From: Paeniglutamicibacter sulfureus
GTDB taxonomy: Bacteria > Actinomycetota > Actinomycetes > Actinomycetales > Micrococcaceae
Direction: 5' to 3'
DNA: 64,000 nt
Assembly: GCF_039535115.1 (NCBI RefSeq)
Contig: NZ_BAAAWO010000001.1
Coordinates: forward strand, 248,001-312,000
Below, piece after piece: positions 1 to 64,000 of the stretch. Under the pieces are notes generated by a model. That model was not told the origin of the DNA, did not search any database, and saw only the letters and a list, made by a program, of their open reading frames with translations. The position numbers and the translations under genes were made by a program. Position 1 is the stretch's first letter, and each line of letters begins with the position of its first letter.

Positions 1-495
1 GGGGCCCAATCCCACGCGCGGCAACCCCGCGATGCGGGCTGCAAGTTCGGTGTCAAAGAGCCGTGCCGGGTCCATGCCCAGCTCGCGCAGGCAGGGCAGG
101 TCCTGCGAGGCTGCATGCAGGATCCAGGTCTCGTCGCCGATGGCCTCCTGGATCGGGTCCAGGTTTTCGAAGGGCACCGGGTCGATCAGCCAGCTGCCCG
201 AACCCTCGCGGCGCAGCTGGACCAGGAAGGCGCGCTGGCCGTAGCGGAAGCCGGAGGCCCGCTCGGCGTCAACGGAGACCGGGCCGGTGCCTGCGGCAAT
301 GGCGCGCGCGGCACGGCGCAGGCCGGGGTCCGTGGTGACGACCTCGGGAACCCCGTCGCGCGGGGTGTCCAGCAAGACGGGTTCGGGCAGAACCTCCTGC
401 GGCGCTTCGTCGGTTTCCGGGGCGTGCGCCGGGGCGGACGGATCGTCCTTCACGGTGCTGTGGCTGGGGTTCGAGGCATGGGGGGTGCTGGTCAT
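1..495 (-). CDS. rnd: Ribonuclease D-like 3'-5' exonuclease (partial, N-terminal part)
   Basis: The frame reads leftward from ATG at 495 and runs off the window edge, leaving 165 residues. After an acidic, proline-rich N-terminal tail of about 50 residues it enters a DEDD exonuclease domain: the first acidic motif is in VSVDAERASGFRYGQRAF, followed by FLVQLRREGSG and then LHAASQDLPCLRELG. This matches the RNase D family, which trims tRNA and other RNA 3' ends. The HRDC domain would lie outside the window. The DUF3000 gene is immediately upstream, a pairing I recall from actinomycetes. TAGAAT lies 9 nt before the ATG and there is no Shine-Dalgarno, so the transcript may be nearly leaderless. 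Confidence 0.85.
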   Translation of the reverse strand, partial: MTSTPHASNPSHSTVKDDPSAPAHAPETDEAPQEVLPEPVLLDTPRDGVPEVVTTDPGLRRAARAIAAGTGPVSVDAERASGFRYGQRAFLVQLRREGSGSWLIDPVPFENLDPIQEAIGDETWILHAASQDLPCLRELGMDPARLFDTELAARIAGLPRVGLGP

Positions 496-558
496 GGTCT
501 ATCGATTCTAGTACCGATTGCGCCGGGACCGGGTTTGACGGGCCGCGGGCGGATGAAT

Positions 559-1176
559 CTAGGAGAGCCTGCGGTGCGGAAGTGCCGTGACTCCGCTGGG
601 CAGCGGGGGCAGGCCGGCAAAGGTGCAGACCATGTCGGCCCAGGCCTCAAGGTGGGTGGAGATGTGGTGGTCGCCGGGGGTCCAGGAAGCGCGCAGTTCG
701 ATGTCGATGGTCTCGCTGCGGTCCTCCAGGGTGCCGTAACTCTCCGACAGCACGCGGGTCGCGGTGCCGCCGGCCTGTCGGTAGTCGGCGCCGGATTCGT
801 TCAGTGCATCCAGCAGCCAGGTCCAGGCCACCGAGCCCAGCATGGCGTCGTTGCCCATTTCCGAATCCATGCGGGCCCTGATGTAGGTCACGATGCGGAA
901 GGTGCCGTCCCAGAGGGCGGAACCGGCCGGATCGTGCAAGAGCACGAAGCGCCCGGTGGCCAGTTCCTCGGCGTGCACCGCCGGTGCCGACTGGTCCGTC
1001 CTGCGCGGGACGCGTTCGAGGACATCGGCGGACAAGGCCAGGGCGTAGGGCGCCAGGCGGGCCGGTGCGGGAATTTCCTGGAGGTGGATCTCGCGCCGGC
1101 AGCTGGCACGGCGAACTGCGGCCAGGGCTTCGAGGAAGGCCGGCGGCACTGCTTGGACTGGTCCGTTTGAACTCAC
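559..1176 (-). CDS. DUF3000 family protein
   Basis: A 205-residue soluble protein without membrane segments. Its length, the segments HDPAGSALWDGTFRIVTYIR and LGSVAWTWLLDAL, and its place upstream of an RNase D gene match the actinobacterial DUF3000 family, whose function is unknown. The chosen start is GTG at 1176. On the coding strand TAGAGT lies exactly 6 nt before this GTG and there is no ribosome-binding site, which suggests a leaderless mRNA. Genomic context alone hints at a link to RNA metabolism. I assign no catalytic role because no conserved active-site pattern is obvious. Confidence 0.85.
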   Translation of the reverse strand: MSSNGPVQAVPPAFLEALAAVRRASCRREIHLQEIPAPARLAPYALALSADVLERVPRRTDQSAPAVHAEELATGRFVLLHDPAGSALWDGTFRIVTYIRARMDSEMGNDAMLGSVAWTWLLDALNESGADYRQAGGTATRVLSESYGTLEDRSETIDIELRASWTPGDHHISTHLEAWADMVCTFAGLPPLPSGVTALPHRRLS

Positions 1177-1281
1177 ATGGCCACTCTAAAGTGTGGCCGT
1201 CGCCATGCCGCCTGCGGCACGCCGGGGAGCGGGACCCCGTTGCGCCCCGCCCTCCGGCGCCCGGTTGGGGACCACGCCCCC

Positions 1282-2343
1282 CTAGTTGGCGGCAAGTTCC
1301 TCGGAGAGTGCCGCGACGAAGGAATCGACGTCCGCCTCGGTGGTGTCGAAGGAGCACATCCAGCGCACCTGGCCCGCGGCGCGGTTCCAGTCGTAGAAGC
1401 GGAAGCGCTCGCGCAACCTGTCGGCAACGGCATTGGGCAGCTCGGCAAAAACGCCGTTGGATTGCGTCGGGTAGACCAGCTCCACGCCGTCGGTTGCCTC
1501 GACCGCCGCCGAAAGCCTGGCGGCCATCGCATTGGCGTGCGTGGCCGAGGTCAGCCACAGGTCGGAGCCGTAGAGGGCCAGCAGCTGGGCGGAGATGAAG
1601 CGCATCTTCGAGGCCAGCTGCATGTTCATCTTGCGCAGGTACTTCATCGACTCGGCAGGGCCATCGGAGAGCGTCACGATGCCCTCGCCGAACATGATGC
1701 CGTTCTTGGTGCCGCCCAGGGTCAGGATGTCGATTCCGGTGCCCGTGGCCATCTCGCCCAGCCCCACGCCCAGGGCGGCTGCGGCGTTGGAAATGCGTGC
1801 CCCGTCCATGTGCACGCGCATGCCCAGCGAATGGGCGTGGTCGGTGATGGCCCGCAACTCCTCCAGGGTGTACAGGGTGCCCGTCTCGGTGGACTGTGTC
1901 AGCGAGACGGCCAGCGGTTGGGCTCGGTGCTCGTCCCCCCAGCCCCAGGCCTCCATGTCGATCAATTCGGGGGTGAGCTTGCCGTCGGTGGACGGCACGG
2001 AGAGCAGTTTCATGCCGCCCATGCGCTCCGGGGCGCCGTTCTCGTCGACGTTGATGTGGGCGGTGGCGGCACAGATGACCGCTCCCCAGCGCGGCAGCAG
2101 GGACTGCAGCGCGATGACGTTGGCACCGGTGCCGTTGAACACCGGGAAGATCGTGGCGCCCTCGCCGAAGTGCCCGGCGACGACGGAACCGAGTTCCTCG
2201 GTGTACTGGTCATCGCCGTAGGAGACCTGGTGCCCGCCGTTGGCTTGGGTCAGGGCCGAAAGGACCTCGGGGTGGACACCGGAGTAGTTGTCCGAGGCGA
2301 AGCCGCGCACAGAAGAATCATGAATCGAAGTAGTCACTGGCAT
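1282..2343 (-). CDS. Low-specificity L-threonine aldolase / beta-eliminating lyase family protein
   Basis: 353 residues, the usual size for the fold-type I PLP threonine aldolase family, which cleaves threonine or allo-threonine to glycine and acetaldehyde. The N-terminus has the family-typical FASDNYSGVHPEVLSAL; AHINVDENGAPERMGG and MRVHMDGARISNA follow, the latter with the Asp that contacts the pyridine nitrogen; GGTKNG carries the PLP-binding lysine. ATG at 2343 is preceded by AGGA at 5 nt. The next gene upstream, an SDR, points the same way but has its own promoter-like signal. Substrate preference cannot be read from sequence, and some relatives are tyrosine or tryptophan lyase-like. Confidence 0.88.
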   Translation of the reverse strand: MPVTTSIHDSSVRGFASDNYSGVHPEVLSALTQANGGHQVSYGDDQYTEELGSVVAGHFGEGATIFPVFNGTGANVIALQSLLPRWGAVICAATAHINVDENGAPERMGGMKLLSVPSTDGKLTPELIDMEAWGWGDEHRAQPLAVSLTQSTETGTLYTLEELRAITDHAHSLGMRVHMDGARISNAAAALGVGLGEMATGTGIDILTLGGTKNGIMFGEGIVTLSDGPAESMKYLRKMNMQLASKMRFISAQLLALYGSDLWLTSATHANAMAARLSAAVEATDGVELVYPTQSNGVFAELPNAVADRLRERFRFYDWNRAAGQVRWMCSFDTTEADVDSFVAALSEELAAN

Positions 2344-2378
2344 TGCGTCCTAACAGGGTGGGATTGTGGGGGGGGGAG

Positions 2379-3107
2379 TTAGCGGGTGGGCAGGTGGATG
2401 CGCGCACCGTTGAGCGTGGCTGCCTCGCCGGAGAAAAGCTCAACTGCAGCCGCGCCCAGGGCCGCGACGTCGGTGTGTCCGGCGGTGTTGCGCTCCGGGT
2501 GCGCCGCGCGGGCCTGGGCGTCGGTGAACGCCTTGATGACCCAGATGGCGGCTGCGGCGCGCTGGGGAACCGGGTTGTCCTTGTTTCCCGCCTGCGCCGT
2601 GCGCAGCTCGGCGGCCACCGCGCGCATCCAGGCCTCGGCCCCGGCCTTGGCCGTGGTGTAGTTGGCATTGGAGCCGGCCGGCGCATCGACGGCGGTGGCC
2701 GAGACGATGGCCACGCGGCCGCGGCGCGAGGCCACCAGGTCGTCGCGGAAGACCCTGGTGGTGTTGCGCAGCGTGGTCACGACCTGCGTGTGCAGGAATT
2801 CGTAGTCGTCGTCGCTTTGCCCGGCCAGGCCCTTGCCGCCGCGCCAGCCGCCGACCAGGTGCAGCAACCCGTCGACGGGACCGCGCTCCACGTCGATGAG
2901 CTGGCGCAACTCGGTCACCGCAGCGTGGTTGGCCAGATCGACTTCGTAGCGCCCGTGCACGAAGGGCAGCCGTTCGGCAAGCCTTTCGGCGTTGGAACCT
3001 GCCGCCAGCACCGTGGCGCCGGCGGCGCACAGTGCATGGGCAGCCGCGACGCCCGAGGCGGAGGTGGCCCCGGCAATGAGTACCTTCAAATCAGTGAGGT
3101 CAGCCAT
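2379..3107 (-). CDS. Short-chain dehydrogenase/reductase (SDR) family protein
   Basis: 242 residues with a Rossmann N-terminus (VLIAGATSASGVAAAHAL, a variant of the SDR TGxxxGxG loop) and an active-site-like NYTTAKAG whose YxxxK Tyr and Lys can be read in frame. VSATAV precedes it where the catalytic Ser is expected. An NAD(P)-dependent oxidoreductase is likely; the substrate is unknown. A longer open frame continues upstream into the neighbour's reading region, but ATG at 3107 is preferred because the protein begins directly with the Rossmann fold and TAGACT sits 7 nt upstream (leaderless type). It lies 41 bp downstream of the DUF6421 gene on the same strand, suggesting a shared pathway. Confidence 0.8.
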   Translation of the reverse strand: MADLTDLKVLIAGATSASGVAAAHALCAAGATVLAAGSNAERLAERLPFVHGRYEVDLANHAAVTELRQLIDVERGPVDGLLHLVGGWRGGKGLAGQSDDDYEFLHTQVVTTLRNTTRVFRDDLVASRRGRVAIVSATAVDAPAGSNANYTTAKAGAEAWMRAVAAELRTAQAGNKDNPVPQRAAAAIWVIKAFTDAQARAAHPERNTAGHTDVAALGAAAVELFSGEAATLNGARIHLPTR

Positions 3108-3148
3108 GGAAGCGAGTCTAGCCTTTGCTGGTGGTTTCGGCGGCGGGA

Positions 3149-4522
3149 TCAGATGGACGAGGTGCCGGTGATGCCGATGGTGGAGTCGATGACCGGGCGC
3201 AATTTCTTGGCCAGGGCCTCGTAGAACATCGAGTGCGGGAACTCGTCGTCGAGGACCTCGTTGGTCATCTCGCGCAGCGGGGAGGAGAGCGGCAGCGCGT
3301 CGGCCCCCTTGGCCCACACCGAGCCCGGGTGCGGGACCAGGGTCGCTGAGACCAACTCGTAGGCGGCCAGCCAGTGGGCGATCTTCGGGCGGTCGATCGA
3401 GCGCCAGTACAACTCGTCGATGGCGTCTCCCAGGGCCGAGACCACCGCGGGGACCTGGTTCCAGTCGATGGACAGCTTGGTGTCGGTCCAGTGCAGCACG
3501 TGGTGCTGGTGCATCCAGGCGAAGAGCAGCTGGCCGCCCACGGCGTCGTAATTGCGGGTGCGGGTACCGGTCATGGCGAAGCGGAAGATCCGGTCGAAAA
3601 TCACCGCGTACTGCACCAGCTGGGCACGGTGTCGCGTGGTGGGGTCGGCCGAGATGTCGTGCTGGATCTTCACGCATTCACGGAAGGCGGTGAGGTCGCA
3701 GCGCAGCTCCTCGAGCGAGTAGAGGAAGTAGGGCATGCGCTGCTTGATCATGAACGGGTCGAAGGGCAGATCCCCGCGCATGTGGGTGCGGTCGTGGATC
3801 AGGTCCCACATCACGAAGGTTTCCTCGGTGAGGGCCTGGTCCTCGAGCATTTCGGCGGCATCCGCGGGCAGCTCCAGGCTGGTGATCTGTGCGGCGGATT
3901 TCAGCACGCGGCGGAAGCGGGCCGCCTCGCGGTCCTGGAAGATCGCGCCCCAGGTGAAGGACGGGGTCTCGCGGATGGAGACGGACTCGGGGAAGAGCAC
4001 CGCGGAGTTGGTGTCGTAGCCCGGGGTGAAATCCAGGAAGCGCAGCGGGACAAAGAGCTTGTTGGAATAGTCCCCGGCCTCAAGCCCGGCGATGAACTCG
4101 GGCCAGATGACCTCGACGAGGACCGCCTCGAGCAACCTGTCGGTGGATCCGTTTTGCGTGTACATCGGGAAAAGCACCAGGTGGCGCAAGCCATCCTCGC
4201 GCGCCAGCTGCGGGGCGAAGGCGCGCAGCGAGTCAAGGAAGTCGGGAATGCCGAAGCCCGAGGCACTCCAGGTGGCCAGGTCGGAGACGAGTCCCTCGAG
4301 GTAGGCAGCGTCGTGCGGGAATTGCGGGGCCAATGCGTGCAGCGATTCGGCGATGGCCACCGCCAGGGCCGCGGCGCGCGGCTTGTCGGCAGCCTCCGGC
4401 ACCGAGCCGTCCTGCCCCTGGAGGCCCTGGAACTCGGTGGCCGCGGCCTTCAGCGCCAACCACGGCGCGGAATTGACGAGCTCTGAGTTGGACAGCGGCT
4501 TGGGAAGAGTTGCCTGTGACAT
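3149..4522 (-). CDS. DUF6421 family protein
   Basis: 457 residues, no signal peptide and no clear membrane segment. I recognise it as the DUF6421 family from length, from the segments FTPGYDTNSAVLFPESVS and HDRTHMRGDLPFDPF, and from the SDR gene just downstream. The second segment is rich in His, Asp and Arg, and MHQHHVLHW lies further on; together these could form a metal or acid-base centre, but this is inference and no activity is known to me. The frame ends with EFPHSMFYEALAKKL. ATG at 4522 opens the protein, with purine- and G-rich sequence upstream. With the SDR it probably forms a two-gene functional unit. Confidence 0.8.
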   Translation of the reverse strand: MSQATLPKPLSNSELVNSAPWLALKAAATEFQGLQGQDGSVPEAADKPRAAALAVAIAESLHALAPQFPHDAAYLEGLVSDLATWSASGFGIPDFLDSLRAFAPQLAREDGLRHLVLFPMYTQNGSTDRLLEAVLVEVIWPEFIAGLEAGDYSNKLFVPLRFLDFTPGYDTNSAVLFPESVSIRETPSFTWGAIFQDREAARFRRVLKSAAQITSLELPADAAEMLEDQALTEETFVMWDLIHDRTHMRGDLPFDPFMIKQRMPYFLYSLEELRCDLTAFRECVKIQHDISADPTTRHRAQLVQYAVIFDRIFRFAMTGTRTRNYDAVGGQLLFAWMHQHHVLHWTDTKLSIDWNQVPAVVSALGDAIDELYWRSIDRPKIAHWLAAYELVSATLVPHPGSVWAKGADALPLSSPLREMTNEVLDDEFPHSMFYEALAKKLRPVIDSTIGITGTSSI

Positions 4523-4699
4523 GGTGGGAGACCCCTTTCGGTACGGCTGGATGCGACGCGCGGATGCTGCGGACCTTAGCTTGGTTCCAGCGTACTGAGG
4601 GGTCGTGGTTACTGATTGAAAAACGGTGTGAGCATCAGCAATGCTGTTGCATGTGCCATGCCGTGCTCACCAAGGCATGTGTGCAGGGAATGCTCGGCC

Positions 4700-4723
4700 C
4701 CGGGGGCACAACAGTGCCCCCGG
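4700..4723 (-). terminator. GC-rich hairpin downstream of msrB, possible terminator
   Basis: CCGGGGGCAC and GTGCCCCCGG form a perfect 10-bp stem with a 4-nt loop, 27 bp past the msrB stop. There is no U-tract on the msrB strand, so this would be a U-less terminator at best. The rest of 4523-4749 holds the DUF6421 upstream region and nothing else I can name. Confidence 0.4.
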
Positions 4724-4749
4724 ACCCGGGGATCCGCACGTGTCGCCGG

Positions 4750-5190
4750 CTAGCTCGTCTTGAGCCGCAGCGAGACCGAATTCATGCAATAGCGCTGGTC
4801 GGTGGGGGTATTGAAGCCCTCCCCCTCAAAGACGTGGCCCAGGTGCGAATCGCAGGCAGCACAACGCACCTCGATGCGGACCATGCCCATCGTGGAGTCG
4901 CGGATGTAGCGCACCCGGTCCTCGGCCAGTGGGGCGAAGAACGATGGCCACCCGCAGCCGGCATCGAACTTGGCGTTGGAGGTGAAGAGCTCATGGCCGC
5001 AGGCGCGGCATTCGTAGACGCCCTCGGTGGTGGTGTCCCAGTACTCGCCGGTATAGGGACGCTCGGTCCCGGCCTTGCGCAGGACCTGGTATTCCTCCGG
5101 GGTCAATTCGGTGCGCCACTGCTCGTCGGTCTTGGTGACGACTGGGGTGTCGGGGGTGCTGGATTCTTCTGGGGGCTGGATTTCACTCAC
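4750..5190 (-). CDS. msrB: Peptide-methionine (R)-S-oxide reductase MsrB
   Basis: 146 residues from GTG at 5190. The enzyme reduces methionine-R-sulfoxide in oxidised proteins using thioredoxin. Zinc is held by two CxxC pairs: Cys61/Cys64 in CRACGHELF and Cys110/Cys113 in CAACDSHLGHVF. The catalytic Cys135 is in RYCMNSVSL, and Cys79 in DAGCGWPSFF is at the usual resolving position, so the protein looks intact. The frame stays open further upstream, but those residues do not look like MsrB and would run through the divergent promoter region shared with the hydrolase gene at 5291. No msrA lies beside it. The start is moderately certain because no ribosome-binding site is visible. Confidence 0.92.
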   Translation of the reverse strand: MSEIQPPEESSTPDTPVVTKTDEQWRTELTPEEYQVLRKAGTERPYTGEYWDTTTEGVYECRACGHELFTSNAKFDAGCGWPSFFAPLAEDRVRYIRDSTMGMVRIEVRCAACDSHLGHVFEGEGFNTPTDQRYCMNSVSLRLKTS

Positions 5191-5290
5191 ACAACGCACA
5201 ACACCGGCATGGTCCTGCCCATTCCCGGCACGATGCCGACCAGCCAATTCCCTTCGTGCCAAAACCACTGGGTGGCGGCTTTTATTTGCA

Positions 5291-6556
5291 ATGATGGTAG
5301 GCATGAAGGAACAACATTCCCCGATGCCCCCGCGCGCCCGATCCGCAGGCAAGGGCCTGAGCTGGGCGCTGCTGGGCGTGGGCATCGGCGCGGCGGCGGG
5401 ATCGGTGTTTGCCGGCAGCGTTTCGGCGCTGGCCGCCTACTTTGCCCGCCGCGTGGTGACGCCCGACGCGGAGCCGGACCAAAGCCTGGAGATCCTGGCA
5501 TTGGTGCCCACCGCGGAGGGCAGCGACGTGATCCTCTCGGCGAACAAGGATTCCACGGCCCCGGGACGATACTCGCTGTTCTTCTCCGCAGACACCGGTC
5601 ATGCACGCCTGGGCGAGCCCAAGGGCTACCGCCTGGGTGACGGCACCGTGACCCGGGCGGTGGAAAAAATCTACTTCGGAGACCTGTCCACCGCGGCCCG
5701 CGGACGGTTCTCCGGAATCGTCTACGATTCCCCCGAGGACCTGGACGTTGAATACGACGAGGTCGAGATCCCCATCCTGGGCGGTATGGCCCCGGCATGG
5801 TTCGTCGAAGGCAGCTCCGAGGCGGACACCTGGGCGATCTGCGTCCACGGCCGCGGCGCCAACCGCAAGGAGGGGCTGCGCGCGATCCCGACGCTGCAGC
5901 GGCTTGGGCTCAGCGCACTGCTGGTCTCCTACCGCAACGACGGGGTGGCCCCGGCAGCAGTTGACGGTCGCTACGGGCTGGGGGCCACCGAATGGCCCGA
6001 CATCGAGGCGGCCATCGACTACGCGATTGCCCAGGGGGCGAAGGAAATCCTGCTCTTTGGCTGGTCCATGGGAGGGGCCATTGCCTTGCAGGTGGCGGAC
6101 AGGTCGCGGCACGCACGCAGGATCGGCGCGCTGGTGCTGGACGGGCCGGTGATCAACTGGATCGACGTGCTCTCGCACCAGGCCAAGCGCAACCGCATCC
6201 CCGAGGCAGTGGGCAGGTTCGGCCAATGGCTGCTGGTCAACAAGGCGGGACGCTGGATCACCGGGCTTGCGGCGCCCCTGGACCTGAAGATCCTGAACTG
6301 GGTCGAGCGGCACGACCAGCTGCGCCTGCCCACCCTGATCCTGCACAGCGAGGACGACGACTTCGTCCCCATCGGCCCTTCCGAGCAGCTGGCGGAGCTG
6401 AACCCGGACATGGTGGGGCTGCGGCGCTTCAGCCGGGCGGGCCACACCCGCGAGTGGAACGTCGATCCGCAGCGCTGGGAGGCGGAGGTCGCCTCCTTCG
6501 TCCGGTCAGTGCTGGAGGCCCCGCGCCCGGGCGGCTGGGCAGCCACGGAAGACTAG
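5291..6556 (+). CDS. Alpha/beta hydrolase with N-terminal membrane anchor
   Basis: About 421 residues. The nucleophile elbow is GWSMGG (Ser in G-x-S-x-G), the acid is in HSEDDDFVP and the catalytic His in RAGHTREW; ICVHGRGANRKEG supplies the oxyanion-hole HG. This is a prolyl-oligopeptidase/esterase-like serine hydrolase of unknown substrate. Residues 20-50 contain a hydrophobic Gly/Ala-rich stretch (ALLGVGIGAAAGSVFAG) that could be an uncleaved anchor or signal peptide, so the catalytic domain is probably outside the membrane. In-frame ATGs at 5291, 5294 and 5303 compete, with no decisive ribosome-binding site. The stop codon overlaps the stop of the convergent ybaK gene. Confidence 0.82.
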   Translation: MMVGMKEQHSPMPPRARSAGKGLSWALLGVGIGAAAGSVFAGSVSALAAYFARRVVTPDAEPDQSLEILALVPTAEGSDVILSANKDSTAPGRYSLFFSADTGHARLGEPKGYRLGDGTVTRAVEKIYFGDLSTAARGRFSGIVYDSPEDLDVEYDEVEIPILGGMAPAWFVEGSSEADTWAICVHGRGANRKEGLRAIPTLQRLGLSALLVSYRNDGVAPAAVDGRYGLGATEWPDIEAAIDYAIAQGAKEILLFGWSMGGAIALQVADRSRHARRIGALVLDGPVINWIDVLSHQAKRNRIPEAVGRFGQWLLVNKAGRWITGLAAPLDLKILNWVERHDQLRLPTLILHSEDDDFVPIGPSEQLAELNPDMVGLRRFSRAGHTREWNVDPQRWEAEVASFVRSVLEAPRPGGWAATED

Positions 6557-7059
6557 TGGGAAATTGCGGCGACATCTGCCTCGGTGAGGCGCTGCAGGTC
6601 CGCCGGGGCCAGCTCGAGGTCAAGCCCGCGGTGCCCGCCGGAGACATAGACGGTCTCATGGGCCAACGCGCTGGCATCAAGCAGCGTGCGCGAACGGTTG
6701 CGCTGGGCCAGCGGCGAAATGCCGCCCACCACGTATCCGGTGCGGCGCTCTGCCACCGCCGGGTCGGCCATTTCCACCTTCTTCAGCCCCAGGGCCACGG
6801 CCATGGCCTTGAGGTCCAGCGACCGGTCGACCGGGACGATCCCGACCACCAACGCCGCGGGCCCCGGTTCCCCGGTGGACACCAACAAGGTCTTGAACAC
6901 CCGGGACGCTGGGACGCCGATGGCCTCCGCCGCTTCCATCCCGTAGTTCTCCACGGACGGGTCGTGGACGTATGAGTGCACCGTGTAGGGGACCGACTCG
7001 CGGTCCAGCAGCGTGGTCGCGGGCGTGCCGGTCGAGTGTGTGTTCTTTTTCTTGGACAT
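6553..7059 (-). CDS. ybaK: YbaK/EbsC family Cys-tRNA(Pro) deacylase
   Basis: 168 residues, the usual size of the stand-alone YbaK editing domain, which hydrolyses Cys-tRNA(Pro) and so corrects prolyl-tRNA synthetase errors. Recognisable segments are VFKTLLVSTG, the conserved Lys-containing editing pocket strand, and GYVVGGISPLAQR, the family's GGxSP loop. ATG at 7059 has GGAGGATTGGGGAAAGCC upstream, a good ribosome-binding site; the frame stays open further upstream but without family similarity. It follows sufE on the same strand after a hairpin, so is probably transcribed separately. Its stop interlocks with that of the convergent hydrolase gene. Confidence 0.9.
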   Translation of the reverse strand: MSKKKNTHSTGTPATTLLDRESVPYTVHSYVHDPSVENYGMEAAEAIGVPASRVFKTLLVSTGEPGPAALVVGIVPVDRSLDLKAMAVALGLKKVEMADPAVAERRTGYVVGGISPLAQRNRSRTLLDASALAHETVYVSGGHRGLDLELAPADLQRLTEADVAAISH

Positions 7060-7086
7060 GGCTTTCCCCAATCCTCCGTTAACCGC

Positions 7087-7118
7087 GTTTGGGCGCCGGC
7101 ACGTGCCGACGCCCAAAC
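7087..7118 (-). terminator. Hairpin between sufE and ybaK
   Basis: GTTTGGGCG (7087-7095) pairs with CGCCCAAAC (7110-7118), extended by a CGGCA/TGCCG inner stem. It follows the sufE stop on the minus strand. No U-tract follows, so termination is likely but not certain. Confidence 0.5.
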
Positions 7119-7136
7119 TTCTTCGATCGTTTCGGC

Positions 7137-7586
7137 CTACGAGCCGGCAGCGGCAACCCGCTCGCTGACCTGTCGCTTGATACGGGCAAGCATGGCACTC
7201 ATGCCACGCAAACGCAACGGTGTCAGGGCCCGGGTCAACCCCAGCTGCTGCGGCATGTCGTCGGGGACGGCCAGCACCTCGGCGGCCGGCAGTCCGTCGA
7301 GCCCCTGGTGCAGGACGGAGGCAAACCCGCGGGTGGTCGGTGCTTGCGGGGGAGCGGAGAAGAACAGTGATACCCGGTGCTCGCCGGCGGGCTCGACCTC
7401 GATGTTCAGGAACAGCGGGGTCTGGCACTCAACGACCTGCTCCAGCAGGTCGGGGTGTTCGGCCAGGCGTTGGGGAAGCTCGGGGAGTTCCTCGGAGAAG
7501 TCCAGCAGCATCTCCAGGCGCTCGGGCTCGGTGACGGACTGGAAATCCTCGACGATCTCGGCCAGGGCCTGTGGCAATTCGCTCAT
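7137..7586 (-). CDS. sufE: SufE family cysteine-desulfurase activator
   Basis: 149 residues. SufE accepts persulfide sulfur from a SufS-type cysteine desulfurase on a conserved Cys, here Cys54 in [10 protein letters not shown], and hands it to Fe-S cluster assembly. Other family features are the N-terminal [21 protein letters not shown] helix region and the [13 protein letters not shown]-like C-terminal helix (visible as [12 protein letters not shown]). The start ATG (7586) and the stop of the upstream sulfurtransferase gene share ATGA, so the two are translationally coupled. Pairing sulfur acceptor with sulfurtransferase makes biochemical sense. No other suf gene is in the window. Confidence 0.9.
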
Positions 7587-8500
7587 GCTGCTACGCCCCC
7601 GTATCCCGCAGGCACGGCGCCGGGCTCGATGCCCTTCACGATGGGCACGCGCACGGCGTTGCCCCATTCGGTCCAGGAACCGTCGTAGTTGCGGACGTTC
7701 TCGAAGCCAAGCAGGAACTGCAGGGCAAACCAGGTGTGGCTGGAGCGCTCGCCGATGCGGCAGTAGGTGATGATGTCGTCGCCGGACGCCAGCCCGGCCT
7801 CGCCGAGGTAGATCGCCTCGAGCTCGGCGCGGGACTTGAACGTGCCGTTCTCCTGGGCGGCGCGGGCCCAGGGCACCGAAGCTGCCGTGGGGATGTGCCC
7901 GCCACGCAGCGTGCCCTCCTCGGGGTAGGCAGGCATGTGGGTGCGCTCGCCGGTGAACTCCTCGGTGGAGCGCACATCGATCATGGGCTTGCCGAAGTGC
8001 CCCAGTACCTCGGGCAGGAACGCGCGGATGACGGTGTCGTCGCGCTCGATGACCGGGTAGCTGCCCGGGATGACCGACGGCTTCTCGCGAGTGGTCTCCC
8101 GGCCCTCGGCGATCCACTTGTCGCGGCCGCCGTCGAGCAGGCGGACATCTTCGTGCCCGAAGAGGGTGAACACCCACAGGGCGTAGGCGGCCCACCAGTT
8201 GGACTTGTCCCCGTAGATGACCACGGTGGTGTCGCGGCTGATGCCCTTGGACGCCATCAGCGCGGCGAAGCGCTCGCCATCGACGTAATCGCGGGTGTCT
8301 TCGTCGTTGAGCTCGGAGTGCCAGTCGATCTTCACGGCATTGGGGATGTGGCCCGTGTCGTAGAGCAGGATGTCCTCGTTGGATTCGACAACCACCAGGC
8401 CCTCGGTGGAAAGGTTGGCGGCCAGCCAGTCGGTGGACACCAGTCGTTCGGGATGGGCGTAGTCGGCGAATGACGGATTGGAGTCGATGGGAAGGCTCAT
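7583..8500 (-). CDS. sseA: Sulfurtransferase with two rhodanese domains
   Basis: 305 residues with two rhodanese-like halves, as in thiosulfate or 3-mercaptopyruvate sulfurtransferases. The N-terminal half is inactive: [14 protein letters not shown] has no cysteine in the loop. The C-terminal half has the active loop [12 protein letters not shown] with Cys247. The loop CRIGER resembles thiosulfate sulfurtransferases more than the CGSGVT of mercaptopyruvate enzymes, so the donor is probably thiosulfate; the symbol sseA is by family only. ATG at 8500 is preceded by a CGAGGTC ribosome-binding site. The gene shares a 4-bp ATGA overlap with sufE downstream, forming a two-gene operon. Confidence 0.9.
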
Positions 8501-8766
8501 GCTGAATTGACCTCGCAACAAAAAATCGTGGGATGGTGTTTCTCCAAGCCTAGCGATCCGGGGGGTCGCCGGCGGTGAAACAGGGTCATTCGGCGCCATA
8601 TTTCGCTCCAAGCGTCGGCGTTTGTGCCACCGGCAGCGAGGCGGTGGCACACGCGAACGAGCCCCGTTTTAGTGGTTGTCGATTCTGTGGGCGTAAAATG
8701 GCGGGGGCGTGTCTTCGCGCTGCGCACGCACACCATCATTCGAAGATTTAAGGACCGTTCCGCCGT

Positions 8767-9804
8767 ATGGCCACGATTACGCATCTTTCCCAACGGACCC
8801 CCACGGTCTCCATCGACGACCTGCTCGCCGGTTTCCACCCGTCCTACCGCTTTGGCGAGGTGTCGTTTGACACCTACCGGCCGGACCCGGCCTGGCCCAC
8901 CCAGGCCGAGGCGGTCACCAAGCTCAAGCACTTTGCCTCGACCATCGGCAATTCCAAGGGCGGCTTCCTGGGCAAGCTGTTTGGCAAGAAGAAGGTCGAG
9001 AAGTCGGGGATGTACCTGGACGGCGGCTTCGGCGTGGGCAAGACCCACCTGTTGGCTTCGCTGTGGCACCTGGCCCCGGGCCGGAAAGCGTTCGGCACCT
9101 TCGTGGAGTACACGAACCTCGTCGGGGCCCTGTCCTTCCGCCAGACCGTCGAGGTGCTGAGCACCTACTCGCTGGTCTGCATCGATGAATTCGAGCTTGA
9201 TGACCCGGGGGACACCGTGCTGATGTCCCGGTTGATGCGCGAGCTTTCCGATGCCGGCGTGAAAATCGCAGCGACCTCCAACACGCTTCCGGGCGCACTG
9301 GGCGAGGGCCGCTTTGCCGCCGTGGACTTCCAGCGCGAGATCAAGGTGCTCTCCGAACAGTTCGACGTCCACCGCGTGGACGGCGTTGACTTCCGCCACC
9401 GCGGGCTCCCCGACGCCCCGGTGCCGCTGGAGGACGCGGGCATCCAGGAGTTCGCCGTCGAGCGCTACGGGGACAAGACCTTTGCCGTTGACGAGTTCGC
9501 GGACCTGGTCGGGCACATGTCCAAGGTCCACCCCAGCCGATACCGTGCCTTGCTGGCCGAGACCGACGTGCTGGTGCTGCACAACGTCGAAACCATCACC
9601 GAGCAGGCGGTGGCGCTGCGCTTCGTGGTGCTGGCCGATCGCCTGTACGACAAGGACGTGCCGATCATCGCCTCGGGCAAGCCGTTCAGTGAGTTGTTCA
9701 CCCCGGAAATGATGGCCGGCGGATACCAGAAGAAGTACTTCCGTGCCGTTTCGCGCCTCACCGCACTGGCCCGCGAAGGCCAGACGGGGGAACCGGCGCT
9801 GTAA
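8767..9804 (+). CDS. zapE: ZapE/AFG1-like ATPase
   Basis: 345 residues of the AFG1/ZapE family of AAA+-like P-loop ATPases. In proteobacteria ZapE acts at the Z-ring; in actinomycetes the role is not established. Walker A is GGFGVGKT at residues 86-93, Walker B is SLVCIDEFEL around residue 135, and the sensor region ATSNTLPGALGEGRF and the C-terminal FVVLADRLYDK match the family. Length is usual. ATG at 8767 has AAGGA upstream. It is divergent from sseA and stands alone, ending at a strong terminator. Confidence 0.9.
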   Translation: MATITHLSQRTPTVSIDDLLAGFHPSYRFGEVSFDTYRPDPAWPTQAEAVTKLKHFASTIGNSKGGFLGKLFGKKKVEKSGMYLDGGFGVGKTHLLASLWHLAPGRKAFGTFVEYTNLVGALSFRQTVEVLSTYSLVCIDEFELDDPGDTVLMSRLMRELSDAGVKIAATSNTLPGALGEGRFAAVDFQREIKVLSEQFDVHRVDGVDFRHRGLPDAPVPLEDAGIQEFAVERYGDKTFAVDEFADLVGHMSKVHPSRYRALLAETDVLVLHNVETITEQAVALRFVVLADRLYDKDVPIIASGKPFSELFTPEMMAGGYQKKYFRAVSRLTALAREGQTGEPAL

Positions 9805-9810
9805 ACCCAA

Positions 9811-9897
9811 CGCACGAAGGCCGTGACGGCCGCCGTCCGCAACCACCTCGTTTCCGAGGTGGGAGCGGGGGACGGGCCTCACGGCCTTTTTCGTGCG
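9811..9897 (+). terminator. Rho-independent terminator of zapE with elaborate nested stem
   Basis: AAGGCCGTGA (9817-9826) pairs with TCACGGCCTT (9879-9888) and is followed by TTTTT. Inside lies a second perfect 8-bp hairpin, CCACCTCG/CGAGGTGG (9843-9862), plus short CCGTC/GACGG pairing. The outer flanks CGCACG/CGTGCG also match. Confidence 0.8.
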
Positions 9898-9950
9898 CCA
9901 AGGGGTCCGCAAACCCAGGTTGCCGACCCGCGGGTTGGAGCTGTGCTGGG

Positions 9951-11147
9951 TCAGTGGCGTTTGCGCTCGATGAGCAGGCGAAGGGTCAATCCGGCGACTA
10001 GCGCCCAGAATGCCCCGCCGATTCCGGCGAAGCTCAGGCCCGAACCGGCAATCAGGAACGCGACCAGGGAACTCATCCGGCTGGAGGGATCGGACAGCGC
10101 GGAGGACGCGGAGGAGCCGAGGGTTGCCAGCAACGCCAGGCCCGCCGCGGCTTCCAGCAGGCCCTCCGGGCTCGCGGTGGCCAGTGCCGTGATTGCGGCA
10201 GACGCCAATCCGAGCAGGATGTAGAAGCCGCCGGAGGAAACTGCCGCGATCCATCGCCTGGAGCGGTCTTCCCCGGCCTCGTCCCCGGCGGCGAGGGCGG
10301 CGGAAATCGCCGCAAGGTTGATGGCATGCCCGCCGAGGAACGCCGCCGCCGAGCTGCCGAGCCCGGTGGCCAACATGGAGGCGCGCCACGGTGTTTCGTA
10401 ATTGAAACTGGCCAGTACCGCAACGCCCGGAACGTTCTGCGAGGCCATGGTGACAACGAAGAGCGGCAGGGTGATTGCGGTGAAGGCCGCGAGGCTGAAT
10501 GCCGGTGCCGTGAATTCGAGACTCGGCAGCAACTGTCCCATCACTCCCGCGGCGTCGGCCCGTCCCATGGAAAAGCCTGCGATGCCCAAGGCCGCGGCCA
10601 TCGCGGCCGGAACCGCCCAGCGGGGACTGAAGCGCAGGAAGAGCAACCAGACCACGATAACCGGGGCGACATGCAACGGGATAGTGGACAACGCCACGAA
10701 GGGCGCCAGGCAGAGTTTGAGCAGTACTCCGGCCAGCATGGCTTGGGCCAGGGGGACGGGGATTGCTGCAAGCGTCCGGCCCAGCCAGGGGATGGCACCG
10801 GTTGCGGCAATCAGAACTCCGGTCATGATGAAGGCACCGACCGCTTCGTTCCAGCCGAAGTTCACTGCTGCCGCTCCGGCCAGCAACGCTGCACCGGGCG
10901 TCGACCATGCGGTGGTGATGGGTCGCTTGGTGAACCACGCCAGGCCAACTGCGCAAATGGCCAGTGCAATGGTGAGGGCGAAAAGCCCGGAAGCGGCCTG
11001 GGCGTCAGTCGCCCCGACGGCCCTGAGTCCTGTCAACACCACGGCAAAGGACGAGGTGTATCCGACCAACGCGGTGACAAGACCGGCCATGATCGGCTGT
11101 GCGAATGTCGATCGCCGTGGAGCGCTGGGGATGGCGGTGGAGGTCAA
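9951..11147 (-). CDS. BenE family benzoate/H+ symporter-like transporter
   Basis: 398 residues, almost entirely hydrophobic with about 12 predicted membrane segments. The family feature AWSTPGAALLAGAA (BenE-type STPGAALL) and FVVTMASQNVPGVAVLASF (related to the xanthine/uracil permease MASQN signature) identify it. BenE imports benzoate, but no catabolic genes are adjacent, so the substrate may differ. The likely start is TTG at 11147, with GGAAAG about 7 nt upstream and no better ATG in frame. C-terminal residues RLLIERKRH are the usual basic cytoplasmic tail. It is convergent with zapE. Confidence 0.88.
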   Translation of the reverse strand: MTSTAIPSAPRRSTFAQPIMAGLVTALVGYTSSFAVVLTGLRAVGATDAQAASGLFALTIALAICAVGLAWFTKRPITTAWSTPGAALLAGAAAVNFGWNEAVGAFIMTGVLIAATGAIPWLGRTLAAIPVPLAQAMLAGVLLKLCLAPFVALSTIPLHVAPVIVVWLLFLRFSPRWAVPAAMAAALGIAGFSMGRADAAGVMGQLLPSLEFTAPAFSLAAFTAITLPLFVVTMASQNVPGVAVLASFNYETPWRASMLATGLGSSAAAFLGGHAINLAAISAALAAGDEAGEDRSRRWIAAVSSGGFYILLGLASAAITALATASPEGLLEAAAGLALLATLGSSASSALSDPSSRMSSLVAFLIAGSGLSFAGIGGAFWALVAGLTLRLLIERKRH

Positions 11148-11252
11148 ATCATTTCTTTCCGTGCAAACGACAGGTGCCGGTTCCGCCTCACGGCGGTACC
11201 GGCACCCGTTTGTCGTGCCTAGGGCAAGAGTCCTAGTGAACCAGGCAGGAAC

Positions 11253-11474
11253 CTAGACGGTCGGCGTGCCGCCGTCTTCCTTGTTGAGGAGGCCCTTTGC
11301 GCCATCCTGAACCTTGTCGACGTGCTCGGAGAACTTTCCCCCGGTCTTTTCGTCGATGAAGTTGCCGGCGTTGTCGATGGCACCGCCGATCTTGTCCGAG
11401 TTTTCGTGAATCAACCCGGCCGCCTTCTCCTTCAGTCCTTCAGCCTTGCCCTTCAGCTCGTCAAAAATAGACAA
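11253..11474 (-). CDS. Small Rv0909/MT0933-type antitoxin-like protein
   Basis: 73 residues, Lys/Gly/Glu-rich and amphipathic: MSIFDELKGKAEGLKEKAAG, then IGGAIDNAGNFIDEKTGGKFSEHVDKVQDG. This pattern is typical of the MT0933/Rv0909 family, annotated as a putative antitoxin and also resembling CsbD-like stress proteins. A very strong ribosome-binding site (GAGAGGAGGTG) precedes a TTG start at 11474, suggesting high expression. No toxin-like gene is adjacent on either side, so an antitoxin role is doubtful; a general stress role is an alternative. Confidence 0.75.
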   Translation of the reverse strand: MSIFDELKGKAEGLKEKAAGLIHENSDKIGGAIDNAGNFIDEKTGGKFSEHVDKVQDGAKGLLNKEDGGTPTV

Positions 11475-11775
11475 AAGGCACCTCCTCTCAGTAATGGGGG
11501 CCCGAAAAGCCCCGTCTAGGAATCATCCTATGCTCAGTCGCGATCGAATCAAGGGCATTTGGATGAATTTCTTCTCCGATGCGACTCTGACTTGTATGTA
11601 CATACTGGCAGCTGTGACAGCGCTGCCATCAGTGGTATCGCAGGAGTAGGCCCGGTTTCCGCGATCTGAACCGAAACACGGGGCACCGTTGGGCGTTGGG
11701 GCCAACGGTGCCGGGGGATTGTTCGGCCCGTAATTCGGGCCTTGGTCCGGGCCTGGTACAAGAGGCGTTAAACAA
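11475..11775. other. Gene-free stretch with one unexplained hairpin
   Basis: No convincing coding frame on either strand. It contains the antitoxin-like gene's ribosome-binding site and a perfect 11-bp inverted repeat, GGCACCGTTGG (11682-11692) and CCAACGGTGCC (11702-11712), with a 9-nt loop. No U-tract follows on either strand, so a small structured RNA or remnant is possible. Confidence 0.4.
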
Positions 11776-11811
11776 GTAGATCGTGTGATTTGGAGTAATC
11801 ACACGATCTAC
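11766..11811 (-). terminator. Rho-independent terminator of the tRNA array
   Basis: A perfect 15-bp inverted repeat, GTAGATCGTGTGATT (11776-11790) and AATCACACGATCTAC (11797-11811), with a 6-nt loop. On the minus strand it begins 4 nt after the last tRNA-Gly and is followed by TTGTTTAA. Confidence 0.8.
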
Positions 11812-11815
11812 TATT

Positions 11816-11891
11816 TGGAGTGGACAACGAGGTTCGAACTCGCGACCTCAACCTTGGCAAGGTTGCGCTCTACCAGCTGAGCTATGTCCAC
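11816..11891 (-). tRNA. tRNA-Gly(GCC), copy with encoded CCA
   Basis: Minus-strand cloverleaf: acceptor GTGGACA/TGTCCAC, D-arm AGCTCAGCTGGTAGAGC, anticodon GCC within CTTGCCAAG, T-loop GTTCGAA, discriminator U. The genome encodes CCA directly after the discriminator, unlike the other tRNAs here. Its outermost anticodon-stem pair is A-U where the other two Gly copies have G-C, a compensatory change. It is the last gene of the array. Confidence 0.95.
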
Positions 11892-11925
11892 ATGAACAAT
11901 CAATACCTAAAGTATAGACTCTTCG

Positions 11926-11997
11926 TGGGCGATACTGGGTTCGAACCAGTGACCTCTTCCGTGTCAGGGAAGCGCGCTACCGCTGCGCCAATCGCCC
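11926..11997 (-). tRNA. tRNA-Val(GAC), copy 1
   Basis: Acceptor GGGCGAT/ATCGCCC, anticodon loop CTGACAC between CTTCC and GGAAG, T-loop GTTCGAA, discriminator A, no encoded CCA. Identical to the copy at 12260-12331. Confidence 0.95.
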
Positions 11998-12152
11998 ATA
12001 GGGGGGGGTGCTGCACCTGAACTATAGCTTGGATTCACGATCTGCAAAATGGCAATCCAACTTTTCATGCGGGTGCTGCGTGTTCTTACCCGGGGGTAAA
12101 AGAACAAAGAACAAGGCCTCTCTTCGAAAAGGAATTGAGGCCCGATCTTCAG

Positions 12153-12225
12153 AGTGGACAACGAGGTTCGAACTCGCGACCTCGACCTTGGCAAGGTCGC
12201 GCTCTACCAGCTGAGCTATGTCCAC
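12153..12225 (-). tRNA. tRNA-Gly(GCC), copy 2
   Basis: Same cloverleaf as the Gly copy at 11816, but with a G-C pair in place of A-U at the outer end of the anticodon stem. No encoded CCA. The Gly-Val spacing of 34 nt is the same as in the first Gly-Val unit, indicating a tandem duplication with a 334-bp period. Confidence 0.95.
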
Positions 12226-12259
12226 GTGAAAAACCAACACACCAGGTGTGGATTCTTCG

Positions 12260-12331
12260 TGGGCGATACTGGGTTCGAACCAGTGACCTCTTCCGTGTCA
12301 GGGAAGCGCGCTACCGCTGCGCCAATCGCCC
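12260..12331 (-). tRNA. tRNA-Val(GAC), copy 2
   Basis: Identical in sequence to the Val copy at 11926-11997: anticodon GAC, acceptor GGGCGAT/ATCGCCC, discriminator A, no encoded CCA. Confidence 0.95.
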
Positions 12332-12354
12332 ATACTGCTTGCAATGTTCCTACG

Positions 12355-12425
12355 AGGTGGGGACGGGATTCGAACCCGCGTAAACGGCTTTGCAGGCCGG
12401 TGCCTCGCCTCTCGGCCACCCCACC
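12355..12425 (-). tRNA. tRNA-Cys(GCA)
   Basis: 71-nt cloverleaf: acceptor GGTGGGG/CCCCACC, anticodon loop CTGCAAA between CGGC and GCCG, T-arm GCGGGTTCGAATCCCGT, discriminator U as expected for Cys. No encoded CCA. It appears once in the array. Confidence 0.95.
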
Positions 12426-12487
12426 ATAACCACTTGGTAAAATACCTCGTGGTTAGGTCGGCAAGCCGACCCGGTGATTCAAATGCG

Positions 12488-12560
12488 AGTGGACAACGAG
12501 GTTCGAACTCGCGACCTCGACCTTGGCAAGGTCGCGCTCTACCAGCTGAGCTATGTCCAC
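12488..12560 (-). tRNA. tRNA-Gly(GCC), copy 3 (promoter-proximal)
   Basis: Same sequence as Gly copy 2 through the body. It is the first gene of the six-tRNA leftward array. Anticodon GCC, discriminator U, no encoded CCA. Confidence 0.95.
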
Positions 12561-12625
12561 ATGAAAGAATCGCAATCCGCCCGGAATGTTTCGTTCCGTT
12601 TGGCTGCGTTCCAACGAGTAAAAAC

Positions 12626-12653
12626 TCTATACGACGTTTCACCAAAGTTCCAA
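12626..12653 (-). promoter_or_regulatory. Putative promoter of the tRNA array
   Basis: On the minus strand TTGGAA (12648-12653) and TATAGA (12626-12631) are separated by 16 nt. They lie about 65 nt upstream of the first tRNA-Gly, in an otherwise gene-free spacer of 209 bp. Confidence 0.5.
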
Positions 12654-12769
12654 ATCGACACATTCCCGCGCCGACATGCGGCAAAGATCCTTGTGATCCC
12701 GCGGTTTTTGACTGGCCCGAAAACGCCCGAAAACAGCAAAACGTCCCCTGGACGTGGAAAAATCTTCCT

Positions 12770-13621
12770 ATGACTTCACCAGCGTTGGCCCAACAGACCT
12801 CTTTTGGGCGCATGTATGCCAGAAAAATCGGCGCCCTTCCGGAGGTTCCATCCATCACCACAGTCATTGGGCAGGAAAAAATGGACATGGACGGTTGGAT
12901 AGGTCACATGGCGGCCACGGCCGTGGTCCAGGATGCCAGGCTGGGTGAGTCCGTCGGGAATTCCGCCAAGCTCAAGGCGCTGGCGCGCCAGGCATCCAAC
13001 GCGGCTGCGGAATATCGTGACTTGGCCGCGGCCCGCGGGGACCGGGTGCACCAATACTGCGAGCAAATAGCATTGCGCGCCATGGGAAAGCCGCACCAGG
13101 CGGCCCAGGCCCGTGAAGCGCTCATCGCCAACAACGAAGAAGCCTTTGCCGGGCGCTTCGACGAGTGGTGGGAGACCTACCAGGTGCAACCACTTGCCGC
13201 GGAGGTGACTGTCTGGAACTCGAGCATCGGGTACGCCGGCACCCTTGACCTGGTTGCCACCATTGGCGGCCGGCTCTGCCTGATCGACTACAAGACCCGT
13301 GGCACCAATCGCGACGGCCGGGTCAAGCCACTTGACCCCAAGGTGGTCATGCAGTTGGCTGCAGGCGCAAAAGCCGAGGAAATGGTCATTGATCCAGCCG
13401 CCGGAACCTGGGAACCGTGGAAATACTCACAAGACCCGATGCTGTTGGGCGTGGCAATTGGCGAAACCGAAGTCCAGACCGTGATGGCCAATCCTGAGGT
13501 CCTGCCCGCGTACTGGTCGAAGTTCTGGTCGCTTCGCCAGGTATGGGGAGCCACCCAGAAGGTCGGTGATGCAGGGATGCCCCTGCGCGAGGTGGGCCCA
13601 CCACCGCCACCGGCGGCATGA
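12770..13621 (+). CDS. Stand-alone PD-(D/E)XK (RecB/Cas4-like) nuclease-family protein
   Basis: 283 residues starting at ATG 12770. The core is GYAGTLDLVATIGGRLCLIDYK: GTLD then IDYKTR, the Asp...(D/E)-x-Lys pattern of the RecB-type PD-(D/E)XK fold, followed by a helix with Gln (VVMQLAAGA, the QxxxY-like position). N-terminal His-containing segment RVHQYCEQIAL is also typical of RecB-family nucleases. No helicase domain is present. The protein ends with a proline run. It lies between the tRNA array and def, with no recombination partner nearby. Catalytic activity is plausible; substrate unknown. Confidence 0.72.
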   Translation: MTSPALAQQTSFGRMYARKIGALPEVPSITTVIGQEKMDMDGWIGHMAATAVVQDARLGESVGNSAKLKALARQASNAAAEYRDLAAARGDRVHQYCEQIALRAMGKPHQAAQAREALIANNEEAFAGRFDEWWETYQVQPLAAEVTVWNSSIGYAGTLDLVATIGGRLCLIDYKTRGTNRDGRVKPLDPKVVMQLAAGAKAEEMVIDPAAGTWEPWKYSQDPMLLGVAIGETEVQTVMANPEVLPAYWSKFWSLRQVWGATQKVGDAGMPLREVGPPPPPAA

Positions 13622-13739
13622 GGCGGTCGGTAGACTGGTGGGCAGGGGATAGGTGCGCAGCATTCGCTTGGCCGCGCCCGTCCACCTCCATCCACAGCAC
13701 ATTGCCGGAACCCAGCCGGCCGAAGGGAGACCGGACCGC

Positions 13740-14315
13740 ATGGCCGTCTTAGGCATTCGCATCGTTGGCGACCCAATCCTCCGAACCCGCGCAGACGAGG
13801 TCACCGAATTCGGGCCCGAACTGCGCAAGCTCGTCGCGGACATGGACGAGACCATGGAAAACGTTGAGGGTGCAGGCCTCGCCGCACCCCAGGTGGGAGT
13901 CTCGCTTCGGGTCTTCACCTACCAAATCGGCGGGAACCGCGGGCACCTGATCAACCCGGTGCTGGAACTCGGCGAGGAATTCCAGGACGACGTGACAGAA
14001 GGCTGCCTGTCCATCCCCGGACTCGGCTACCCGGTGCGCCGCCGCCAATGGACCCGGGCCACCGGGGTTGACGTTGACGGCAACCCCGTGGTCGTGGAAG
14101 GCGAGGGATTCCTCGCCCGCTGCCTGCAACACGAGACCGACCACCTCGACGGAATCCTCTACATCGACCGGCTTGAGGGCGAACTGAAGAAGGACGCCTT
14201 CCGCAAGCTGCGCGACTCCAGCTACAACTCGGTTGCCGCAAACACCGTGACCAAGCGCAGCTCGGCGCTGGGATCCAGCTTCGGCGCCGGTTCGAGCTTC
14301 GGGAACCTGGCATGA
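13740..14315 (+). CDS. def: Peptide deformylase
   Basis: 191 residues. Removes the formyl group from the N-terminal methionine of new proteins. The three motifs are present: GAGLAAPQVG (44-53), EGCLSIPG with metal ligand Cys89, and QHETDHLDG with ligands His131 and His135 and catalytic Glu132. A 25-residue C-terminal Ser/Gly-rich tail extends beyond the usual core. ATG at 13740 follows AAGGGAGA. The stop overlaps the fmt start (ATGA), so addition and removal of the formyl group are encoded in one operon. Confidence 0.97.
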   Translation: MAVLGIRIVGDPILRTRADEVTEFGPELRKLVADMDETMENVEGAGLAAPQVGVSLRVFTYQIGGNRGHLINPVLELGEEFQDDVTEGCLSIPGLGYPVRRRQWTRATGVDVDGNPVVVEGEGFLARCLQHETDHLDGILYIDRLEGELKKDAFRKLRDSSYNSVAANTVTKRSSALGSSFGAGSSFGNLA

Positions 14316-15250
14316 GGGTCCTGTTCGCCGGGACCCCGCAGGTCGCCGTTGCCTCCCTCGACCAGCTCGTGAAAGACGGGTTTGACGTGGTTGCCGTGCT
14401 CACCCGCGAAGACGCCCCGGTGGGGCGCAAACGCGTCATGACCCCGTCCCCTGTAGCCGCACGGGCCGCGGAGCTCGGCATCGACATCATCCATGCCAAC
14501 CGGATCGACGAGCCAACCCAGGAACGCCTGGCGGCCCTTGACCTGGATATCGCCGCAATCGTCGCCTACGGGGGACTCGTTCCGGAAAAGGCGCTGACGA
14601 TCCCGCGCCTTGGTTGGATCAACCTCCACTTTTCGTTGCTCCCCGCCTGGCGGGGCGCGGCCCCCGTGCAGCACTCGATCATGGCCGGGGACGACATCAC
14701 CGGTGCCGTGACCTTCCAGCTCGAAAAGGGACTGGACACGGGCCCCGTCTTCGGCACGCTCACCGAAACCATCGACGTTGCCGACACGGCCGGCGAGTTG
14801 CTGGGCCGCCTGGCAATCTCCGGTGCGGTGTTGCTCTCGCAGACCCTTTCCGGCCTTGAGGCCGGCAAACTCGTGGGTGTCGAGCAGCAGGGGGACACCT
14901 CCTACGCGCACAAGCTCACGCTCGTTGACGGTCAGGTTGATTGGTCGCTTCCGGCCCTGGTGATTCGCCGCCGCATCAACGGAACCAGCCCGGATCCCGG
15001 GGCCTGGACCGAACTCGATGGCCAGCGTTTCAAGCTCGGGACCTTGGTTCCGCAGGCAGATGTCACGGATCTTGCACCCGGCGAGGTTCGCATCGAACCG
15101 GGCAAGAAACCGCGAGTCCTGGTGGGGACGGGCTCGTACGCCGTTGAACTCGGCCTGGTGCAACCACCGGGCAAAAAGATGATGAATGCAGCAGATTGGG
15201 CGCGGGGCATTCTCGCGTCCGGAACCGTGGATGAGGTGAAATTCGCATGA
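14312..15250 (+). CDS. fmt: Methionyl-tRNA formyltransferase
   Basis: 312 residues, usual length. Transfers formyl from 10-formyl-THF to initiator Met-tRNA. The N-terminal formyltransferase domain has MRVLFAGTPQVAV, NLHFSLLPAWRGAAPVQ (catalytic Asn and His) and the EKGLDTGPV loop with the catalytic Asp; a C-terminal OB-like domain follows from about residue 205. It overlaps def by 4 bp upstream and rsmB by 4 bp downstream, so translation is coupled across the three genes. Confidence 0.97.
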   Translation: MRVLFAGTPQVAVASLDQLVKDGFDVVAVLTREDAPVGRKRVMTPSPVAARAAELGIDIIHANRIDEPTQERLAALDLDIAAIVAYGGLVPEKALTIPRLGWINLHFSLLPAWRGAAPVQHSIMAGDDITGAVTFQLEKGLDTGPVFGTLTETIDVADTAGELLGRLAISGAVLLSQTLSGLEAGKLVGVEQQGDTSYAHKLTLVDGQVDWSLPALVIRRRINGTSPDPGAWTELDGQRFKLGTLVPQADVTDLAPGEVRIEPGKKPRVLVGTGSYAVELGLVQPPGKKMMNAADWARGILASGTVDEVKFA

Positions 15251-16800
15251 GCGAATTCGGACAGGGACGTTCCGACCGTCCGCGACGCAGCGAACCGAAC
15301 CGCGGCGGAGGCCAGGAACGCCGCAGCGACGCCGGCCGCACCCGCAACCGCGGGGGAGCGGGACCACGCCAATTCAGTGCCTCCGCACCCTCGGCCCGCA
15401 ACCGCAGGGCCGACCAGGCCCGGCTGACCGCCTTCGAGGTGCTGCGGGCCGTGGCCGAAAACGACGCCTACGCCAACCTGGTGCTCCCGGCCCGGATCCG
15501 CGAACACCGCCTGGATCGCCGCGATGCCGGATTTGCCACAGAACTGACCTACGGCGCCTTGCGCGGGCAGGGCCTGTACGACGCGATCCTGGCCCGTTGC
15601 GTCGACCGCCCCCTGGACCAGTTGGACCCGGCTGTCCTTGACGCGTTGCGCCTGGGCGCCCACCAGCTGCTGGCCATGCGAGTGCCAAGCCACGCGGCAC
15701 TCGACGAAACCGTGTCGCTGGCCCGCATGGTGATCGGCGCCGGCGCGTCCGGCCTGATCAACGCGGTGCTGCGCAAGGTCTCGCTGAAGGACCTGGAGAC
15801 CTGGAGCGAGGAACTGGTCGCCGGAATCGCCGATGAAAATGCGGCAGCCGCACTGGTGCATTCCCACCCCGAATGGATCGTTCGCGCCCTGCGCCAGGCG
15901 CTGGTGGCCCACGGCCGCGACGCCGCCGAAATCACCGACCTGCTGGTCGCCGACAACCTGGCCCCGGTCGTCAACCTCGTGGCACTGCCCGGCGTCGGTT
16001 CGCTGGACGAGGCGCTTGACGCGGGCGCCGAACCCGGAACCCTCGTGGCCGATTCGGCCTATTACCAAGGCGGGGACATCGCCCGGCTGTCCTCCGTGCG
16101 CGCGGGCAGCACCCGCGTCCAGGACGCCGGTTCCCAGCTGGTCGCCCGGGCCCTGGCCCAGGTGGCGCTGCCCGAGGACGGCGATGACACCTACTGGCTG
16201 GACCTCTGCGCCGGCCCCGGCGGCAAGGCTGCATTGCTGGCAGCCTTGGCTGCCGAACAGGGCGCGAAGCTTACCGCCAACGAACCCGCCCAGCACCGCG
16301 CCGAACTGGTGAACAACGCCTTGGTGGCCATCGATCCCGAGACCTGGATGATCTCGGTTCGCGACGGCCGCGAATACGGTGAAAGCGAATACGCCGGGGG
16401 CTATGACCGGGTCATGGTCGATGCACCGTGCTCGGGCCTGGGCGCGCTGCGCCGCCGCCCCGAGTCCCGGTGGCGCAAGAGCCCCCGCGACGTCGCCGAG
16501 CTGACGATCCTGCAGGGCGAGCTCCTGGACGCGGCGCTCAGCGCGGTGCGCGTGGGCGGCGTGGTCGCCTACGTGACCTGCTCGCCGCACCCGGCCGAAA
16601 CCGTTGCAGTGGTCGATGACCTGCTGTCCCGGAACAAGAATGCGAGGCTGCTGGACACCGGGGCGGCACTGGAATCCGCAGCCCTGCCGGGACTGGCATC
16701 GGCCGCCCGCCCCGTGGGCGAAGGAAGCACCATCCAGCTGTGGCCGCACATCCACCGCACCGATGCCATGTTCATGGCGCTGTTCACCCGCACCGCCTAA
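15247..16800 (+). CDS. rsmB: 16S rRNA (cytosine-C5) methyltransferase, RsmB family
   Basis: 517 residues, longer than usual because of a basic, Arg/Gly-rich N-terminal extension of about 55 residues. An NusB-like RNA-binding domain follows ([11 protein letters not shown]...[11 protein letters not shown]). The C-terminal NOL1/NOP2/Sun methyltransferase has SAM motif [12 protein letters not shown], the PC motif [20 protein letters not shown] and the second catalytic cysteine in [12 protein letters not shown]. In the family this methylates C967 of 16S rRNA. The start overlaps the fmt stop (ATGA). Confidence 0.95.
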
Positions 16801-16850
16801 ACCCGCCGGTCCACCCAGTCGGACCGTCGGCCAGCAGCCAGAAGGAAACC

Positions 16851-17522
16851 ATGCGTACCTGCCAGATCAATCCGTCGATCCTCTCGGCGGACTTCACCAA
16901 CCTCGAACGCGAACTCACACGGATCCACACCGCCGACGCCGTCCATGTCGATGTCATGGATAACCACTTCGTGCCCAACCTGACCATCGGCTTGCCGGTG
17001 GTTCAGCGATTGAACGAAGTCAGTGAGCTGCCGCTGGACGTGCACCTGATGATCAGCGACGTGGATCGGTGGGGACCGGGCTACGCCGAGGCCGGAGCCG
17101 CCTCGGTCACCTTCCATGCCGAGGCCTCGGCCGCCCCGATCAAGCTGGCCCGGGACCTGCGCGCCGCCGGTGCCAAATCGTCGATGGCGCTGCGCCCGGC
17201 CACGCCGATCGAGCCGTACCTGGACATGCTCCCGGAGCTGGACATGGTGCTGCTGATGACGGTGGAGCCGGGCTTTGGCGGACAGGCCTTCCTGGACATC
17301 GTGTTGCCGAAGATCCGCAGGGCCCGAAAGGCCATTGACGGGACCGGCCTGCCCATCGCACTGCAGGTCGATGGCGGGGTCACCCGCGAAACGATCCTGC
17401 GGGCGGCCGAGGCCGGGGCCGACGTCTTCGTGGCCGGTTCTTCGGTTTACGGAACAGCGGATCCCGCCGAGGCAGTAGTCACATTGCGAAATCTCGCAGC
17501 CCGGACACCCGTTTCCATGTAA
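16851..17522 (+). CDS. rpe: Ribulose-phosphate 3-epimerase
   Basis: 223 residues, TIM-barrel. Interconverts ribulose 5-phosphate and xylulose 5-phosphate. Signatures: [30 protein letters not shown] (metal and catalytic Asp), LDVHLMI (His ligand), VEPGFGGQ and LQVDGGV with the second catalytic Asp. ATG at 16851 is preceded by AGAAGGAAACC. It directly precedes the FMN riboswitch; its substrate ribulose 5-phosphate also feeds the RibB reaction downstream, but the riboswitch means the rib genes are separately controlled. Confidence 0.96.
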
Positions 17523-17544
17523 TACTGAGAGCTACAACTACACA

Positions 17545-17688
17545 ACGTGCTCCGGGGTCGGTGTAAGTCCGAACCGGCGGTCAAAGTCCGCGACCCAAGC
17601 CAAAGGGATCCCTCCGGGGATCTTGAAGCCTGGTTGAACTGGTGAAATTCCGGTACCGACAGTTAAAGTCTGGATGGGAGAAGCACGT
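17545..17688 (+). ncRNA. FMN riboswitch (RFN element)
   Basis: Closing helix ACGTGC (17545-17550) / GCACGT (17683-17688). Conserved aptamer segments are seen in order: CGGGGTCGGTGTAAGTCCG, AACCGGCGGTCAAAGTCCGC, GAACTGGTGAAATTCCGGTA, CCGACAGTTAAAGTCTGGAT and GGGAGAAG. It lies 156 bp before the ribM start. FMN binding should repress the operon; no clear U-tract terminator is visible before ribM, so control may be at translation, with the AGGAGG at 17835-17840 as target. Confidence 0.96.
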
Positions 17689-17843
17689 ACACGCAACACC
17701 AGCGCTCTCGCGAGTGCGCAAGGCGCGGCCAGGTGGGAATCCACGAGATTTTCCTGGTTCCGGATCCTTCGCCAGCGGGTCGGCCGCAAAGGTGGAACCG
17801 TCGTATCGAACCCCCGGAGCCATCGCGGCTTGACAGGAGGACG

Positions 17844-18545
17844 ATGGATTTTCTGCGGTGGCTCATTGAAGCTTTCAATTCTTACATCACGGTAGGCAGC
17901 AGCGCACTGCTGGTACGCGAAGTGGTGGGCAACGTCTTCGGACTTGCCTCCGCCCTGGGCGGCATCCGCCGCAAGGTCTGGGCTTGGCCCGTTGGCATCG
18001 TCGGCAACATCCTGCTCCTGACGGTCTTCCTGGGCAGCATCTTCGGCAACGACCAAACAGCCAACCTGCTCGGCCAGGCCGGACGCCAGATCATGTTCAT
18101 CGCCGTGTCTTTCTATGGCTGGAAGCGCTGGAAATCCAGCCGCGAATCCGGCGGAAGTGCAGTCACCCCGCGCTGGGCCACCGGCACAGAACGCCTGTCG
18201 CTCGCTGCAATCATGATCATCGGCACTGTCGCACTGACCCCGCTCTTTGGCGCACTGGGATCCTACGCACCTGTCTGGGCCGATGCCTGGACCTTCGTCG
18301 GCTCCTTGCTGGCCACCTACGGCATGGCCAAGGGACTGGTCGAGTTCTGGCTGATCTGGGTCCTTGTCGACGTGGTCGGGGTCCCGCTGCTCTTCGGCGC
18401 CGGATACTACGCCAGCGCGTTCATGTACCTCTTTTACGGGTGCTTCACGCTGGTCGGGTTCTTCATATGGTGGAAGGCCAAGAACGACGCCAAGCCAAGC
18501 ATCCAAACCGAGATGCCCGACCCGACGGTGCAGGTGCACAGCTGA
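17844..18545 (+). CDS. ribM: PnuC-like membrane transporter, probably riboflavin transporter RibM
   Basis: 233 residues with about seven hydrophobic segments and the PnuC-family tryptophan-rich pattern (VWAWPVGIVGNILLL, FYGWKRW, FWLIWVLVDVVGVPL). PnuC proteins import nicotinamide riboside, but FMN-riboswitch-controlled members in actinobacteria (RibM/PnuX) import riboflavin, and position as first gene of a rib operon supports that here. Start ATG 17844 follows AGGAGG at 4 nt. Stop TGA and the ribD start ATG share one base (TGATG). The substrate assignment rests on context. Confidence 0.85.
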   Translation: MDFLRWLIEAFNSYITVGSSALLVREVVGNVFGLASALGGIRRKVWAWPVGIVGNILLLTVFLGSIFGNDQTANLLGQAGRQIMFIAVSFYGWKRWKSSRESGGSAVTPRWATGTERLSLAAIMIIGTVALTPLFGALGSYAPVWADAWTFVGSLLATYGMAKGLVEFWLIWVLVDVVGVPLLFGAGYYASAFMYLFYGCFTLVGFFIWWKAKNDAKPSIQTEMPDPTVQVHS

Positions 18546-19597
18546 TGCAACCCTCACGAACGCTGGCCGCCATGCGGCTTTCCCTCGAGCTGGCCCGCCG
18601 CGGCACCCGCGGAGCCAACCCCCTGGTTGGGGCCGTCATCATCGACCCGGACGGCACGATCCTGGCCACCGGTTACCATCGCGGCGCCGGCACCCCGCAC
18701 GCCGAGGCCGACGCGCTGAACCGCCTGGGCTCCATCGACCCGGTCGCGGCACGCGCCGCGACAATGCTGGTCACCCTCGAACCCTGCAACCACACCGGCC
18801 GCACCGGCCCCTGTTCCCGCGCCATCATCGACGCCGGAATCGGCAACGTAATCTTCGCTGTCGCCGACGGCGGCGCGGTGGCCGGCGGGGGAGCGGAGAC
18901 GCTGCGTGCGGCCGGAGTCAACGTGGAACAGGGGCTGCTGGAGGACCAGGCAGCCGAGCTGAACCACCGCTGGTTCGCAGCCCGCGCCGCCGGCCGGCCC
19001 TTCACCACGTTGCACCTGGCCCAAACCCTTGACGGACGGATCGCCGCCAAGGACGGAACCAGCCAATGGATCACCTCGCCGCGCTCGCTGCTCCACGCCC
19101 ATGAGGTTCGTGCCCGCGTGGGCGCCATAGTCGTGGGTACCGGCACCGTCATGGCCGATGACCCGCGGCTGAACGCACGCGACGAACACGGCGAACCCTT
19201 CGCCTCCCAACCCCGGCGCATCGTCATGGGGCAACGGGACATTCCCGGGGACGCAGCACTGAAGGCCGACGGCAACTGGGAGCAGGTCCGCACCCGCGAC
19301 CCGCACGAGGTCCTGGCGCGGATCGCATCCCGGGACATCGGACACGTGCTCATCGAAGGCGGTGCGTCGGTGGCCACCGCGTTCCTGGCGGCGGACCTGG
19401 TCGACGAGATCTTCCTCTACCAGGCACCGATCTTCCTGGGCTCCGGGCGTGGAAGCGTGGGGGAGCTGGGAATCGACACCCTTGCCTCCGCCCGGCATTT
19501 CCGCCTGGACGCCGTCGACGGAGACGCAGTGCGCATCCTGGGGCCCGACACCCTTACACATCTTGAACCCATGCCAACCGGCACCGGCACACCCTAA
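18545..19597 (+). CDS. ribD: Bifunctional riboflavin deaminase/reductase RibD
   Basis: 350 residues. The N-terminal deaminase domain has zinc ligands His52 in TPHAEAD (with Glu54), and Cys81 and Cys90 in EPCNHTGRTGPCSRAI. The C-terminal reductase domain starts near residue 150 with FTTLHLAQTLDGRIA and carries VGTGTVMADDPRLNAR and VLIEGGASVATAFL. It converts the pyrimidine made from GTP to the ribitylamino form used by RibH. ATG 18545 overlaps the ribM stop by one base, so no space exists for independent regulation. Confidence 0.96.
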   Translation: MQPSRTLAAMRLSLELARRGTRGANPLVGAVIIDPDGTILATGYHRGAGTPHAEADALNRLGSIDPVAARAATMLVTLEPCNHTGRTGPCSRAIIDAGIGNVIFAVADGGAVAGGGAETLRAAGVNVEQGLLEDQAAELNHRWFAARAAGRPFTTLHLAQTLDGRIAAKDGTSQWITSPRSLLHAHEVRARVGAIVVGTGTVMADDPRLNARDEHGEPFASQPRRIVMGQRDIPGDAALKADGNWEQVRTRDPHEVLARIASRDIGHVLIEGGASVATAFLAADLVDEIFLYQAPIFLGSGRGSVGELGIDTLASARHFRLDAVDGDAVRILGPDTLTHLEPMPTGTGTP

Positions 19598-19608
19598 GGA
19601 ATCGAAGC

Positions 19609-20241
19609 ATGTTCACCGGAATCATCAGCGGCATGGGCCGCATCGAAGCAATGGACGCGACACCGGAATCCGACTCTGTCGTCTTGCACATCAGTGCGCC
19701 GAACCATACCGAGGACCTGGAACTGGGCGGCTCCATCGCCGTCAACGGCGTCTGCCTGACCGCCACGTCCATCGTCGGGGACATCCTGTCCCTGGACGTC
19801 ATGGGCGAGACCCTGCGCCACACCACCATCGGCGACCTCGCCCAGGGCGAGGGCATCAACCTCGAGCGCTGCGTGCAGGCCGGCGGCCGGCTTGACGGGC
19901 ACGTCGTGCAGGGCCACGTCGACGGTGTCGGGCACCTCTTGGAGCACGAATCGCTCGGTGCCTGGGACCGCTTCCGCTTCTCCATCCCCTTCGAACTGGC
20001 CAGATACGTGGCAAAGAAGGGTTCGATCGCCATCGACGGGATCTCGCTGACCGTCACCGAGGTCTCGGAGGCCCACGAAAAAGAGCAGTGGTTCGAAGTC
20101 GGGATCATCCCCACCACCCTGCGCGAAACCACCCTGGGCCAACGCGTTCCCGGTTCCGCGGTCAACCTGGAAGTCGATGTCATGGCCAAGTACGCCGAAC
20201 GCCTTGCCTCATTCAACAACATCGAAAGCAGCGCATCATGA
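19609..20241 (+). CDS. ribE: Riboflavin synthase alpha subunit
   Basis: 210 residues. Dismutates two 6,7-dimethyl-8-ribityllumazine molecules to riboflavin. It begins with the hallmark MFTGIISGMGRIEAM and contains two lumazine-binding barrel repeats, each with a GSIAVNGVCLT / GSIAIDGISLT segment, plus GGRLDGHVVQGHVDGV. An AAGGAATCGAAGC ribosome-binding region precedes the ATG. The stop overlaps the ribBA start (ATGA). The gene is also called ribC in some species. Confidence 0.96.
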   Translation: MFTGIISGMGRIEAMDATPESDSVVLHISAPNHTEDLELGGSIAVNGVCLTATSIVGDILSLDVMGETLRHTTIGDLAQGEGINLERCVQAGGRLDGHVVQGHVDGVGHLLEHESLGAWDRFRFSIPFELARYVAKKGSIAIDGISLTVTEVSEAHEKEQWFEVGIIPTTLRETTLGQRVPGSAVNLEVDVMAKYAERLASFNNIESSAS

Positions 20242-21521
20242 TCACCGATACCATTCGCCTGGACTCCATTGACGCCGCGATCAGCGCCATGGCTGCCGGC
20301 CAGGCCGTCGTGGTCGTCGACGACGCTGACCGCGAAAACGAGGGCGACATCATCTTCGCCGCCGAGTTCGCCACCCCGGAGCTGATGGGCTGGACCATCC
20401 GCCATTCCTCGGGTGTCGTGTGCACGCCGATGGACGGGGACCGCGCCGACGCGATGGGCCTGCCGCCCATGGTGGAAAACAACCAGGACGCCAAGGGCAC
20501 CGCGTACACCGTCTCCTGCGACGCCGCCCACGGGGTCAGCACCGGAATCAGCGCCGCCGACCGCGCCCTGACTTCCCGCATCCTGGCCGATCCGGCCTCC
20601 GGCCCCGAGCTGATCACCCGCCCGGGCCACATCTTCCCGCTGCGCGCGGTCGACGGCGGGGTGCTGGTGCGCCGCGGGCACACCGAAGCCAGCGTCGATT
20701 TGTGCAAGGCAGCGGGCCTTGAGCCTGTGGGGGTCATTGCCGAGATCGTCCATGACGACGGATCGATGATGCGCTTGCCTGCGCTGCGCGAATTCGCGGA
20801 CCTGTGGAACATCCCGCTGATCAGCATCGAGGACCTGGCCGCCTGGCGGGCCACCACCGATGCCGAGCCGGCCGTGGGCACCAGCGCCGCCGCGGTGCAG
20901 GGCGGGCCGGAGGTCCGGGTTCCCACCCCCTACGGTGAATTCATGGTCCGCGCCTGGCGCGAACGCGGCACCGGCACCGAGCACCTGTCGCTCAGCTCCA
21001 CCGGCCCCGACGGCACCATGCCGGCCGAGCCGCTGGTGCGCGTGCACTCCGAGTGCCTCACCGGCGACGTGTTCGGTTCCTACCGCTGCGACTGCGGGGA
21101 GCAGCTGGCCGCCGGCCTGGAGGCAATCAACGAATACGGCGGCGTGCTGGTCTACCTGCGCGGCCACGAGGGTCGCGGCATCGGGCTGGCCAACAAGATC
21201 CGCGCATACGCGCTGCAGGACGGCGGCGCCAACACCGTAGCCGCCAACGAGCAGCTGGGCCTTCCCGTCGACGCGCGAAACTACGACGCCGCCGCGGCCA
21301 TCCTCCACGCGCTGTCCATCCGCCGGATCCGGTTGATCACCAACAACCCGTTGAAGGAAGAATGGCTGGAGCAGGCGGGAATCGCGGTTTCCGAGCGCGT
21401 CCCCACCCGCGTGGCTGCCCGGCCCGAAAACCTTGAATACCTGCGCACCAAGCAAAACTTGATGAACCATTCATTGCAATTGCCATCCAACGAAAACACC
21501 AACCCAGGAGTGAAATCATGA
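20238..21521 (+). CDS. ribBA: Bifunctional DHBP synthase / GTP cyclohydrolase II
   Basis: 427 residues. The N-terminal RibB half (1-205) has [17 protein letters not shown], the acidic metal loop, and [11 protein letters not shown] and [11 protein letters not shown] with ligand His. It makes dihydroxybutanone phosphate from ribulose 5-phosphate. The C-terminal RibA half has the zinc motif [18 protein letters not shown], then [12 protein letters not shown] and the GTP-binding DARNYDAAA. The RibA core looks intact. It is coupled to ribE upstream and ribH downstream by ATGA overlaps. The symbol reflects domain order. Confidence 0.96.
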
Positions 21522-22000
21522 GCGGACACGGAGCACCCCTCGTCGGGGCCCACGAATTGGCAGCGGCAGGTGAAGCCGGAATGCGGGCAGTCATCGTCGC
21601 GGCCAGCTGGCACACCCAGATCATGGACGGCCTCCTGGACGGCGCCCTGCGCGCCGCCGCCGATGCCGGGATCAACACCCCCGAGGTCATCCGCGTTCCG
21701 GGCACCTTCGAGCTGCCGGTGGCCGCAGCACGCTTGGCCCATGCCTATGACACCGTCATCGCGCTGGGCGTGGTCATCCGCGGCGGCACCCCGCACTTCG
21801 ACTTCGTCTGCCAGGGAGCGACCATGGGCCTGACCGACGTTACGGTGCGCACCGGCGTTCCCGTGGGCTTCGGGGTGTTGACCTGTGACACCGAGGAGCA
21901 GGCCATTGCCCGTGCCGGCCTGGAAGGCTCCGTCGAGGACAAAGGCTACGAGGCCATGAGCGCGGGCCTGCAGACAGCCGTCGCACTGGCGCGCCGCTAG
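21518..22000 (+). CDS. ribH: 6,7-dimethyl-8-ribityllumazine synthase
   Basis: 160 residues. Condenses dihydroxybutanone phosphate with the RibD product; the enzyme normally forms icosahedral shells. Signatures: [33 protein letters not shown], and [17 protein letters not shown] with the catalytic His. The start overlaps the ribBA stop (ATGA). It is the last gene of the rib operon; no clear terminator follows it. Confidence 0.96.
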
Positions 22001-22204
22001 CAAATTCGGCGAGCCGCCACCGCGCTGCCGCCCGCACCACCGGTAACGGCTAGCAGGGATCGATGCCGGGGGAGCGGGCGGCGCTGTTCTATGTTCCATT
22101 GATTGCACGATTGCCTCATTCAGAGGGTCGGCCTTCGCCGAGCCAGCCGCCCAGGTGCGATGTCGCCCCGTCGGCGTCCGTCTCCCGCGAGATGGCTTCA
22201 GTAG

Positions 22205-22411
22205 GGGCATCGAGCCCGGCCCAGGGCCGACGGCAAACTTGACGTCGAGGCGGGCTACCCGGTGCGGGCGGAAGGCGAAGTAACAAATGCCGGTGCCGTC
22301 GTATCCGCGAGTGCCGGTGCTTTGCCCGATGTGCGCGGCGATGCCGTCCACACCAACAACGGCGCCTTGTCCCTCGGCGAATATCCCGGCCGGCCGGTAG
22401 ACTTCGCCTGA
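22205..22411 (+). pseudogene. Remnant of a GyrI-like effector-binding domain protein
   Basis: In the 410-bp gap after ribH, an open stretch from 22205 ends at the TGA at 22409-22411. Its later part reads LDVEAGYPVRAEGEV then GALPDVRGDAVHTN, which resembles the central part of GyrI/AraC-type effector-binding domains (LEVEAGVPV...LPAGRY...H.G). No start codon or full domain is present: TAG closes the frame at 22202, and the upstream part is in another frame. The TGA overlaps the ATG of the next gene. The rest of 22001-22204 holds nothing I recognise. Assignment is tentative. Confidence 0.4.
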
Positions 22412-23148
22412 TGAAAGATCGTGGAGAAGCATTGACTGGGAGCACACCCGTAACGTCCCCCTTGGATTCACGACTGACCGCCTTGCACGCCACGTTTCTG
22501 GCGGAGCGTCCGCCGGGGGCCGACGAAGACGTGCACATGCTCTCGGCCATCGTGGATCACGTCATTGAACGGTGCAGCGCACCGGGCGACGTGGTGTTCG
22601 ACCCCTTCGCGGGGTTCGGCACCACCATCAAACGGGCAGTTGCACTGGGACGGGAAGCCCTCGGTATCGAGCTGCTACCCGAGCGGGCGGAGTACCTACG
22701 GGATCAGGTGCCCGGCGCCCGCATCATCGAGGGAGACGCAAGGGAGCTGCTTAGGCTTGTCCGCGGCATTGCACCTGCCGAACCCGGCGCGGGTGTCGAT
22801 CTCATTCTCACCTCTCCGCCATACATGACCGCCGAGAACCATGACGCCGACCCCCTCACGGCCTACGAGGAAGACAACGGGGACTACGGCCGCTACTTGG
22901 CCGAGCTCGGGCTGGTCGCCGCCCAATGTGCGCGCACCGTTGTGCCCGGCGGCTTCGTGGTGTGGAATCTGGCGGACATCCACCACATGGACCGCACCAC
23001 CCATTTGATCCGCGATTGCACCCGCGTGCTCGAGCAGCACCTCACGCCCGTGGGGATCACCGAGATTGTCTGGGATCGCTACCCCCACGATTTGGTGTCC
23101 GACGCGCTCCTTGTATTTCAACGGCCTCCCATTGAGCGGCGCGTTTAG
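22411..23148 (+). CDS. SAM-dependent DNA methyltransferase-like protein (SPPY type)
   Basis: 245 residues. SAM-binding motif I is VVFDPFAGFGTTIKRAV and the catalytic motif IV is LILTSPPYMTAENHD, as in N4-cytosine or N6-adenine amino-methyltransferases. Motif I precedes motif IV, as in alpha/gamma types, although the DPFAGFGTT form is usual in beta-type enzymes where the order is reversed. There is no obvious target-recognition domain and no restriction gene nearby, so it may be an orphan or may act on another substrate (TRM11-like proteins are related). Its ATG overlaps the stop of the upstream remnant. Confidence 0.72.
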   Translation: MKDRGEALTGSTPVTSPLDSRLTALHATFLAERPPGADEDVHMLSAIVDHVIERCSAPGDVVFDPFAGFGTTIKRAVALGREALGIELLPERAEYLRDQVPGARIIEGDARELLRLVRGIAPAEPGAGVDLILTSPPYMTAENHDADPLTAYEEDNGDYGRYLAELGLVAAQCARTVVPGGFVVWNLADIHHMDRTTHLIRDCTRVLEQHLTPVGITEIVWDRYPHDLVSDALLVFQRPPIERRV

Positions 23149-23386
23149 TCAAACCACATCAACAGGTTGATGCCCTCGCACGGCAGCCCGGCACCGCGGG
23201 AAACGATCGCGCAAAAATTCACTTCCCAGCCGTGACGGCGAGCATCGTCAGTGGTTGTGGTGCAATTTGGCGGCACGCCCGCGACCTGTGCCAGGGCCGC
23301 GTCATGTTGAGCCGAGCGGGGGAGTGCTTCGTCACATTGGGGGTGCGGTAGTGAATGCGGCCAACGGGCCAAGATACCCTGACTAT

Positions 23387-23650
23387 GTGAAAACTTTTGA
23401 CACCCTCTTCGCCGAGCTCTCCGAGAAGGCCAAGACCCGCCCCGAAGGTTCGCGTACGATCGCCGAACTGGATTCCGGCGTGCACGGCATCGGAAAGAAG
23501 GTCGTGGAGGAAGCCGCCGAAGTGTGGATGGCTGCCGAGTACGAAACCAACGAGGCCGCCGCCGAAGAAATCTCCCAGTTGCTTTATCACCTTCAGGTGA
23601 TGATGCTGGCCAAGGGCCTGACTCTGCAGGACGTTTACAAGCATCTCTAG
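23387..23650 (+). CDS. hisE: Phosphoribosyl-ATP pyrophosphatase
   Basis: 87 residues. Second step of histidine synthesis: PR-ATP to PR-AMP. It starts (V)[18 protein letters not shown] and contains the MazG-like helix [14 protein letters not shown] and [15 protein letters not shown], which carry the conserved acidic metal-binding residues. GTG at 23387 follows TACCCT by 6 nt with no ribosome-binding site, suggesting a leaderless message. hisG follows after 110 bp. HisI, its usual partner activity, is encoded 6.5 kb away. Confidence 0.93.
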
Positions 23651-23760
23651 CCGCCGCTTTCGGGACGCCCTGTCCTCCCGTGCCGCGGTGGCCAACAGGC
23701 ACCATTTGTTGTCCTACATGCCGTAATATCCCCCCCAGAGCCTGAAAAGAGAACCGCATC

Positions 23761-24609
23761 ATGTTGCGAGTAGCCCTTCCCAACAAGGGAGCCCTGTCCG
23801 AAATCGCCTCGACCATGTTGTTGGAGGCCGGATACGTCCAGCGCCGCGACAACCGCGAACTGGTCATGGTCGACCCCGACAACGACGTGGAATTCTTCTA
23901 CCTCCGTCCCCGTGACATCGCCGTGTATGTCGGCGGCGGCATCCTCGATGTCGGAATCACCGGACGAGACCTTTACCTGGACGCCGAGGTCAACGACCAC
24001 GTCGACGAGGTCCTGCCGCTGGGGATCGGTGCCTCCACCTTCCGCTTCGCCGGCCCCGCCGGGACCTTCACAACCCAGCAGGAGCTCCAGGGCAAGCGCA
24101 TCGCGACCAGCTACGACGCGCTGCTGCGCCAGTACCTGGAAACCAACAACATCGCCGCAGACGTGGTCCGCCTCGATGGTGCCGTCGAGTCCTCTGTGCG
24201 CCTCGGCGTGGCCGACGCCATCGCCGACGTCGTGGAGACCGGCAACACGCTCAAGGCAGCCGGCATGGCGGTCTTCGGCGATCCCATCCTGCAGTCCGAG
24301 GCAGTGCTCATCGGTCGCACCGGCCGCACCCCCGCCGGGCTCGAAGTCCTCAAGCGCCGGCTCACCGGCGTGCTGGTGGCCCGCCGCTACGTCATGCTCG
24401 ACTACGACGTGCGCCGGGACCTGGTCGACGAGGCCACCCGGTTGACCCCGGGACTCGAGTCGCCGACGGTTTCCCCGCTGCAGGACTCGGACTGGGTCGC
24501 CGTGCGCGCCATGGTCAAGAAGAGCCACACCAACAACATCATGGACGAGCTGTACAACATCGGCGCCCGCGCCATTCTTGTCACCAACATCCACGCCTGC
24601 CGCATCTAG
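23761..24609 (+). CDS. hisG: ATP phosphoribosyltransferase (long form)
   Basis: 282 residues, the long HisG form with a C-terminal regulatory domain. First and committed step of histidine synthesis, inhibited by histidine. Begins [14 protein letters not shown]; the substrate loop is in [18 protein letters not shown]. The C-terminal regulatory part spans about residues 205-282 and contains [20 protein letters not shown] and ends [15 protein letters not shown]. Lies between hisE and hisF in the same direction. Confidence 0.96.
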
Positions 24610-24676
24610 CGCCCCGCCCGCATCCCGGGCCCCGGAACATTTCCCCTTTATTGCTTTTCTAGGAGTTGATCCCCTC

Positions 24677-25447
24677 ATGGCCGTTGCGATCCGCGTGATC
24701 CCATGCCTCGATGTCGATGCCGGACGAGTCGTCAAGGGAGTGAACTTCGAGGGGCTCCGGGATGCCGGGGACCCGGTGGAACTGGCCAAGCGCTACAACG
24801 CCGCCGGTGCCGATGAAATCACGTTCCTCGATGTGACGGCCTCCTCGGCCAAGCGCGAAACCACTTATGACGTGGTGGCCCACACGGCCGAGGAAATTTT
24901 CATTCCGCTGACTGTCGGCGGAGGAGTGCGAGCCGCCGAGGACGTCGATCGCCTGCTGCGTGCCGGGGCGGACAAGGCCTCGATCAACACGGCTGCCGTC
25001 GACCGCCCCGAGGTCATCAACGAAATCACCCAGCGCTTCGGATCCCAGGTGCTGGTGCTCTCGCTCGATGCCCGGCGCACCACGAACCCTGACGTCGAAT
25101 CCGGTTTCGAGGTCACTACCCACGGAGGGCGCACCGGCACCGGCCGCTGTGCCGTGGCCTGGGCCAGGGAAGCCGCCGAACGGGGCGTGGGGGAAATCCT
25201 GCTGAACTCGATTGACGCCGACGGCACCAAGGACGGCTTCGACCTGGAGATGATCCGTGCGGTCCGCGCGGCCGTCACCGTGCCGCTGATTGCCTCCGGC
25301 GGCGCCGGGGCACCGGAGCACTTCCCGCCGGCGATTGCCGCCGGTGCCGACGCGGTGCTGGCCGCCTCGATCTTCCACTTCGGCCCGGACGACATGATCA
25401 AGCAGGTCAAGGACGCCATCCGTGAAGCCGGTTTCCCGGTTCGCTAG
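24677..25447 (+). CDS. hisF: Imidazole glycerol phosphate synthase cyclase subunit
   Basis: 256 residues, TIM-barrel. With HisH (not in the window) it forms imidazole glycerol phosphate and AICAR. The catalytic aspartates are in [14 protein letters not shown] (first) and [15 protein letters not shown] (second). Phosphate-binding loops LTVGGGVR and [12 protein letters not shown] are present. ATG at 24677 follows AGGAG. A GNAT gene begins within its last 26 bp in another frame. Confidence 0.96.
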
Positions 25448-26189
25448 TCCTGCGTCACTGGACGCCGTGATGTCCCGGGGCTGGCAGGCACTTGAGGAGG
25501 AAGACCTCTCCGGGTGGGTGTGCCGCTTTTCCTCGGGTGTCACCCGCCGCGCCAACTCGGTGCTTCCGCTGTTCGGTCCGCCCAACACCAATGGCGCCAT
25601 CGACGAGGTCGAAGCCGCCTATCGGCGCCGCGGGCTGCCGCCGGTCTTCCAGATCAGTCCCGAATCCCTGCCGCACGACCTGGACTCGATGCTTGGTGCC
25701 CGCGGTTACTCAATTGATTCCCCGACCCTGGTGCAGGCGCTGAAACGGGAGGACTTTGCGCGGGCCGTTGCCGGCGAGCCCGATCCGGGGATCGTCCTCC
25801 AGGATGCACCCTCCGAGGCATGGCTGAAGGCCCTGTGGGAATCCGAGGGACCGCATTCGCCCGCCGCGCAGGCAGCCAGTGGCCGGATCCTGGGCAATAC
25901 GCCGTCCGTCTACGCCTCACTGGTCATTGAGGGGAAAGTCCATGCCATCGCACGCATGGCGCTGGTGGAAGACCTGGGCGGCATCTATGCCGTGGCCACC
26001 CGCGAGGAATCGCGTTCCCGGGGATACGGCCGGGCCGTGATGCGGGCCCTGGTGGCCGAGGCGGCCCGCCGGGATCTGGCAGGCCTCTGGCTGCAGGTCG
26101 TCGAGGAGAACTCGATCGCAGCCGGACTCTATGCATCCCTGGGATTTGAAACGGTGTCGCGCTACCACTACCGCCAGTTGCCGGCCTAG
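25422..26189 (+). CDS. GNAT family N-acetyltransferase
   Basis: 255 residues. The C-terminal third is a GNAT domain: [21 protein letters not shown] holds the acetyl-CoA pyrophosphate loop (R-G-x-G-R), followed by [22 protein letters not shown] typical of the GNAT C-terminal part. The N-terminal two thirds are an extra module with [17 protein letters not shown], seen in other actinobacterial GNATs. GTG at 25422 has AGGA 8 nt upstream and overlaps the end of hisF, suggesting coupling. Substrate unknown. The stop overlaps that of the convergent TetR gene by 4 bp. Confidence 0.85.
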
Positions 26190-26755
26190 GCCGTCGCCGG
26201 CAGGAGTGCCTCCAGCCCGCGTTCGAGGGCCGCACGTGCCGCAGCGGTGTCCAGCTGGTTCGATAGCCAGCGGCCGGAAATGCCTTCAACCAGGGCGGTG
26301 AGCAATAGTGCCGTATCCCGGCACTGCCCGGTCCCCGCCCCGGTGTGCAGCTTCACCAGCTCCGCGACGTGGGACTGCCACGCGGCAGTGGACGTGGACA
26401 GATGCCCGGCCAGCGGCGGCTCAAAGACCGCGATTGCCCTGATCTCGTTCCACACGATCGACTTGGCGCGCACCGATTCGTCGTCCTGGATCTCGGCCAG
26501 CAGCAAGTCCCGCAGCAAGCCGCGGGGCCTGCCCCCGCCGTCCGCTTGTTCCCCGCGTTGGGCCAGCGAGTCTGCGTTTACGTACTCCAGGGTTGCCGCC
26601 AGCAGTCCATCCCTGTCGGTGAAATGGTAGTAAACCAGCCCCGTGGACACGCCGGCCTGTTTGCAGACGTCTTGCACGCGCATGCCGCGGACCCCGTCAC
26701 GGGCGATGCAGATGCTGCACGCCTCGAGTATCCGCTGCCTGGTGTCATTGGCCAT
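26186..26755 (-). CDS. TetR family transcriptional regulator
   Basis: 189 residues. The N-terminal TetR helix-turn-helix is clear: ILEACSICIARDGVRGMRVQDV, then CKQAGVSTGLVYYHFTDRDGLL. The C-terminal ligand domain (TetR_C type) contains the RAKSIVWNEIRAIAVFEPPLA segment. It is divergent from the amidase gene at 26916, and a palindrome sits in the 160-bp spacer over both promoters, so it probably represses itself and the amidase. The ligand is perhaps the amidase substrate. Confidence 0.9.
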   Translation of the reverse strand: MANDTRQRILEACSICIARDGVRGMRVQDVCKQAGVSTGLVYYHFTDRDGLLAATLEYVNADSLAQRGEQADGGGRPRGLLRDLLLAEIQDDESVRAKSIVWNEIRAIAVFEPPLAGHLSTSTAAWQSHVAELVKLHTGAGTGQCRDTALLLTALVEGISGRWLSNQLDTAAARAALERGLEALLPATA

Positions 26756-26803
26756 GGCCGGTGCCGCATCTTTCCCTTGGTGGCCCGGGGTCTTCCCGAA
26801 CCG

Positions 26804-26840
26804 TTGACCACACGCTATCTTTAACTGAATATCCAGTCAA
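26804..26840. promoter_or_regulatory. Divergent overlapping promoters with TetR-type operator
   Basis: The operator candidate TTAACTGAATATCCAGTCAA (26821-26840) is an imperfect palindrome centred between 26830 and 26831 (half-sites ACTGaAT / ATcCAGT). Leftward for tetR: -35 TTGACT (26835-26840) and -10 TAGCGT (26812-26817), spacer 17. Rightward for the amidase: -35 TTGACC (26804-26809) and -10 GAATAT (26827-26832), spacer 17. Repressor binding would block both. Confidence 0.65.
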
Positions 26841-26915
26841 TTTTTTGCATGCTCCTCCCCGTCGGACATCTCGATCGCGCAGGGCCGGAGCACCCCTTGT
26901 GAAGGGAACCCGATC

Positions 26916-28919
26916 ATGGCCCTGCCGTTCAGCATCCACGAAGCCTCCATCGAGGGCGTCCTGCGTGCGCTCGATGACGGCACCGTCACCGCCGTCGAAC
27001 TGATCGCCGCCCACCTTGCCCGGGTGGGACGCTTCGACAGGTCCACGGTGTGCCTCAACGCCATGGCCGTGCTGAACCCCAACGCCTTCTCCGAGGCCGC
27101 GGAATCCGACCGCCGCCGCAGTGCCGGCCGGGGCGGTTCCCTTGAGGGGGTGCCATTTACCGTCAAGGACAGCTACATGGTCGCCGGGCTCACCGTGGCT
27201 GCCGGTTCGCCGGCATTCAAGGACCTGGTGGCCAAGCACGACGCTTTCACTGTCGCACGCATCCGCGAGGCCGGGGGAGTGCTGGTGGGCAAGACGAACA
27301 TGCCGCCCATGGCCGACGGCGGCATGCAGCGCGGTGTCTACGGGCGCGCCGAAAGTCCCTACAACGCCGACTACCTGGCGGCTGCCTACGCCTCGGGGTC
27401 CTCCAACGGATCGGGAGTCGCCACCGCGGCCAGCATGGGGGTCTTCGGCATGGGAGAGGAAACCGTCTCCTCGGGCCGCAGCCCGGCCTCCAACAACGGC
27501 CTGTGCGCCTACACCCCCTCGCGAGGTGTCATCTCCATCCGCGGCAACTGGCCGCTCTTTCCCACCCGCGACGTCGTGGTCCCGCATACCAGGAGCATGG
27601 ATGACATGTTCCGGCTGCTGGACGTGATCGTCGCCGACGATCCGGAAACCACGGGAGACTTCTGGCGCCACCAAAAAGCGGTGCCTCTGCCCGCTGCCTC
27701 GGCCATCCGGCCCGGGAGCTACGCGGAGCTGGCAGATCCGCAGGCCCTGTCCGGCAAGCGCTTCGGCGTGCCCCGCATGTATTTGGGCCAGGACCCGAGA
27801 TTCCCGGTCAACCCGCGCCCCAGCGTCCTGGAACTCTGGGACGCCGCGCGCTCCCGCCTGGAGGACCTGGGTGCCAGCGTCGTCGATGTCGACTTCCCGC
27901 TGATCGAAAAGTACGAGGGGAAGACCCCGGGTGGCGAACAACTCGGTGCGCTGGGCATCCTGCCCGAGGGGTGGATGGAGATGGAATTCAATGAGCTCCT
28001 CGCCCATGGATGGGACACGTTCCTGCGGGAAAACAACGACCCCGCGCTGAACAGGCTGGCCGATGTCGAGCATCTGCAGATCTTTCCGGCCCCTGTCGGA
28101 TCGCTCCCAGACCGCTATGAAGAGGTCGAGGACTATGAAAACCGCTACCGCGACGTGGTGAAGATGGCCGCCGACGGGCTGCCGGACCCAGCCACGCTGC
28201 CCGGATTCCCGGACGGGCTCAAGGCACTGGAAAAGCTGCGCAAGGAGCTCTTCGAAAATTGGCTCGCCGAGCATCGGCTCGACGGTGTCGTCTTCCCTGC
28301 CAACGCCGATGTCGGGGCAGCGGATGCGGACACCAACCCGGAATCGGCGGACAGGGCCTGGGAGAACGGTGTCTTCTTTTCCAATGGGAACTACGCCCTG
28401 CGTCATCTCGGCATCCCCTCGGTCACCGTGGCCATGGGGCTGATGCAAGACACCGGCATGCCGGTGGGACTGACCTTTGCCGGCCCCGCCTATTCCGACA
28501 ACGCGATCATGGGCTGGGGGTGGGCGTTCGAGGACGCCGGCACCTTGCGCCCGGTTCCGTCGCTGGCGCCCGAGCTTGAAGGGGACCGCCACCGGGCAGC
28601 TTTCCGGGGACGGCCAGGCGCGCAATCGCCGGAAATTTCCATCGAGGGTCGCCTCGATTCCGGAAACCGCATAGGGGGCACCCTGCGGCTGCTGCTGGAG
28701 GGTGAAATCCGTGCGGCGGCGGACGCGGAGATTCGGCTGACGGTCAACGGCGAGCCGACCACGGTGATGCGCACGGGCAGCACCTGGAATGCCACGGCAA
28801 TCCTCCCGGCGGCAGGGAAGCCGGCGGCCACTGGATCAAACCCGGCGGGCAGGATCCTTGCCGTTGTGCACGTGGTGGAAGGCCGGGGAGTGGCGGCGGG
28901 AGACTTCGTGGAGGTCTAG
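26916..28919 (+). CDS. Amidase signature family protein with C-terminal extension
   Basis: 667 residues; the amidase domain spans about 1-545. The catalytic Lys is in VPFTVKDSYM, the cis-Ser in ASGSSNGSG and the nucleophile Ser in ETVSSGRSPAS, which departs from the usual TGGSIR form. Such enzymes hydrolyse amides. The last ~120 residues form a separate part rich in beta-strand-like sequence (DSGNRIGGTLRLLLEGEI...IRLTVNGEP) not found in standard amidases. ATG 26916 follows GAAGGGA. It is divergent from a TetR gene and preceded by a promoter overlapping its operator. Substrate unknown. Confidence 0.85.
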   Translation: MALPFSIHEASIEGVLRALDDGTVTAVELIAAHLARVGRFDRSTVCLNAMAVLNPNAFSEAAESDRRRSAGRGGSLEGVPFTVKDSYMVAGLTVAAGSPAFKDLVAKHDAFTVARIREAGGVLVGKTNMPPMADGGMQRGVYGRAESPYNADYLAAAYASGSSNGSGVATAASMGVFGMGEETVSSGRSPASNNGLCAYTPSRGVISIRGNWPLFPTRDVVVPHTRSMDDMFRLLDVIVADDPETTGDFWRHQKAVPLPAASAIRPGSYAELADPQALSGKRFGVPRMYLGQDPRFPVNPRPSVLELWDAARSRLEDLGASVVDVDFPLIEKYEGKTPGGEQLGALGILPEGWMEMEFNELLAHGWDTFLRENNDPALNRLADVEHLQIFPAPVGSLPDRYEEVEDYENRYRDVVKMAADGLPDPATLPGFPDGLKALEKLRKELFENWLAEHRLDGVVFPANADVGAADADTNPESADRAWENGVFFSNGNYALRHLGIPSVTVAMGLMQDTGMPVGLTFAGPAYSDNAIMGWGWAFEDAGTLRPVPSLAPELEGDRHRAAFRGRPGAQSPEISIEGRLDSGNRIGGTLRLLLEGEIRAAADAEIRLTVNGEPTTVMRTGSTWNATAILPAAGKPAATGSNPAGRILAVVHVVEGRGVAAGDFVEV

Positions 28920-28941
28920 TCCCGACTGCCCAAAGTGGTGG

Positions 28942-29574
28942 CTAGAGCGAGACCGAGAGCAGGGCGATGGCCTCTGCTGCACCCTCGAACGTCACCAGTG
29001 CTTCCTCGCGGCGTCCCGAGGCGTGCAGCAGGAGTTCGCCCGGGCGACCGGTGATGGCCACCGAGGTGCTGGCCTTGCGGGCCACGTGGCGTTGCCCGTC
29101 GGGGCGGACCAGGATGATACCGACATCCACGCCGCGGTAGTAGTGCGCGGCCCGGCGCACCAAGTCCTCCCACAGGAGATCCTCGTACTTGGCGTCAAGC
29201 GCACGGGGGACCCAGCGGTCGGATGCGCGGCGCACATCCTCGGTATGGATGAAGAACTCGGAGAGGTTCGCCGAATGGTCCACCCGCGGGTTGGACAGGG
29301 GCGAAAACCTGGGGGCGCCGCGCAAGAATTCGTTGACGAGGCTGGCGTAGGCGTCGCGGTCCCCGGCCACGTCCGCACGCCGGTCCAGCTCGGCCTCCAT
29401 GCGGTGCGCCAGTGGTTTGATGACCAGTCCCGCAGCAAGCAGGGACTGCTCCCGAATGATCAGGTGCGCGGCGAGGTGGCGGGTCTGCCATCCGGCGCAC
29501 AATGTGGGAGCCGTCGGCCCTGCTGCCAGCAGGACTTCGGCCAATACTTCACGCGAGGCTGGGACGAAATGCAT
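28942..29574 (-). CDS. TIGR03085 family metal-binding protein
   Basis: 210 residues beginning MHFVPASREVLAEVLLAAGP. The conserved start, then TLCAGWQTRHLAAHLIIRE with a His-rich helix, and FFIHTEDVRRAS identify the TIGR03085 group of DinB/maleylpyruvate isomerase-N fold proteins. Metal binding would use the His residues in HLAAH and in FIHTEDV. Function unknown; mycothiol-dependent relatives exist. The frame is open upstream for another 170 residues, but that part does not look conserved. It ends 22 bp from the convergent amidase. I recall it near hisI in relatives. Confidence 0.8.
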   Translation of the reverse strand: MHFVPASREVLAEVLLAAGPTAPTLCAGWQTRHLAAHLIIREQSLLAAGLVIKPLAHRMEAELDRRADVAGDRDAYASLVNEFLRGAPRFSPLSNPRVDHSANLSEFFIHTEDVRRASDRWVPRALDAKYEDLLWEDLVRRAAHYYRGVDVGIILVRPDGQRHVARKASTSVAITGRPGELLLHASGRREEALVTFEGAAEAIALLSVSL

Positions 29575-29811
29575 CACTTCGAAACTAACACGTTCGGGGG
29601 CGCATGGAGCTTCTATTTCGCTCCGCGCCCAAGCCGCGTCAGAACGGTCCGCCGCGAATGGACCATTAAGCACGGCATTGGTGTCGAGTGCCACGCTCCC
29701 GGCGTCGGGACGCAGGAGGAGTGCCTGCCCATTGTCCTCCATGGCGCGGGGACCGAGCCCGGGCACGAAGCGCGGGTGGACACAAGTGGACGAGACGGCA
29801 GGTGCAGGCCC

Positions 29812-29951
29812 GACCCGAGTCCCACGCCAGGCTTGCGCTGGATTCCCGCGACGTGGTTCTTGACCGTGCCCGGTGACAGGAAGAGCGTCTCGGTGATCTC
29901 CGCTGTGGTCCTCGCCTGGGCGACGAGGCGGGCGGTTTCGTCCTCTACCTG
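29812..29951 (-). pseudogene. Remnant of a LuxR-type HTH domain
   Basis: In the 639-bp gap between the TIGR03085 gene and hisI, the minus strand reads ETARLVAQARTTAEITETLF then LSPGTVKNHVAGIQRKPG, an almost complete LuxR/GerE helix-turn-helix as found at the end of response regulators. No receiver domain, start or proper end is present, and flanking codons lack any recognisable protein. It is a decayed fragment. I see nothing else in 29575-29811 or 29952-30200. Confidence 0.6.
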
Positions 29952-30213
29952 GCCACCGCAGGCGCGCTCGGAGCCTTGCCCACCCTCGGGCTGGCGCAGC
30001 ACCGGGGGAGGTCTTTCCCCGCTGGATGATCGGCATGCGGGGCCGGCGGTTCCGACCACCTGCGTAGGCCCAACGGCTGGGCTCCCGGATGCCCGGTGAG
30101 GCCAACAGGCGTGAATCGCGCCGTAGGCCGTGGAGGTGAAGGCCGACGGGTGGCCGGGGGCGCAAACGTGTTTCGGGACGGGTTTCACCGCCCGTGGCAC
30201 TAGACTGGTACTG

Positions 30214-30615
30214 ATGTCGCAGAACCCAGCCTTCGCCGCCCCCGCCTCCGTTGACGGGAAACTGTCCGCCCAGATTTCCGCCGCCCTGAAGAAGGACGAG
30301 GCCGGGCTTGTCGCGGCCATTGTCCAGCAACATGGCAGCGGCGAGGTGCTGATGCTCGGATGGATGGACGAGGAGGCGCTGCGTCGCACCCTGACCACCG
30401 GGAGGGTGACCTTCTGGTCCCGGTCCCGCAACGAATACTGGCGCAAGGGCGACACCTCCGGCCACTCCCAGCTGGTCCGCTCAGTGGCCCTTGACTGCGA
30501 CGGCGACGCCTTGCTGGTCATCGTCGACCAGATCGGCGCGGCCTGCCACACCGGGACGCGCACCTGCTTCGACGGACGCGAACTGCCCGCCGTCGTGGGC
30601 CGACGCGTTTCCTGA
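30214..30615 (+). CDS. hisI: Phosphoribosyl-AMP cyclohydrolase
   Basis: 133 residues. Third step of histidine synthesis, opening the adenine ring of PR-AMP. Metal motifs: [13 protein letters not shown] with the acidic triad, and CHTGTRTCF with two Cys. The central [16 protein letters not shown] and [18 protein letters not shown] are family hallmarks. ATG 30214 follows TAGACT by 7 nt without ribosome-binding site, so the his-trp transcript probably begins at or near the ATG. trpE starts 46 bp after the stop. Confidence 0.95.
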
Positions 30616-30661
30616 CCTTTCCACCCGCTCCATCCGCACACGCAAGGACCATTCTTCGCTT

Positions 30662-32221
30662 ATGCAAGCTCTCGGCGCCCTGACACCCACCCGCGAGGAA
30701 TTCCGCGCCCTCGCCGCGGATCGCCGCGTCATTCCCGTGACCATGAGGGTGCTGGCCGACGCACTGACACCCATTTCCGTCTACCGCCGGCTGGCCGGCG
30801 GACGCCCCGGCACCTTCCTGATGGAATCGGCCGCGGCCGGGGGAGTGTGGTCCCGCTATTCCTTCATCGGCGTGAATTCGCCCGCGACCCTGACCACCCT
30901 TGACGGCCTGGCCCACTGGCAGGGCACCCCGCCGGCGGGCATGCCCAGCGAAGGCAACCCGGTCGAGGTCCTGCGCGACACCGTCCGCGCCCTGCGCACC
31001 GAACCCCTGGACGGCCTGCCGCCGCTGACCAGCGGCATGGTCGGCTTCATCGGGTGGGAGGCGGTGCGCCACTGGGAGAAGCTGCCCAACCCGCCGGCGG
31101 ACGACCTGCACCTGCCCGAACTTGCCATGAACCTTGTCGGCGACATGGCAGTGCACGACAACACCGACGGCACGCTGACGCTCATCGCCAACGCCATCAA
31201 CTTCAACGGCACCGCCGACGGCGTCGACGGCGCCTACGACCACGCGGTACAGCGCCTCTCCGGGATGCTTGACGCGCTTGGCGAGGCTGCGGAAAACCCC
31301 GTCTCGGTCCTTTCCGGAACCGATGTGCCGGCCGATACGCTGATGAACGCCGTCACCCACTCCTGGGACGAGGACTCCTACCGCCGCGCGGTGTTGCGCG
31401 GCAAGGAGGCCATCGTCGAGGGCGAGGTCTTCCAGGTCGTGATCTCGCGCCGCTTCGAGCTGGAGACCCACGCCGATCCGCTGGATGTCTACCGGATCCT
31501 GCGTGGCACCAACCCCAGCCCGTACATGTACCTCTTCACGCTGCAGGACGCCCACGGCAAGGCGTATTCCATCGTTGGCTCCTCGCCCGAGGCCCTGGTC
31601 ACGGTCAACGACGACCACGTGGTCACCCACCCGATCGCCGGCTCGCGCCCGCGCGGGGCCAACTACGAGGACGACCAGCAGCACGAGAAGAACCTGTTGG
31701 CCGACGAAAAGGAACGCGCCGAGCACCTGATGCTGGTGGACCTCTCGCGCAACGACCTTTCCAAGGTCTGCGTGCCCGGTTCGGTCGAGGTCACCCAGTT
31801 CATGGAGGTCGAGCGCTTCAGCCACATCATGCACCTGGTCTCCAACGTGGTCGGCAAGCTGAATCCGGGCACCGACGGCTACGACGTGCTCGCCGCGACC
31901 TTCCCCGCGGGGACCCTCTCGGGGGCGCCCAAGCCGCGGGCGCTGTCGCTGCTCGATGAACTCGAGCCCTACCGCCGCGGCATCTACGGCGGCGTGGTCG
32001 GCTACCTGGACTTCACCGGGGACATGGACATGGCCATCGCCATCCGCTCCGCGCTGATCAAGGGCAACCGGGCGTACGTGCAGGCCGGCGGCGGCATCGT
32101 CGCGGACTCCGACCTCGACGCCGAAGCCTTGGAAACCATCAACAAGTCGGCAGCCCCCCTGCGGGCCGTCTGGGCCGCAGGGACCATGGCGCCGGCACAA
32201 GTGGACGGCACCCAGGCATGA
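30662..32221 (+). CDS. trpE: Anthranilate synthase component I
   Basis: 519 residues. Makes anthranilate from chorismate with ammonia from component II (TrpG), which is not in the window. The N-terminal feedback region has FLMESAAAGGVWSRYSFIG, equivalent to the LLES motif that binds tryptophan. Catalytic chorismate-binding segments: SEDALVTV region (SSPEALVTV), PIAGSRPRG, LVDLSRNDL, and FPAGTLSGAPK, YGGVVGYLDFTG near the C-terminus. The stop overlaps the next gene (ATGA). Confidence 0.96.
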   Translation: MQALGALTPTREEFRALAADRRVIPVTMRVLADALTPISVYRRLAGGRPGTFLMESAAAGGVWSRYSFIGVNSPATLTTLDGLAHWQGTPPAGMPSEGNPVEVLRDTVRALRTEPLDGLPPLTSGMVGFIGWEAVRHWEKLPNPPADDLHLPELAMNLVGDMAVHDNTDGTLTLIANAINFNGTADGVDGAYDHAVQRLSGMLDALGEAAENPVSVLSGTDVPADTLMNAVTHSWDEDSYRRAVLRGKEAIVEGEVFQVVISRRFELETHADPLDVYRILRGTNPSPYMYLFTLQDAHGKAYSIVGSSPEALVTVNDDHVVTHPIAGSRPRGANYEDDQQHEKNLLADEKERAEHLMLVDLSRNDLSKVCVPGSVEVTQFMEVERFSHIMHLVSNVVGKLNPGTDGYDVLAATFPAGTLSGAPKPRALSLLDELEPYRRGIYGGVVGYLDFTGDMDMAIAIRSALIKGNRAYVQAGGGIVADSDLDAEALETINKSAAPLRAVWAAGTMAPAQVDGTQA

Positions 32222-32823
32222 GCGAGGAAACCAAACCGCGCAGGGGATCCAAGCGCAACGTCATGCTCCTGGGCCTTTTCGGCGCGGTCCTCGCGCTGGC
32301 CACCAGCACCCGGACCTGGATCAACGTCCAGCCGGAGGTGGGCTCGGTAAGGATTCCGCTCATCGAAGTGGCGGGTTCCGACGCCGCGGCCGCAGTGGCG
32401 GCACTGGCGGTGGTGGCCCTGGCCGGCTCGCTGGCGGCAATGATCGCCGGCAAGGTGGCCCGCTGGATCATCGCAGCGATCCTGTTGCTGGTCGGCGGAG
32501 GAATCATCGCCTCGGCAGTCTCGGTGCTTGCCGACCCGGTGCTCGCTGCAACGACCAAGGTCGGGGAAGCCACCGGACTGAACGCCTCCGGCGGCGCCTA
32601 CGACGTGACCTTCTGGCCCTGGGCCGCTGCGCTGGCCGGCGCGGTTCTCGTGGCCGACGCGGTGCTGCTGGCTGTGGCCGGACGACACTGGGCCGGATCC
32701 CGCAAATATTCCCGCGACGCCGCAGCAACGGCCGCGGGGCGTCCGGGCGCAGCGTCAAATGGCCCAATCGACGAGATCTCCGGCTGGGACTCGCTGTCCC
32801 GCGGGGACGATCCCACCGGTTAA
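32218..32823 (+). CDS. Trp biosynthesis-associated membrane protein (TIGR02234)
   Basis: 201 residues with about four hydrophobic segments (NVMLLGLFGAVLALATS, AVAALAVVALAGSLAAMIAG, WIIAAILLLVGGGIIASAV, WAAALAGAVLVADAVLLAV) and a polar C-terminal tail. Position between trpE and trpC, plus the S-T-R-T-W after the first segment, matches TIGR02234, a conserved actinobacterial trp-cluster membrane protein of unknown role. Its ATG overlaps the trpE stop, so it is co-translated. Confidence 0.88.
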   Translation: MSEETKPRRGSKRNVMLLGLFGAVLALATSTRTWINVQPEVGSVRIPLIEVAGSDAAAAVAALAVVALAGSLAAMIAGKVARWIIAAILLLVGGGIIASAVSVLADPVLAATTKVGEATGLNASGGAYDVTFWPWAAALAGAVLVADAVLLAVAGRHWAGSRKYSRDAAATAAGRPGAASNGPIDEISGWDSLSRGDDPTG

Positions 32824-32936
32824 CGCGCACACGACGCAACATGGCATGCCATCGCTGCAAAGAATGGCAGAATGGAAGCCAAGAGATTTATCGGGAAAAA
32901 TCCCGATTCGCACGAGGTGAGTAGGAGTATCCCACC

Positions 32937-33188
32937 ATGGCTAACGCCAACACCCAGATCGATCCAATGCACGCCGAGGAAATCGGACACGGCAACTCCA
33001 AGGCCGCATGGTCAATGGTCTTCGTCATGTTGGTTGGCTTCGTCGTCGGCTGCATCGCCTTCGCCGGACACAACCCGACCTTCGTCTACGTTGGCTGCGC
33101 CATCGTGGTCGTCGGCCTGATCGTCGGCTGGGCCATGAAGAAGGCCGGCTTCGGCGTCAACGGTTCCAGGTCCGGCGACTCGCACTAG
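32937..33188 (+). CDS. HGxxPAAW-type small membrane protein
   Basis: 83 residues with two membrane segments ([20 protein letters not shown] and [19 protein letters not shown]). The characteristic motif is altered here: [10 protein letters not shown] instead of HGxxPAAW. Such proteins sit in trp clusters of actinobacteria; function unknown. GTAGGAGT precedes ATG 32937. A small perfect hairpin (ATCGGGA/TCCCGAT) lies just upstream in the 113-bp spacer and may influence expression. Confidence 0.8.
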
Positions 33189-33190
33189 CC

Positions 33191-34021
33191 GTGAGTGTAC
33201 TGACAGATATCATCGCGGGCGTTCAGATCGATCTGGACGCCCGTCGGTCCATCATCGGCCAGGAGCAAATCGAGGCGGCGGCCGCGGCGGCCGTTCCCGC
33301 GCTCGACGCCTACGCTGCCCTGGGCGGACACCTTGACGCGTCCCAACGCGGAAACACGCTGCACGTGATCTCCGAGGTGAAGCGGAAGTCGCCCTCCAAG
33401 GGCGCCCTTGCAGACATCGGCGAGCCAGCCGAACTGGCCGCCTCCTACGAGGCCGGCGGTGCCTCCGTGATCTCGGTGCTGACCGAGGAGCGCCGCTTCG
33501 GCGGATCTCTGGCCGACTTCGACGCCGTGCGCGCCGCGGTGGAGATCCCGCTGCTGCGCAAGGACTTCACCGTTGATCCCTACCAGATCTTCGAGGCCCG
33601 CGCCCACGGCGCCGACCTGGTGTTGCTGATCGTGGCGGCCCTGGATGACGCGCAATTGCGCGAGTTCCTGGACCTGACCCATGCCCTGGGCATGAACGCC
33701 CTGGTCGAGACGCACACCGAGGAAGAAATCGCCCGTGCCGTGAAGCTCGGGTCAAAGATCATCGGCGTGAACGTGCGCAACCTCAAGACGCTGGACGTGG
33801 ACCGCGAGAACTTCTCCCGGCTTGCCGCCCACATCCCCTCCGGCGTCGTCATCGTGGCCGAATCCGGCGTGCGCGACGTGGCCGACGTCGAGCACTATGC
33901 AAGCCACGGAGCAGACGCGATCCTGGTGGGAGAGGCGCTGGTCAAGGACAACGACCCGCGCGCGGCGATCGAGCGCTTCATTGCCTCCGGGACCGCCGCC
34001 AAGCCAGCACGCGCCAGCTGA
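33191..34021 (+). CDS. trpC: Indole-3-glycerol phosphate synthase
   Basis: 276 residues, TIM-barrel. Converts CdRP to indole-3-glycerol phosphate. Catalytic residues lie in [13 protein letters not shown] (Glu, Lys), [13 protein letters not shown] (Lys) and [13 protein letters not shown], with [12 protein letters not shown] near the end. The start is GTG 33191, 3 nt after the stop of the preceding small gene. trpF activity must come from elsewhere (perhaps PriA), and trpD is absent from this cluster. Confidence 0.95.
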
Positions 34022-34075
34022 CACAACCCCCACACACCCCTCGAAGAATTCCTGAGCAAGAGAAGGATGCGCCAG

Positions 34076-35365
34076 ATGAACCCGATGACAGGTGACCAGG
34101 ACACGGGCGAAAGCCAGTCCGAGTCCGCCCCCTCCCACTCGTTGCGGCATGCCGCGGGCCCGTACTTCGGTGCCTACGGCGGACGCTGGATGCCCGAGTC
34201 GCTGATTGCCGCCATGGACGAGCTCAACGAGACGTTCGAGGCAGCCAAGGCCGACCCGGAATTCATTGCCCAGGTCAAGGACCTGAACAAGAACTACACG
34301 GGCCGTCCCTCCCTGCTCACCGAGGCCAAGCGCTTCTCCGAAGCCGCGGGCGGAGTGCGAGTCTTCCTCAAGCGCGAGGACCTGAACCACACCGGCAGCC
34401 ACAAGATCAACAACGTCCTCGGCCAGGCGCTGCTGGCCAAGCGCATGGGCAAGACCCGCATCATTGCCGAGACCGGAGCGGGCCAGCACGGCGTTGCCTC
34501 GGCCACCGCAGCTGCCCTCATGGGCCTGGAATGCGTGGTCTACATGGGCGCGGAGGACACCCGCCGGCAGGCGCTGAACGTGGCGCGCATGCGGCTGCTC
34601 GGTGCCACCGTCATCCCGGTGACGGCAGGCTCGCAGACGCTCAAGGACGCCATCAACGAGGCCCTGCGCGACTGGGTCGCCAACGTGCACAACACCCATT
34701 ACTTGCTGGGCACCGTCGCCGGCGGACACCCGTTCCCCGCCATGGTCCGCTACTTCCACGAGGTCATCGGTGAGGAAGCCCGCGAGCAGATCATCGCCCA
34801 GGCCGGACGCCTGCCCGACGCCGTGGCTGCCTGCATCGGCGGCGGCTCGAACGCCATCGGCCTTTTCCACGGTTTCCTGGATGACCCCTCGGTGGAGCTT
34901 TACGGCTTCGAGGCCGGCGGCGACGGCGTCGACACCGGCCGCCACGCAGCGGCCATCACGCTGGGCCTGCCGGGCGTGCTGCACGGTGCCAAGAGCTACC
35001 TGATGCAGGACGACGACGGCCAGACCGTCGATTCCCACTCCATCTCCGCAGGCCTTGACTACCCGAGTGTCGGCCCGGAACACGCCTACCTGGCGGACAT
35101 CGGACGCGTGAACTACGAACCGGTCACCGACACCGAGGCCATGGACGCCTTCTCGCTGCTCTGCCGCACCGAGGGCATCATCCCGGCCATCGAGTCCTCC
35201 CACGCCCTGGCCGGCGTGCTGAGGATCGCGCAGCGCAAGATCGCCGCCGGCGCGGTGCCGGAGGAAACCATCATCATCGCCAACCTTTCGGGCCGCGGCG
35301 ACAAGGACGTGGGAACCGCAGCGGAATGGTTCAACCTCATCGACACCGAAAAGGACGCCAAGTGA
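34076..35365 (+). CDS. trpB: Tryptophan synthase beta subunit
   Basis: 429 residues from ATG 34076. Uses PLP to join indole and serine. The PLP lysine is in HTGSHKINN, the phosphate-binding glycines in GGGSNAIG, and the indole channel region in [12 protein letters not shown]-like sequence ([13 protein letters not shown]). Another ATG at 34067 is in frame, but AGAAGG abuts it directly and is placed about 9 nt before 34076, so the later start is preferred. The stop overlaps the trpA start. Confidence 0.96.
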
Positions 35366-36156
35366 GCCCCGTATCCAAGAGTGCCGCGGCGATCGCCGCA
35401 GCCCGCGCCGAAGGCCGCCCGGCGCTGATCTGCTACCTGCCCGCCGGCTTCCCCGACGTGCAGGGCACCATTGACGCAGCTGTCGCGATGGCCGAGAACG
35501 GCGCCGACATCATCGAGGTCGGCATCCCGTACTCGGACCCCGTCATGGACGGTTCCGTCATCCAGGCCGCCACCGTGCAATCCCTGGCCCAGGGCTTCAA
35601 GGTCGCCCAGGTCTTCGACATCGTCAAGGGCATCACCTCCCGCTGTTCGGCCACCGTCATGATCATGACGTACTGGAACCCTGTGCTGCGCATGGGCGTG
35701 GACGAGTTCTCCCGCCGCCTGGCAGAGGCCGGCGGCGCCGGGCTGATCACCCCGGACCTGGTTCCGGACGAGGCAGCCGAATGGATGGAGGCCTCCGACA
35801 AGTACGGACTTGACCGCGTCTTCCTGGTCGCACCGTCCTCCACCGAGGCCCGCATGAAGGCCACCGTGGAAGCCAGCCGAGGCTTCGTCTACTGCGTCTC
35901 CGTCATGGGCGTCACCGGCGCCCGCGCCGAGGTCTCCGACGCCGCAGCGGCAGTGGTCACCGCGGCCCACGCCGCCGGCGCCGAAAACGCCTGCGTCGGG
36001 CTCGGCGTCTCGCAGCGCAAGCACGTCGAAGAGATCGGGGCCTACTCCGACGGAGTCATCGTGGGCACCGCACTGGTTGCAGCCCTGCGCGACGGGGGAG
36101 TGAAGGCGGTAGCCGAGCTCACCGCGGAACTTAGCGGTCGGACAGTGAAGGCATGA
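35362..36156 (+). CDS. trpA: Tryptophan synthase alpha subunit
   Basis: 264 residues from GTG 35362, which overlaps the trpB stop (GTGA). Splits indole-3-glycerol phosphate and passes indole to TrpB. Catalytic Glu in [11 protein letters not shown] and the Asp in the same loop are present. Segments [11 protein letters not shown] and [16 protein letters not shown] complete the family pattern. The stop overlaps the lgt start (ATGA). Confidence 0.95.
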
Positions 36157-37184
36157 TGCAGCTGGCTGTGGCGGGAACCAACGTGCTCGCCTCGATCCCG
36201 AGCCCTCCGGCGGAGTTCTCGAAGTTCTCCCTCGGCCCGTTGACCATCCACGCCTACGCCATCTGCATCATGTTCGGCATCATCGCCGCCATGTGGATCA
36301 CCGCCCGCCGCTGGCGCGCCAAGGGCGGACCGGAGGACGTGGTCTGGGACATCTGCATCTGGGCGATCCCCTTCGGGATCGTGGGCGGGCGGCTGTACCA
36401 CGTGCTGGTCACCGATCCCGACTACTACTTCGGCTTCAACGGTCAGAGTGCGCACCTGGCCGAGATCCCGCAGATCTGGGCCGGCGGCCTGGGCATCATG
36501 GGGGCCATCAGCCTCGGCACCGTCGGTGCACTGATCGCCTGCCGCCGTGCCGGAGTGCGCCTCTCGGCGTTCCTGGACGCGGCTGCTCCCGGCGTGCTGC
36601 TCGCCCAGGCCTTCGGGCGCTGGGGTAACTGGTTCAACCAGGAGCTCTTCGGTGCGCCCACCACGTTGCCGTGGGGCCTGGAAATTGATCCGAACAGCTT
36701 CAACTTCCCCCCGGGAATCCCGGCCGGAACGCTGTTCCATCCCACGTTCCTCTACGAATCACTGTGGAACGTGGCGGGGGTCCTGCTGCTGATTGCGCTG
36801 GATCGCAGGTTCAAGCTCCGCCGCGGGGCCATGTTCTGGTCCTACCTCATCTGGTATGGCATCGGCCGCATCATCATGGAAACCATGCGCATCGACGCCG
36901 CAGACACCATTTACATCCTGGGCATCGGGTTGCGCGTGCACATGTGGCTGGCCATTGCCATGGTTGTCCTGGGCGCCACCGGACTGGTCTTCGTGTTCCG
37001 CAAGCTGCGCCCGCAGCCGGATCCCGGTGTCTATCTTCCGGGCCGCGAGCCCAAGGCCGAGGTGACGGAATCCGCCAAGCCCGCAGATGCCGCCAAGCCA
37101 ACGGACGCCGCGAAGCCAGCCGATCACGAGAACGGCAGCGCCAAGGACACCGGCGAGTCCGGCCCCGAAGCGGGAAACAAGTAG
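36153..37184 (+). CDS. lgt: Prolipoprotein diacylglyceryl transferase
   Basis: 343 residues with about seven membrane segments. Transfers diacylglycerol to the lipobox Cys of prolipoproteins. The Lgt signature is GRWGNWFNQELFGAPT, with the essential Arg and Asn; HPTFLYESLWN follows. The C-terminal ~45 residues are an Ala/Lys/Pro-rich repeat (AKPADAAKPTDAAKP), an actinobacterial-style cytoplasmic tail. Coupled to trpA by ATGA. It is the last gene before a very strong terminator and could act on the lipoprotein deacetylase encoded at 58155. Confidence 0.95.
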   Translation: MMQLAVAGTNVLASIPSPPAEFSKFSLGPLTIHAYAICIMFGIIAAMWITARRWRAKGGPEDVVWDICIWAIPFGIVGGRLYHVLVTDPDYYFGFNGQSAHLAEIPQIWAGGLGIMGAISLGTVGALIACRRAGVRLSAFLDAAAPGVLLAQAFGRWGNWFNQELFGAPTTLPWGLEIDPNSFNFPPGIPAGTLFHPTFLYESLWNVAGVLLLIALDRRFKLRRGAMFWSYLIWYGIGRIIMETMRIDAADTIYILGIGLRVHMWLAIAMVVLGATGLVFVFRKLRPQPDPGVYLPGREPKAEVTESAKPADAAKPTDAAKPADHENGSAKDTGESGPEAGNK

Positions 37185-37226
37185 CACTTCGGCACCCGCC
37201 GAATCCCGATCCGCGATAACCGAGCC

Positions 37227-37273
37227 AAGACCGGTCCCCTCCTTCCTATCCGGAAGGAGGGGACCGGTCTTTT
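37227..37273 (+). terminator. Strong rho-independent terminator after the trp-lgt operon
   Basis: A perfect 20-bp stem (37227-37246 with 37252-37271), arms beginning AAGACCGGTCCCC, 5-nt loop, followed by TT. It separates the trp-lgt operon from gltB. Confidence 0.9.
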
Positions 37274-37829
37274 CCGTCCGGGCGCCTGGCCACCCCGAAG
37301 GGCACCACTCGGTGTCGAAGCCCGGAGCCGGGTTCGCCGGGAGGTCCTTGTCCGGTGTTCCCGTCGGAAAGGACCCCGTCGCGAGGACATCCAACCCTTG
37401 ATACCTGCAGTGGAGACGAGGAAGATGAAGGGATTCATATCGCATTGAGACGAAACTTTGCGGAAACTTTATTAATCCAAGTCAGCAACGGTTTGGTAGC
37501 AGGTACGAAAACTGTTGGAAACATAAGTGGGTGCAAATCCGAAACATGCCGGTGCTACTCTTTTTTCACCGTGGCAGCAGTGACGGGCGCGGAATACCCA
37601 GACTCCGCCACCCATGCTGTCGGCGACCACAATGATGTGGAAGCACCCAGTTCGCGCTCCACCCACCAGGGGAGCGCGCGGATGACGTCCACGTATCGCA
37701 GGTGTCACCCCCACCCCACCGCACGGCCCCCGATTCGGGGTGCCGATTAGCGAGCCCCCTAGCCTTTCCTCGGCCAGCGTCGCCCGAAGATCCAGAACCT
37801 CTGCCCACACACCGAGAAAGGGACCACTC
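37274..37829. other. 556-bp gltB upstream region
   Basis: No credible protein on either strand. The middle part (37430-37570) is AT-richer than the surroundings and likely holds the gltBD promoter and control sites, including a GAAAC pair. The part nearest the gene (37570-37829) has codon-like composition on the minus strand but no recognisable product. Confidence 0.45.
37452..37467 (+). promoter_or_regulatory. Candidate GlnR-like box upstream of gltB
   Basis: GAAAC-TTTGCG-GAAAC: two GAAAC elements separated by 6 nt, giving the AC-N9-AC arrangement known for actinobacterial GlnR sites (gTnAC-N6-GaAAC). It lies 363 nt before gltB. TTGAGA just upstream could be a -35 element. Confidence 0.35.
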
Positions 37830-40800
37830 ATGAGCATGACCGGAGTCCAACTTAATGCCTCACCGCATCCAGGCGAGGAGGTTTTCTCGCCCTACACCCG
37901 GTTTGCCGATGTACCGGAAGCCCAAGGGCTCTATGACCCGGCAAACGAAAAAGACGCGTGTGGTCTGGCGGTCATCGCCACGCTGACGCAGGAGGCCACC
38001 CACGAGATCGTGGAGCAGGCCCTCGAGGCGCTGCGCCGCCTCGAACACCGCGGCGCCGTGGGTGCCGATGCAGGCACCGGCGACGGTGCAGGCATCCTCA
38101 CGCAGATCCCCGACGCATTCTTCCGCGCCGTCACCGGCATCGACCTGCCCGCCCCCGGCCGCTACGCCGCCGGCACCGCGTTCCTCCCGCAGGAACCGGC
38201 ACAGCGCGCCGCCGCAGTCACCGCCCTCGAAGAGCTTGCCGCCGAGGAAGGCCTGTCCGTGCTCGGCTGGCGCGACGTCCCGGTGCACACCGAGGCCATC
38301 GGCGCCACCGCCCTGGGCTGCATGCCGCATTTCTCCCAGCTCTTCCTGGGTGCCGCCCAGGAGCAGGACAAGGACCTTGACGCCCGGGTCTTCCGCATCC
38401 GCAAGCGCGCACAAAACAAGTTCGGCGTGTATTTCCCGTCGCTCTCCTCGGCCACCATGGTCTACAAGGGCATGCTCTCCACCGAGCAGCTCACCGAGTT
38501 CTACCCGGACCTGGGCGATACCCGCTTCGCCTCGCGTCTCGGGATCGTCCACTCGCGCTTTTCCACCAATACCTTCCCCTCCTGGCCGCTGGCCCAGCCC
38601 TTCCGCACCATCGCCCACAACGGCGAGATCAACACGGTGAAGGGCAACCGCAACTGGATGCGAGCCCGCCAGTCGCAGCTCGCCTCGTCCCTGCTGGGCG
38701 AGGTCCCCGAGGAACTCTTCCCCATTTGCAGCCCCGGCGCCTCCGACTCGGCATCCTTCGACGAGGTCGCCGAACTGCTCATGCTCTCCGGGCGCCCCGT
38801 CGCCCAGGCCATCATGATGATGATCCCGGAGGCGTGGGAAAACCACGCAGCCATGGATGCCGACCGCCGCGCCTTCTACGAGTACAACTCGATGCTCATG
38901 GAGCCCTGGGACGGGCCCGCAGCCGTGTCCTTCACCGACGGCAAGCAGGTCGGAGCCGTGCTTGACCGCAACGGCTTGCGTCCGGCACGCTACTGGGTCA
39001 CCACCGACGGACTGGTGGTGTTGGCCAGCGAGGTCGGGGTCATCGACCTTGATCCGGCGCTCATCGCCGCCAAAGGCCGAGTCGCCCCGGGCAAGATGTT
39101 CCTGGTGGACACCGAAGCCGGGCGCATCATCACGGATGAGGAAATCAAGTCGCAGGTTGCTGCCTCGGCGCCGTGGGCCCAGTGGGTCAACGAAAACAAG
39201 ATCAGCCTGACCGACCTGCCGGACCTGGAGCACGTCAAGCACAACTCCGCCTCCGTGCAGATTCGCCAGCGCACCTTCGGCTACACCACCGAGGAGCTGC
39301 GGATCCTGTTGGCCCCCATGGCCTCCGCCGGCGCCGAGCCGCTGGGCGCCATGGGCTCCGACACCCCCGTCGCGGTTCTCTCGGACCGCTCCCGGCTGCT
39401 CTTCGACTACTTCACCCAGTCCTTCGCCCAGGTCACCAATCCGCCGCTGGACTCGATCCGCGAGGAGCTTGTCACCTCGCTGGGCACCAGCATTGGCCCG
39501 GACGGAAACCTGCTGGCCACCGGCAAGATCGATGCCCAGCAGGTGTCCCTTGACTACCCGGTGATCACCAACGACGACCTGGCCAAGATCGCGAACATCC
39601 GCGATGCCAACGGCGGCAAGGTCGCGTTGCGCGTCCGCGGTCTCTACCGTCCCGAGGGCGGCGAGTCCGAGCTGCGCTCCCGCCTGCAGGAAATCTGCGA
39701 AAAGGTCTCCGCCGCCATCAACCGCGGCGTGAAGTTCATTGTCCTTTCGGACAGGGACTCCAATGCCCAGTGGGCGCCGATCCCGTCGCTGCTGCTCACC
39801 TCCGCGGTGCACCACCACCTGCTCAAGAGCGCCAACCGCACCAAGACCTCCCTGGTCATCGAGGCCGGCGACGTACGCGAGGTGCACCACATTGCCGTGC
39901 TCGTGGGCTACGGCGCCTCCGCCATCAACCCCTACCTGGCCCTGGAATCGGTCGAGGAAATGGCCCTGCAGGGCGAACTCGGCACCGTAACCCCGGCCAA
40001 GGCGCAGACCAACCTGATCAAGGCGCTGGGCAAGGGCCTGCTGAAGATCATGAGCAAGATGGGCATCTCCACCGTCGCCTCCTACTGCGGTGCCCAGACC
40101 TTCGAGGCGCTGGGTCTGTCCCAGCGCGTGGTCGACCAGTACTTCACCGGCACCTCCTCACAGCTCGGAGGCGTGGGCCTTGACGTCATCGCCACCGAAA
40201 CCGCGATGCGCCATGCCGGTGCCTACCCCAGCGATCTGAACCCCGAGCCGCACCGCGTGCTGGAAACCGGCGGCGAATACCAGTGGCGCCGCGAGGGCCC
40301 GCCGCACCTCTTCAACCCCGAAACGGTCTTTAGGCTGCAGCATGCAACCCGCGAACGCCGCTACGACATCTTCAAGAAGTACACCCAGGGCGTCGACGAC
40401 CAGGCCAAGGGCCTGATGACGCTGCGCGGGCTGCTGGACTTCAAGCTGGACGATCGCACGCCCATCGACATCGATGCCGTGGAGCCCGTCTCCGAGATCG
40501 TCAAGCGTTTCGCGACCGGTGCGATGAGCTACGGCTCGATTTCCGCCGAGGCGCACGAGACACTGGCCATTGCGATGAACCGCCTGGGCGGAAAGTCCAA
40601 CACCGGCGAGGGCGGCGAGGACGTGGATCGGCTGCTGGACCCCGAGCGCCGCAGCGCTGTCAAGCAGATCGCCTCCGGCCGCTTCGGCGTGACCAGCATG
40701 TACCTCACGCATGCCGATGACCTGCAGATCAAGATGGCGCAGGGTGCCAAGCCCGGCGAGGGCGGCCAGCTCATGGCGCAGAAGGTCTACCCCTGGGTGG

Positions 40801-42426
40801 CCCGCACGCGTCACTCGACCCCGGGCGTCGGGCTGATTTCCCCGCCGCCGCACCACGACATCTATTCGATCGAGGACCTGGCCCAGCTGATCCACGACGC
40901 GAAGTGCTCCAACCCGGGTGCCCGCGTCCACGTGAAGCTGGTCTCCGAGGTCGGCATCGGCACCGTCGCGGCCGGCGTCACCAAGGCCAAGGCCGACGTG
41001 GTGCTGGTTTCCGGCCACGACGGCGGCACCGGTGCCTCCCCGCTGAACTCGCTGAAGCATGCGGGCGTGCCCTGGGAGCTCGGCCTGGCCGAGACCCAGC
41101 AGACGCTGATGCTCAACGGGTTGCGCGAACGTGTGACCGTCCAGGTCGACGGCCAGCTGAAAACCGGCCGGGACGTCGTCATCGCCGCCCTGCTGGGAGC
41201 AGAGGAATTCGGCTTTGCCACCGCACCGCTGGTGGTTGCCGGCTGCATCATGATGCGCGTCTGCCACCTGGACACCTGCCCGGTGGGCGTTGCCACGCAG
41301 AACCCGGAACTGCGCCAGCGCTTCACCGGCCAGGCCGACCACGTGGTGAACTTCTTCGAGTTCCTCGCCCAGGAAGTCCGCGAGCTGCTGGCGGAACTCG
41401 GTTTCGCGAGCCTCGAGGAAGCCATCGGCCAGGCCGAGCTGCTGGACACCCGCGCCGCCGTGGGCCACTGGAAGACCCAGGGCCTGCACCTGGAGCGGAT
41501 CTTCGACACCGCCGGTTCCAAGGAAGGTGCGCCGCGCAGGCGCACCGGGTCCCAGGACCACGGCCTGGACAAGCACTTCGACAACCAGCTCATCGCCGCG
41601 GCCGCCCCTGCCCTGGAGCGCCGCGAGCACGTTGTTCTTGACCTCCCAATCAAGAACACCGACCGCTCGGTGGGCACCATGCTGGGCCACCACGTCACCC
41701 GCACCTTCGGGATCGACGAGCTGGCACCGGGCACCATCAAGGTGACGCTGCGCGGGCATGCCGGCCAGTCGCTGGGCGCCTTCCTGCCCGCCGGCGTGGA
41801 ACTGCACCTGGTCGGCGACTCCAACGACTACGTCGGCAAGGGCCTTTCCGGCGGACGGATCACCGTCCAGGCGGATGCGCGCAGCGCATTCAACCCCGCG
41901 GAGCAAGTCATTGCCGGAAACGTCATCGGCTACGGCGCCACCAGCGGCGAGCTGTTCATCGGCGGCATGGTGGGCGAACGCTTCTGCGTGCGCAACTCCG
42001 GCGCCACCGCGGTGGTCGAGGGCATCGGCGACCACGGCTGCGAGTACATGACCGGTGGAACCGCGCTGATCCTTGGCGCCACCGGGCGCAACTTCGCCGC
42101 CGGCATGTCCGGCGGCGTGGCCTACGTCCTGGACCTGGACGTGGCGGCGCTGAACCCGCTCGCCGTAGCCAACGACGACCTGCTCCTGTCCGGTCCGGAC
42201 GAAGCCGATCTGGCGTTGATCAAGGACCTGCTGACGCAGCAGGTGGAGTACACCGGTTCGGCGCTGGCAGCCAGCCTGCTGGCCGACTGGCCGGTGGCCG
42301 CCGCCCGCATCACCAAGGTGCTGCCGCGCGATTACGCAGCCGTCTCACAGGCACGCAACGATGCCGCCAATGAAGGATTCGACCCGGATTCAGCAACTGT
42401 CTGGAACCGGATTCTGGAGGTGACCC

Positions 42427-42434
<8 letters not shown>
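37830..42434 (+). CDS. gltB: Glutamate synthase (NADPH) large subunit
   Basis: 1534 residues from ATG 37830. The N-terminal glutaminase domain has its nucleophile Cys44 in KDACGLAVIA after a 43-residue propeptide, so the mature enzyme is probably self-processed. The central FMN-binding synthase domain has SGHDGGTGASPLNSLKHAG and the 3Fe-4S cysteines in CIMMRVCHLDTC (about residues 1138-1149). The C-terminal GxGxG beta-helix occupies the last ~250 residues (GGMVGERFCVRNSGATAVVEG). Makes two glutamates from glutamine and 2-oxoglutarate. It overlaps gltD by 8 bp. Confidence 0.97.
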
Positions 42435-43884
<1,450 letters not shown>

Positions 43885-43950
43885 GACGGATGCACCTCTT
43901 ATGCGGTGTTTTCCCGACCTGAGGAATGGAAAGGCAGATAGGCTAACCGT

Positions 43951-45468
43951 ATGAGACGCGCAAAGATTGTGGCCACTTGGGGCCCGGCGATCGGCACCTA
44001 CGACAAGACATTGGCAGTGCTCAAGGCGGGTGTTGACGTCGCACGCTTGAACATGAGCCACGGCGACCACTCGATGCATGCCGAGAACCTCGGCAACGTG
44101 CGGGCAGCGGCTGAGGAGCTCGGCCGGCCGGTCGGCATCTTTGCCGACCTCCAGGGCCCCAAGATCCGGCTGGGCCGATTCGTGGGCGACGCCAAGCACA
44201 TGCTGCACGTGGGGGACACCTTCACCATCGTGATCGCCGACGTGCTGGGCGACGGAACCTTCTGCTCCACGACGTTCAAGGGCCTGCCCGAGGACGTCAA
44301 CGTCGGCGACATCCTCCTGATCAACGACGGCAAGGTCGCCCTGCGCGCCACCGCCGTCGATGACGAGAAGGTCGTCACCGAGGTCGTCGTGGGAGGGGAG
44401 GTGTCAAACAACAAGGGCATCAACCTCCCCGGGGTCGCTGTCAACGTTCCCGCCTTGAGCGAGAAGGACGAGGACGACCTGCGCTGGGCCATCCGGGCCG
44501 GCGTCGACATGGTCGCCCTGTCCTTCGTGCGCAACGCCTCGGACATCCAGCGCGTGCACGAGATCATGGACGAGGAAGGCCGTCGCCTTCCGGTGATCGC
44601 GAAGGTCGAGAAGCCGCAGGCTGTCGACGCGATCGAGGAAATCATCGACGCCTTCGATGCGATCATGGTTGCCCGTGGCGACCTGGGTGTGGAGCTTCCC
44701 CTCGAGGAGGTCCCGCTGGTGCAGAAGCGAGCCATTGAACTGGCCCGCCGCTGGGCCAAGCCGGTCATCGTTGCCACCCAGGTGCTCGAATCCATGATCG
44801 AGTCCCCGACGCCCACCCGCGCCGAGGCCTCCGACTGCGCCAACGCCGTCCTCGACGGCGCCGATGCGGTCATGCTTTCGGGGGAGACCAGCGTGGGCGA
44901 ATACCCCATCGAAACCGTCGAGACCATGGCGCGGATCATTTCCTCCACGGAAACGCACGGTCTGGACCGCATCCCGCGCCTGGGCTCAAAGCCCAAGACG
45001 CGCGGCGGTGCGATCACCCGCGCCGCCGTGGAGATCGCCGACCAGCTGGATGCCAAGTACATCGTGGCGTTCACCCAGTCCGGCGACTCGGCCCGACGCC
45101 TGTCCCGGTTGCGCCCCAAGCGCCCGGTGCTGGCGTTTACGCCGCTGCCACAGACCTACAACATCATGACCCTGATGTGGGGCATCCAGCCGCGTCTGGT
45201 CGAGTACGCGGACCACACCGACAAGATGACCGCACAGGTCGACCGCGCACTGCTGGCCGAAGGGCTTGCCGAGATCAACGACATTGTCTGCATCGCGGCC
45301 GGTTCCCCTCCAGGCCAGGCGGGCTCCACCAACTCGCTGCGCATCCACAAGGTCGGCGACCTCGCAGATGCAGGCCAGCTCGGTGACGGCAAGCCGATGC
45401 CGGCACGCGAGAAGGTCGGGCCGTGGGACTCCGAGAACGTAGCGGGCCCCGAAGCCATCTCCATCTAG
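43951..45468 (+). CDS. pyk: Pyruvate kinase
   Basis: 505 residues. Makes ATP and pyruvate from PEP. It begins MRRAKIVATWGPAIG, has ARLNMSHG (catalytic Arg), VIAKVEKPQAV (catalytic Lys, family signature) and IMVARGDLGVELP (metal Glu/Asp). C-terminal allosteric domain is complete. ATG 43951 has TAGGCT 6 nt before it and no ribosome-binding site nearby, suggesting a leaderless transcript from a promoter in the 66-bp gap after gltD. Confidence 0.96.
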   Translation: MRRAKIVATWGPAIGTYDKTLAVLKAGVDVARLNMSHGDHSMHAENLGNVRAAAEELGRPVGIFADLQGPKIRLGRFVGDAKHMLHVGDTFTIVIADVLGDGTFCSTTFKGLPEDVNVGDILLINDGKVALRATAVDDEKVVTEVVVGGEVSNNKGINLPGVAVNVPALSEKDEDDLRWAIRAGVDMVALSFVRNASDIQRVHEIMDEEGRRLPVIAKVEKPQAVDAIEEIIDAFDAIMVARGDLGVELPLEEVPLVQKRAIELARRWAKPVIVATQVLESMIESPTPTRAEASDCANAVLDGADAVMLSGETSVGEYPIETVETMARIISSTETHGLDRIPRLGSKPKTRGGAITRAAVEIADQLDAKYIVAFTQSGDSARRLSRLRPKRPVLAFTPLPQTYNIMTLMWGIQPRLVEYADHTDKMTAQVDRALLAEGLAEINDIVCIAAGSPPGQAGSTNSLRIHKVGDLADAGQLGDGKPMPAREKVGPWDSENVAGPEAISI

Positions 45469-45480
45469 TCCTGGCAAGCC

Positions 45481-45536
45481 AAGGCCGGATTTTCATCGCG
45501 GTTCCCGTTGGGGGATCGAGGTGGGAGTCCGGCCTT
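45481..45536 (+). terminator. Weak hairpin between pyk and the convergent RidA gene
   Basis: AAGGCCGGA (45481-45489) can pair with TCCGGCCTT (45528-45536) across a 38-nt loop. No U-tract follows. It may serve both convergent genes. Confidence 0.35.
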
Positions 45537-45553
45537 CGTGCTTTGCGCCCGTA

Positions 45554-45961
45554 TCAGTCCAGCACGGCGGCGACCGCCTCGATTTCCACGAGCTGGTGGT
45601 CGTATCCGAGGACGGTGGTGCCCATCAGGGTGCTGGGAACGTCGTGGTTTCCAAATGCGGCACGAACGACCTCCCAAGCCGCCACGAGGTCCTTTTGCGT
45701 TGATGAGGCAACCAGCACGCGCGTGGAGATGACATCGGGCAGGCCTGCTCCGGCCGCTTCCAAGGCGATTTTCAAGTTCTCGATGCATTTGGCCGCCTGG
45801 GCCGCGTAGTCCCCGATTCCGGCGGTGCTTCCATCCTGATTGAGCGGGCAAGAACCTGCCAGGAAAATCAGTCGTGCATTGGCCGGCGCCGTCGAGGCGT
45901 AGGCATATTGCGCAACATTGCTGAGCTGCTGGGAGCGAATCAAGGTGACTGCGCTGGGCAT
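45554..45961 (-). CDS. RidA (YjgF/YER057c/UK114) family protein
   Basis: 135 residues, the usual size. Family segments: IFLAGSCPLNQDGS (substrate-pocket loop), AAQAAKCIENLKIALEAAGAG, and the terminal LVEIEAVAAVLD. RidA proper deaminates enamine/imine intermediates with a conserved Arg before this last strand; here the aligned stretch reads STLMGTTVLGYDH with no Arg, so the deaminase activity is doubtful and another Rid subgroup is likely. ATG 45961 fits the family N-terminus. Stands alone on the minus strand. Confidence 0.82.
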   Translation of the reverse strand: MPSAVTLIRSQQLSNVAQYAYASTAPANARLIFLAGSCPLNQDGSTAGIGDYAAQAAKCIENLKIALEAAGAGLPDVISTRVLVASSTQKDLVAAWEVVRAAFGNHDVPSTLMGTTVLGYDHQLVEIEAVAAVLD

Positions 45962-46285
45962 CGCGGTCCTATCTGTGTGTGGGGGCGAATTGGGCGTGAA
46001 CGATTCAAGCCTAACCATTGGGTGTTTCGCCGTGACAGCCTGATCCTCGATGCGTCGTTTGGCCTCGAGCGCTCCTGGCCGCGGCAGGTTTCGATCTGCG
46101 GTCGCAGGACACGTCTCCAGCAGGCTCCACATGCGTCCCGAGGAGCACCGCCGTGACGGACACCTTGGGCGACGTGTTCACGCATGGCTCCGGAGCCATG
46201 CGGCGAAAGGGGAAAATGCTTTTGGGATTGCATTTTTCCTGAACTCCCGGCAGGAACGGGGGCGTTGGGGGTGCCGGGCCCGGAC
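45962..46285. other. Gene-free stretch with a 22-bp perfect palindrome
   Basis: No supported gene in these 324 bp. A perfect palindrome at 46181-46202, half-site CGCATGGCTCC, is centred at 46191/46192. A weaker AAAATGC/GCATTTT repeat lies around 46213-46236. The part near 45962 should contain the RidA gene promoter. Confidence 0.5.
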
Positions 46286-46330
46286 AAAAGAAAAAGACCC
46301 CGATCCCTTATGAAATAAGGGATCGGGGTC
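46286..46330 (-). terminator. Rho-independent terminator of tRNA-Leu
   Basis: Perfect 15-bp stem GACCCCGATCCCTTA (46296-46310) / TAAGGGATCGGGGTC (46316-46330), 5-nt loop. On the minus strand the stem is followed by TTTTTCTTTT. It lies 6 nt after the tRNA-Leu end. Confidence 0.9.
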
Positions 46331-46336
46331 GTTTTG

Positions 46337-46417
46337 TGCCCGAGGTGGGACTCGAACCCACACACCTTTCGATACTGCATTTTGAGTGCAGCGCGTCTAC
46401 CATTCCGCCACTCGGGC
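46337..46417 (-). tRNA. tRNA-Leu(CAA)
   Basis: 81-nt cloverleaf with a long variable arm, as expected for Leu. Acceptor GCCCGAG/CTCGGGC, anticodon loop CTCAAAA between CTGCA and TGCAG, T-loop GTTCGAG, discriminator A, no encoded CCA. Confidence 0.95.
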
Positions 46418-46574
46418 GGGCACAATTCGAAGCAGCGAGAATAAGCGTAACCGATAATTGCTTTGCGCTGAAATCCTCGCGTCCTTGCGGTTATCCACTG
46501 TACATGCAGATAGGCTTAACGACGAAACCGAGTACTGATGATGCCCCCGGTCACGCCGGGATTGAAGGAGCACG

Positions 46575-47195
46575 ATGAGCGACCTGCCCGAAGTTACCCG
46601 AATTGCGGCCGAGCCCAACACCGGCGCGCCCCGCCGCGTCATCGTAGCCGAGGACGAGACCCTGATCCGCTTGGACATTGTCGAGATCCTGCGCGGAGAG
46701 GGATATGAGGTGGTTGCCGAGGCTGACAACGGCGAAAAGGCCATCGAGCTGGCTCGGGAGCACAAGCCGGACCTGGTGCTGATGGACGTCAAGATGCCGG
46801 TCATGGATGGCATCACCGCTGCCGAGACCATCGTCAAGGAACGCATTGCCCCGGTGGTGCTGTTGACCGCCTTCAGCCAAAAGGAGCTGGTGGAACGTGC
46901 CCGCGAGGCAGGTGCCATGGCCTACGTCGTCAAGCCGTTCACCCCGGCCGACCTGGTCCCCGCCATCGAGATCGCGATTTCCCGCCACGAGGAAATACGC
47001 GCCCTTGAAAAGGAAGTCGGAGACCTCACCGAGCAGTTCGCGACCCGCAAGCTGGTCGAACGCGCCAAGAGCCTGCTGACGACCAAGATGGGTCTGACCG
47101 AGCCGGAGGCATTCCGCTGGATCCAGAAAACCTCGATGGATCGCCGCCTGTCCATGCGTGAAGTAGCAGAGACCGTCATCGACCAGGTCAAGTAG
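46575..47195 (+). CDS. pdtaR: ANTAR-domain response regulator (PdtaR-like)
   Basis: 206 residues. The N-terminal receiver domain has acidic pocket AEDE, phospho-acceptor Asp71 in LVLMDVKMP, Thr in LLTAFS and Lys in YVVKPF. A coiled helix joins it to an ANTAR RNA-binding domain (about 140-200: RKLVERAKSLLTTKMGLTEP, then EAFRWIQKTSMDRRLSMREVA). ANTAR regulators bind paired hairpins in nascent RNA and prevent termination. In mycobacteria the kinase is PdtaS; none is adjacent here. ATG 46575 follows GAAGGAGC. Very well conserved location before polA. Confidence 0.93.
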   Translation: MSDLPEVTRIAAEPNTGAPRRVIVAEDETLIRLDIVEILRGEGYEVVAEADNGEKAIELAREHKPDLVLMDVKMPVMDGITAAETIVKERIAPVVLLTAFSQKELVERAREAGAMAYVVKPFTPADLVPAIEIAISRHEEIRALEKEVGDLTEQFATRKLVERAKSLLTTKMGLTEPEAFRWIQKTSMDRRLSMREVAETVIDQVK

Positions 47196-47218
47196 CCGTA
47201 CCCAAGAGACGCACCATA

Positions 47219-47262
47219 CGGGGCCGCGGGAACCACTTGATGGTTCCCGCGGCCCCGTCTTC
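47219..47262 (+). terminator. Terminator hairpin after pdtaR
   Basis: Perfect 18-bp stem starting ACGGGGCCGCGGGAACCA (47219-47236), loop CTTGA, partner arm 47242-47259, followed by CTTCGTT, a short imperfect U-tract. Confidence 0.75.
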
Positions 47263-47344
47263 GTTCCACCCCCCCTGGACGCCGAAATCAGGTTGCATCG
47301 ATCGGCCGCACCCCAGAGGCAATGGCAGCAAGCTGTCACGATGA

Positions 47345-48084
47345 AAGGGCGACCGTGCCAAACCCGGATTCGCCGATGGGTGAACGATTCGAACTCTCCG
47401 GCGCCATTGACGGCAACAGCCAGCGGGCCGCGGTGAACCAGGTTGGTGCGTCGCTGCGCAGGCTGGTCGTCAACGGGGTTGAACTCGTCCAGGGCTATCC
47501 GCAGGAAATCGCGGCCCCTCGGCTGCCGGCATTGCGCTGGTTCCTTGGCCCCACCGGGTGGCCGGGGGTGCATGGTCCTACCGGGTCCATGATGAGCAGC
47601 TTGCGATCGCGGAGCCAGCCCGCGGCAACGCCATTCATGGCCTATTGCGGCATCGCAGCTATCGTCAGATCGAACGCACCATAGGCAGCGTGCTGCTGGC
47701 GGCGGATATTTCGCCTGCGCCGGGGTACCCCTTCGAACTGGCCACGTCGGTGCACTAAGAGTTGCTGGCAACCGGACTCCAGGTCACCCACACCCGTGGA
47801 CCGGGCTGCGCTTCGAAGCCGACGGAAGCAGCAAGCACGGCCTGCAGTCACCCGACGGGAGCCGGGTGGAACTGCACATGGACGCGAATTTCAAGTTCAT
47901 CCAGGTGTTCACCGCCCCGGCGTTCCCGGGTACCGGGGGACCGGTGCGTGCCGTCGCCCTGGGGCCGATGACCGCGCCGGCAAATGCCTTCAACAACGGG
48001 ATGGGCCTGCGCTGGCTGGCTCCGGGCGAGACCTGGGAAGCCTCGTGGGGGATTGTGCACAGGTCCCCGCAGTCCTTCCGATGA
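47345..48084 (+). pseudogene. Decayed aldose 1-epimerase family gene
   Basis: Three pieces of one mutarotase-like protein lie in order but in different frames: ERFELSGAIDGNSQRAAVNQ and VGASLRRLVVNGVELVQGYP (from about 47380); GGAWSYRVHDEQLAIAEPAR, NAIHGLLRHRSYR and APGYPFELATSVH (47558-47755), which ends at a TAA where relatives have Tyr; then LATGLQVTHT and, after a deletion, SPDGSRVELHMDANFKFIQV through FNNGMGLRWLAPGETWEASW (to 48084). The middle region with the GAHPF-type catalytic His is missing. At least two frameshifts, one nonsense codon and one deletion make it non-functional. Function of the ancestor: sugar anomer interconversion. Confidence 0.85.
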
Positions 48085-48133
48085 ATAATGGACTCGAGAA
48101 CAGTTAAACCGCGTGGAAGGAAACCGAAACCTG

Positions 48134-48562
48134 ATGAAAACCCAAGGTGTAGTCCTGAGCCTAGCCGTGACGGATGCCGGGCGTTCGCTGGCCTTTTACC
48201 GCGACGTTGTGGGTATTGAGGGCGCGAAGCCGGCCATGGGCATGGTTTGCCTGGAAATGCCGGGGATGACGATCTTTTTGGCCGAGACCGAGGCGTTCAC
48301 GAAGTACTCGCGTGAAGCCATGCGCACGCCGTTGCTTCCCGTTCCTGCCACCGACGCCTTCCTTAGCTGTGCCATCAGCACCGTGGCAGAGGTCGACGAC
48401 ATCCTTGCCGCCGTTGCCGGATCGGCCGGGAAGGCATTCGCTCCCCATGAGATTAAGCACGTCAATGGCCGGATGCAGTATGTTGGCACCTTTGCCGATC
48501 CCGACGGCCACCTCTGGCAGTTGGTTTGCAATCTCACCGATGTGCACGGGAATGCCGTCTAG
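48134..48562 (+). CDS. VOC (glyoxalase/bleomycin-resistance) superfamily protein
   Basis: 142 residues from ATG 48134. A single VOC module pair: VVLSLAVTDAGRSLAFYRDVVG (first beta-alpha unit) and FADPDGHLWQLVCNL (the typical DPxGxxWxL end). Metal ligands are not the clear His/Glu of glyoxalase I, and the substrate is unknown. GGAAGGAAA precedes the ATG, although a GTG at 48113 is also in frame. It follows the decayed epimerase gene and is convergent with the YrdC/YciO gene. Confidence 0.8.
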   Translation: MKTQGVVLSLAVTDAGRSLAFYRDVVGIEGAKPAMGMVCLEMPGMTIFLAETEAFTKYSREAMRTPLLPVPATDAFLSCAISTVAEVDDILAAVAGSAGKAFAPHEIKHVNGRMQYVGTFADPDGHLWQLVCNLTDVHGNAV

Positions 48563-48580
48563 CGACGCCCGGACTCCTCG

Positions 48581-49201
48581 TTATTCGAAGCGAGAGGGAT
48601 CGCCCAGTCCCACGCGGGCAATGACGGCCTCGCCGCTGGAGTAGTCGACCACGGTGGTCGGCTCGATGCCGCATTCCCCCGAATCAATGACGCCTTCGAC
48701 CACATGGTCCAGCGCTTCCTTGATTTCCCATCCCTGCGTCATCGGATCCTCATCGCCCGGAAGCAACAGCGTGCTGGAGAGAATTGGCTCGCCGAGTTCC
48801 TCCAGCAAGGCGCGCACCACCGGATTATCGGGGATGCGCACGCCAATCGTTTTTTTCTTGGCATGCATGAGGCGCCGCGGCACCTCCTTGGTCGCCGGGA
48901 GGATGAATGTGTAGCTGCCCGGGGTGACCGCCTTGATGTTGCGGAACACCTGGTTGTTTACCTCCACGTACTGGCCCAGCTGGGCAAAGTCCTTGCAGAC
49001 CAGCGTGAAGTGGTGCTTGTCGCCGACCTGGCGAATCATCCGGATCCGGTCCAGCGCCGCGTGGTTGCCGATCTGGGCACCCAATGCATAGCAGGAATCG
49101 GTCGGGTAGGCGATCAGCCCGCCATCGCGTATCAGGTCCACGGCCTGCGCAATCGCACGTGGCTGCGGGTTATCGGGGTGTACGTCAAAGAATCTGGCCA
49201 T
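48581..49201 (-). CDS. SUA5/YciO/YrdC family protein (L-threonylcarbamoyladenylate synthase-like)
   Basis: 206 residues of one YrdC/YciO domain: GGLIAYPTDSCYALGAQIG, KHHFTLVCKDFAQLGQYV and TFILPATKEVPRRL are the family segments (KxR/SxN-type nucleotide-binding face). The form is closer to YciO than TsaC, so the t6A role is not assured; a separate tsaC may exist elsewhere. On the coding strand TAAGCT lies 6 nt before ATG 49201, a leaderless-type start. Confidence 0.85.
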   Translation of the reverse strand: MARFFDVHPDNPQPRAIAQAVDLIRDGGLIAYPTDSCYALGAQIGNHAALDRIRMIRQVGDKHHFTLVCKDFAQLGQYVEVNNQVFRNIKAVTPGSYTFILPATKEVPRRLMHAKKKTIGVRIPDNPVVRALLEELGEPILSSTLLLPGDEDPMTQGWEIKEALDHVVEGVIDSGECGIEPTTVVDYSSGEAVIARVGLGDPSRFE

Positions 49202-49548
49202 TGAACGAGCTTACGGCTCCGCGCCGATTCGCGCACCAAAACACCTGAACCATCTCCATCGCTCTCCTCCATTGCAAGTGTGGGCCCGAAGTCTCCGTGC
49301 CTACCTGGCCGGGACGGGCTGTCCGTGAAGTCGCTCACGTTGAAGCGGCGGTGCCCCCGCGCAGTGCCTAACCACGGGCGGCTGAGGTGTGCCGAGCCCC
49401 TCCCCGGGAAATTGACTAGATCGGAGCAGGCCATATGATGAATCTGCGACTTAGGTGAACGGAACCCCAACATTGGGTAAACAATGCGGGACTTCGGAGT
49501 AGCCAGCGCGACTCGGCCCTCGCCCGCAATCCCACGATTGGTTTATAC
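49202..49548. other. 347-bp upstream region of the phosphate transporter gene
   Basis: No supported gene. The first bases hold the promoter-like element of the leftward YrdC/YciO gene. The right half holds the phased 11-nt repeats described separately and presumably the transporter promoter. Confidence 0.45.
49450..49482 (-). promoter_or_regulatory. Candidate PHO box (three phased 11-nt units)
   Basis: Read on the minus strand, three consecutive 11-nt units each begin GTT: the first is GTTTACCCAAT, the third is GTTCACCTAAG and the middle one (GTTGGGGTTCC) is degenerate. Actinobacterial PhoP sites are direct 11-nt repeats with core GTTCACC. It sits 67 nt before the PiT transporter start. Confidence 0.45.
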
Positions 49549-50754
49549 ATGGATCTGACGCTTATCGTCGTCCTGGTCATTGCACTTGCCCTGTTCTTTG
49601 ATTTCACCAACGGCTTCCACGACACCGCGAATGCGATGGCCACGCCGATCGCAACCGGTGCAATCAAGCCCAAGGCCGCGGTCGCGCTGGCCGCGGTCCT
49701 CAACCTTGTTGGTGCTTTCCTTTCAACAGAAGTCGCCAAGACCATCTCCGGTGGCATCATCAAGGAAGGCGGGGAGACCGGCGTGCAAATCATGCCGGCC
49801 ATGATCTTCGCCGGCCTGATGGGCGCCGTCGTCTGGAACATGGTCACCTGGCTGCTGGGTCTCCCGTCCAGCTCCTCCCACGCACTCTTTGGCGGACTGA
49901 TCGGTGCAGCGATCGTCGGTGCCGGCTTCGGTGCCATTGACTACAACGTGCTGATGTCCAAGGTTTTGCTCCCGGCACTGGTCGCCCCCGTGATCGCGGG
50001 AACCTCGGCGTATCTGTGCACCAAGCTTGCCTACTCGGTGACCAAGCGCCAATCCGGCCTGGCGTCCCCCAAGCGCGGCGGATTCCGCTACGGACAGATC
50101 TTCTCCTCCTCGCTCGTGGCATTGGCACACGGCACCAACGACGCCCAGAAGACCATGGGTGTCATCACCCTGACCCTGGTGGCCTCGGGCCTGCAGGATG
50201 CGGGCACCGGCCCGCACTTCTGGGTCATCGCGACCTGTGCACTGGCCATCGCTCTGGGCACCTACATGGGCGGCTGGCGCATTATCCGCACCATGGGTTC
50301 GGGCCTGACCGACGTCAAGCCAGCCCAGGGGTTTGCCGCCGAGACCTCCACCGCCGCAGCCATCCTGACTTCCTCGCACCTGGGCTTCGCCCTGTCGACG
50401 ACGCAGGTCGCCTCCGGATCCGTGATCGGTTCCGGGCTGGGCCGCAAGGGAGCGGAAGTCCGTTGGGGAACAGCTGGACGCATCGCGGTGGGCTGGCTCT
50501 TCACACTCCCCGCGGCCGGGATCATCGGCGCCGCTGCTGCCGGGCTTGCCCACTTCGGCACCGGCGGACTGGTCATTGTGACCGTTTTGGGAGTTGGCTC
50601 CCTGTTGGTGATCTGGGTCCTTTCGCGCCGTGAACTCGTGGGCCACCACAACGCGATCAGCGATGTGGATGTCTCCGGCGCGGCAGTGAACATCCCCACC
50701 AAGAAGGAGCGTCGCAAGATGGAGCGCGCCAAGATCAAGCAGGAGGTCAAGTAG
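49549..50754 (+). CDS. PiT family inorganic phosphate transporter
   Basis: 401 residues, about ten membrane segments. The two inverted PiT signature repeats are FTNGFHDTANAMATPIATGA (near residue 15) and LAHGTNDAQKTMGVI (near 190), which build the Na+/H+:phosphate path. The C-terminus is highly basic (KKERRKMERAKIKQEVK). ATG 49549 lacks a clear ribosome-binding site. It ends at the start of a small membrane protein gene. A PHO-box-like repeat upstream suggests control by phosphate. Confidence 0.93.
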   Translation: MDLTLIVVLVIALALFFDFTNGFHDTANAMATPIATGAIKPKAAVALAAVLNLVGAFLSTEVAKTISGGIIKEGGETGVQIMPAMIFAGLMGAVVWNMVTWLLGLPSSSSHALFGGLIGAAIVGAGFGAIDYNVLMSKVLLPALVAPVIAGTSAYLCTKLAYSVTKRQSGLASPKRGGFRYGQIFSSSLVALAHGTNDAQKTMGVITLTLVASGLQDAGTGPHFWVIATCALAIALGTYMGGWRIIRTMGSGLTDVKPAQGFAAETSTAAAILTSSHLGFALSTTQVASGSVIGSGLGRKGAEVRWGTAGRIAVGWLFTLPAAGIIGAAAAGLAHFGTGGLVIVTVLGVGSLLVIWVLSRRELVGHHNAISDVDVSGAAVNIPTKKERRKMERAKIKQEVK

Positions 50755-50993
50755 TGGCAATTCAGTGGGATGCATTCCTGATCGTCGCGGTCATCACGTG
50801 GGCCTCTGCGCTTTTCATCGTCGGCGCCTACTCGTTGGGCGTGCGCATGCTCGCCGTGGGCGAGGACGCCCAACGCTCCGCCATGCCGGCCAGGCTTGCG
50901 GCCTACGGCTGCTTTGCGCTGTGCGGCCTGGTCGTCATCTTCGGCATCGTTCTCATCGTGCCCTCGCTCAGCGCAAGGATCCTCGGCGCCTAG
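50754..50993 (+). CDS. Small two-helix membrane protein linked to PiT transporter
   Basis: 79 residues: FLIVAVITWASALFIVGAYS and CFALCGLVVIFGIVLIV are membrane helices, with a short polar loop between. GTG 50754 shares one base with the transporter's TAG and has AGGAGG 7 nt upstream. Similar small proteins follow PiT genes in related actinomycetes, as I recall. It may stabilise or regulate the transporter. No known domain. Confidence 0.8.
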   Translation: MAIQWDAFLIVAVITWASALFIVGAYSLGVRMLAVGEDAQRSAMPARLAAYGCFALCGLVVIFGIVLIVPSLSARILGA

Positions 50994-51009
50994 GCAAAGC
51001 CGCATCGCA

Positions 51010-51049
51010 CTTTCGCCCTCCCGGAACCAATGATCCGAGAGGGCGAAAG
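51010..51049 (+). terminator. Hairpin after the PiT operon
   Basis: CTTTCGCCCTC (51010-51020) pairs perfectly with GAGGGCGAAAG (51039-51049), with partial pairing in the 18-nt loop. Only CCGTTTA follows, so termination strength is uncertain. Confidence 0.45.
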
Positions 51050-51140
51050 CCGTTTAAGCCACCTGACTCGGCTTCCGGACCACGCCGACCCGGTGCGGAT
51101 TCCTTCTGCGGCGGGCCGTGGCGTGGTTAGGATGGGCACC

Positions 51141-51704
51141 ATGACGCAATTTAGGTATTTCGTGGCGGCCTCGACGGATGGCTACATCGCCGATGAAAAC
51201 GAACGACTCGACTGGCTCATGGACTTTGACGGATTCGCCGGGCAAGCCGAAAGCTACGATGCATTCATGCAGGAGATCGGCGCAATCGCCATGGGGGCGG
51301 ACACCTATTCCTGGATGCTCAACGAAGTGCGCGACAAGTGGCCCTACCAGGGGCTTCCGGTGTGGGTCTTCGCTCACCGGGAACTGGCTGCGTTCCCGGG
51401 CGCGGACCTGACCTTTGTGCGCGGGGACGTGACCGAATGGGCCGGGGACATCGCACGCAGTGCCAACGGGAAGGACGTCTGGGTGGTGGGCGGCGGCTCG
51501 CTGGCCGGGCAATTCGTTGACGAGGGGCTCCTCGACGAGATATTGCTCTACTCCATGCCCGTCCTGCTCGGTGGCGGGCGCCCGCTCTTTGCCATGCGTG
51601 GCACCGCCAAGCTCGATCCCACGTACACGCGTGAGTATCCGGGCGGGATTCGCGAGACCAGGTTCATGGTGAAAAAAACCCCGGGCCAGGACCGCGAATA
51701 CTAG
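51141..51704 (+). CDS. Dihydrofolate reductase / RibD-C family protein
   Basis: 187 residues. RFFYFVA-type opening (MTQFRYFVAASTDGYIADEN) and DVWVVGGGSLAGQFVDEGLLDEI are typical of the RibD C-terminal/DHFR-like superfamily of NADPH reductases. The protein is too short of key folate residues to be called DHFR. ATG 51141 follows TAGGAT by 7 nt, a leaderless-type start; AGGATGGG could instead be read as a ribosome-binding site. The stop overlaps that of the convergent P-loop gene. Confidence 0.8.
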   Translation: MTQFRYFVAASTDGYIADENERLDWLMDFDGFAGQAESYDAFMQEIGAIAMGADTYSWMLNEVRDKWPYQGLPVWVFAHRELAAFPGADLTFVRGDVTEWAGDIARSANGKDVWVVGGGSLAGQFVDEGLLDEILLYSMPVLLGGGRPLFAMRGTAKLDPTYTREYPGGIRETRFMVKKTPGQDREY

Positions 51705-52270
51705 GACCGCAACCCACTCGCGCGTGCCTCCAGCTCGGCCAGCCACCGCATGGTCTCCCGGGGACGGGAGAATCGTTTGACGCGTTCGGCGCCCAGCGCG
51801 GTTTCCAACTCGCGCATCTGCCGGCGCTTCGGACCGAAGCTCTTGAGGTGCCAAAGCACGATGGAGTCCCGGTCTAGCATCCTTCTCCAGGTCTCAACGT
51901 TCCCGTTGCACACCGATTCCCGGTGCTTGATCCGCTTCACTGTTCGCACCAGAAGCCGATACAGCGACAGGGCGCGGGGATAATCGAGGCATACGACGAG
52001 GTCGGAGCGGCCGATGATGTCCTGGCGATAAGGCCCGTATGCCGAATCGAAGATCCACTGCGGGGCGTTGGCAGCCTTCAGCGCGAGAGCCTTCTGCTCC
52101 GACTGGTCTCGCTGCACCCAGCCCGGCAGCCACCCGAACTCGTCATCCACGTAATGCACCGGCATCCGCAGGATGCGTCCAAGGTCCCGGGCGAGCGTGG
52201 TTTTGCCGCTTCCGGTGGCTCCGTGGCAGAGAATGCGTTGCGGAGCCTGGCCCCCCGCTTGATCAGCCAT
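51701..52270 (-). CDS. P-loop NTPase (adenylate-kinase-like / topology-modulation-type)
   Basis: 189 residues from ATG 52270. Walker A is GATGSGKTTLARDLG, near the N-terminus, followed by VHYVDDEFGWLPGW and the Arg-rich RTVKRIKHRES and RRQMRELE near the end, as in small adenylate-kinase-fold proteins annotated as topology modulation proteins or AAA family ATPases. A kinase acting on a small substrate is likely; the substrate is unknown. The gene overlaps the end of the thioesterase gene upstream by 8 bp, so the two are co-transcribed. Confidence 0.8.
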   Translation of the reverse strand: MADQAGGQAPQRILCHGATGSGKTTLARDLGRILRMPVHYVDDEFGWLPGWVQRDQSEQKALALKAANAPQWIFDSAYGPYRQDIIGRSDLVVCLDYPRALSLYRLLVRTVKRIKHRESVCNGNVETWRRMLDRDSIVLWHLKSFGPKRRQMRELETALGAERVKRFSRPRETMRWLAELEARASGLRS

Positions 52271-52781
52271 CAAGCAGCATGTTGGTGATGCGGGAGGTGC
52301 ACAGCCGCCTTCCCGCATCATCGCTGATGATGATTTCATGGGTGGTCAGCGTGCGCCCCAGGTGGATCGGTGTGCAGACCCCGGTCACCAGGCCGGTGAC
52401 CCCTGCCCTGTGGTGGGTGGCGGAAATATCCACACCGACCGGTTTCTTTTCGCCCTTGCCGTGTACCGCCGCGGCGAAGGAACCAAGGGTCTCGGCCAAG
52501 GCCACCGAGGCGCCTCCGTGAAGGATGCCTGCGACCTGCTGGTTGCCTTCCACCGGCATGGTGGCAACCACGCGGTCGCGAGTGATCTCCGTAAAATGGA
52601 TGCCCAGCTTCTCCACCAGGGTCCCCACGCCGTGGCTGGCAAGCATCGGCCACATCGCCTCGGGTACCCCGTGTTCGAAGAGCTGACGGGCAAAGGGATT
52701 GACCGGGTGCGCCCCGTTGGCGGCAAAGGTGCCAGATGTCTCGATGGCCGCTGCGTTGTCTTGAGTGAATTTATTGCCCAT
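52263..52781 (-). CDS. Hotdog-fold PaaI-type thioesterase
   Basis: 172 residues. The PaaI signature is VAGILHGGASVALAET (HGG catalytic/oxyanion loop) preceded by the long N-terminal helix; DISATHHRAGVTGLVTGV is the typical next strand. Acts on acyl-CoA or aryl-CoA thioesters. The gene is divergent from polA, with only 19 bp between start codons. This position next to polA is conserved in the Micrococcaceae as far as I recall. Confidence 0.88.
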   Translation of the reverse strand: MGNKFTQDNAAAIETSGTFAANGAHPVNPFARQLFEHGVPEAMWPMLASHGVGTLVEKLGIHFTEITRDRVVATMPVEGNQQVAGILHGGASVALAETLGSFAAAVHGKGEKKPVGVDISATHHRAGVTGLVTGVCTPIHLGRTLTTHEIIISDDAGRRLCTSRITNMLLDG

Positions 52782-52800
52782 GCCAACTAGGCTGGCACCT

Positions 52801-55497
52801 GTGAGCGAATCAACCAAACTTGTGGCAACCGAACCCCAGCGCCTGCTCGTCATTGACGGGCACTCCATGGCCTTCCGTGCCTTCTACGCCCTGCCGGCCG
52901 AAAACTTTTCCACCGACACCGGGCAGCACACCAACGCGGTGCATGGCTTCGTGTCGATGCTGCTGACGATGATCCGCCAGCAGAAGCCCACCCACGTGGC
53001 CGTGGCGTTCGACTTGGACACCCCCACATTCCGCTCACTGGAGTACACCGAATACAAGGGCGGGCGCAACAAGACGCCCGAAGAATTCCACGGGCAGATC
53101 GACCTGATCCAAAAGGTCATGGAAGCCATGAACATCCCCACCATCACCATGGACGGCTACGAGGCCGATGACATCATCGCCACCCTCGCCGCACAGGGCG
53201 AAGCCGCCGGCCTGGACGTGCTGGTGGTCTCCGGTGACCGTGACGCCTTCCAGCTGATCACCGAAAAGACCCTGGTGCTTTACCCCAAGAAGGGGATCTC
53301 CGACATCCCGCCGATGGACGGGGACGCCGTCGAGGCGAAGTACTTCGTACGTCCCGAACAGTATTCGGACCTCGCGGCCCTGGTCGGCGAAACCGCCGAC
53401 AACCTCCCGGGGGTGCCCGGGGTGGGACCGAAGACCGCCGCCAAGTGGATCAATCTTTACGGCGGGCTGCCGGGCATCCTGGAAAACATCGATGCCATCA
53501 AGGGCAAGGTCGGCGACTCGCTGCGCGAACACGTGGAAAACGTCACCCGCAACCGCCGCCTGAACCACCTGCTGCGCGACCTCGAGCTGCCGGTTGCCCT
53601 CGAGGCCATGATCCTGGATCGACCCAACCGCGAGGCCGTCGAAGAACTTTTTGACGCGCTGCAGTTCAACACCCTGCGCAAGCGCCTCTTCGACCTTTTC
53701 GGTGATGATCCGCAGGATGCCGCCGAGGAAGCCGAGATCCCCGCCCACGAGATGCTCGGCGGCGCAGCCGCGCTCGAGGCATGGTTCGCCGCTCACGGCG
53801 CGCAGCTGCTGGGCGTGCACGCGGCCACCGTCGGGGGCGTCGGCGGCACCGACGTGGTCGGGCTGGCGTTCGCCTCCAAGGACGCCACCGCCTACGTCTC
53901 CCTCGAGGAAATTGACGGGGAAACAGAGCAGGCACTGGCCAAGGTGCTGTCCTCGGTCAGCCACTCCAAGGCCGTGCACGACTTCAAGGGCACCTACAAG
54001 ATGCTCAAGAACCGCGGCCTTGAGCTGGCGGGAGTCACCGACGACACCATGATCACCGCCTACCTGATCCAGCCCGACCGCCGTAGCCACGACCTGCCGG
54101 ACATCGCCCAGCAGCACCTGCGCATCTCGCTGGACGATTCCAAGGCACCGGCCAGCGGCCAGCTGGCCTTGGACTTCGAGGGCCCGGATCTTGCCACCCC
54201 GGCGGTCCGCGCCGCCCACGCGGTGCGCGAGTTGAGCCAGCACCTGGCCGGCATGCTCGTGGAGCGCGGGGGAGATGCCCTGCTCAAGGAGCTGGAGATG
54301 CCGCTGTCGTTGATCCTGGCACGCATGGAAATGTCCGGCATCGCCATCGACACCGCCAAGCTCGACGGGCTCTACGAAGACTTCACCGTGACCATCAACC
54401 GGGCCACCGAAGAGGCCTACGGGGCCATCGGCCACGAGGTCAACCTCTCCAGCCCCAAGCAGCTGCAAGTTGTCCTCTTCGAGGAACTCGACCTTCCCAA
54501 GACCAAGAAGATCAAGACCGGCTTCACCACCGACGCCGAGTCCCTGCAGGACCTCCTGGTCAAGACCGGGCACCCGTTCCTTGTCGCGTTGATGGCCTAC
54601 CGCGACGCGACCAAGCTGCGCCAGACCGTCGAGGGCCTGCGCAAGGCCGTTGCTTCCGACGGCCGCATCCACACCACTTACGCACAGACCGTCGCTGCCA
54701 CCGGGCGCCTGTCATCGCTGAACCCGAACCTGCAGAATATCCCGGTCCGCTCCGAGGAGGGCCGGCGCATCCGCGAGGTCTTCGTGGTGGGCGAGGGCTA
54801 CGAGACGCTGCTGACTGCCGACTACTCGCAGATCGAAATGCGCATCATGGCGCACCTCTCCGAGGACGAGGGCCTGATCCAGGCCTACCAGGACGGCGAG
54901 GACCTGCACCGCTTCGTCGGCTCGCACGTCTTCAACGTCGAACCTGCCGATGTCACCAACGAAATGCGCTCCAAGGTCAAGGCCATGAGCTACGGCTTGG
55001 CCTACGGCTTGAGCTCCTTCGGGCTGTCCAAGCAGCTGAAGATCTCCGTCGACGAGGCGCGCACGCTGATGAAGGACTATTTCTCGCGCTTCGGCGCGGT
55101 GCGCGACTACCTGCGCGCCGTGGTGGACCAGGCCCGCAAGGACGGCTACACCGAGACCATCTTCGGGCGCCGCCGCTACCTGCCGGAGCTGGCCAGCGAC
55201 AACCGCCAGCTGCGCGACATCGCCGAGCGCGCGGCGCTGAACGCCCCGATCCAGGGCTCGGCCGCCGACATCATCAAGCGTGCGATGCTCGGCGTCGAGG
55301 AAGGCCTGGCCGAAGCCGGCCTGAAATCCCGCATGCTGCTGCAGGTCCATGACGAACTCGTCCTCGAGGTCGCCGCCGGCGAACTGGAAAAAGTCGAAAA
55401 GATCGTGCGGGAAAGGATGGGCGCCGCCGCGGAGCTCAAGGTGCCCCTGGATGTGCACGTGGGCATCGGCACGTCCTGGCAGGACGCCGGGCACTGA
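52801..55497 (+). CDS. polA: DNA polymerase I
   Basis: 898 residues from GTG 52801. The N-terminal 5' nuclease (1-~300) starts LLVIDGHSMAFRAFYALP and contains DGYEADDIIATLA and GVGPKTAAKW. The 3'-5' exonuclease-like middle lacks the usual acidic DEDD residues (reads VVGLAFASKDATAYVSL), as in other actinobacterial PolA, so no proofreading. The polymerase has motif A in DYSQIEMRIMAHLSEDEGL, the O-helix region, and motif C VHDELVLEV. TAGGCT lies 7 nt before GTG: leaderless start. The stop overlaps the next gene by one base. Confidence 0.97.
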   Translation: MSESTKLVATEPQRLLVIDGHSMAFRAFYALPAENFSTDTGQHTNAVHGFVSMLLTMIRQQKPTHVAVAFDLDTPTFRSLEYTEYKGGRNKTPEEFHGQIDLIQKVMEAMNIPTITMDGYEADDIIATLAAQGEAAGLDVLVVSGDRDAFQLITEKTLVLYPKKGISDIPPMDGDAVEAKYFVRPEQYSDLAALVGETADNLPGVPGVGPKTAAKWINLYGGLPGILENIDAIKGKVGDSLREHVENVTRNRRLNHLLRDLELPVALEAMILDRPNREAVEELFDALQFNTLRKRLFDLFGDDPQDAAEEAEIPAHEMLGGAAALEAWFAAHGAQLLGVHAATVGGVGGTDVVGLAFASKDATAYVSLEEIDGETEQALAKVLSSVSHSKAVHDFKGTYKMLKNRGLELAGVTDDTMITAYLIQPDRRSHDLPDIAQQHLRISLDDSKAPASGQLALDFEGPDLATPAVRAAHAVRELSQHLAGMLVERGGDALLKELEMPLSLILARMEMSGIAIDTAKLDGLYEDFTVTINRATEEAYGAIGHEVNLSSPKQLQVVLFEELDLPKTKKIKTGFTTDAESLQDLLVKTGHPFLVALMAYRDATKLRQTVEGLRKAVASDGRIHTTYAQTVAATGRLSSLNPNLQNIPVRSEEGRRIREVFVVGEGYETLLTADYSQIEMRIMAHLSEDEGLIQAYQDGEDLHRFVGSHVFNVEPADVTNEMRSKVKAMSYGLAYGLSSFGLSKQLKISVDEARTLMKDYFSRFGAVRDYLRAVVDQARKDGYTETIFGRRRYLPELASDNRQLRDIAERAALNAPIQGSAADIIKRAMLGVEEGLAEAGLKSRMLLQVHDELVLEVAAGELEKVEKIVRERMGAAAELKVPLDVHVGIGTSWQDAGH

Positions 55498-56801
55498 TGC
55501 TCACCCGGCAGCTGCGCATCGAGGAGGTCCCGCTGGCCCGCGACGCCCACACCGGCGCCGCGTCCGGCGGGTATGCCGCCTGGCTGAACACGGGCCGGGA
55601 GGGGTTCCACCAGCAGCCCGCCACCGCGGACCAGGTGGAACAGATGTTCCAAGCCCACGAGGTCGATGCGCGGGTGCTCACCGGGGTCTACGACGATTCC
55701 CTGCCCGCCGATTGGGTGGACCCGCTGGTGCCGGTGGCCACCTACGCCAGTTTCGCCAAGACGCTGAACGTCGGGGCGTCCCTGGTCCCCGCGCACCTGG
55801 TCACCATGGTCACGGTGCGTCCCACGCACCGCCGCCGCGGCATCCTGCGTGAACTGATGACCGGGGACCTCGCCCGGGCCAAGGCCGCGGGTTACCCCGT
55901 GGCCGCGCTGACCGCGTCCGAGGCGACGATCTACGGCAGGTTCGGCTTCGGCCGGGTCACCGAGCAGCAAACCCTGCACCTGGATGTGCGCGGGGACGTG
56001 CGCTTCCACGCAGCGGCCAGCGGATCGGTGCTGCAGGTTCCGCCGCATGTGCTGGGCACGGTTGCCGGGCCCGTCTTCGAGGCGTTCCACGCATCCCGCC
56101 GCGGCTCGGTCGGACGCCAGGAAGCCTATCTCCGCCATGCCACTGCACGCTGGGGCCAGGAGGGGCCGGACCCGGATCCGAAGCTGCGTGCCGCCGTGTA
56201 CCTGGATCCGGCGGGGGAGATCCAGGGATACGTGACGTATGTGTTTGCCGGCTGGGATTCCAAGCCTTTGACGCTGAACGTCCGTGACCTGGTGGCCACC
56301 ACCGAGGTGGCCCGGCGCGAGATCTTCCGTTTCCTGTCCAGCGTCGATTTGATCGAGCGCATCAGCCATCCATTCGCCGCCGCAGACGACCCGCTGGGCT
56401 GGGCGCTGGAGGACCCCTCGCGGGTCAGCTACACCGGACGCGAACACTGCCTGTGGGTGCGGGTGCTGGATGTCCCCGCGGCTTTCGCCGCGCGGGAGTA
56501 CCGCGGATCCGGGACCTTCACGTTGCGCGTCGCCGACCCGCAGGGCCTGGTTGCCGGGTCCTACGCCTTTGCGATCCGCGACGGGCGGGCGAAGGTCACC
56601 GAACTGGACGAGGACGGACCGGCCGACTTCTCCTGCGGTGCAGTTGCCCTGGGCCCGCTGCTGCTCGGCGCCTGCGGGATCGGGGACCTGGTCTCCGCCG
56701 GTCTGCTGGAACCCGCCGAACGCGCCCTGCCGGCAGAACCTGCCGCATTGTCCGAACTGCTGGACCTGCCGGGCGTACCCCACGCCATCAACGGTTTCTA
56801 G
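55497..56801 (+). CDS. Eis-like GNAT N-acetyltransferase (first of a tandem pair)
   Basis: 434 residues with the Eis layout: an N-terminal GNAT domain, a second GNAT-like half, and a C-terminal SCP2-like part. VTVRPTHRRRGILRELM is the acetyl-CoA loop; ALTASEATIYGRFGFGR carries the Tyr that is the general acid in Eis. The chain ends NGF; the free C-terminal Phe carboxylate is the base in Eis. ATG 55497 overlaps the polA stop. In mycobacteria Eis acetylates aminoglycosides and other amines; the target here is unknown. Confidence 0.85.
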   Translation: MLTRQLRIEEVPLARDAHTGAASGGYAAWLNTGREGFHQQPATADQVEQMFQAHEVDARVLTGVYDDSLPADWVDPLVPVATYASFAKTLNVGASLVPAHLVTMVTVRPTHRRRGILRELMTGDLARAKAAGYPVAALTASEATIYGRFGFGRVTEQQTLHLDVRGDVRFHAAASGSVLQVPPHVLGTVAGPVFEAFHASRRGSVGRQEAYLRHATARWGQEGPDPDPKLRAAVYLDPAGEIQGYVTYVFAGWDSKPLTLNVRDLVATTEVARREIFRFLSSVDLIERISHPFAAADDPLGWALEDPSRVSYTGREHCLWVRVLDVPAAFAAREYRGSGTFTLRVADPQGLVAGSYAFAIRDGRAKVTELDEDGPADFSCGAVALGPLLLGACGIGDLVSAGLLEPAERALPAEPAALSELLDLPGVPHAINGF

Positions 56802-56854
56802 CTCCACGCCAACGCCTGCCCTGCCCCCGACACCAGGAAGCAAACGCCACGATC

Positions 56855-58150
56855 ATGAGTGAAGATGCCGCGATTCGCATTGAAAGATTCGAGCCCGAGC
56901 TTGTCGACGGTGCACCGTCCGCTGCGACCGTCGAATTCCTGAAGGCGGTCAGCCGCGGATTCCATGAATCCCAATTGGATGCCGACGAGTTGAAGATCCT
57001 GGCGGGGCTGGAAATCGCCGACAACACCACGTTCACCGCCGTCTACGACGACTCTGCGGTGCAGCCCTCGCTGCACGCAGCGGCTCCCGTCGCCACCTAC
57101 GCTGCCTTTCCCGGAACGCTGAACATCGGCGGGGGAAACCTGATGCCGGTGCACCAGATCACCTCGGTCACCGTCAGTCCCACGCACCGTCGCCGTGGCC
57201 TGTTGCGCCGGATGATCACCCTTGACCTGTCCACGGCCCGCGAGCAGGGCGCGGTGTTTGCGGCGCTGACCGCCTCCGAAGCCACCATCTACGGCCGCTT
57301 CGGCTTCGGCCGCGCCACCCAGCGTGCCCGCTACACGCTCAAGACCCGGCAGGGCGCGTCGCTGCGCGTCGAGCCTGAAGGCAGCGTCGTTGCCGTTGCC
57401 CCGGAGGAGCTGAAGAAGTACGCCCCTGCCATCTTTGCCGCGGCACACGCCCACACCCTTGGTTCCATCAGCGCCACCCAGTTCGACGTGGGCCAGGCCG
57501 CTGGCCAGTGGGAGGACTACGACTCGCTCAAGCCGGTCAAGAACCTGCGCGCAGCCCTGCACCTGGACGCGGAAGGCAAGCCCGACGGATTCATGAGCTA
57601 CCAGTTTTCCGGGTGGAAGGTCGACCCGCCCACCATGGAAATCGGCCAGATGTGCACCGCATCGGGTGCCGCCCGCCGTGAGCTGGTTGCCTACCTCGGC
57701 GCCCACGACCTGGTGGAAAAGATCGCCGGGCGCGGACCCGTCGATGACGTGTTGCCGACAGCGCTGGAAAACGCGCGTGCCTACAAGGCCACCGCGCTCG
57801 GGGACCACCTGTGGCTGCGGATCCTGGACCTGGAGACCGCGCTGGAGGCGCGCACCTACGCCGGCGACGGGCACATCCGGCTGCGCGTGCACGATTCCCT
57901 GGGCATGGCCGATGGAACCTGGGAACTGCGCGTCGAGGAATTGACGGCCGACGTGCGCCGGCTCCCGGACGACGGTGAACCGGATGTGAGCGTGGATGTC
58001 CGCGACCTTGCCTCGCTTTACCTCGGCGGGTTCAGCGCTGCGCACCTGGCCCAGGCCGGTGTGCTCAAGATCCATGTTCCCGGTGCCGTCCGGACCCTCG
58101 ATTCCCTGTTCGCCACCTCCACGATTCCCTACTGCCAGGCGGATTTCTAG
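56855..58150 (+). CDS. Eis-like GNAT N-acetyltransferase (second of a tandem pair)
   Basis: 431 residues, same layout as the preceding gene: VTVSPTHRRRGLLRRMI for acetyl-CoA, ALTASEATIYGRFGFGR with the general-acid Tyr, and a chain ending in ADF, again a C-terminal Phe. It is clearly a paralogue from a tandem duplication, but diverged outside the GNAT core. It starts 53 bp after the first copy. The following lipoprotein gene begins 4 bp after its stop, so all are probably in the polA transcription unit. Confidence 0.85.
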   Translation: MSEDAAIRIERFEPELVDGAPSAATVEFLKAVSRGFHESQLDADELKILAGLEIADNTTFTAVYDDSAVQPSLHAAAPVATYAAFPGTLNIGGGNLMPVHQITSVTVSPTHRRRGLLRRMITLDLSTAREQGAVFAALTASEATIYGRFGFGRATQRARYTLKTRQGASLRVEPEGSVVAVAPEELKKYAPAIFAAAHAHTLGSISATQFDVGQAAGQWEDYDSLKPVKNLRAALHLDAEGKPDGFMSYQFSGWKVDPPTMEIGQMCTASGAARRELVAYLGAHDLVEKIAGRGPVDDVLPTALENARAYKATALGDHLWLRILDLETALEARTYAGDGHIRLRVHDSLGMADGTWELRVEELTADVRRLPDDGEPDVSVDVRDLASLYLGGFSAAHLAQAGVLKIHVPGAVRTLDSLFATSTIPYCQADF

Positions 58151-58154
58151 ATAT

Positions 58155-59075
58155 ATGACCAACCTGGCTTCCAACGACCCCCAAGTGGGTCGCCGCACCA
58201 TGCTCGCCGCCCTTGTCGGGATGGGCACTTCCATGCTGGCCTCATGCGCCGTTGACCCGGAGTCCCTGCCCGGAACCGGCCCCGCGCCTACTGCTTCCCC
58301 CTCCGCTTCGGCGCCCGGACCGGCCCCGACCCCGGCGCCGAGCGCTCCCATGGCCGTGCCCAGCCGGAGAGCGATGGTTTCCGCCTTTGCGGGGAAACCG
58401 GCGGGCTCGTTCGGGCTGGAGGCCCAGGGCATCCAACTTGATCTTCCCGCTGCGGCGCGCGGCGCTGCCCTCACCTTCGACGCTTGCGGGGGACTCCATG
58501 GCGAAGGCTACGACGCCAGGCTGATCAAGGAGCTGCGTGCGCATCGCACTCCCGCCACGCTTTTCGTCAATCGCCGGTGGGCCGCAGCCAACATATCGCT
58601 GATGCGCGAACTCGCTGCGGACCCACTCTTTGAGATAGCCAACCACGGCACCTCGCACGCGCCTCTGGGCAGCAGGGGCCAGGCCGCATACGGAATCCGC
58701 GGTACCGCCTCCATCGCCGAAGCATACGACGAGGTCATGGGCAATCAGCACTATCTGGCCGACACCTTCGGGATCCAGGCCAGGTTCTTCCGTTCCGGCA
58801 CCGCCCACATGGACGTCTTGGGTGCCGCCATGTGCAGGGAACTGAGCCTTGTCCCGATGAACTTCACCGTCAATCTGGATGCCGGCGCAACGTTCCCCGC
58901 TTCCGGCGTCGCGGCGCAAACTGCCTTGTTGGGAGCCCGTGACGTGGGGATCGGCCATTTCAACCGCCCGTCCTCCGGTACTGCGGCGGGCGTTGCCAAG
59001 GCCCTTCCGCGCCTACTGGATTCCCTGGAATCCAGGAAATTGCGCCTCATGAAGCTTTCCGAGGCCTTCGCCTGA
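58155..59075 (+). CDS. Lipoprotein polysaccharide deacetylase-family protein
   Basis: 306 residues. The N-terminus has a twin-Arg-like start (QVGRRTMLAALVGMGTSML) and lipobox LASC, so it should be lipidated by Lgt and exported, possibly by the Tat route. A Pro/Ala/Ser linker of ~40 residues follows. The NodB-like domain has LTFDACGG (metal Asp motif) and ANHGTSHAPL (HxxxH metal ligands). Likely acts on cell-wall or extracellular sugars. A hairpin follows its stop. Confidence 0.87.
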   Translation: MTNLASNDPQVGRRTMLAALVGMGTSMLASCAVDPESLPGTGPAPTASPSASAPGPAPTPAPSAPMAVPSRRAMVSAFAGKPAGSFGLEAQGIQLDLPAAARGAALTFDACGGLHGEGYDARLIKELRAHRTPATLFVNRRWAAANISLMRELAADPLFEIANHGTSHAPLGSRGQAAYGIRGTASIAEAYDEVMGNQHYLADTFGIQARFFRSGTAHMDVLGAAMCRELSLVPMNFTVNLDAGATFPASGVAAQTALLGARDVGIGHFNRPSSGTAAGVAKALPRLLDSLESRKLRLMKLSEAFA

Positions 59076-59076
59076 C

Positions 59077-59119
59077 ACGGGACCGGGACGACTTGACAAG
59101 AACGTCGGTTCCCGTTTTG
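59077..59119 (+). terminator. Terminator after the deacetylase gene, abutting the rpsA promoter
   Basis: ACGGGACCG (59077-59085) pairs with CGGTTCCCGT (59106-59115) with one bulge, plus ACG/CGT inside; TTTTG follows. The T-tract overlaps the rpsA -35 box. Confidence 0.45.
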
Positions 59120-59145
59120 ACCCTGCGGGTCCGGGGGAATAGACT
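59117..59145 (+). promoter_or_regulatory. Promoter of rpsA
   Basis: -35 TTGACC (59117-59122), 17-nt spacer, -10 TAGACT (59140-59145), about 112 nt upstream of the start codon. The long leader may carry autogenous control, as is known for rpsA in other bacteria. Confidence 0.6.
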
Positions 59146-59257
59146 GAGGGGGCGTGTTTCGGCTACTGCCGTGCCCGCACCCATTCTAAATTCGGAATAT
59201 GCCGGGACTTCCGGCTGACCGACTCACCCAGACTATCCACATCGGAGTCCCTACTAC

Positions 59258-60724
59258 ATGACCATCACCTCCAACGAGAAGACCAGTGCCCCGGTCGTTG
59301 CAATCAACGACATTGGCTCTGCTGAAGACTTCCTCGCTGCCGTCGACGCCACCATCAAGTACTTCAACGATGGCGACCTCGTCGAAGGCATCGTCGTCAA
59401 GGTTGACCGCGACGAAGTTCTGCTCGACATCGGTTACAAGACCGAAGGTGTCATTCCTTCCCGCGAACTTTCCATCAAGCACGATGTTGACCCGGGCGAC
59501 GTTGTCGCCGTCGGTGACAACGTCGAGGCCCTCGTCCTCACCAAGGAGGACAAGGAAGGTCGTTTGATCCTGTCCAAGAAGCGTGCTCAGTACGAGCGTG
59601 CCTGGGGCGATATCGAAAAGATCAAGGAAGAAGACGGCGTCGTTACCGGCACCGTCATCGAGGTGGTCAAGGGCGGCCTTATCCTCGACATCGGCCTGCG
59701 CGGCTTCCTGCCGGCATCGCTCGTCGAAATGCGCCGTGTGCGCGATCTGGCTCCGTACATCGGCCAGGAAATCGAAGCCAAGATCATCGAGCTGGACAAG
59801 AACCGCAACAACGTTGTTCTTTCCCGCCGTGCCTGGCTCGAGCAGACCCAGTCCGAGGTTCGCTCCACGTTCCTCAACAAGCTGGAAAAGGGCCAGGTTC
59901 GTCCCGGCGTCGTTTCCTCCATCGTCAACTTCGGTGCATTCGTGGACCTTGGCGGCGTAGACGGCCTCGTCCACGTTTCCGAGCTGTCCTGGAAGCACAT
60001 CGACCACCCGTCCGAGGTTGTCGAAGTTGGCCAGGAAGTCACCGTCGAGGTTCTCGAGGTCGACCTGGACCGCGAGCGTGTTTCGCTCTCGCTCAAGGCC
60101 ACCCAGGAAGATCCGTGGCAGACCTTCGCCCGCACCCACGCCCTCGGGCAGGTTGTTCCGGGTAAGGTCACCAAGCTTGTTCCGTTCGGTGCATTCGTGC
60201 GCGTCGAAGACGGAATCGAAGGCCTCGTGCACATCTCCGAGCTGGCCGTGCGCCACGTGGAGCTTGCAGAGCAGGTCGTCTCCGTTGGCGACGAACTGTT
60301 CGTCAAGGTCATCGACATCGATCTCGAGCGTCGCCGCATCTCGCTGTCCCTCAAGCAGGCCAACGAGGGCGTCGATCCGGAAGGTGCCGAATTCGATCCG
60401 GCTCTCTACGGCATGGCCGCAGAGTACGACGAAGAGGGCAACTACAAGTACCCGGAGGGCTTCGATCCGGAGACCAACGAGTGGCTCGAAGGCTTCGAGA
60501 CCCAGCGTTCGGCTTGGGAGCAGCAGTACGCTGACGCCCAGACCCGCTGGGAAGCCCACAAGAAGCAGGTTGCACAGCACCTTGCCGACGACGCTGCAGC
60601 AGAATCGGCTCCGGCCGAGTCCGCTTCCTCGTCCTACTCCTCGGATGCTCCGGCAACCGAGGCAGGTACCCTGGCTTCCGACGAGGCCCTCGCCGCACTG
60701 CGCGAGAAGCTTGCCGGTTCCTAA
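59258..60724 (+). CDS. rpsA: 30S ribosomal protein S1
   Basis: 488 residues, the actinobacterial four-S1-domain form. Repeats start near GDLVEGIVVKVDRDEVLLDIG, GVVTGTVIEVVKGGLILDIG, GQVRPGVVSSIVNFGAFVDLG and GQVVPGKVTKLVPFGAFVRV; each has the VHxSEL-type end in domains 3 and 4 (GLVHVSELSWKH, GLVHISELAVRH). The C-terminal ~100 residues are acidic then Ser/Ala-rich. Codon use is biased to C-ending, GTT and GAA forms, as for a highly expressed gene. S1 recruits mRNA to the 30S subunit. A strong promoter and terminator flank it, so it is monocistronic. Confidence 0.97.
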   Translation: MTITSNEKTSAPVVAINDIGSAEDFLAAVDATIKYFNDGDLVEGIVVKVDRDEVLLDIGYKTEGVIPSRELSIKHDVDPGDVVAVGDNVEALVLTKEDKEGRLILSKKRAQYERAWGDIEKIKEEDGVVTGTVIEVVKGGLILDIGLRGFLPASLVEMRRVRDLAPYIGQEIEAKIIELDKNRNNVVLSRRAWLEQTQSEVRSTFLNKLEKGQVRPGVVSSIVNFGAFVDLGGVDGLVHVSELSWKHIDHPSEVVEVGQEVTVEVLEVDLDRERVSLSLKATQEDPWQTFARTHALGQVVPGKVTKLVPFGAFVRVEDGIEGLVHISELAVRHVELAEQVVSVGDELFVKVIDIDLERRRISLSLKQANEGVDPEGAEFDPALYGMAAEYDEEGNYKYPEGFDPETNEWLEGFETQRSAWEQQYADAQTRWEAHKKQVAQHLADDAAAESAPAESASSSYSSDAPATEAGTLASDEALAALREKLAGS

Positions 60725-60769
60725 GGAACGAACTTTTGATGGATCACTGATCCACCTGAAGTAGACGAC

Positions 60770-60817
60770 AAGAACCCCCGCTCCAGCAATGGAGCGGGGG
60801 TTCTTGCAATTTTTCGG
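60770..60817 (+). terminator. Rho-independent terminator of rpsA
   Basis: Perfect 16-bp stem AAGAACCCCCGCTCCA (60770-60785) / TGGAGCGGGGGTTCTT (60790-60805), GCAA tetraloop, followed by GCAATTTTTC. Confidence 0.92.
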
Positions 60818-60881
60818 TGGCGTGGGCGGTGTGGCCCCGGAGGTCGCGGATTCGCCCGGGGCGTCTCCAAGCCCTCCTGCG

Positions 60882-61148
60882 CTACTGGATGTCGCTATCC
60901 GGCGGGTTGATGCGGAACCGCCGTTCCGGGTCGACGGATTGAACGCCTTCCACCCCGGCCAGCGTCGTGCGCTTGGCTTCCTCGGCCCGGCCGATAATCT
61001 GGCCGAGGGTGCCGAGCACCCTCTCGACCGTCATGCCTGCCGATTCGAGCTGCCCGGTGACTTCCTCCACCCGGCCCAGGTACTGGCTCTGCACGGTGAC
61101 GATGTAGCCGACGGTTTCCGCGGGCTGTTGCCCCGGGTCATCACCCAT
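60882..61148 (-). CDS. Stand-alone subtilisin-propeptide (I9)-like small protein
   Basis: 88 residues starting MGDDPGQQPAETVGYIVTVQ. The pattern VTVQSQYLGRVEEVTGQLES, GMTVERVLGTLGQIIGRA and VEGVQSVDPERRFRI has the beta-alpha-beta-beta-alpha-beta spacing of I9 inhibitor/propeptide domains: a strand, helix, VxxVLxxLGxIxG strand pair, and VxGVxxV strand. It has no signal peptide. ATG 61148 lies within ATGGGTGA, overlapping the stop of the upstream S8 protease gene, so translation is coupled. It is probably a chaperone or inhibitor of that protease. Homologues are sometimes mislabelled ketohydroxyglutarate aldolase. No experimental support. Confidence 0.7.
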   Translation of the reverse strand: MGDDPGQQPAETVGYIVTVQSQYLGRVEEVTGQLESAGMTVERVLGTLGQIIGRAEEAKRTTLAGVEGVQSVDPERRFRINPPDSDIQ

Positions 61149-62439
61149 GGCCGTAAAAGCTTTCAGATGCGTCATCCTCCGAAGGTTCACTGGACACCGG
61201 TTCGGACACCGGTTCGGGCACCGGCGCAGATGCCTGCTCCCGGATCGGTGGCGGAGCTTGCGCCAGGCCCGCCCCGACGTCGACGGAGAATTGTTCGAGC
61301 CGTTCGGACTCTTGGACGAGTTCCGCCCAGAGTTCCCTGCCCCGGTAACCGGTGGCCTCGGACAGGAGCGCCGCAACGCCGGCAACATGCGGGGTAGCCA
61401 TCGACGTGCCGCTGATGGTGTTGTAGCGCTGGGCACCGGGCCAGGAGGAATAGACCTTCACTCCGGGGCCGGAGACATCGACCTGGCCCCCTCGGCCCGG
61501 CAACGTGCGGGCGGAGAAGTCGGCGACGAGCAGGTTTTCGTCAAGTGCGGCGACGGACAGGATATAGGGGCTGTTGGCCGGTGCGCCGACGAATCCCGGG
61601 TTGCCCGCCGACCGACGGGCGTTGTTGCCGGCCGCGGCGACGATGAGGGTCCCGCGCTCCAGGGCACGGTGGCCGGCGGCGACATAGGGCGGGTGGACCT
61701 CCCGCACGTCGGCACCCAGCGACATGGAGATGATGTGGCAGTCGTTTTGCAGGGCCCAGTCGATGCCGGCGAGGATCCCGGTATCGGAACCCGAACCCTC
61801 GTTGCTGAGCACCTTGCCGGCGAAGATGGAGGCCTCCGGGGCCACGCCGTAGGCCCTGGCTCCCGGCAACGGGCGCGGTCCGCAGGCCGTGCCGATGCAG
61901 TGGGTGCCGTGGCCGTGCCCGTCGTGGGAATCCTCGCCCTCGATGAAGGACATGGTGGTGACGTCGCGTCCGGCGAAATCCGGGTGCGCGGCGTCAAAAC
62001 CGGTGTCCAGCACCGCAACGCGAATCCCCCGCCCGGTGTAGCCGGACTCCCGGGCACGTACCGCCTGCAGGCCCCAGGTCAGCTCGTCGTTGTCTGCGAA
62101 GGGCGGTCCCGCAGCAATGCCCGGCTCCGGGGCCGGGCTCGAGAGGATGTGGTACATCAGTTCCGGGACGATCCTCAGCGGCATGTTCCGCGAATCACAG
62201 CGGGCCTGCAGTTCACCGAGCTGGGCTGATTCCCCGCCCACGACAGCCACCCCGAGGCGCGGGAAGTAGGTGTCCAGCGAGAAGCCCTCCCGTTCCAGCA
62301 TGGTCGGCACCTCCTCCTGGAGCGTGCGGGCGCCGAACCTCTCCCCGGCGGAGGGGTGGGGGTCGGCAAAGACGACCACGTACCGTCCGGGGACGGGAGT
62401 GGCGGCGTTGGCTGTGGGGGATTCGTCGGAAATGAACAA
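61141..62439 (-). CDS. S8 family subtilisin-like serine protease, apparently cytoplasmic
   Basis: 432 residues. Catalytic triad: Asp145 in VAVLDTGFDAAHPD, His180 in GHGHGTHCIGTACG, Ser346 in SGTSMATPHVAGVAAL; the oxyanion Asn272 is in AAAGNNARR. Residues 1-95 form an I9-like N-terminal domain (GRYVVVFADPHPSAG ... FPRLGVAVVGG). There is no signal peptide or membrane helix, so it should be intracellular. The C-terminus is Pro/Val/Glu-rich (SAPVPEPVSEPVSSEPSEDD). It overlaps a small propeptide-like gene downstream. Substrate unknown. Confidence 0.88.
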   Translation of the reverse strand: MFISDESPTANAATPVPGRYVVVFADPHPSAGERFGARTLQEEVPTMLEREGFSLDTYFPRLGVAVVGGESAQLGELQARCDSRNMPLRIVPELMYHILSSPAPEPGIAAGPPFADNDELTWGLQAVRARESGYTGRGIRVAVLDTGFDAAHPDFAGRDVTTMSFIEGEDSHDGHGHGTHCIGTACGPRPLPGARAYGVAPEASIFAGKVLSNEGSGSDTGILAGIDWALQNDCHIISMSLGADVREVHPPYVAAGHRALERGTLIVAAAGNNARRSAGNPGFVGAPANSPYILSVAALDENLLVADFSARTLPGRGGQVDVSGPGVKVYSSWPGAQRYNTISGTSMATPHVAGVAALLSEATGYRGRELWAELVQESERLEQFSVDVGAGLAQAPPPIREQASAPVPEPVSEPVSSEPSEDDASESFYGHG

Positions 62440-62570
62440 GGCTTGCTCCTCTATGCGGGGTGCGTTGCCGTCCGGCGGTGGCCGTCACGACAACCCTGGG
62501 TTGGATCTCCTGCGTGACAAGTTTCTAGCACCCTACAGCCCGGAAGGGGGCCTTGGGTAGGGCGAACGGT

Positions 62571-63140
62571 TCAGTCGTTCAACACCACGGGGCGGAACCC
62601 GACCTCCTCTGAGCGTTCCAGCGAGAAATCCTGGTTGGGGTAGTCCAGCGAGGCAAAGTAGGCGTTGGTGTGTGCGATGATCTGGTCCCCTGTCAGGCTC
62701 TGGCCCTCGAAGGTCGACGCCCCCGTCGTGTGGGCATCGCGCACCACCGTGACGTCGTAGCCCATGGCCGCCGCGCGTCCGGCCGTGGTGCGCAGGGAAT
62801 AATCCGACTGCGCGCCGCAGACCACCAGTCGCCCCACGTCCCCGGCGATCAGGGAGGCGTGCAGCCCGGTGCCGGTGAAGGCATCGCGGTACGACTTGTG
62901 GATCCGGTGCTCCCCGTCCAGCGGCTCCAGTGCGGCGACCATCCGCCAGGGCGTCGAGTGGCGCTCGAATTCGCGTTCATCCTGCACCCAGTACACGGGG
63001 GTGCCGGTGTCGCGGGCCCGGGCCAGGAGGTCCTGGATGCGCGAGATGACCTTCTTGGGGTGCACGCAGTATTCCATCACGCCGTTTTGCATGTTGATGA
63101 TGACCAGTGCGGTTTTCGTTCCTTCAAGTGACTCGTCCAT
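62571..63140 (-). CDS. Isochorismatase/cysteine-hydrolase family protein with altered Asp
   Basis: 189 residues. The family core is visible: TALVIINMQNGV at the N-terminus, PVYWVQDE and VVCGAQSDYSLRTTAGRAA with the nucleophilic Cys, then YDVTVVRDAHTT. In most members the first motif reads VIDxQ and the Asp is catalytic; here it is Asn (AAC codon), so the usual Asp-Lys-Cys triad is incomplete and activity is uncertain. It lies next to the divergent PIG-L gene. Substrate unknown. Confidence 0.82.
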   Translation of the reverse strand: MDESLEGTKTALVIINMQNGVMEYCVHPKKVISRIQDLLARARDTGTPVYWVQDEREFERHSTPWRMVAALEPLDGEHRIHKSYRDAFTGTGLHASLIAGDVGRLVVCGAQSDYSLRTTAGRAAAMGYDVTVVRDAHTTGASTFEGQSLTGDQIIAHTNAYFASLDYPNQDFSLERSEEVGFRPVVLND

Positions 63141-63246
63141 GGAAGCAGTATTGCACCCCCTGGCGGACGCGGGTGACGGCGCGCCCGCGGAAGGGCCGTG
63201 CCCGCCGCACTGTTGCGCGGTGTCGGCCGGGACTAGAATTTGCCCC

Positions 63247-64000
63247 ATGAACGAGCCGCATACCATCGCGGTCGTCGTTGCCCATCCCGACGACGATGCG
63301 TATGGTTGCGCGGGTTCCATTGCCATGCACGAACACGACCCCGGATTCCGGTTTGTGCTGGTGCTGGCGACCGACGGGGCTGCCGGCCAAATCTCGGCCG
63401 GCGTGCCGGTGACCCCGGGAACCCTCGGCGCCTGGCGGCGGGAGGAAAGTGCCAACGCGTGGCGTGCCCACGGCACCATCCCGGTGCGCCATGAATGGCT
63501 GGGCTACGACGACGGGCGTCTGGCGGAGGTCGACTTCGAGGAACTGGTTGCGCGGGTCCGCACGATCCTGTTGCAGGAACGGCCGCAGGTGGTGGCGACC
63601 TTCGGTCCGGACGGGATCACCGGGCATCGCGACCACATCGCCATCGGGGCCGCCACCGACGAGGCGTTCAGGCGTGCCCGCGAGGTTCCGGGGCCCGGAC
63701 TGCGGCGCCTGGTCCATGGCGCCATCCGCGCCTCGGTCTTTGAACGGTGGAACACGGTGCGCCGGCGCACCGGTGCCGTGGTGTGGGATCCGACGATCGA
63801 ATACCACCTGCGCCCGGTCCCGGACGAGTCCATCGACATCGAGGTCGACACCTCCACGGTGTCCTGGCGCGTGGTCGCCGGGCTGCTGGAACACCGCAGC
63901 CAGCGGGACGTGCTGATGGACCCGGGAGTGACAGTCGGCCGGTGGCAGCGCGTGGTTTCGCGCGAGCCCTCGGTCATGGCCTGGCCGAGCCGCGCCGCCG
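63247..64000 (+). CDS. PIG-L family deacetylase (partial)
   Basis: At least 251 residues; the frame runs off the right edge. The N-terminus has the zinc motif VVVAHPDDDAYGCAGS (AHPDDD with ligand His and Asp) and the later HRDHIAIG, the third ligand region, as in the LmbE/PIG-L fold of GlcNAc-type deacetylases such as MshB. TAGAAT lies exactly 7 nt before ATG 63247, a leaderless-type start. Mycothiol synthesis is one option but cannot be told from other N-deacetylases by this sequence. Confidence 0.88.
   Translation, partial: MNEPHTIAVVVAHPDDDAYGCAGSIAMHEHDPGFRFVLVLATDGAAGQISAGVPVTPGTLGAWRREESANAWRAHGTIPVRHEWLGYDDGRLAEVDFEELVARVRTILLQERPQVVATFGPDGITGHRDHIAIGAATDEAFRRAREVPGPGLRRLVHGAIRASVFERWNTVRRRTGAVVWDPTIEYHLRPVPDESIDIEVDTSTVSWRVVAGLLEHRSQRDVLMDPGVTVGRWQRVVSREPSVMAWPSRAA

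Follow-up and report, generated by a model that had tools for sequence, protein, structure and literature searches.

Background

A potent cytoplasmic endoprotease needs restraint, and the published bacterial solutions that we found for subtilases are a short pro-peptide in cis and an Ig-fold inhibitor encoded elsewhere. The former is typified by the Bacillus-type intracellular subtilisins (ISPs), which lack a signal peptide and carry a 16-20-residue cis extension, wherein a Pro at P1' shifts the scissile bond away from the catalytic Ser and leaves the bound pro-peptide uncut (PMC6220982). The latter is the Bacillus subtilis inhibitor IPI, a protein inhibitor reported for the intracellular subtilisin Isp1, which has an Ig-like fold, whose intracellular nature has been questioned, and whose gene was not found close to a subtilisin gene in any complete genome examined (PMC3901451). 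Stand-alone propeptide-type inhibitors are known in fungi, plants and apicomplexans, where the described cases (proteinase A inhibitor 1, the yeast peptidase B inhibitor, Arabidopsis SPI-1, Toxoplasma MIC5 and Plasmodium SUB1-ProM) inhibit in trans (PMC6993865). A bacterial I9 prodomain profile built in this study (A5) matches chains of such eukaryotic-type inhibitors (1v5i_B and 1itp_A) at E 1e-4. Proteinase A inhibitor 1 stems from Pleurotus, and to our knowledge this third solution (a propeptide as a gene of its own) occurs in eukaryotes only, with the genes lying separately. A survey of the serine proteases of prokaryotes, published in 2008, uses the terms 'propeptide', 'stand-alone' and 'intracellular' zero times in its main text (PMC2605481), and our literature search (covering few subscription papers) returned no comparable bacterial pair among the matches listed, and no paper combining Paeniglutamicibacter with 'subtilisin'.

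The locus reported here lies in a window (i.e. the whole stretch of DNA analysed) of 64,000 nt from Paeniglutamicibacter sulfureus, and consists of a subtilase gene overlapped by a gene for an 88-residue protein. Like the ISPs, the subtilase is apparently devoid of a signal peptide and a Pro is found after P1, but the 16-20-residue extension with its LIPY/F motif gives way to a cis prodomain roughly 80 residues long, complemented by an I9-like protein in trans. Like IPI, the small protein would be a separate inhibitor of an intracellular subtilase, but its gene adjoins that of the protease, and with respect to an Ig-like domain the Pfam scan returned no family while profile similarity points toward I9. 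With the eukaryotic stand-alone inhibitors it shares the nature of a separate, small, subtilase-propeptide-like protein; it differs from them in that the gene sits right behind that of the protease and co-occurs with it, in that a Pro-containing tail passes P1 in most members, and in that its I9 similarity falls below the Pfam threshold. Finally, profile similarity, a capping motif and a substrate-like C-terminal strand connect it to the prodomains of Pfam Inhibitor_I9 (PF05922), but the prodomains of this type found in our study lie in frames of 226-1976 aa, whereas the small protein of the window is a free-standing chain that the Pfam model does not detect. The pair probably works like a trans propeptide inhibitor.

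The protease and the overlapping small gene

The gene pair comprises the following features:
61141..62439, minus strand: S8 subtilase, 432 aa, TTG start (ORF calling; Pfam Peptidase_S8, E 6.9e-46)
62143..62385, minus strand: cis prodomain of the protease, approximately residues 19-99, limits set by eye (hhalign versus I9)
61309..62034, minus strand: S8 catalytic domain, residues 136-377 (Pfam PF00082)
60882..61148, minus strand: stand-alone propeptide-like (I9-like) protein, 88 aa, ATG start (ORF, co-occurrence and profile comparison)

The pair is real: a protease gene, preceded by GAGGAG six bases upstream of its TTG start, is followed by an 88-aa gene whose start sits inside ...GGCCATGGGTGA, the final protease codons, with an overlap of 8 nt. 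Both proteins are 100% identical to those of Paeniglutamicibacter sulfureus As4PL (the nearest named record). In the whole genome three sequences match S8, and the small family is represented just once (E 2e-25, the next best match being at 0.5). The S8 domain together with an intact Asp/His/Ser triad (Asp145 in VLDTG, His180 in HGTH and Ser346 in GTSMA, all retained in the single aligned relative) places the protease in family S8. Its N-terminus, MFISDESPTANAATPVPGRYVVVF, is without a signal-like stretch, as judged by eye and hydropathy only (maximum 12-residue Kyte-Doolittle mean of 0.94, in a scan without a usable positive control), and ahead of the catalytic domain it carries a prodomain-like region of about 80 residues. 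At the family level this region aligns with I9 (hhalign 78.9%, P 1.6e-5) while the reversed control reaches 0.5%. The intact triad, the missing signal peptide, the I9-like N-terminal region and the start of the 88-residue gene within the 3' end of the protease gene had all been read from the letters in a preliminary description, and each was recovered here; its text was accurate in other respects too, except that 60882, given as a start, corresponds to the 3' terminus of the small gene. The small gene evolves under constraint, as pN was lower than pS in 21/21 within-genus pairs (drawn from seven small genes). AlphaFold2 models were unusable for the small protein (window sequence plus that of locus L032: pTM 0.32, pLDDT 63, helices only) and for the protease (two-row alignment: mean pLDDT 30).

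Co-occurrence and gene order

Among 197 genomes of the family, the protease query matched 46 (E <=1e-60) and the small-protein query 48 (E <=0.001), the 46 being wholly contained in the 48. The two remaining genomes (G049 and G155) hold marginal, partial matches (E 8e-4 and 6e-4) within frames of 605 and 632 aa, which we excluded as orthologues; even when these are counted as small genes, the protease is present in 46/48 genomes with a small-gene hit, as it is in 3/3 strongly matching genomes of the phylum sample. Small genes without a protease, the finding that the preliminary description had set against its own proposal, are therefore not a regular occurrence. Within the window's genus both genes were found in 9 genomes and neither in 3 (in the 46-row tables the identical L031, which shares its contig with L077, stands for the window pair).

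The order (protease followed by small gene on the same strand) is conserved in 46/46 family genomes. With small-gene starts that were picked manually, 14 pairs share 4 or 8 nt, another 26 have gaps of 1-95 nt, one is an in-frame fusion, one is spaced by 624 nt and four by 2.6-2.7 kb, so that 41/46 (fusion included) lie within 95 nt. The fusion (L062, positions 2126-3580, genome G089) joins protease and small protein in one 484-aa frame; it is either natural or an assembly error, and relatives of the same genus keep separate genes. The four widely spaced pairs (L045-L048) come from four genomes of a single genus (g21), and in two of them (L046 and L048) the interval is filled by two membrane CBS-domain-like genes (assigned by eye).

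Outside the family, a sample of the order provided seven protease loci in five genomes, with the small gene downstream at 6/7 loci and in 5/5 genomes. The pairing held throughout the 46 family genomes, but not for one protease copy beyond them: the partnerless locus is the second of two protease loci in a genome where the other one is paired (L162, genome G749; reverse-complement 2858-4618 and 10904-12286, paralogues whose starts are about 8 kb apart). In the phylum sample (396 genomes), three strong small-gene hits and three strong protease hits fell in identical genomes; absences in these scans are soft, because only part of the candidates per genome was scored (13 and 4). Three further S8 matches (G302, G377 and G529; E 1e-46 to 1e-50, frames of 1215-1263 aa, all of one genus) were classed as other subtilases, and no small partner was detected at their loci.

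The search for co-occurrence, which had been proposed for Micrococcales, uncovered the arrangement in four phyla (Actinomycetota, Pseudomonadota, Bacteroidota and Deinococcota), with similar pairs on plasmids from all four. We opened 12 distinct plasmid protease loci (Methylobacterium, Palleronia, two Rhizobium, two Streptomyces, Hymenobacter, Vibrio and four Deinococcus), and 12/12 had a gene of 74-105 aa just downstream, a count that refers to gene size and position. The matches Vibrio H33 and H35 (identical protease) and H16-H18 (42-44% over about 60% of the query) were left out. The small genes are annotated in these records as hypothetical protein only; the R. sullae record is without annotation, and its small gene was read by eye. 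In D. psychrotolerans protease and small gene are separated by a gap of 300 nt. A tblastn search with the window protein as sole query found no phage-borne copies, and among viral contigs no further relatives were found with our patterns, one of which demanded a TGA stop and would therefore miss the window gene.

Relationship of the small protein to I9 prodomains

Neither Pfam nor NCBIfam assigned a family to the small protein of the window, which did not reach the cut-off of PF05922, a domain that was not found in the genome either. Sub-threshold Pfam I9 hits were returned for 1/28 and 1/8 of its relatives, and in the actinobacteria-rich set of 28 members (A1) NCBIfam gave no family common to more than two of them. 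At the profile level, the small protein does show similarity to I9 prodomains: an alignment of 50 small proteins reached 95.3% in hhalign (P 2.3e-8; reversed <=0.6%) against 26 I9 prodomains taken from same-class genomes. The profiles of this run, that of the cis prodomains included, omitted 8 near-duplicate family sequences, 4 I9 loci cut by contig ends and 10 cis prodomains missed by the pattern. In another pairing, of smaller alignments, the small family extended with distant relatives (A6) reached 93.8% against A5, while A1 attained only 74.7% against I9 and, when searched against PDB sequences, yielded no propeptide match. In the PDB search with A6 a subtilase propeptide came first (8c4x_B, E 6e-4), the second and third matches are unrelated proteins (E 0.012 and 0.013), and the lower ones include the propeptides 8c4z_A (0.023), 9rk9_A (0.071) and Tk-subtilisin (0.086 and up). 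Compared with the cis prodomain of the protease, the small family scored 80.4% (reversed 1.2% and 0.3%), and the Deinococcus/Vibrio branch alone 0.4%. Furthermore, of 44 weaker phylum hits 27 were given loci and 17 left out; in 6 of these 27 an S8 domain follows the hit immediately on its C-terminal side, within one reading frame. Taken together, these comparisons suggest that the small protein is a probable distant relative of I9.

The C-terminal tail

The tail of the small protein was placed by homology:
60885..60926, minus strand: tail, residues 75-88 (E RRFRINPPDSDIQ), assigned from the hhalign alignment

In this alignment Glu75 falls on the conserved Asp of I9, which matches the Asp of the BPN' prosegment (1spb_P), and the subsites assigned by homology are F78 (P4), I80 (P2), N81 (P1) and P82-P83 (P1'-P2'). 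Both 1spb_P and 1scj_B extend six residues past the aligned Asp, the last of these being P1; four Deinococcus proteins and the Vibrio protein likewise end exactly at +6, with I, L or M. The 46 family proteins adhere to this register, with F/Y/H/V/I/L/M at +3 (P4) and I/L/A/V at +5 (P2) in 46/46 each, a Pro at +6 or +7 (P1 or P1') in 39/42 long tails, and Gln as the last residue in 38/46. Seven proteins are without the Pro, all of them from one genus (g23) that also has Pro-bearing members; these have L/I at +6 followed by 0-4 residues, i.e. a product-like end. As for the residues corresponding to Glu69 and Asp71, which cap helices of the catalytic domain in BPN' (PMC6993865), position -2 is D/E in 35/46 and position 0 is E/D/Q in 36/46, which makes the capping pair usual rather than invariant, and the small protein thus combines the capping positions and the P4-P1 strand of I9 prodomains. 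The 12 plasmid proteins follow more loosely, with V/I/Y at +3 in 9/12 (the others having A, R or Q), A/L/I at +5 in 10/12 and Pro in 4/5 long tails; the Hymenobacter and some Rhizobium tails match the register poorly. We would hazard the guess that the conserved ...DSDIQ end, beyond P2', binds on the prime side.

The cis prodomains end in E-x-x-Y/H-x-I/A/V with L or I at +6 in 43/46, the pattern used to find these ends prescribing Y/H at +3 and I/V/A/L at +5, so that only +6 and +7 are free observations. L/I at this cis +6 would make a good P1 for a subtilisin. In the window the cis prodomain ends ...PELMYHIL, with a capping-type Glu, a putative P4 Tyr, a P2 Ile and a P1 Leu. Since a Pro at +7 is also present in 11/46 cis prodomains, Pro alone cannot tell cis from trans.

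A proposed latency module and its alternatives

The gene pair, its co-occurrence, the constraint on the small gene, the I9 profile similarity and the tail pattern were observed directly; starting from them, we infer the fold, binding, inhibition, cis cleavage site, cleavage resistance and release that make up the following model, and consider it fairly probable that the small protein is a dedicated, mostly uncleavable propeptide-type inhibitor acting in trans on a cytoplasmic subtilase (a zymogen-plus-inhibitor module). Synthesized in the cytoplasm, the protease would fold with the help of its I9-like cis prodomain, which would be removed by cleavage at a Leu-type P1 site. A second I9-like domain, provided in trans by the small protein, would dock on the same face, its V-D/E-x-E/D motif capping the catalytic helices and its tail threading the S4-S1 subsites in a substrate-like manner. 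This tail should remain mostly uncut, because it bears a Pro at P1 or P1', or because the chain ends at P1; the small protein would thereby use Pro as an ISP does, from an I9-like scaffold. Loss of the inhibitor, whether through dilution, turnover or some signal, would end this cytoplasmic latency of the mature enzyme. The two domains would be accounted for most simply if the cis prodomain is cut and its trans counterpart mostly escapes cleavage. The profile similarity to I9, the common C-terminal register and the co-occurrence support the suggestion of the preliminary description that a propeptide-like unit dedicated to the protease is encoded in trans.

Other roles for the small protein were weighed against such an inhibitor. 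It may chiefly serve as an intermolecular chaperone of the catalytic domain and have no part as a physiological inhibitor, a role in keeping with the observation that propeptides of mesophilic subtilases both fold and inhibit (PMC10580911) and with translation of the small gene directly after the protease (overlapping in 14/46 genomes by the chosen starts); but the protease already owns a cis prodomain with an I9-like profile, and a foldase would presumably not require a substrate-like tail that avoids cleavage, so we regard this role as unlikely and favour inhibition over folding. That the protein belongs to another type of ferredoxin-like domain and acts for the protease as an adaptor, a sensor or a subunit appears rather improbable to us, even though Pfam does not call I9 and, in 6/28 members of A1, shows a weak preference for DAHP_snth_FXD (the ferredoxin-like domain of DAHP synthase; best E 2.7e-4). 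In hhalign, FXD comes close to I9 with the actinobacterial-type branch (88.0% versus 89.9%) and less so with the full small set (86.8% versus 95.3%), and I9 and FXD score 70.9% against each other; a general ferredoxin-like signal (possibly the shared beta-alpha-beta pattern) therefore contributes to the I9 score. On the other hand, the Deinococcus/Vibrio branch separates the two domains clearly (94.2% with I9, 18.6% with FXD), the top PDB match of A6 is a subtilase propeptide, the weaker genome hits include some on subtilase prodomain positions, and the tail register agrees with the ends of solved propeptides.

A toxin-antitoxin-like or defence module, in which the protease would be an effector that harms cell proteins once a labile inhibitor is lost (upon infection or plasmid loss), would include an inhibitor, and its probability consequently overlaps with that of the preferred reading; taken as a role of its own, we hold it to be quite improbable. 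It would fit the patchy spread (46/197 family genomes, and three strong cases among 396 genomes of the phylum), as well as the surroundings of two plasmid copies, one next to a gene annotated as DndB and a DNA methyltransferase, the other with a TIR gene about 3.5 kb away. Against it, PADLOC scans of five proteins gave partial matches only (to a generic subtilase domain and to IetS, with the small proteins unmatched), the neighbours of the pair in the window are an isochorismatase-family gene (Pfam) and an rpsA-like gene (by eye), and the remaining annotated plasmid flanks that we opened, each spanning 2-5 kb, showed no obvious defence gene. A spurious small ORF, or one co-transcribed but unrelated, might be suspected from the plasmid records, which call it no more than a hypothetical protein; it is contradicted by its conservation with the protease, its constraint and its one fusion to it, and we deem it exceedingly improbable.

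Returning to the trans propeptide-type inhibitor, we would tentatively extend it to at least four phyla, in which cytoplasmic subtilases might be kept under a trans propeptide encoded by the adjacent gene, with a tail that usually cannot be cut. On this broader scale, which we place somewhat short of probable, the pair would represent an undescribed two-gene latency switch, and possibly an effector-inhibitor module of plasmids. Pairs listed in genome records as 'S8 family serine peptidase' and 'hypothetical protein' would thus gain a name and a testable mechanism. Moreover, they may yield a natural, protein-sized subtilisin inhibitor, whose cleavage resistance would rest on one or two prolines.

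Genomic surroundings of the pair

The plasmid loci differ in their flanks. In the mobilizable plasmid pSEA2 of Vibrio alfacsensis (L150, 13059-18666) the pair is flanked by DndB-annotated and hypothetical genes and by a DNA cytosine methyltransferase, and a link of this copy to DNA modification or defence is possible. Membership of the pair in a known anti-phage defence system was not supported, no full-length PADLOC match having been found among the five proteins scanned. In a Streptomyces jietaisiensis plasmid (L079, 3685-10219) the gene after the pair is likewise annotated as a serine protease, and a SUMF1-family gene lies on the opposite strand, while in plasmid P1 of Deinococcus gobiensis (L148, 5514-6137) a second S8 peptidase gene is found about 1.5 kb past the pair. 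The protease of a Streptomyces avidinii plasmid (L082, 1544-2855) is annotated as two overlapping frames with no single read-through frame; the small partner gene is intact and adjoins an IS5 transposase gene.

In the window, one further feature lies beyond the 3' end of the small gene:
60769..60806, strand not given: hairpin of 17 pairs (consensus scan)

The scan returned two overlapping sites on the plus strand (mean of 1.0 in shuffles). The hairpin separates the small gene from the convergent gene, rpsA-like by eye, and it is possibly a terminator shared by both.
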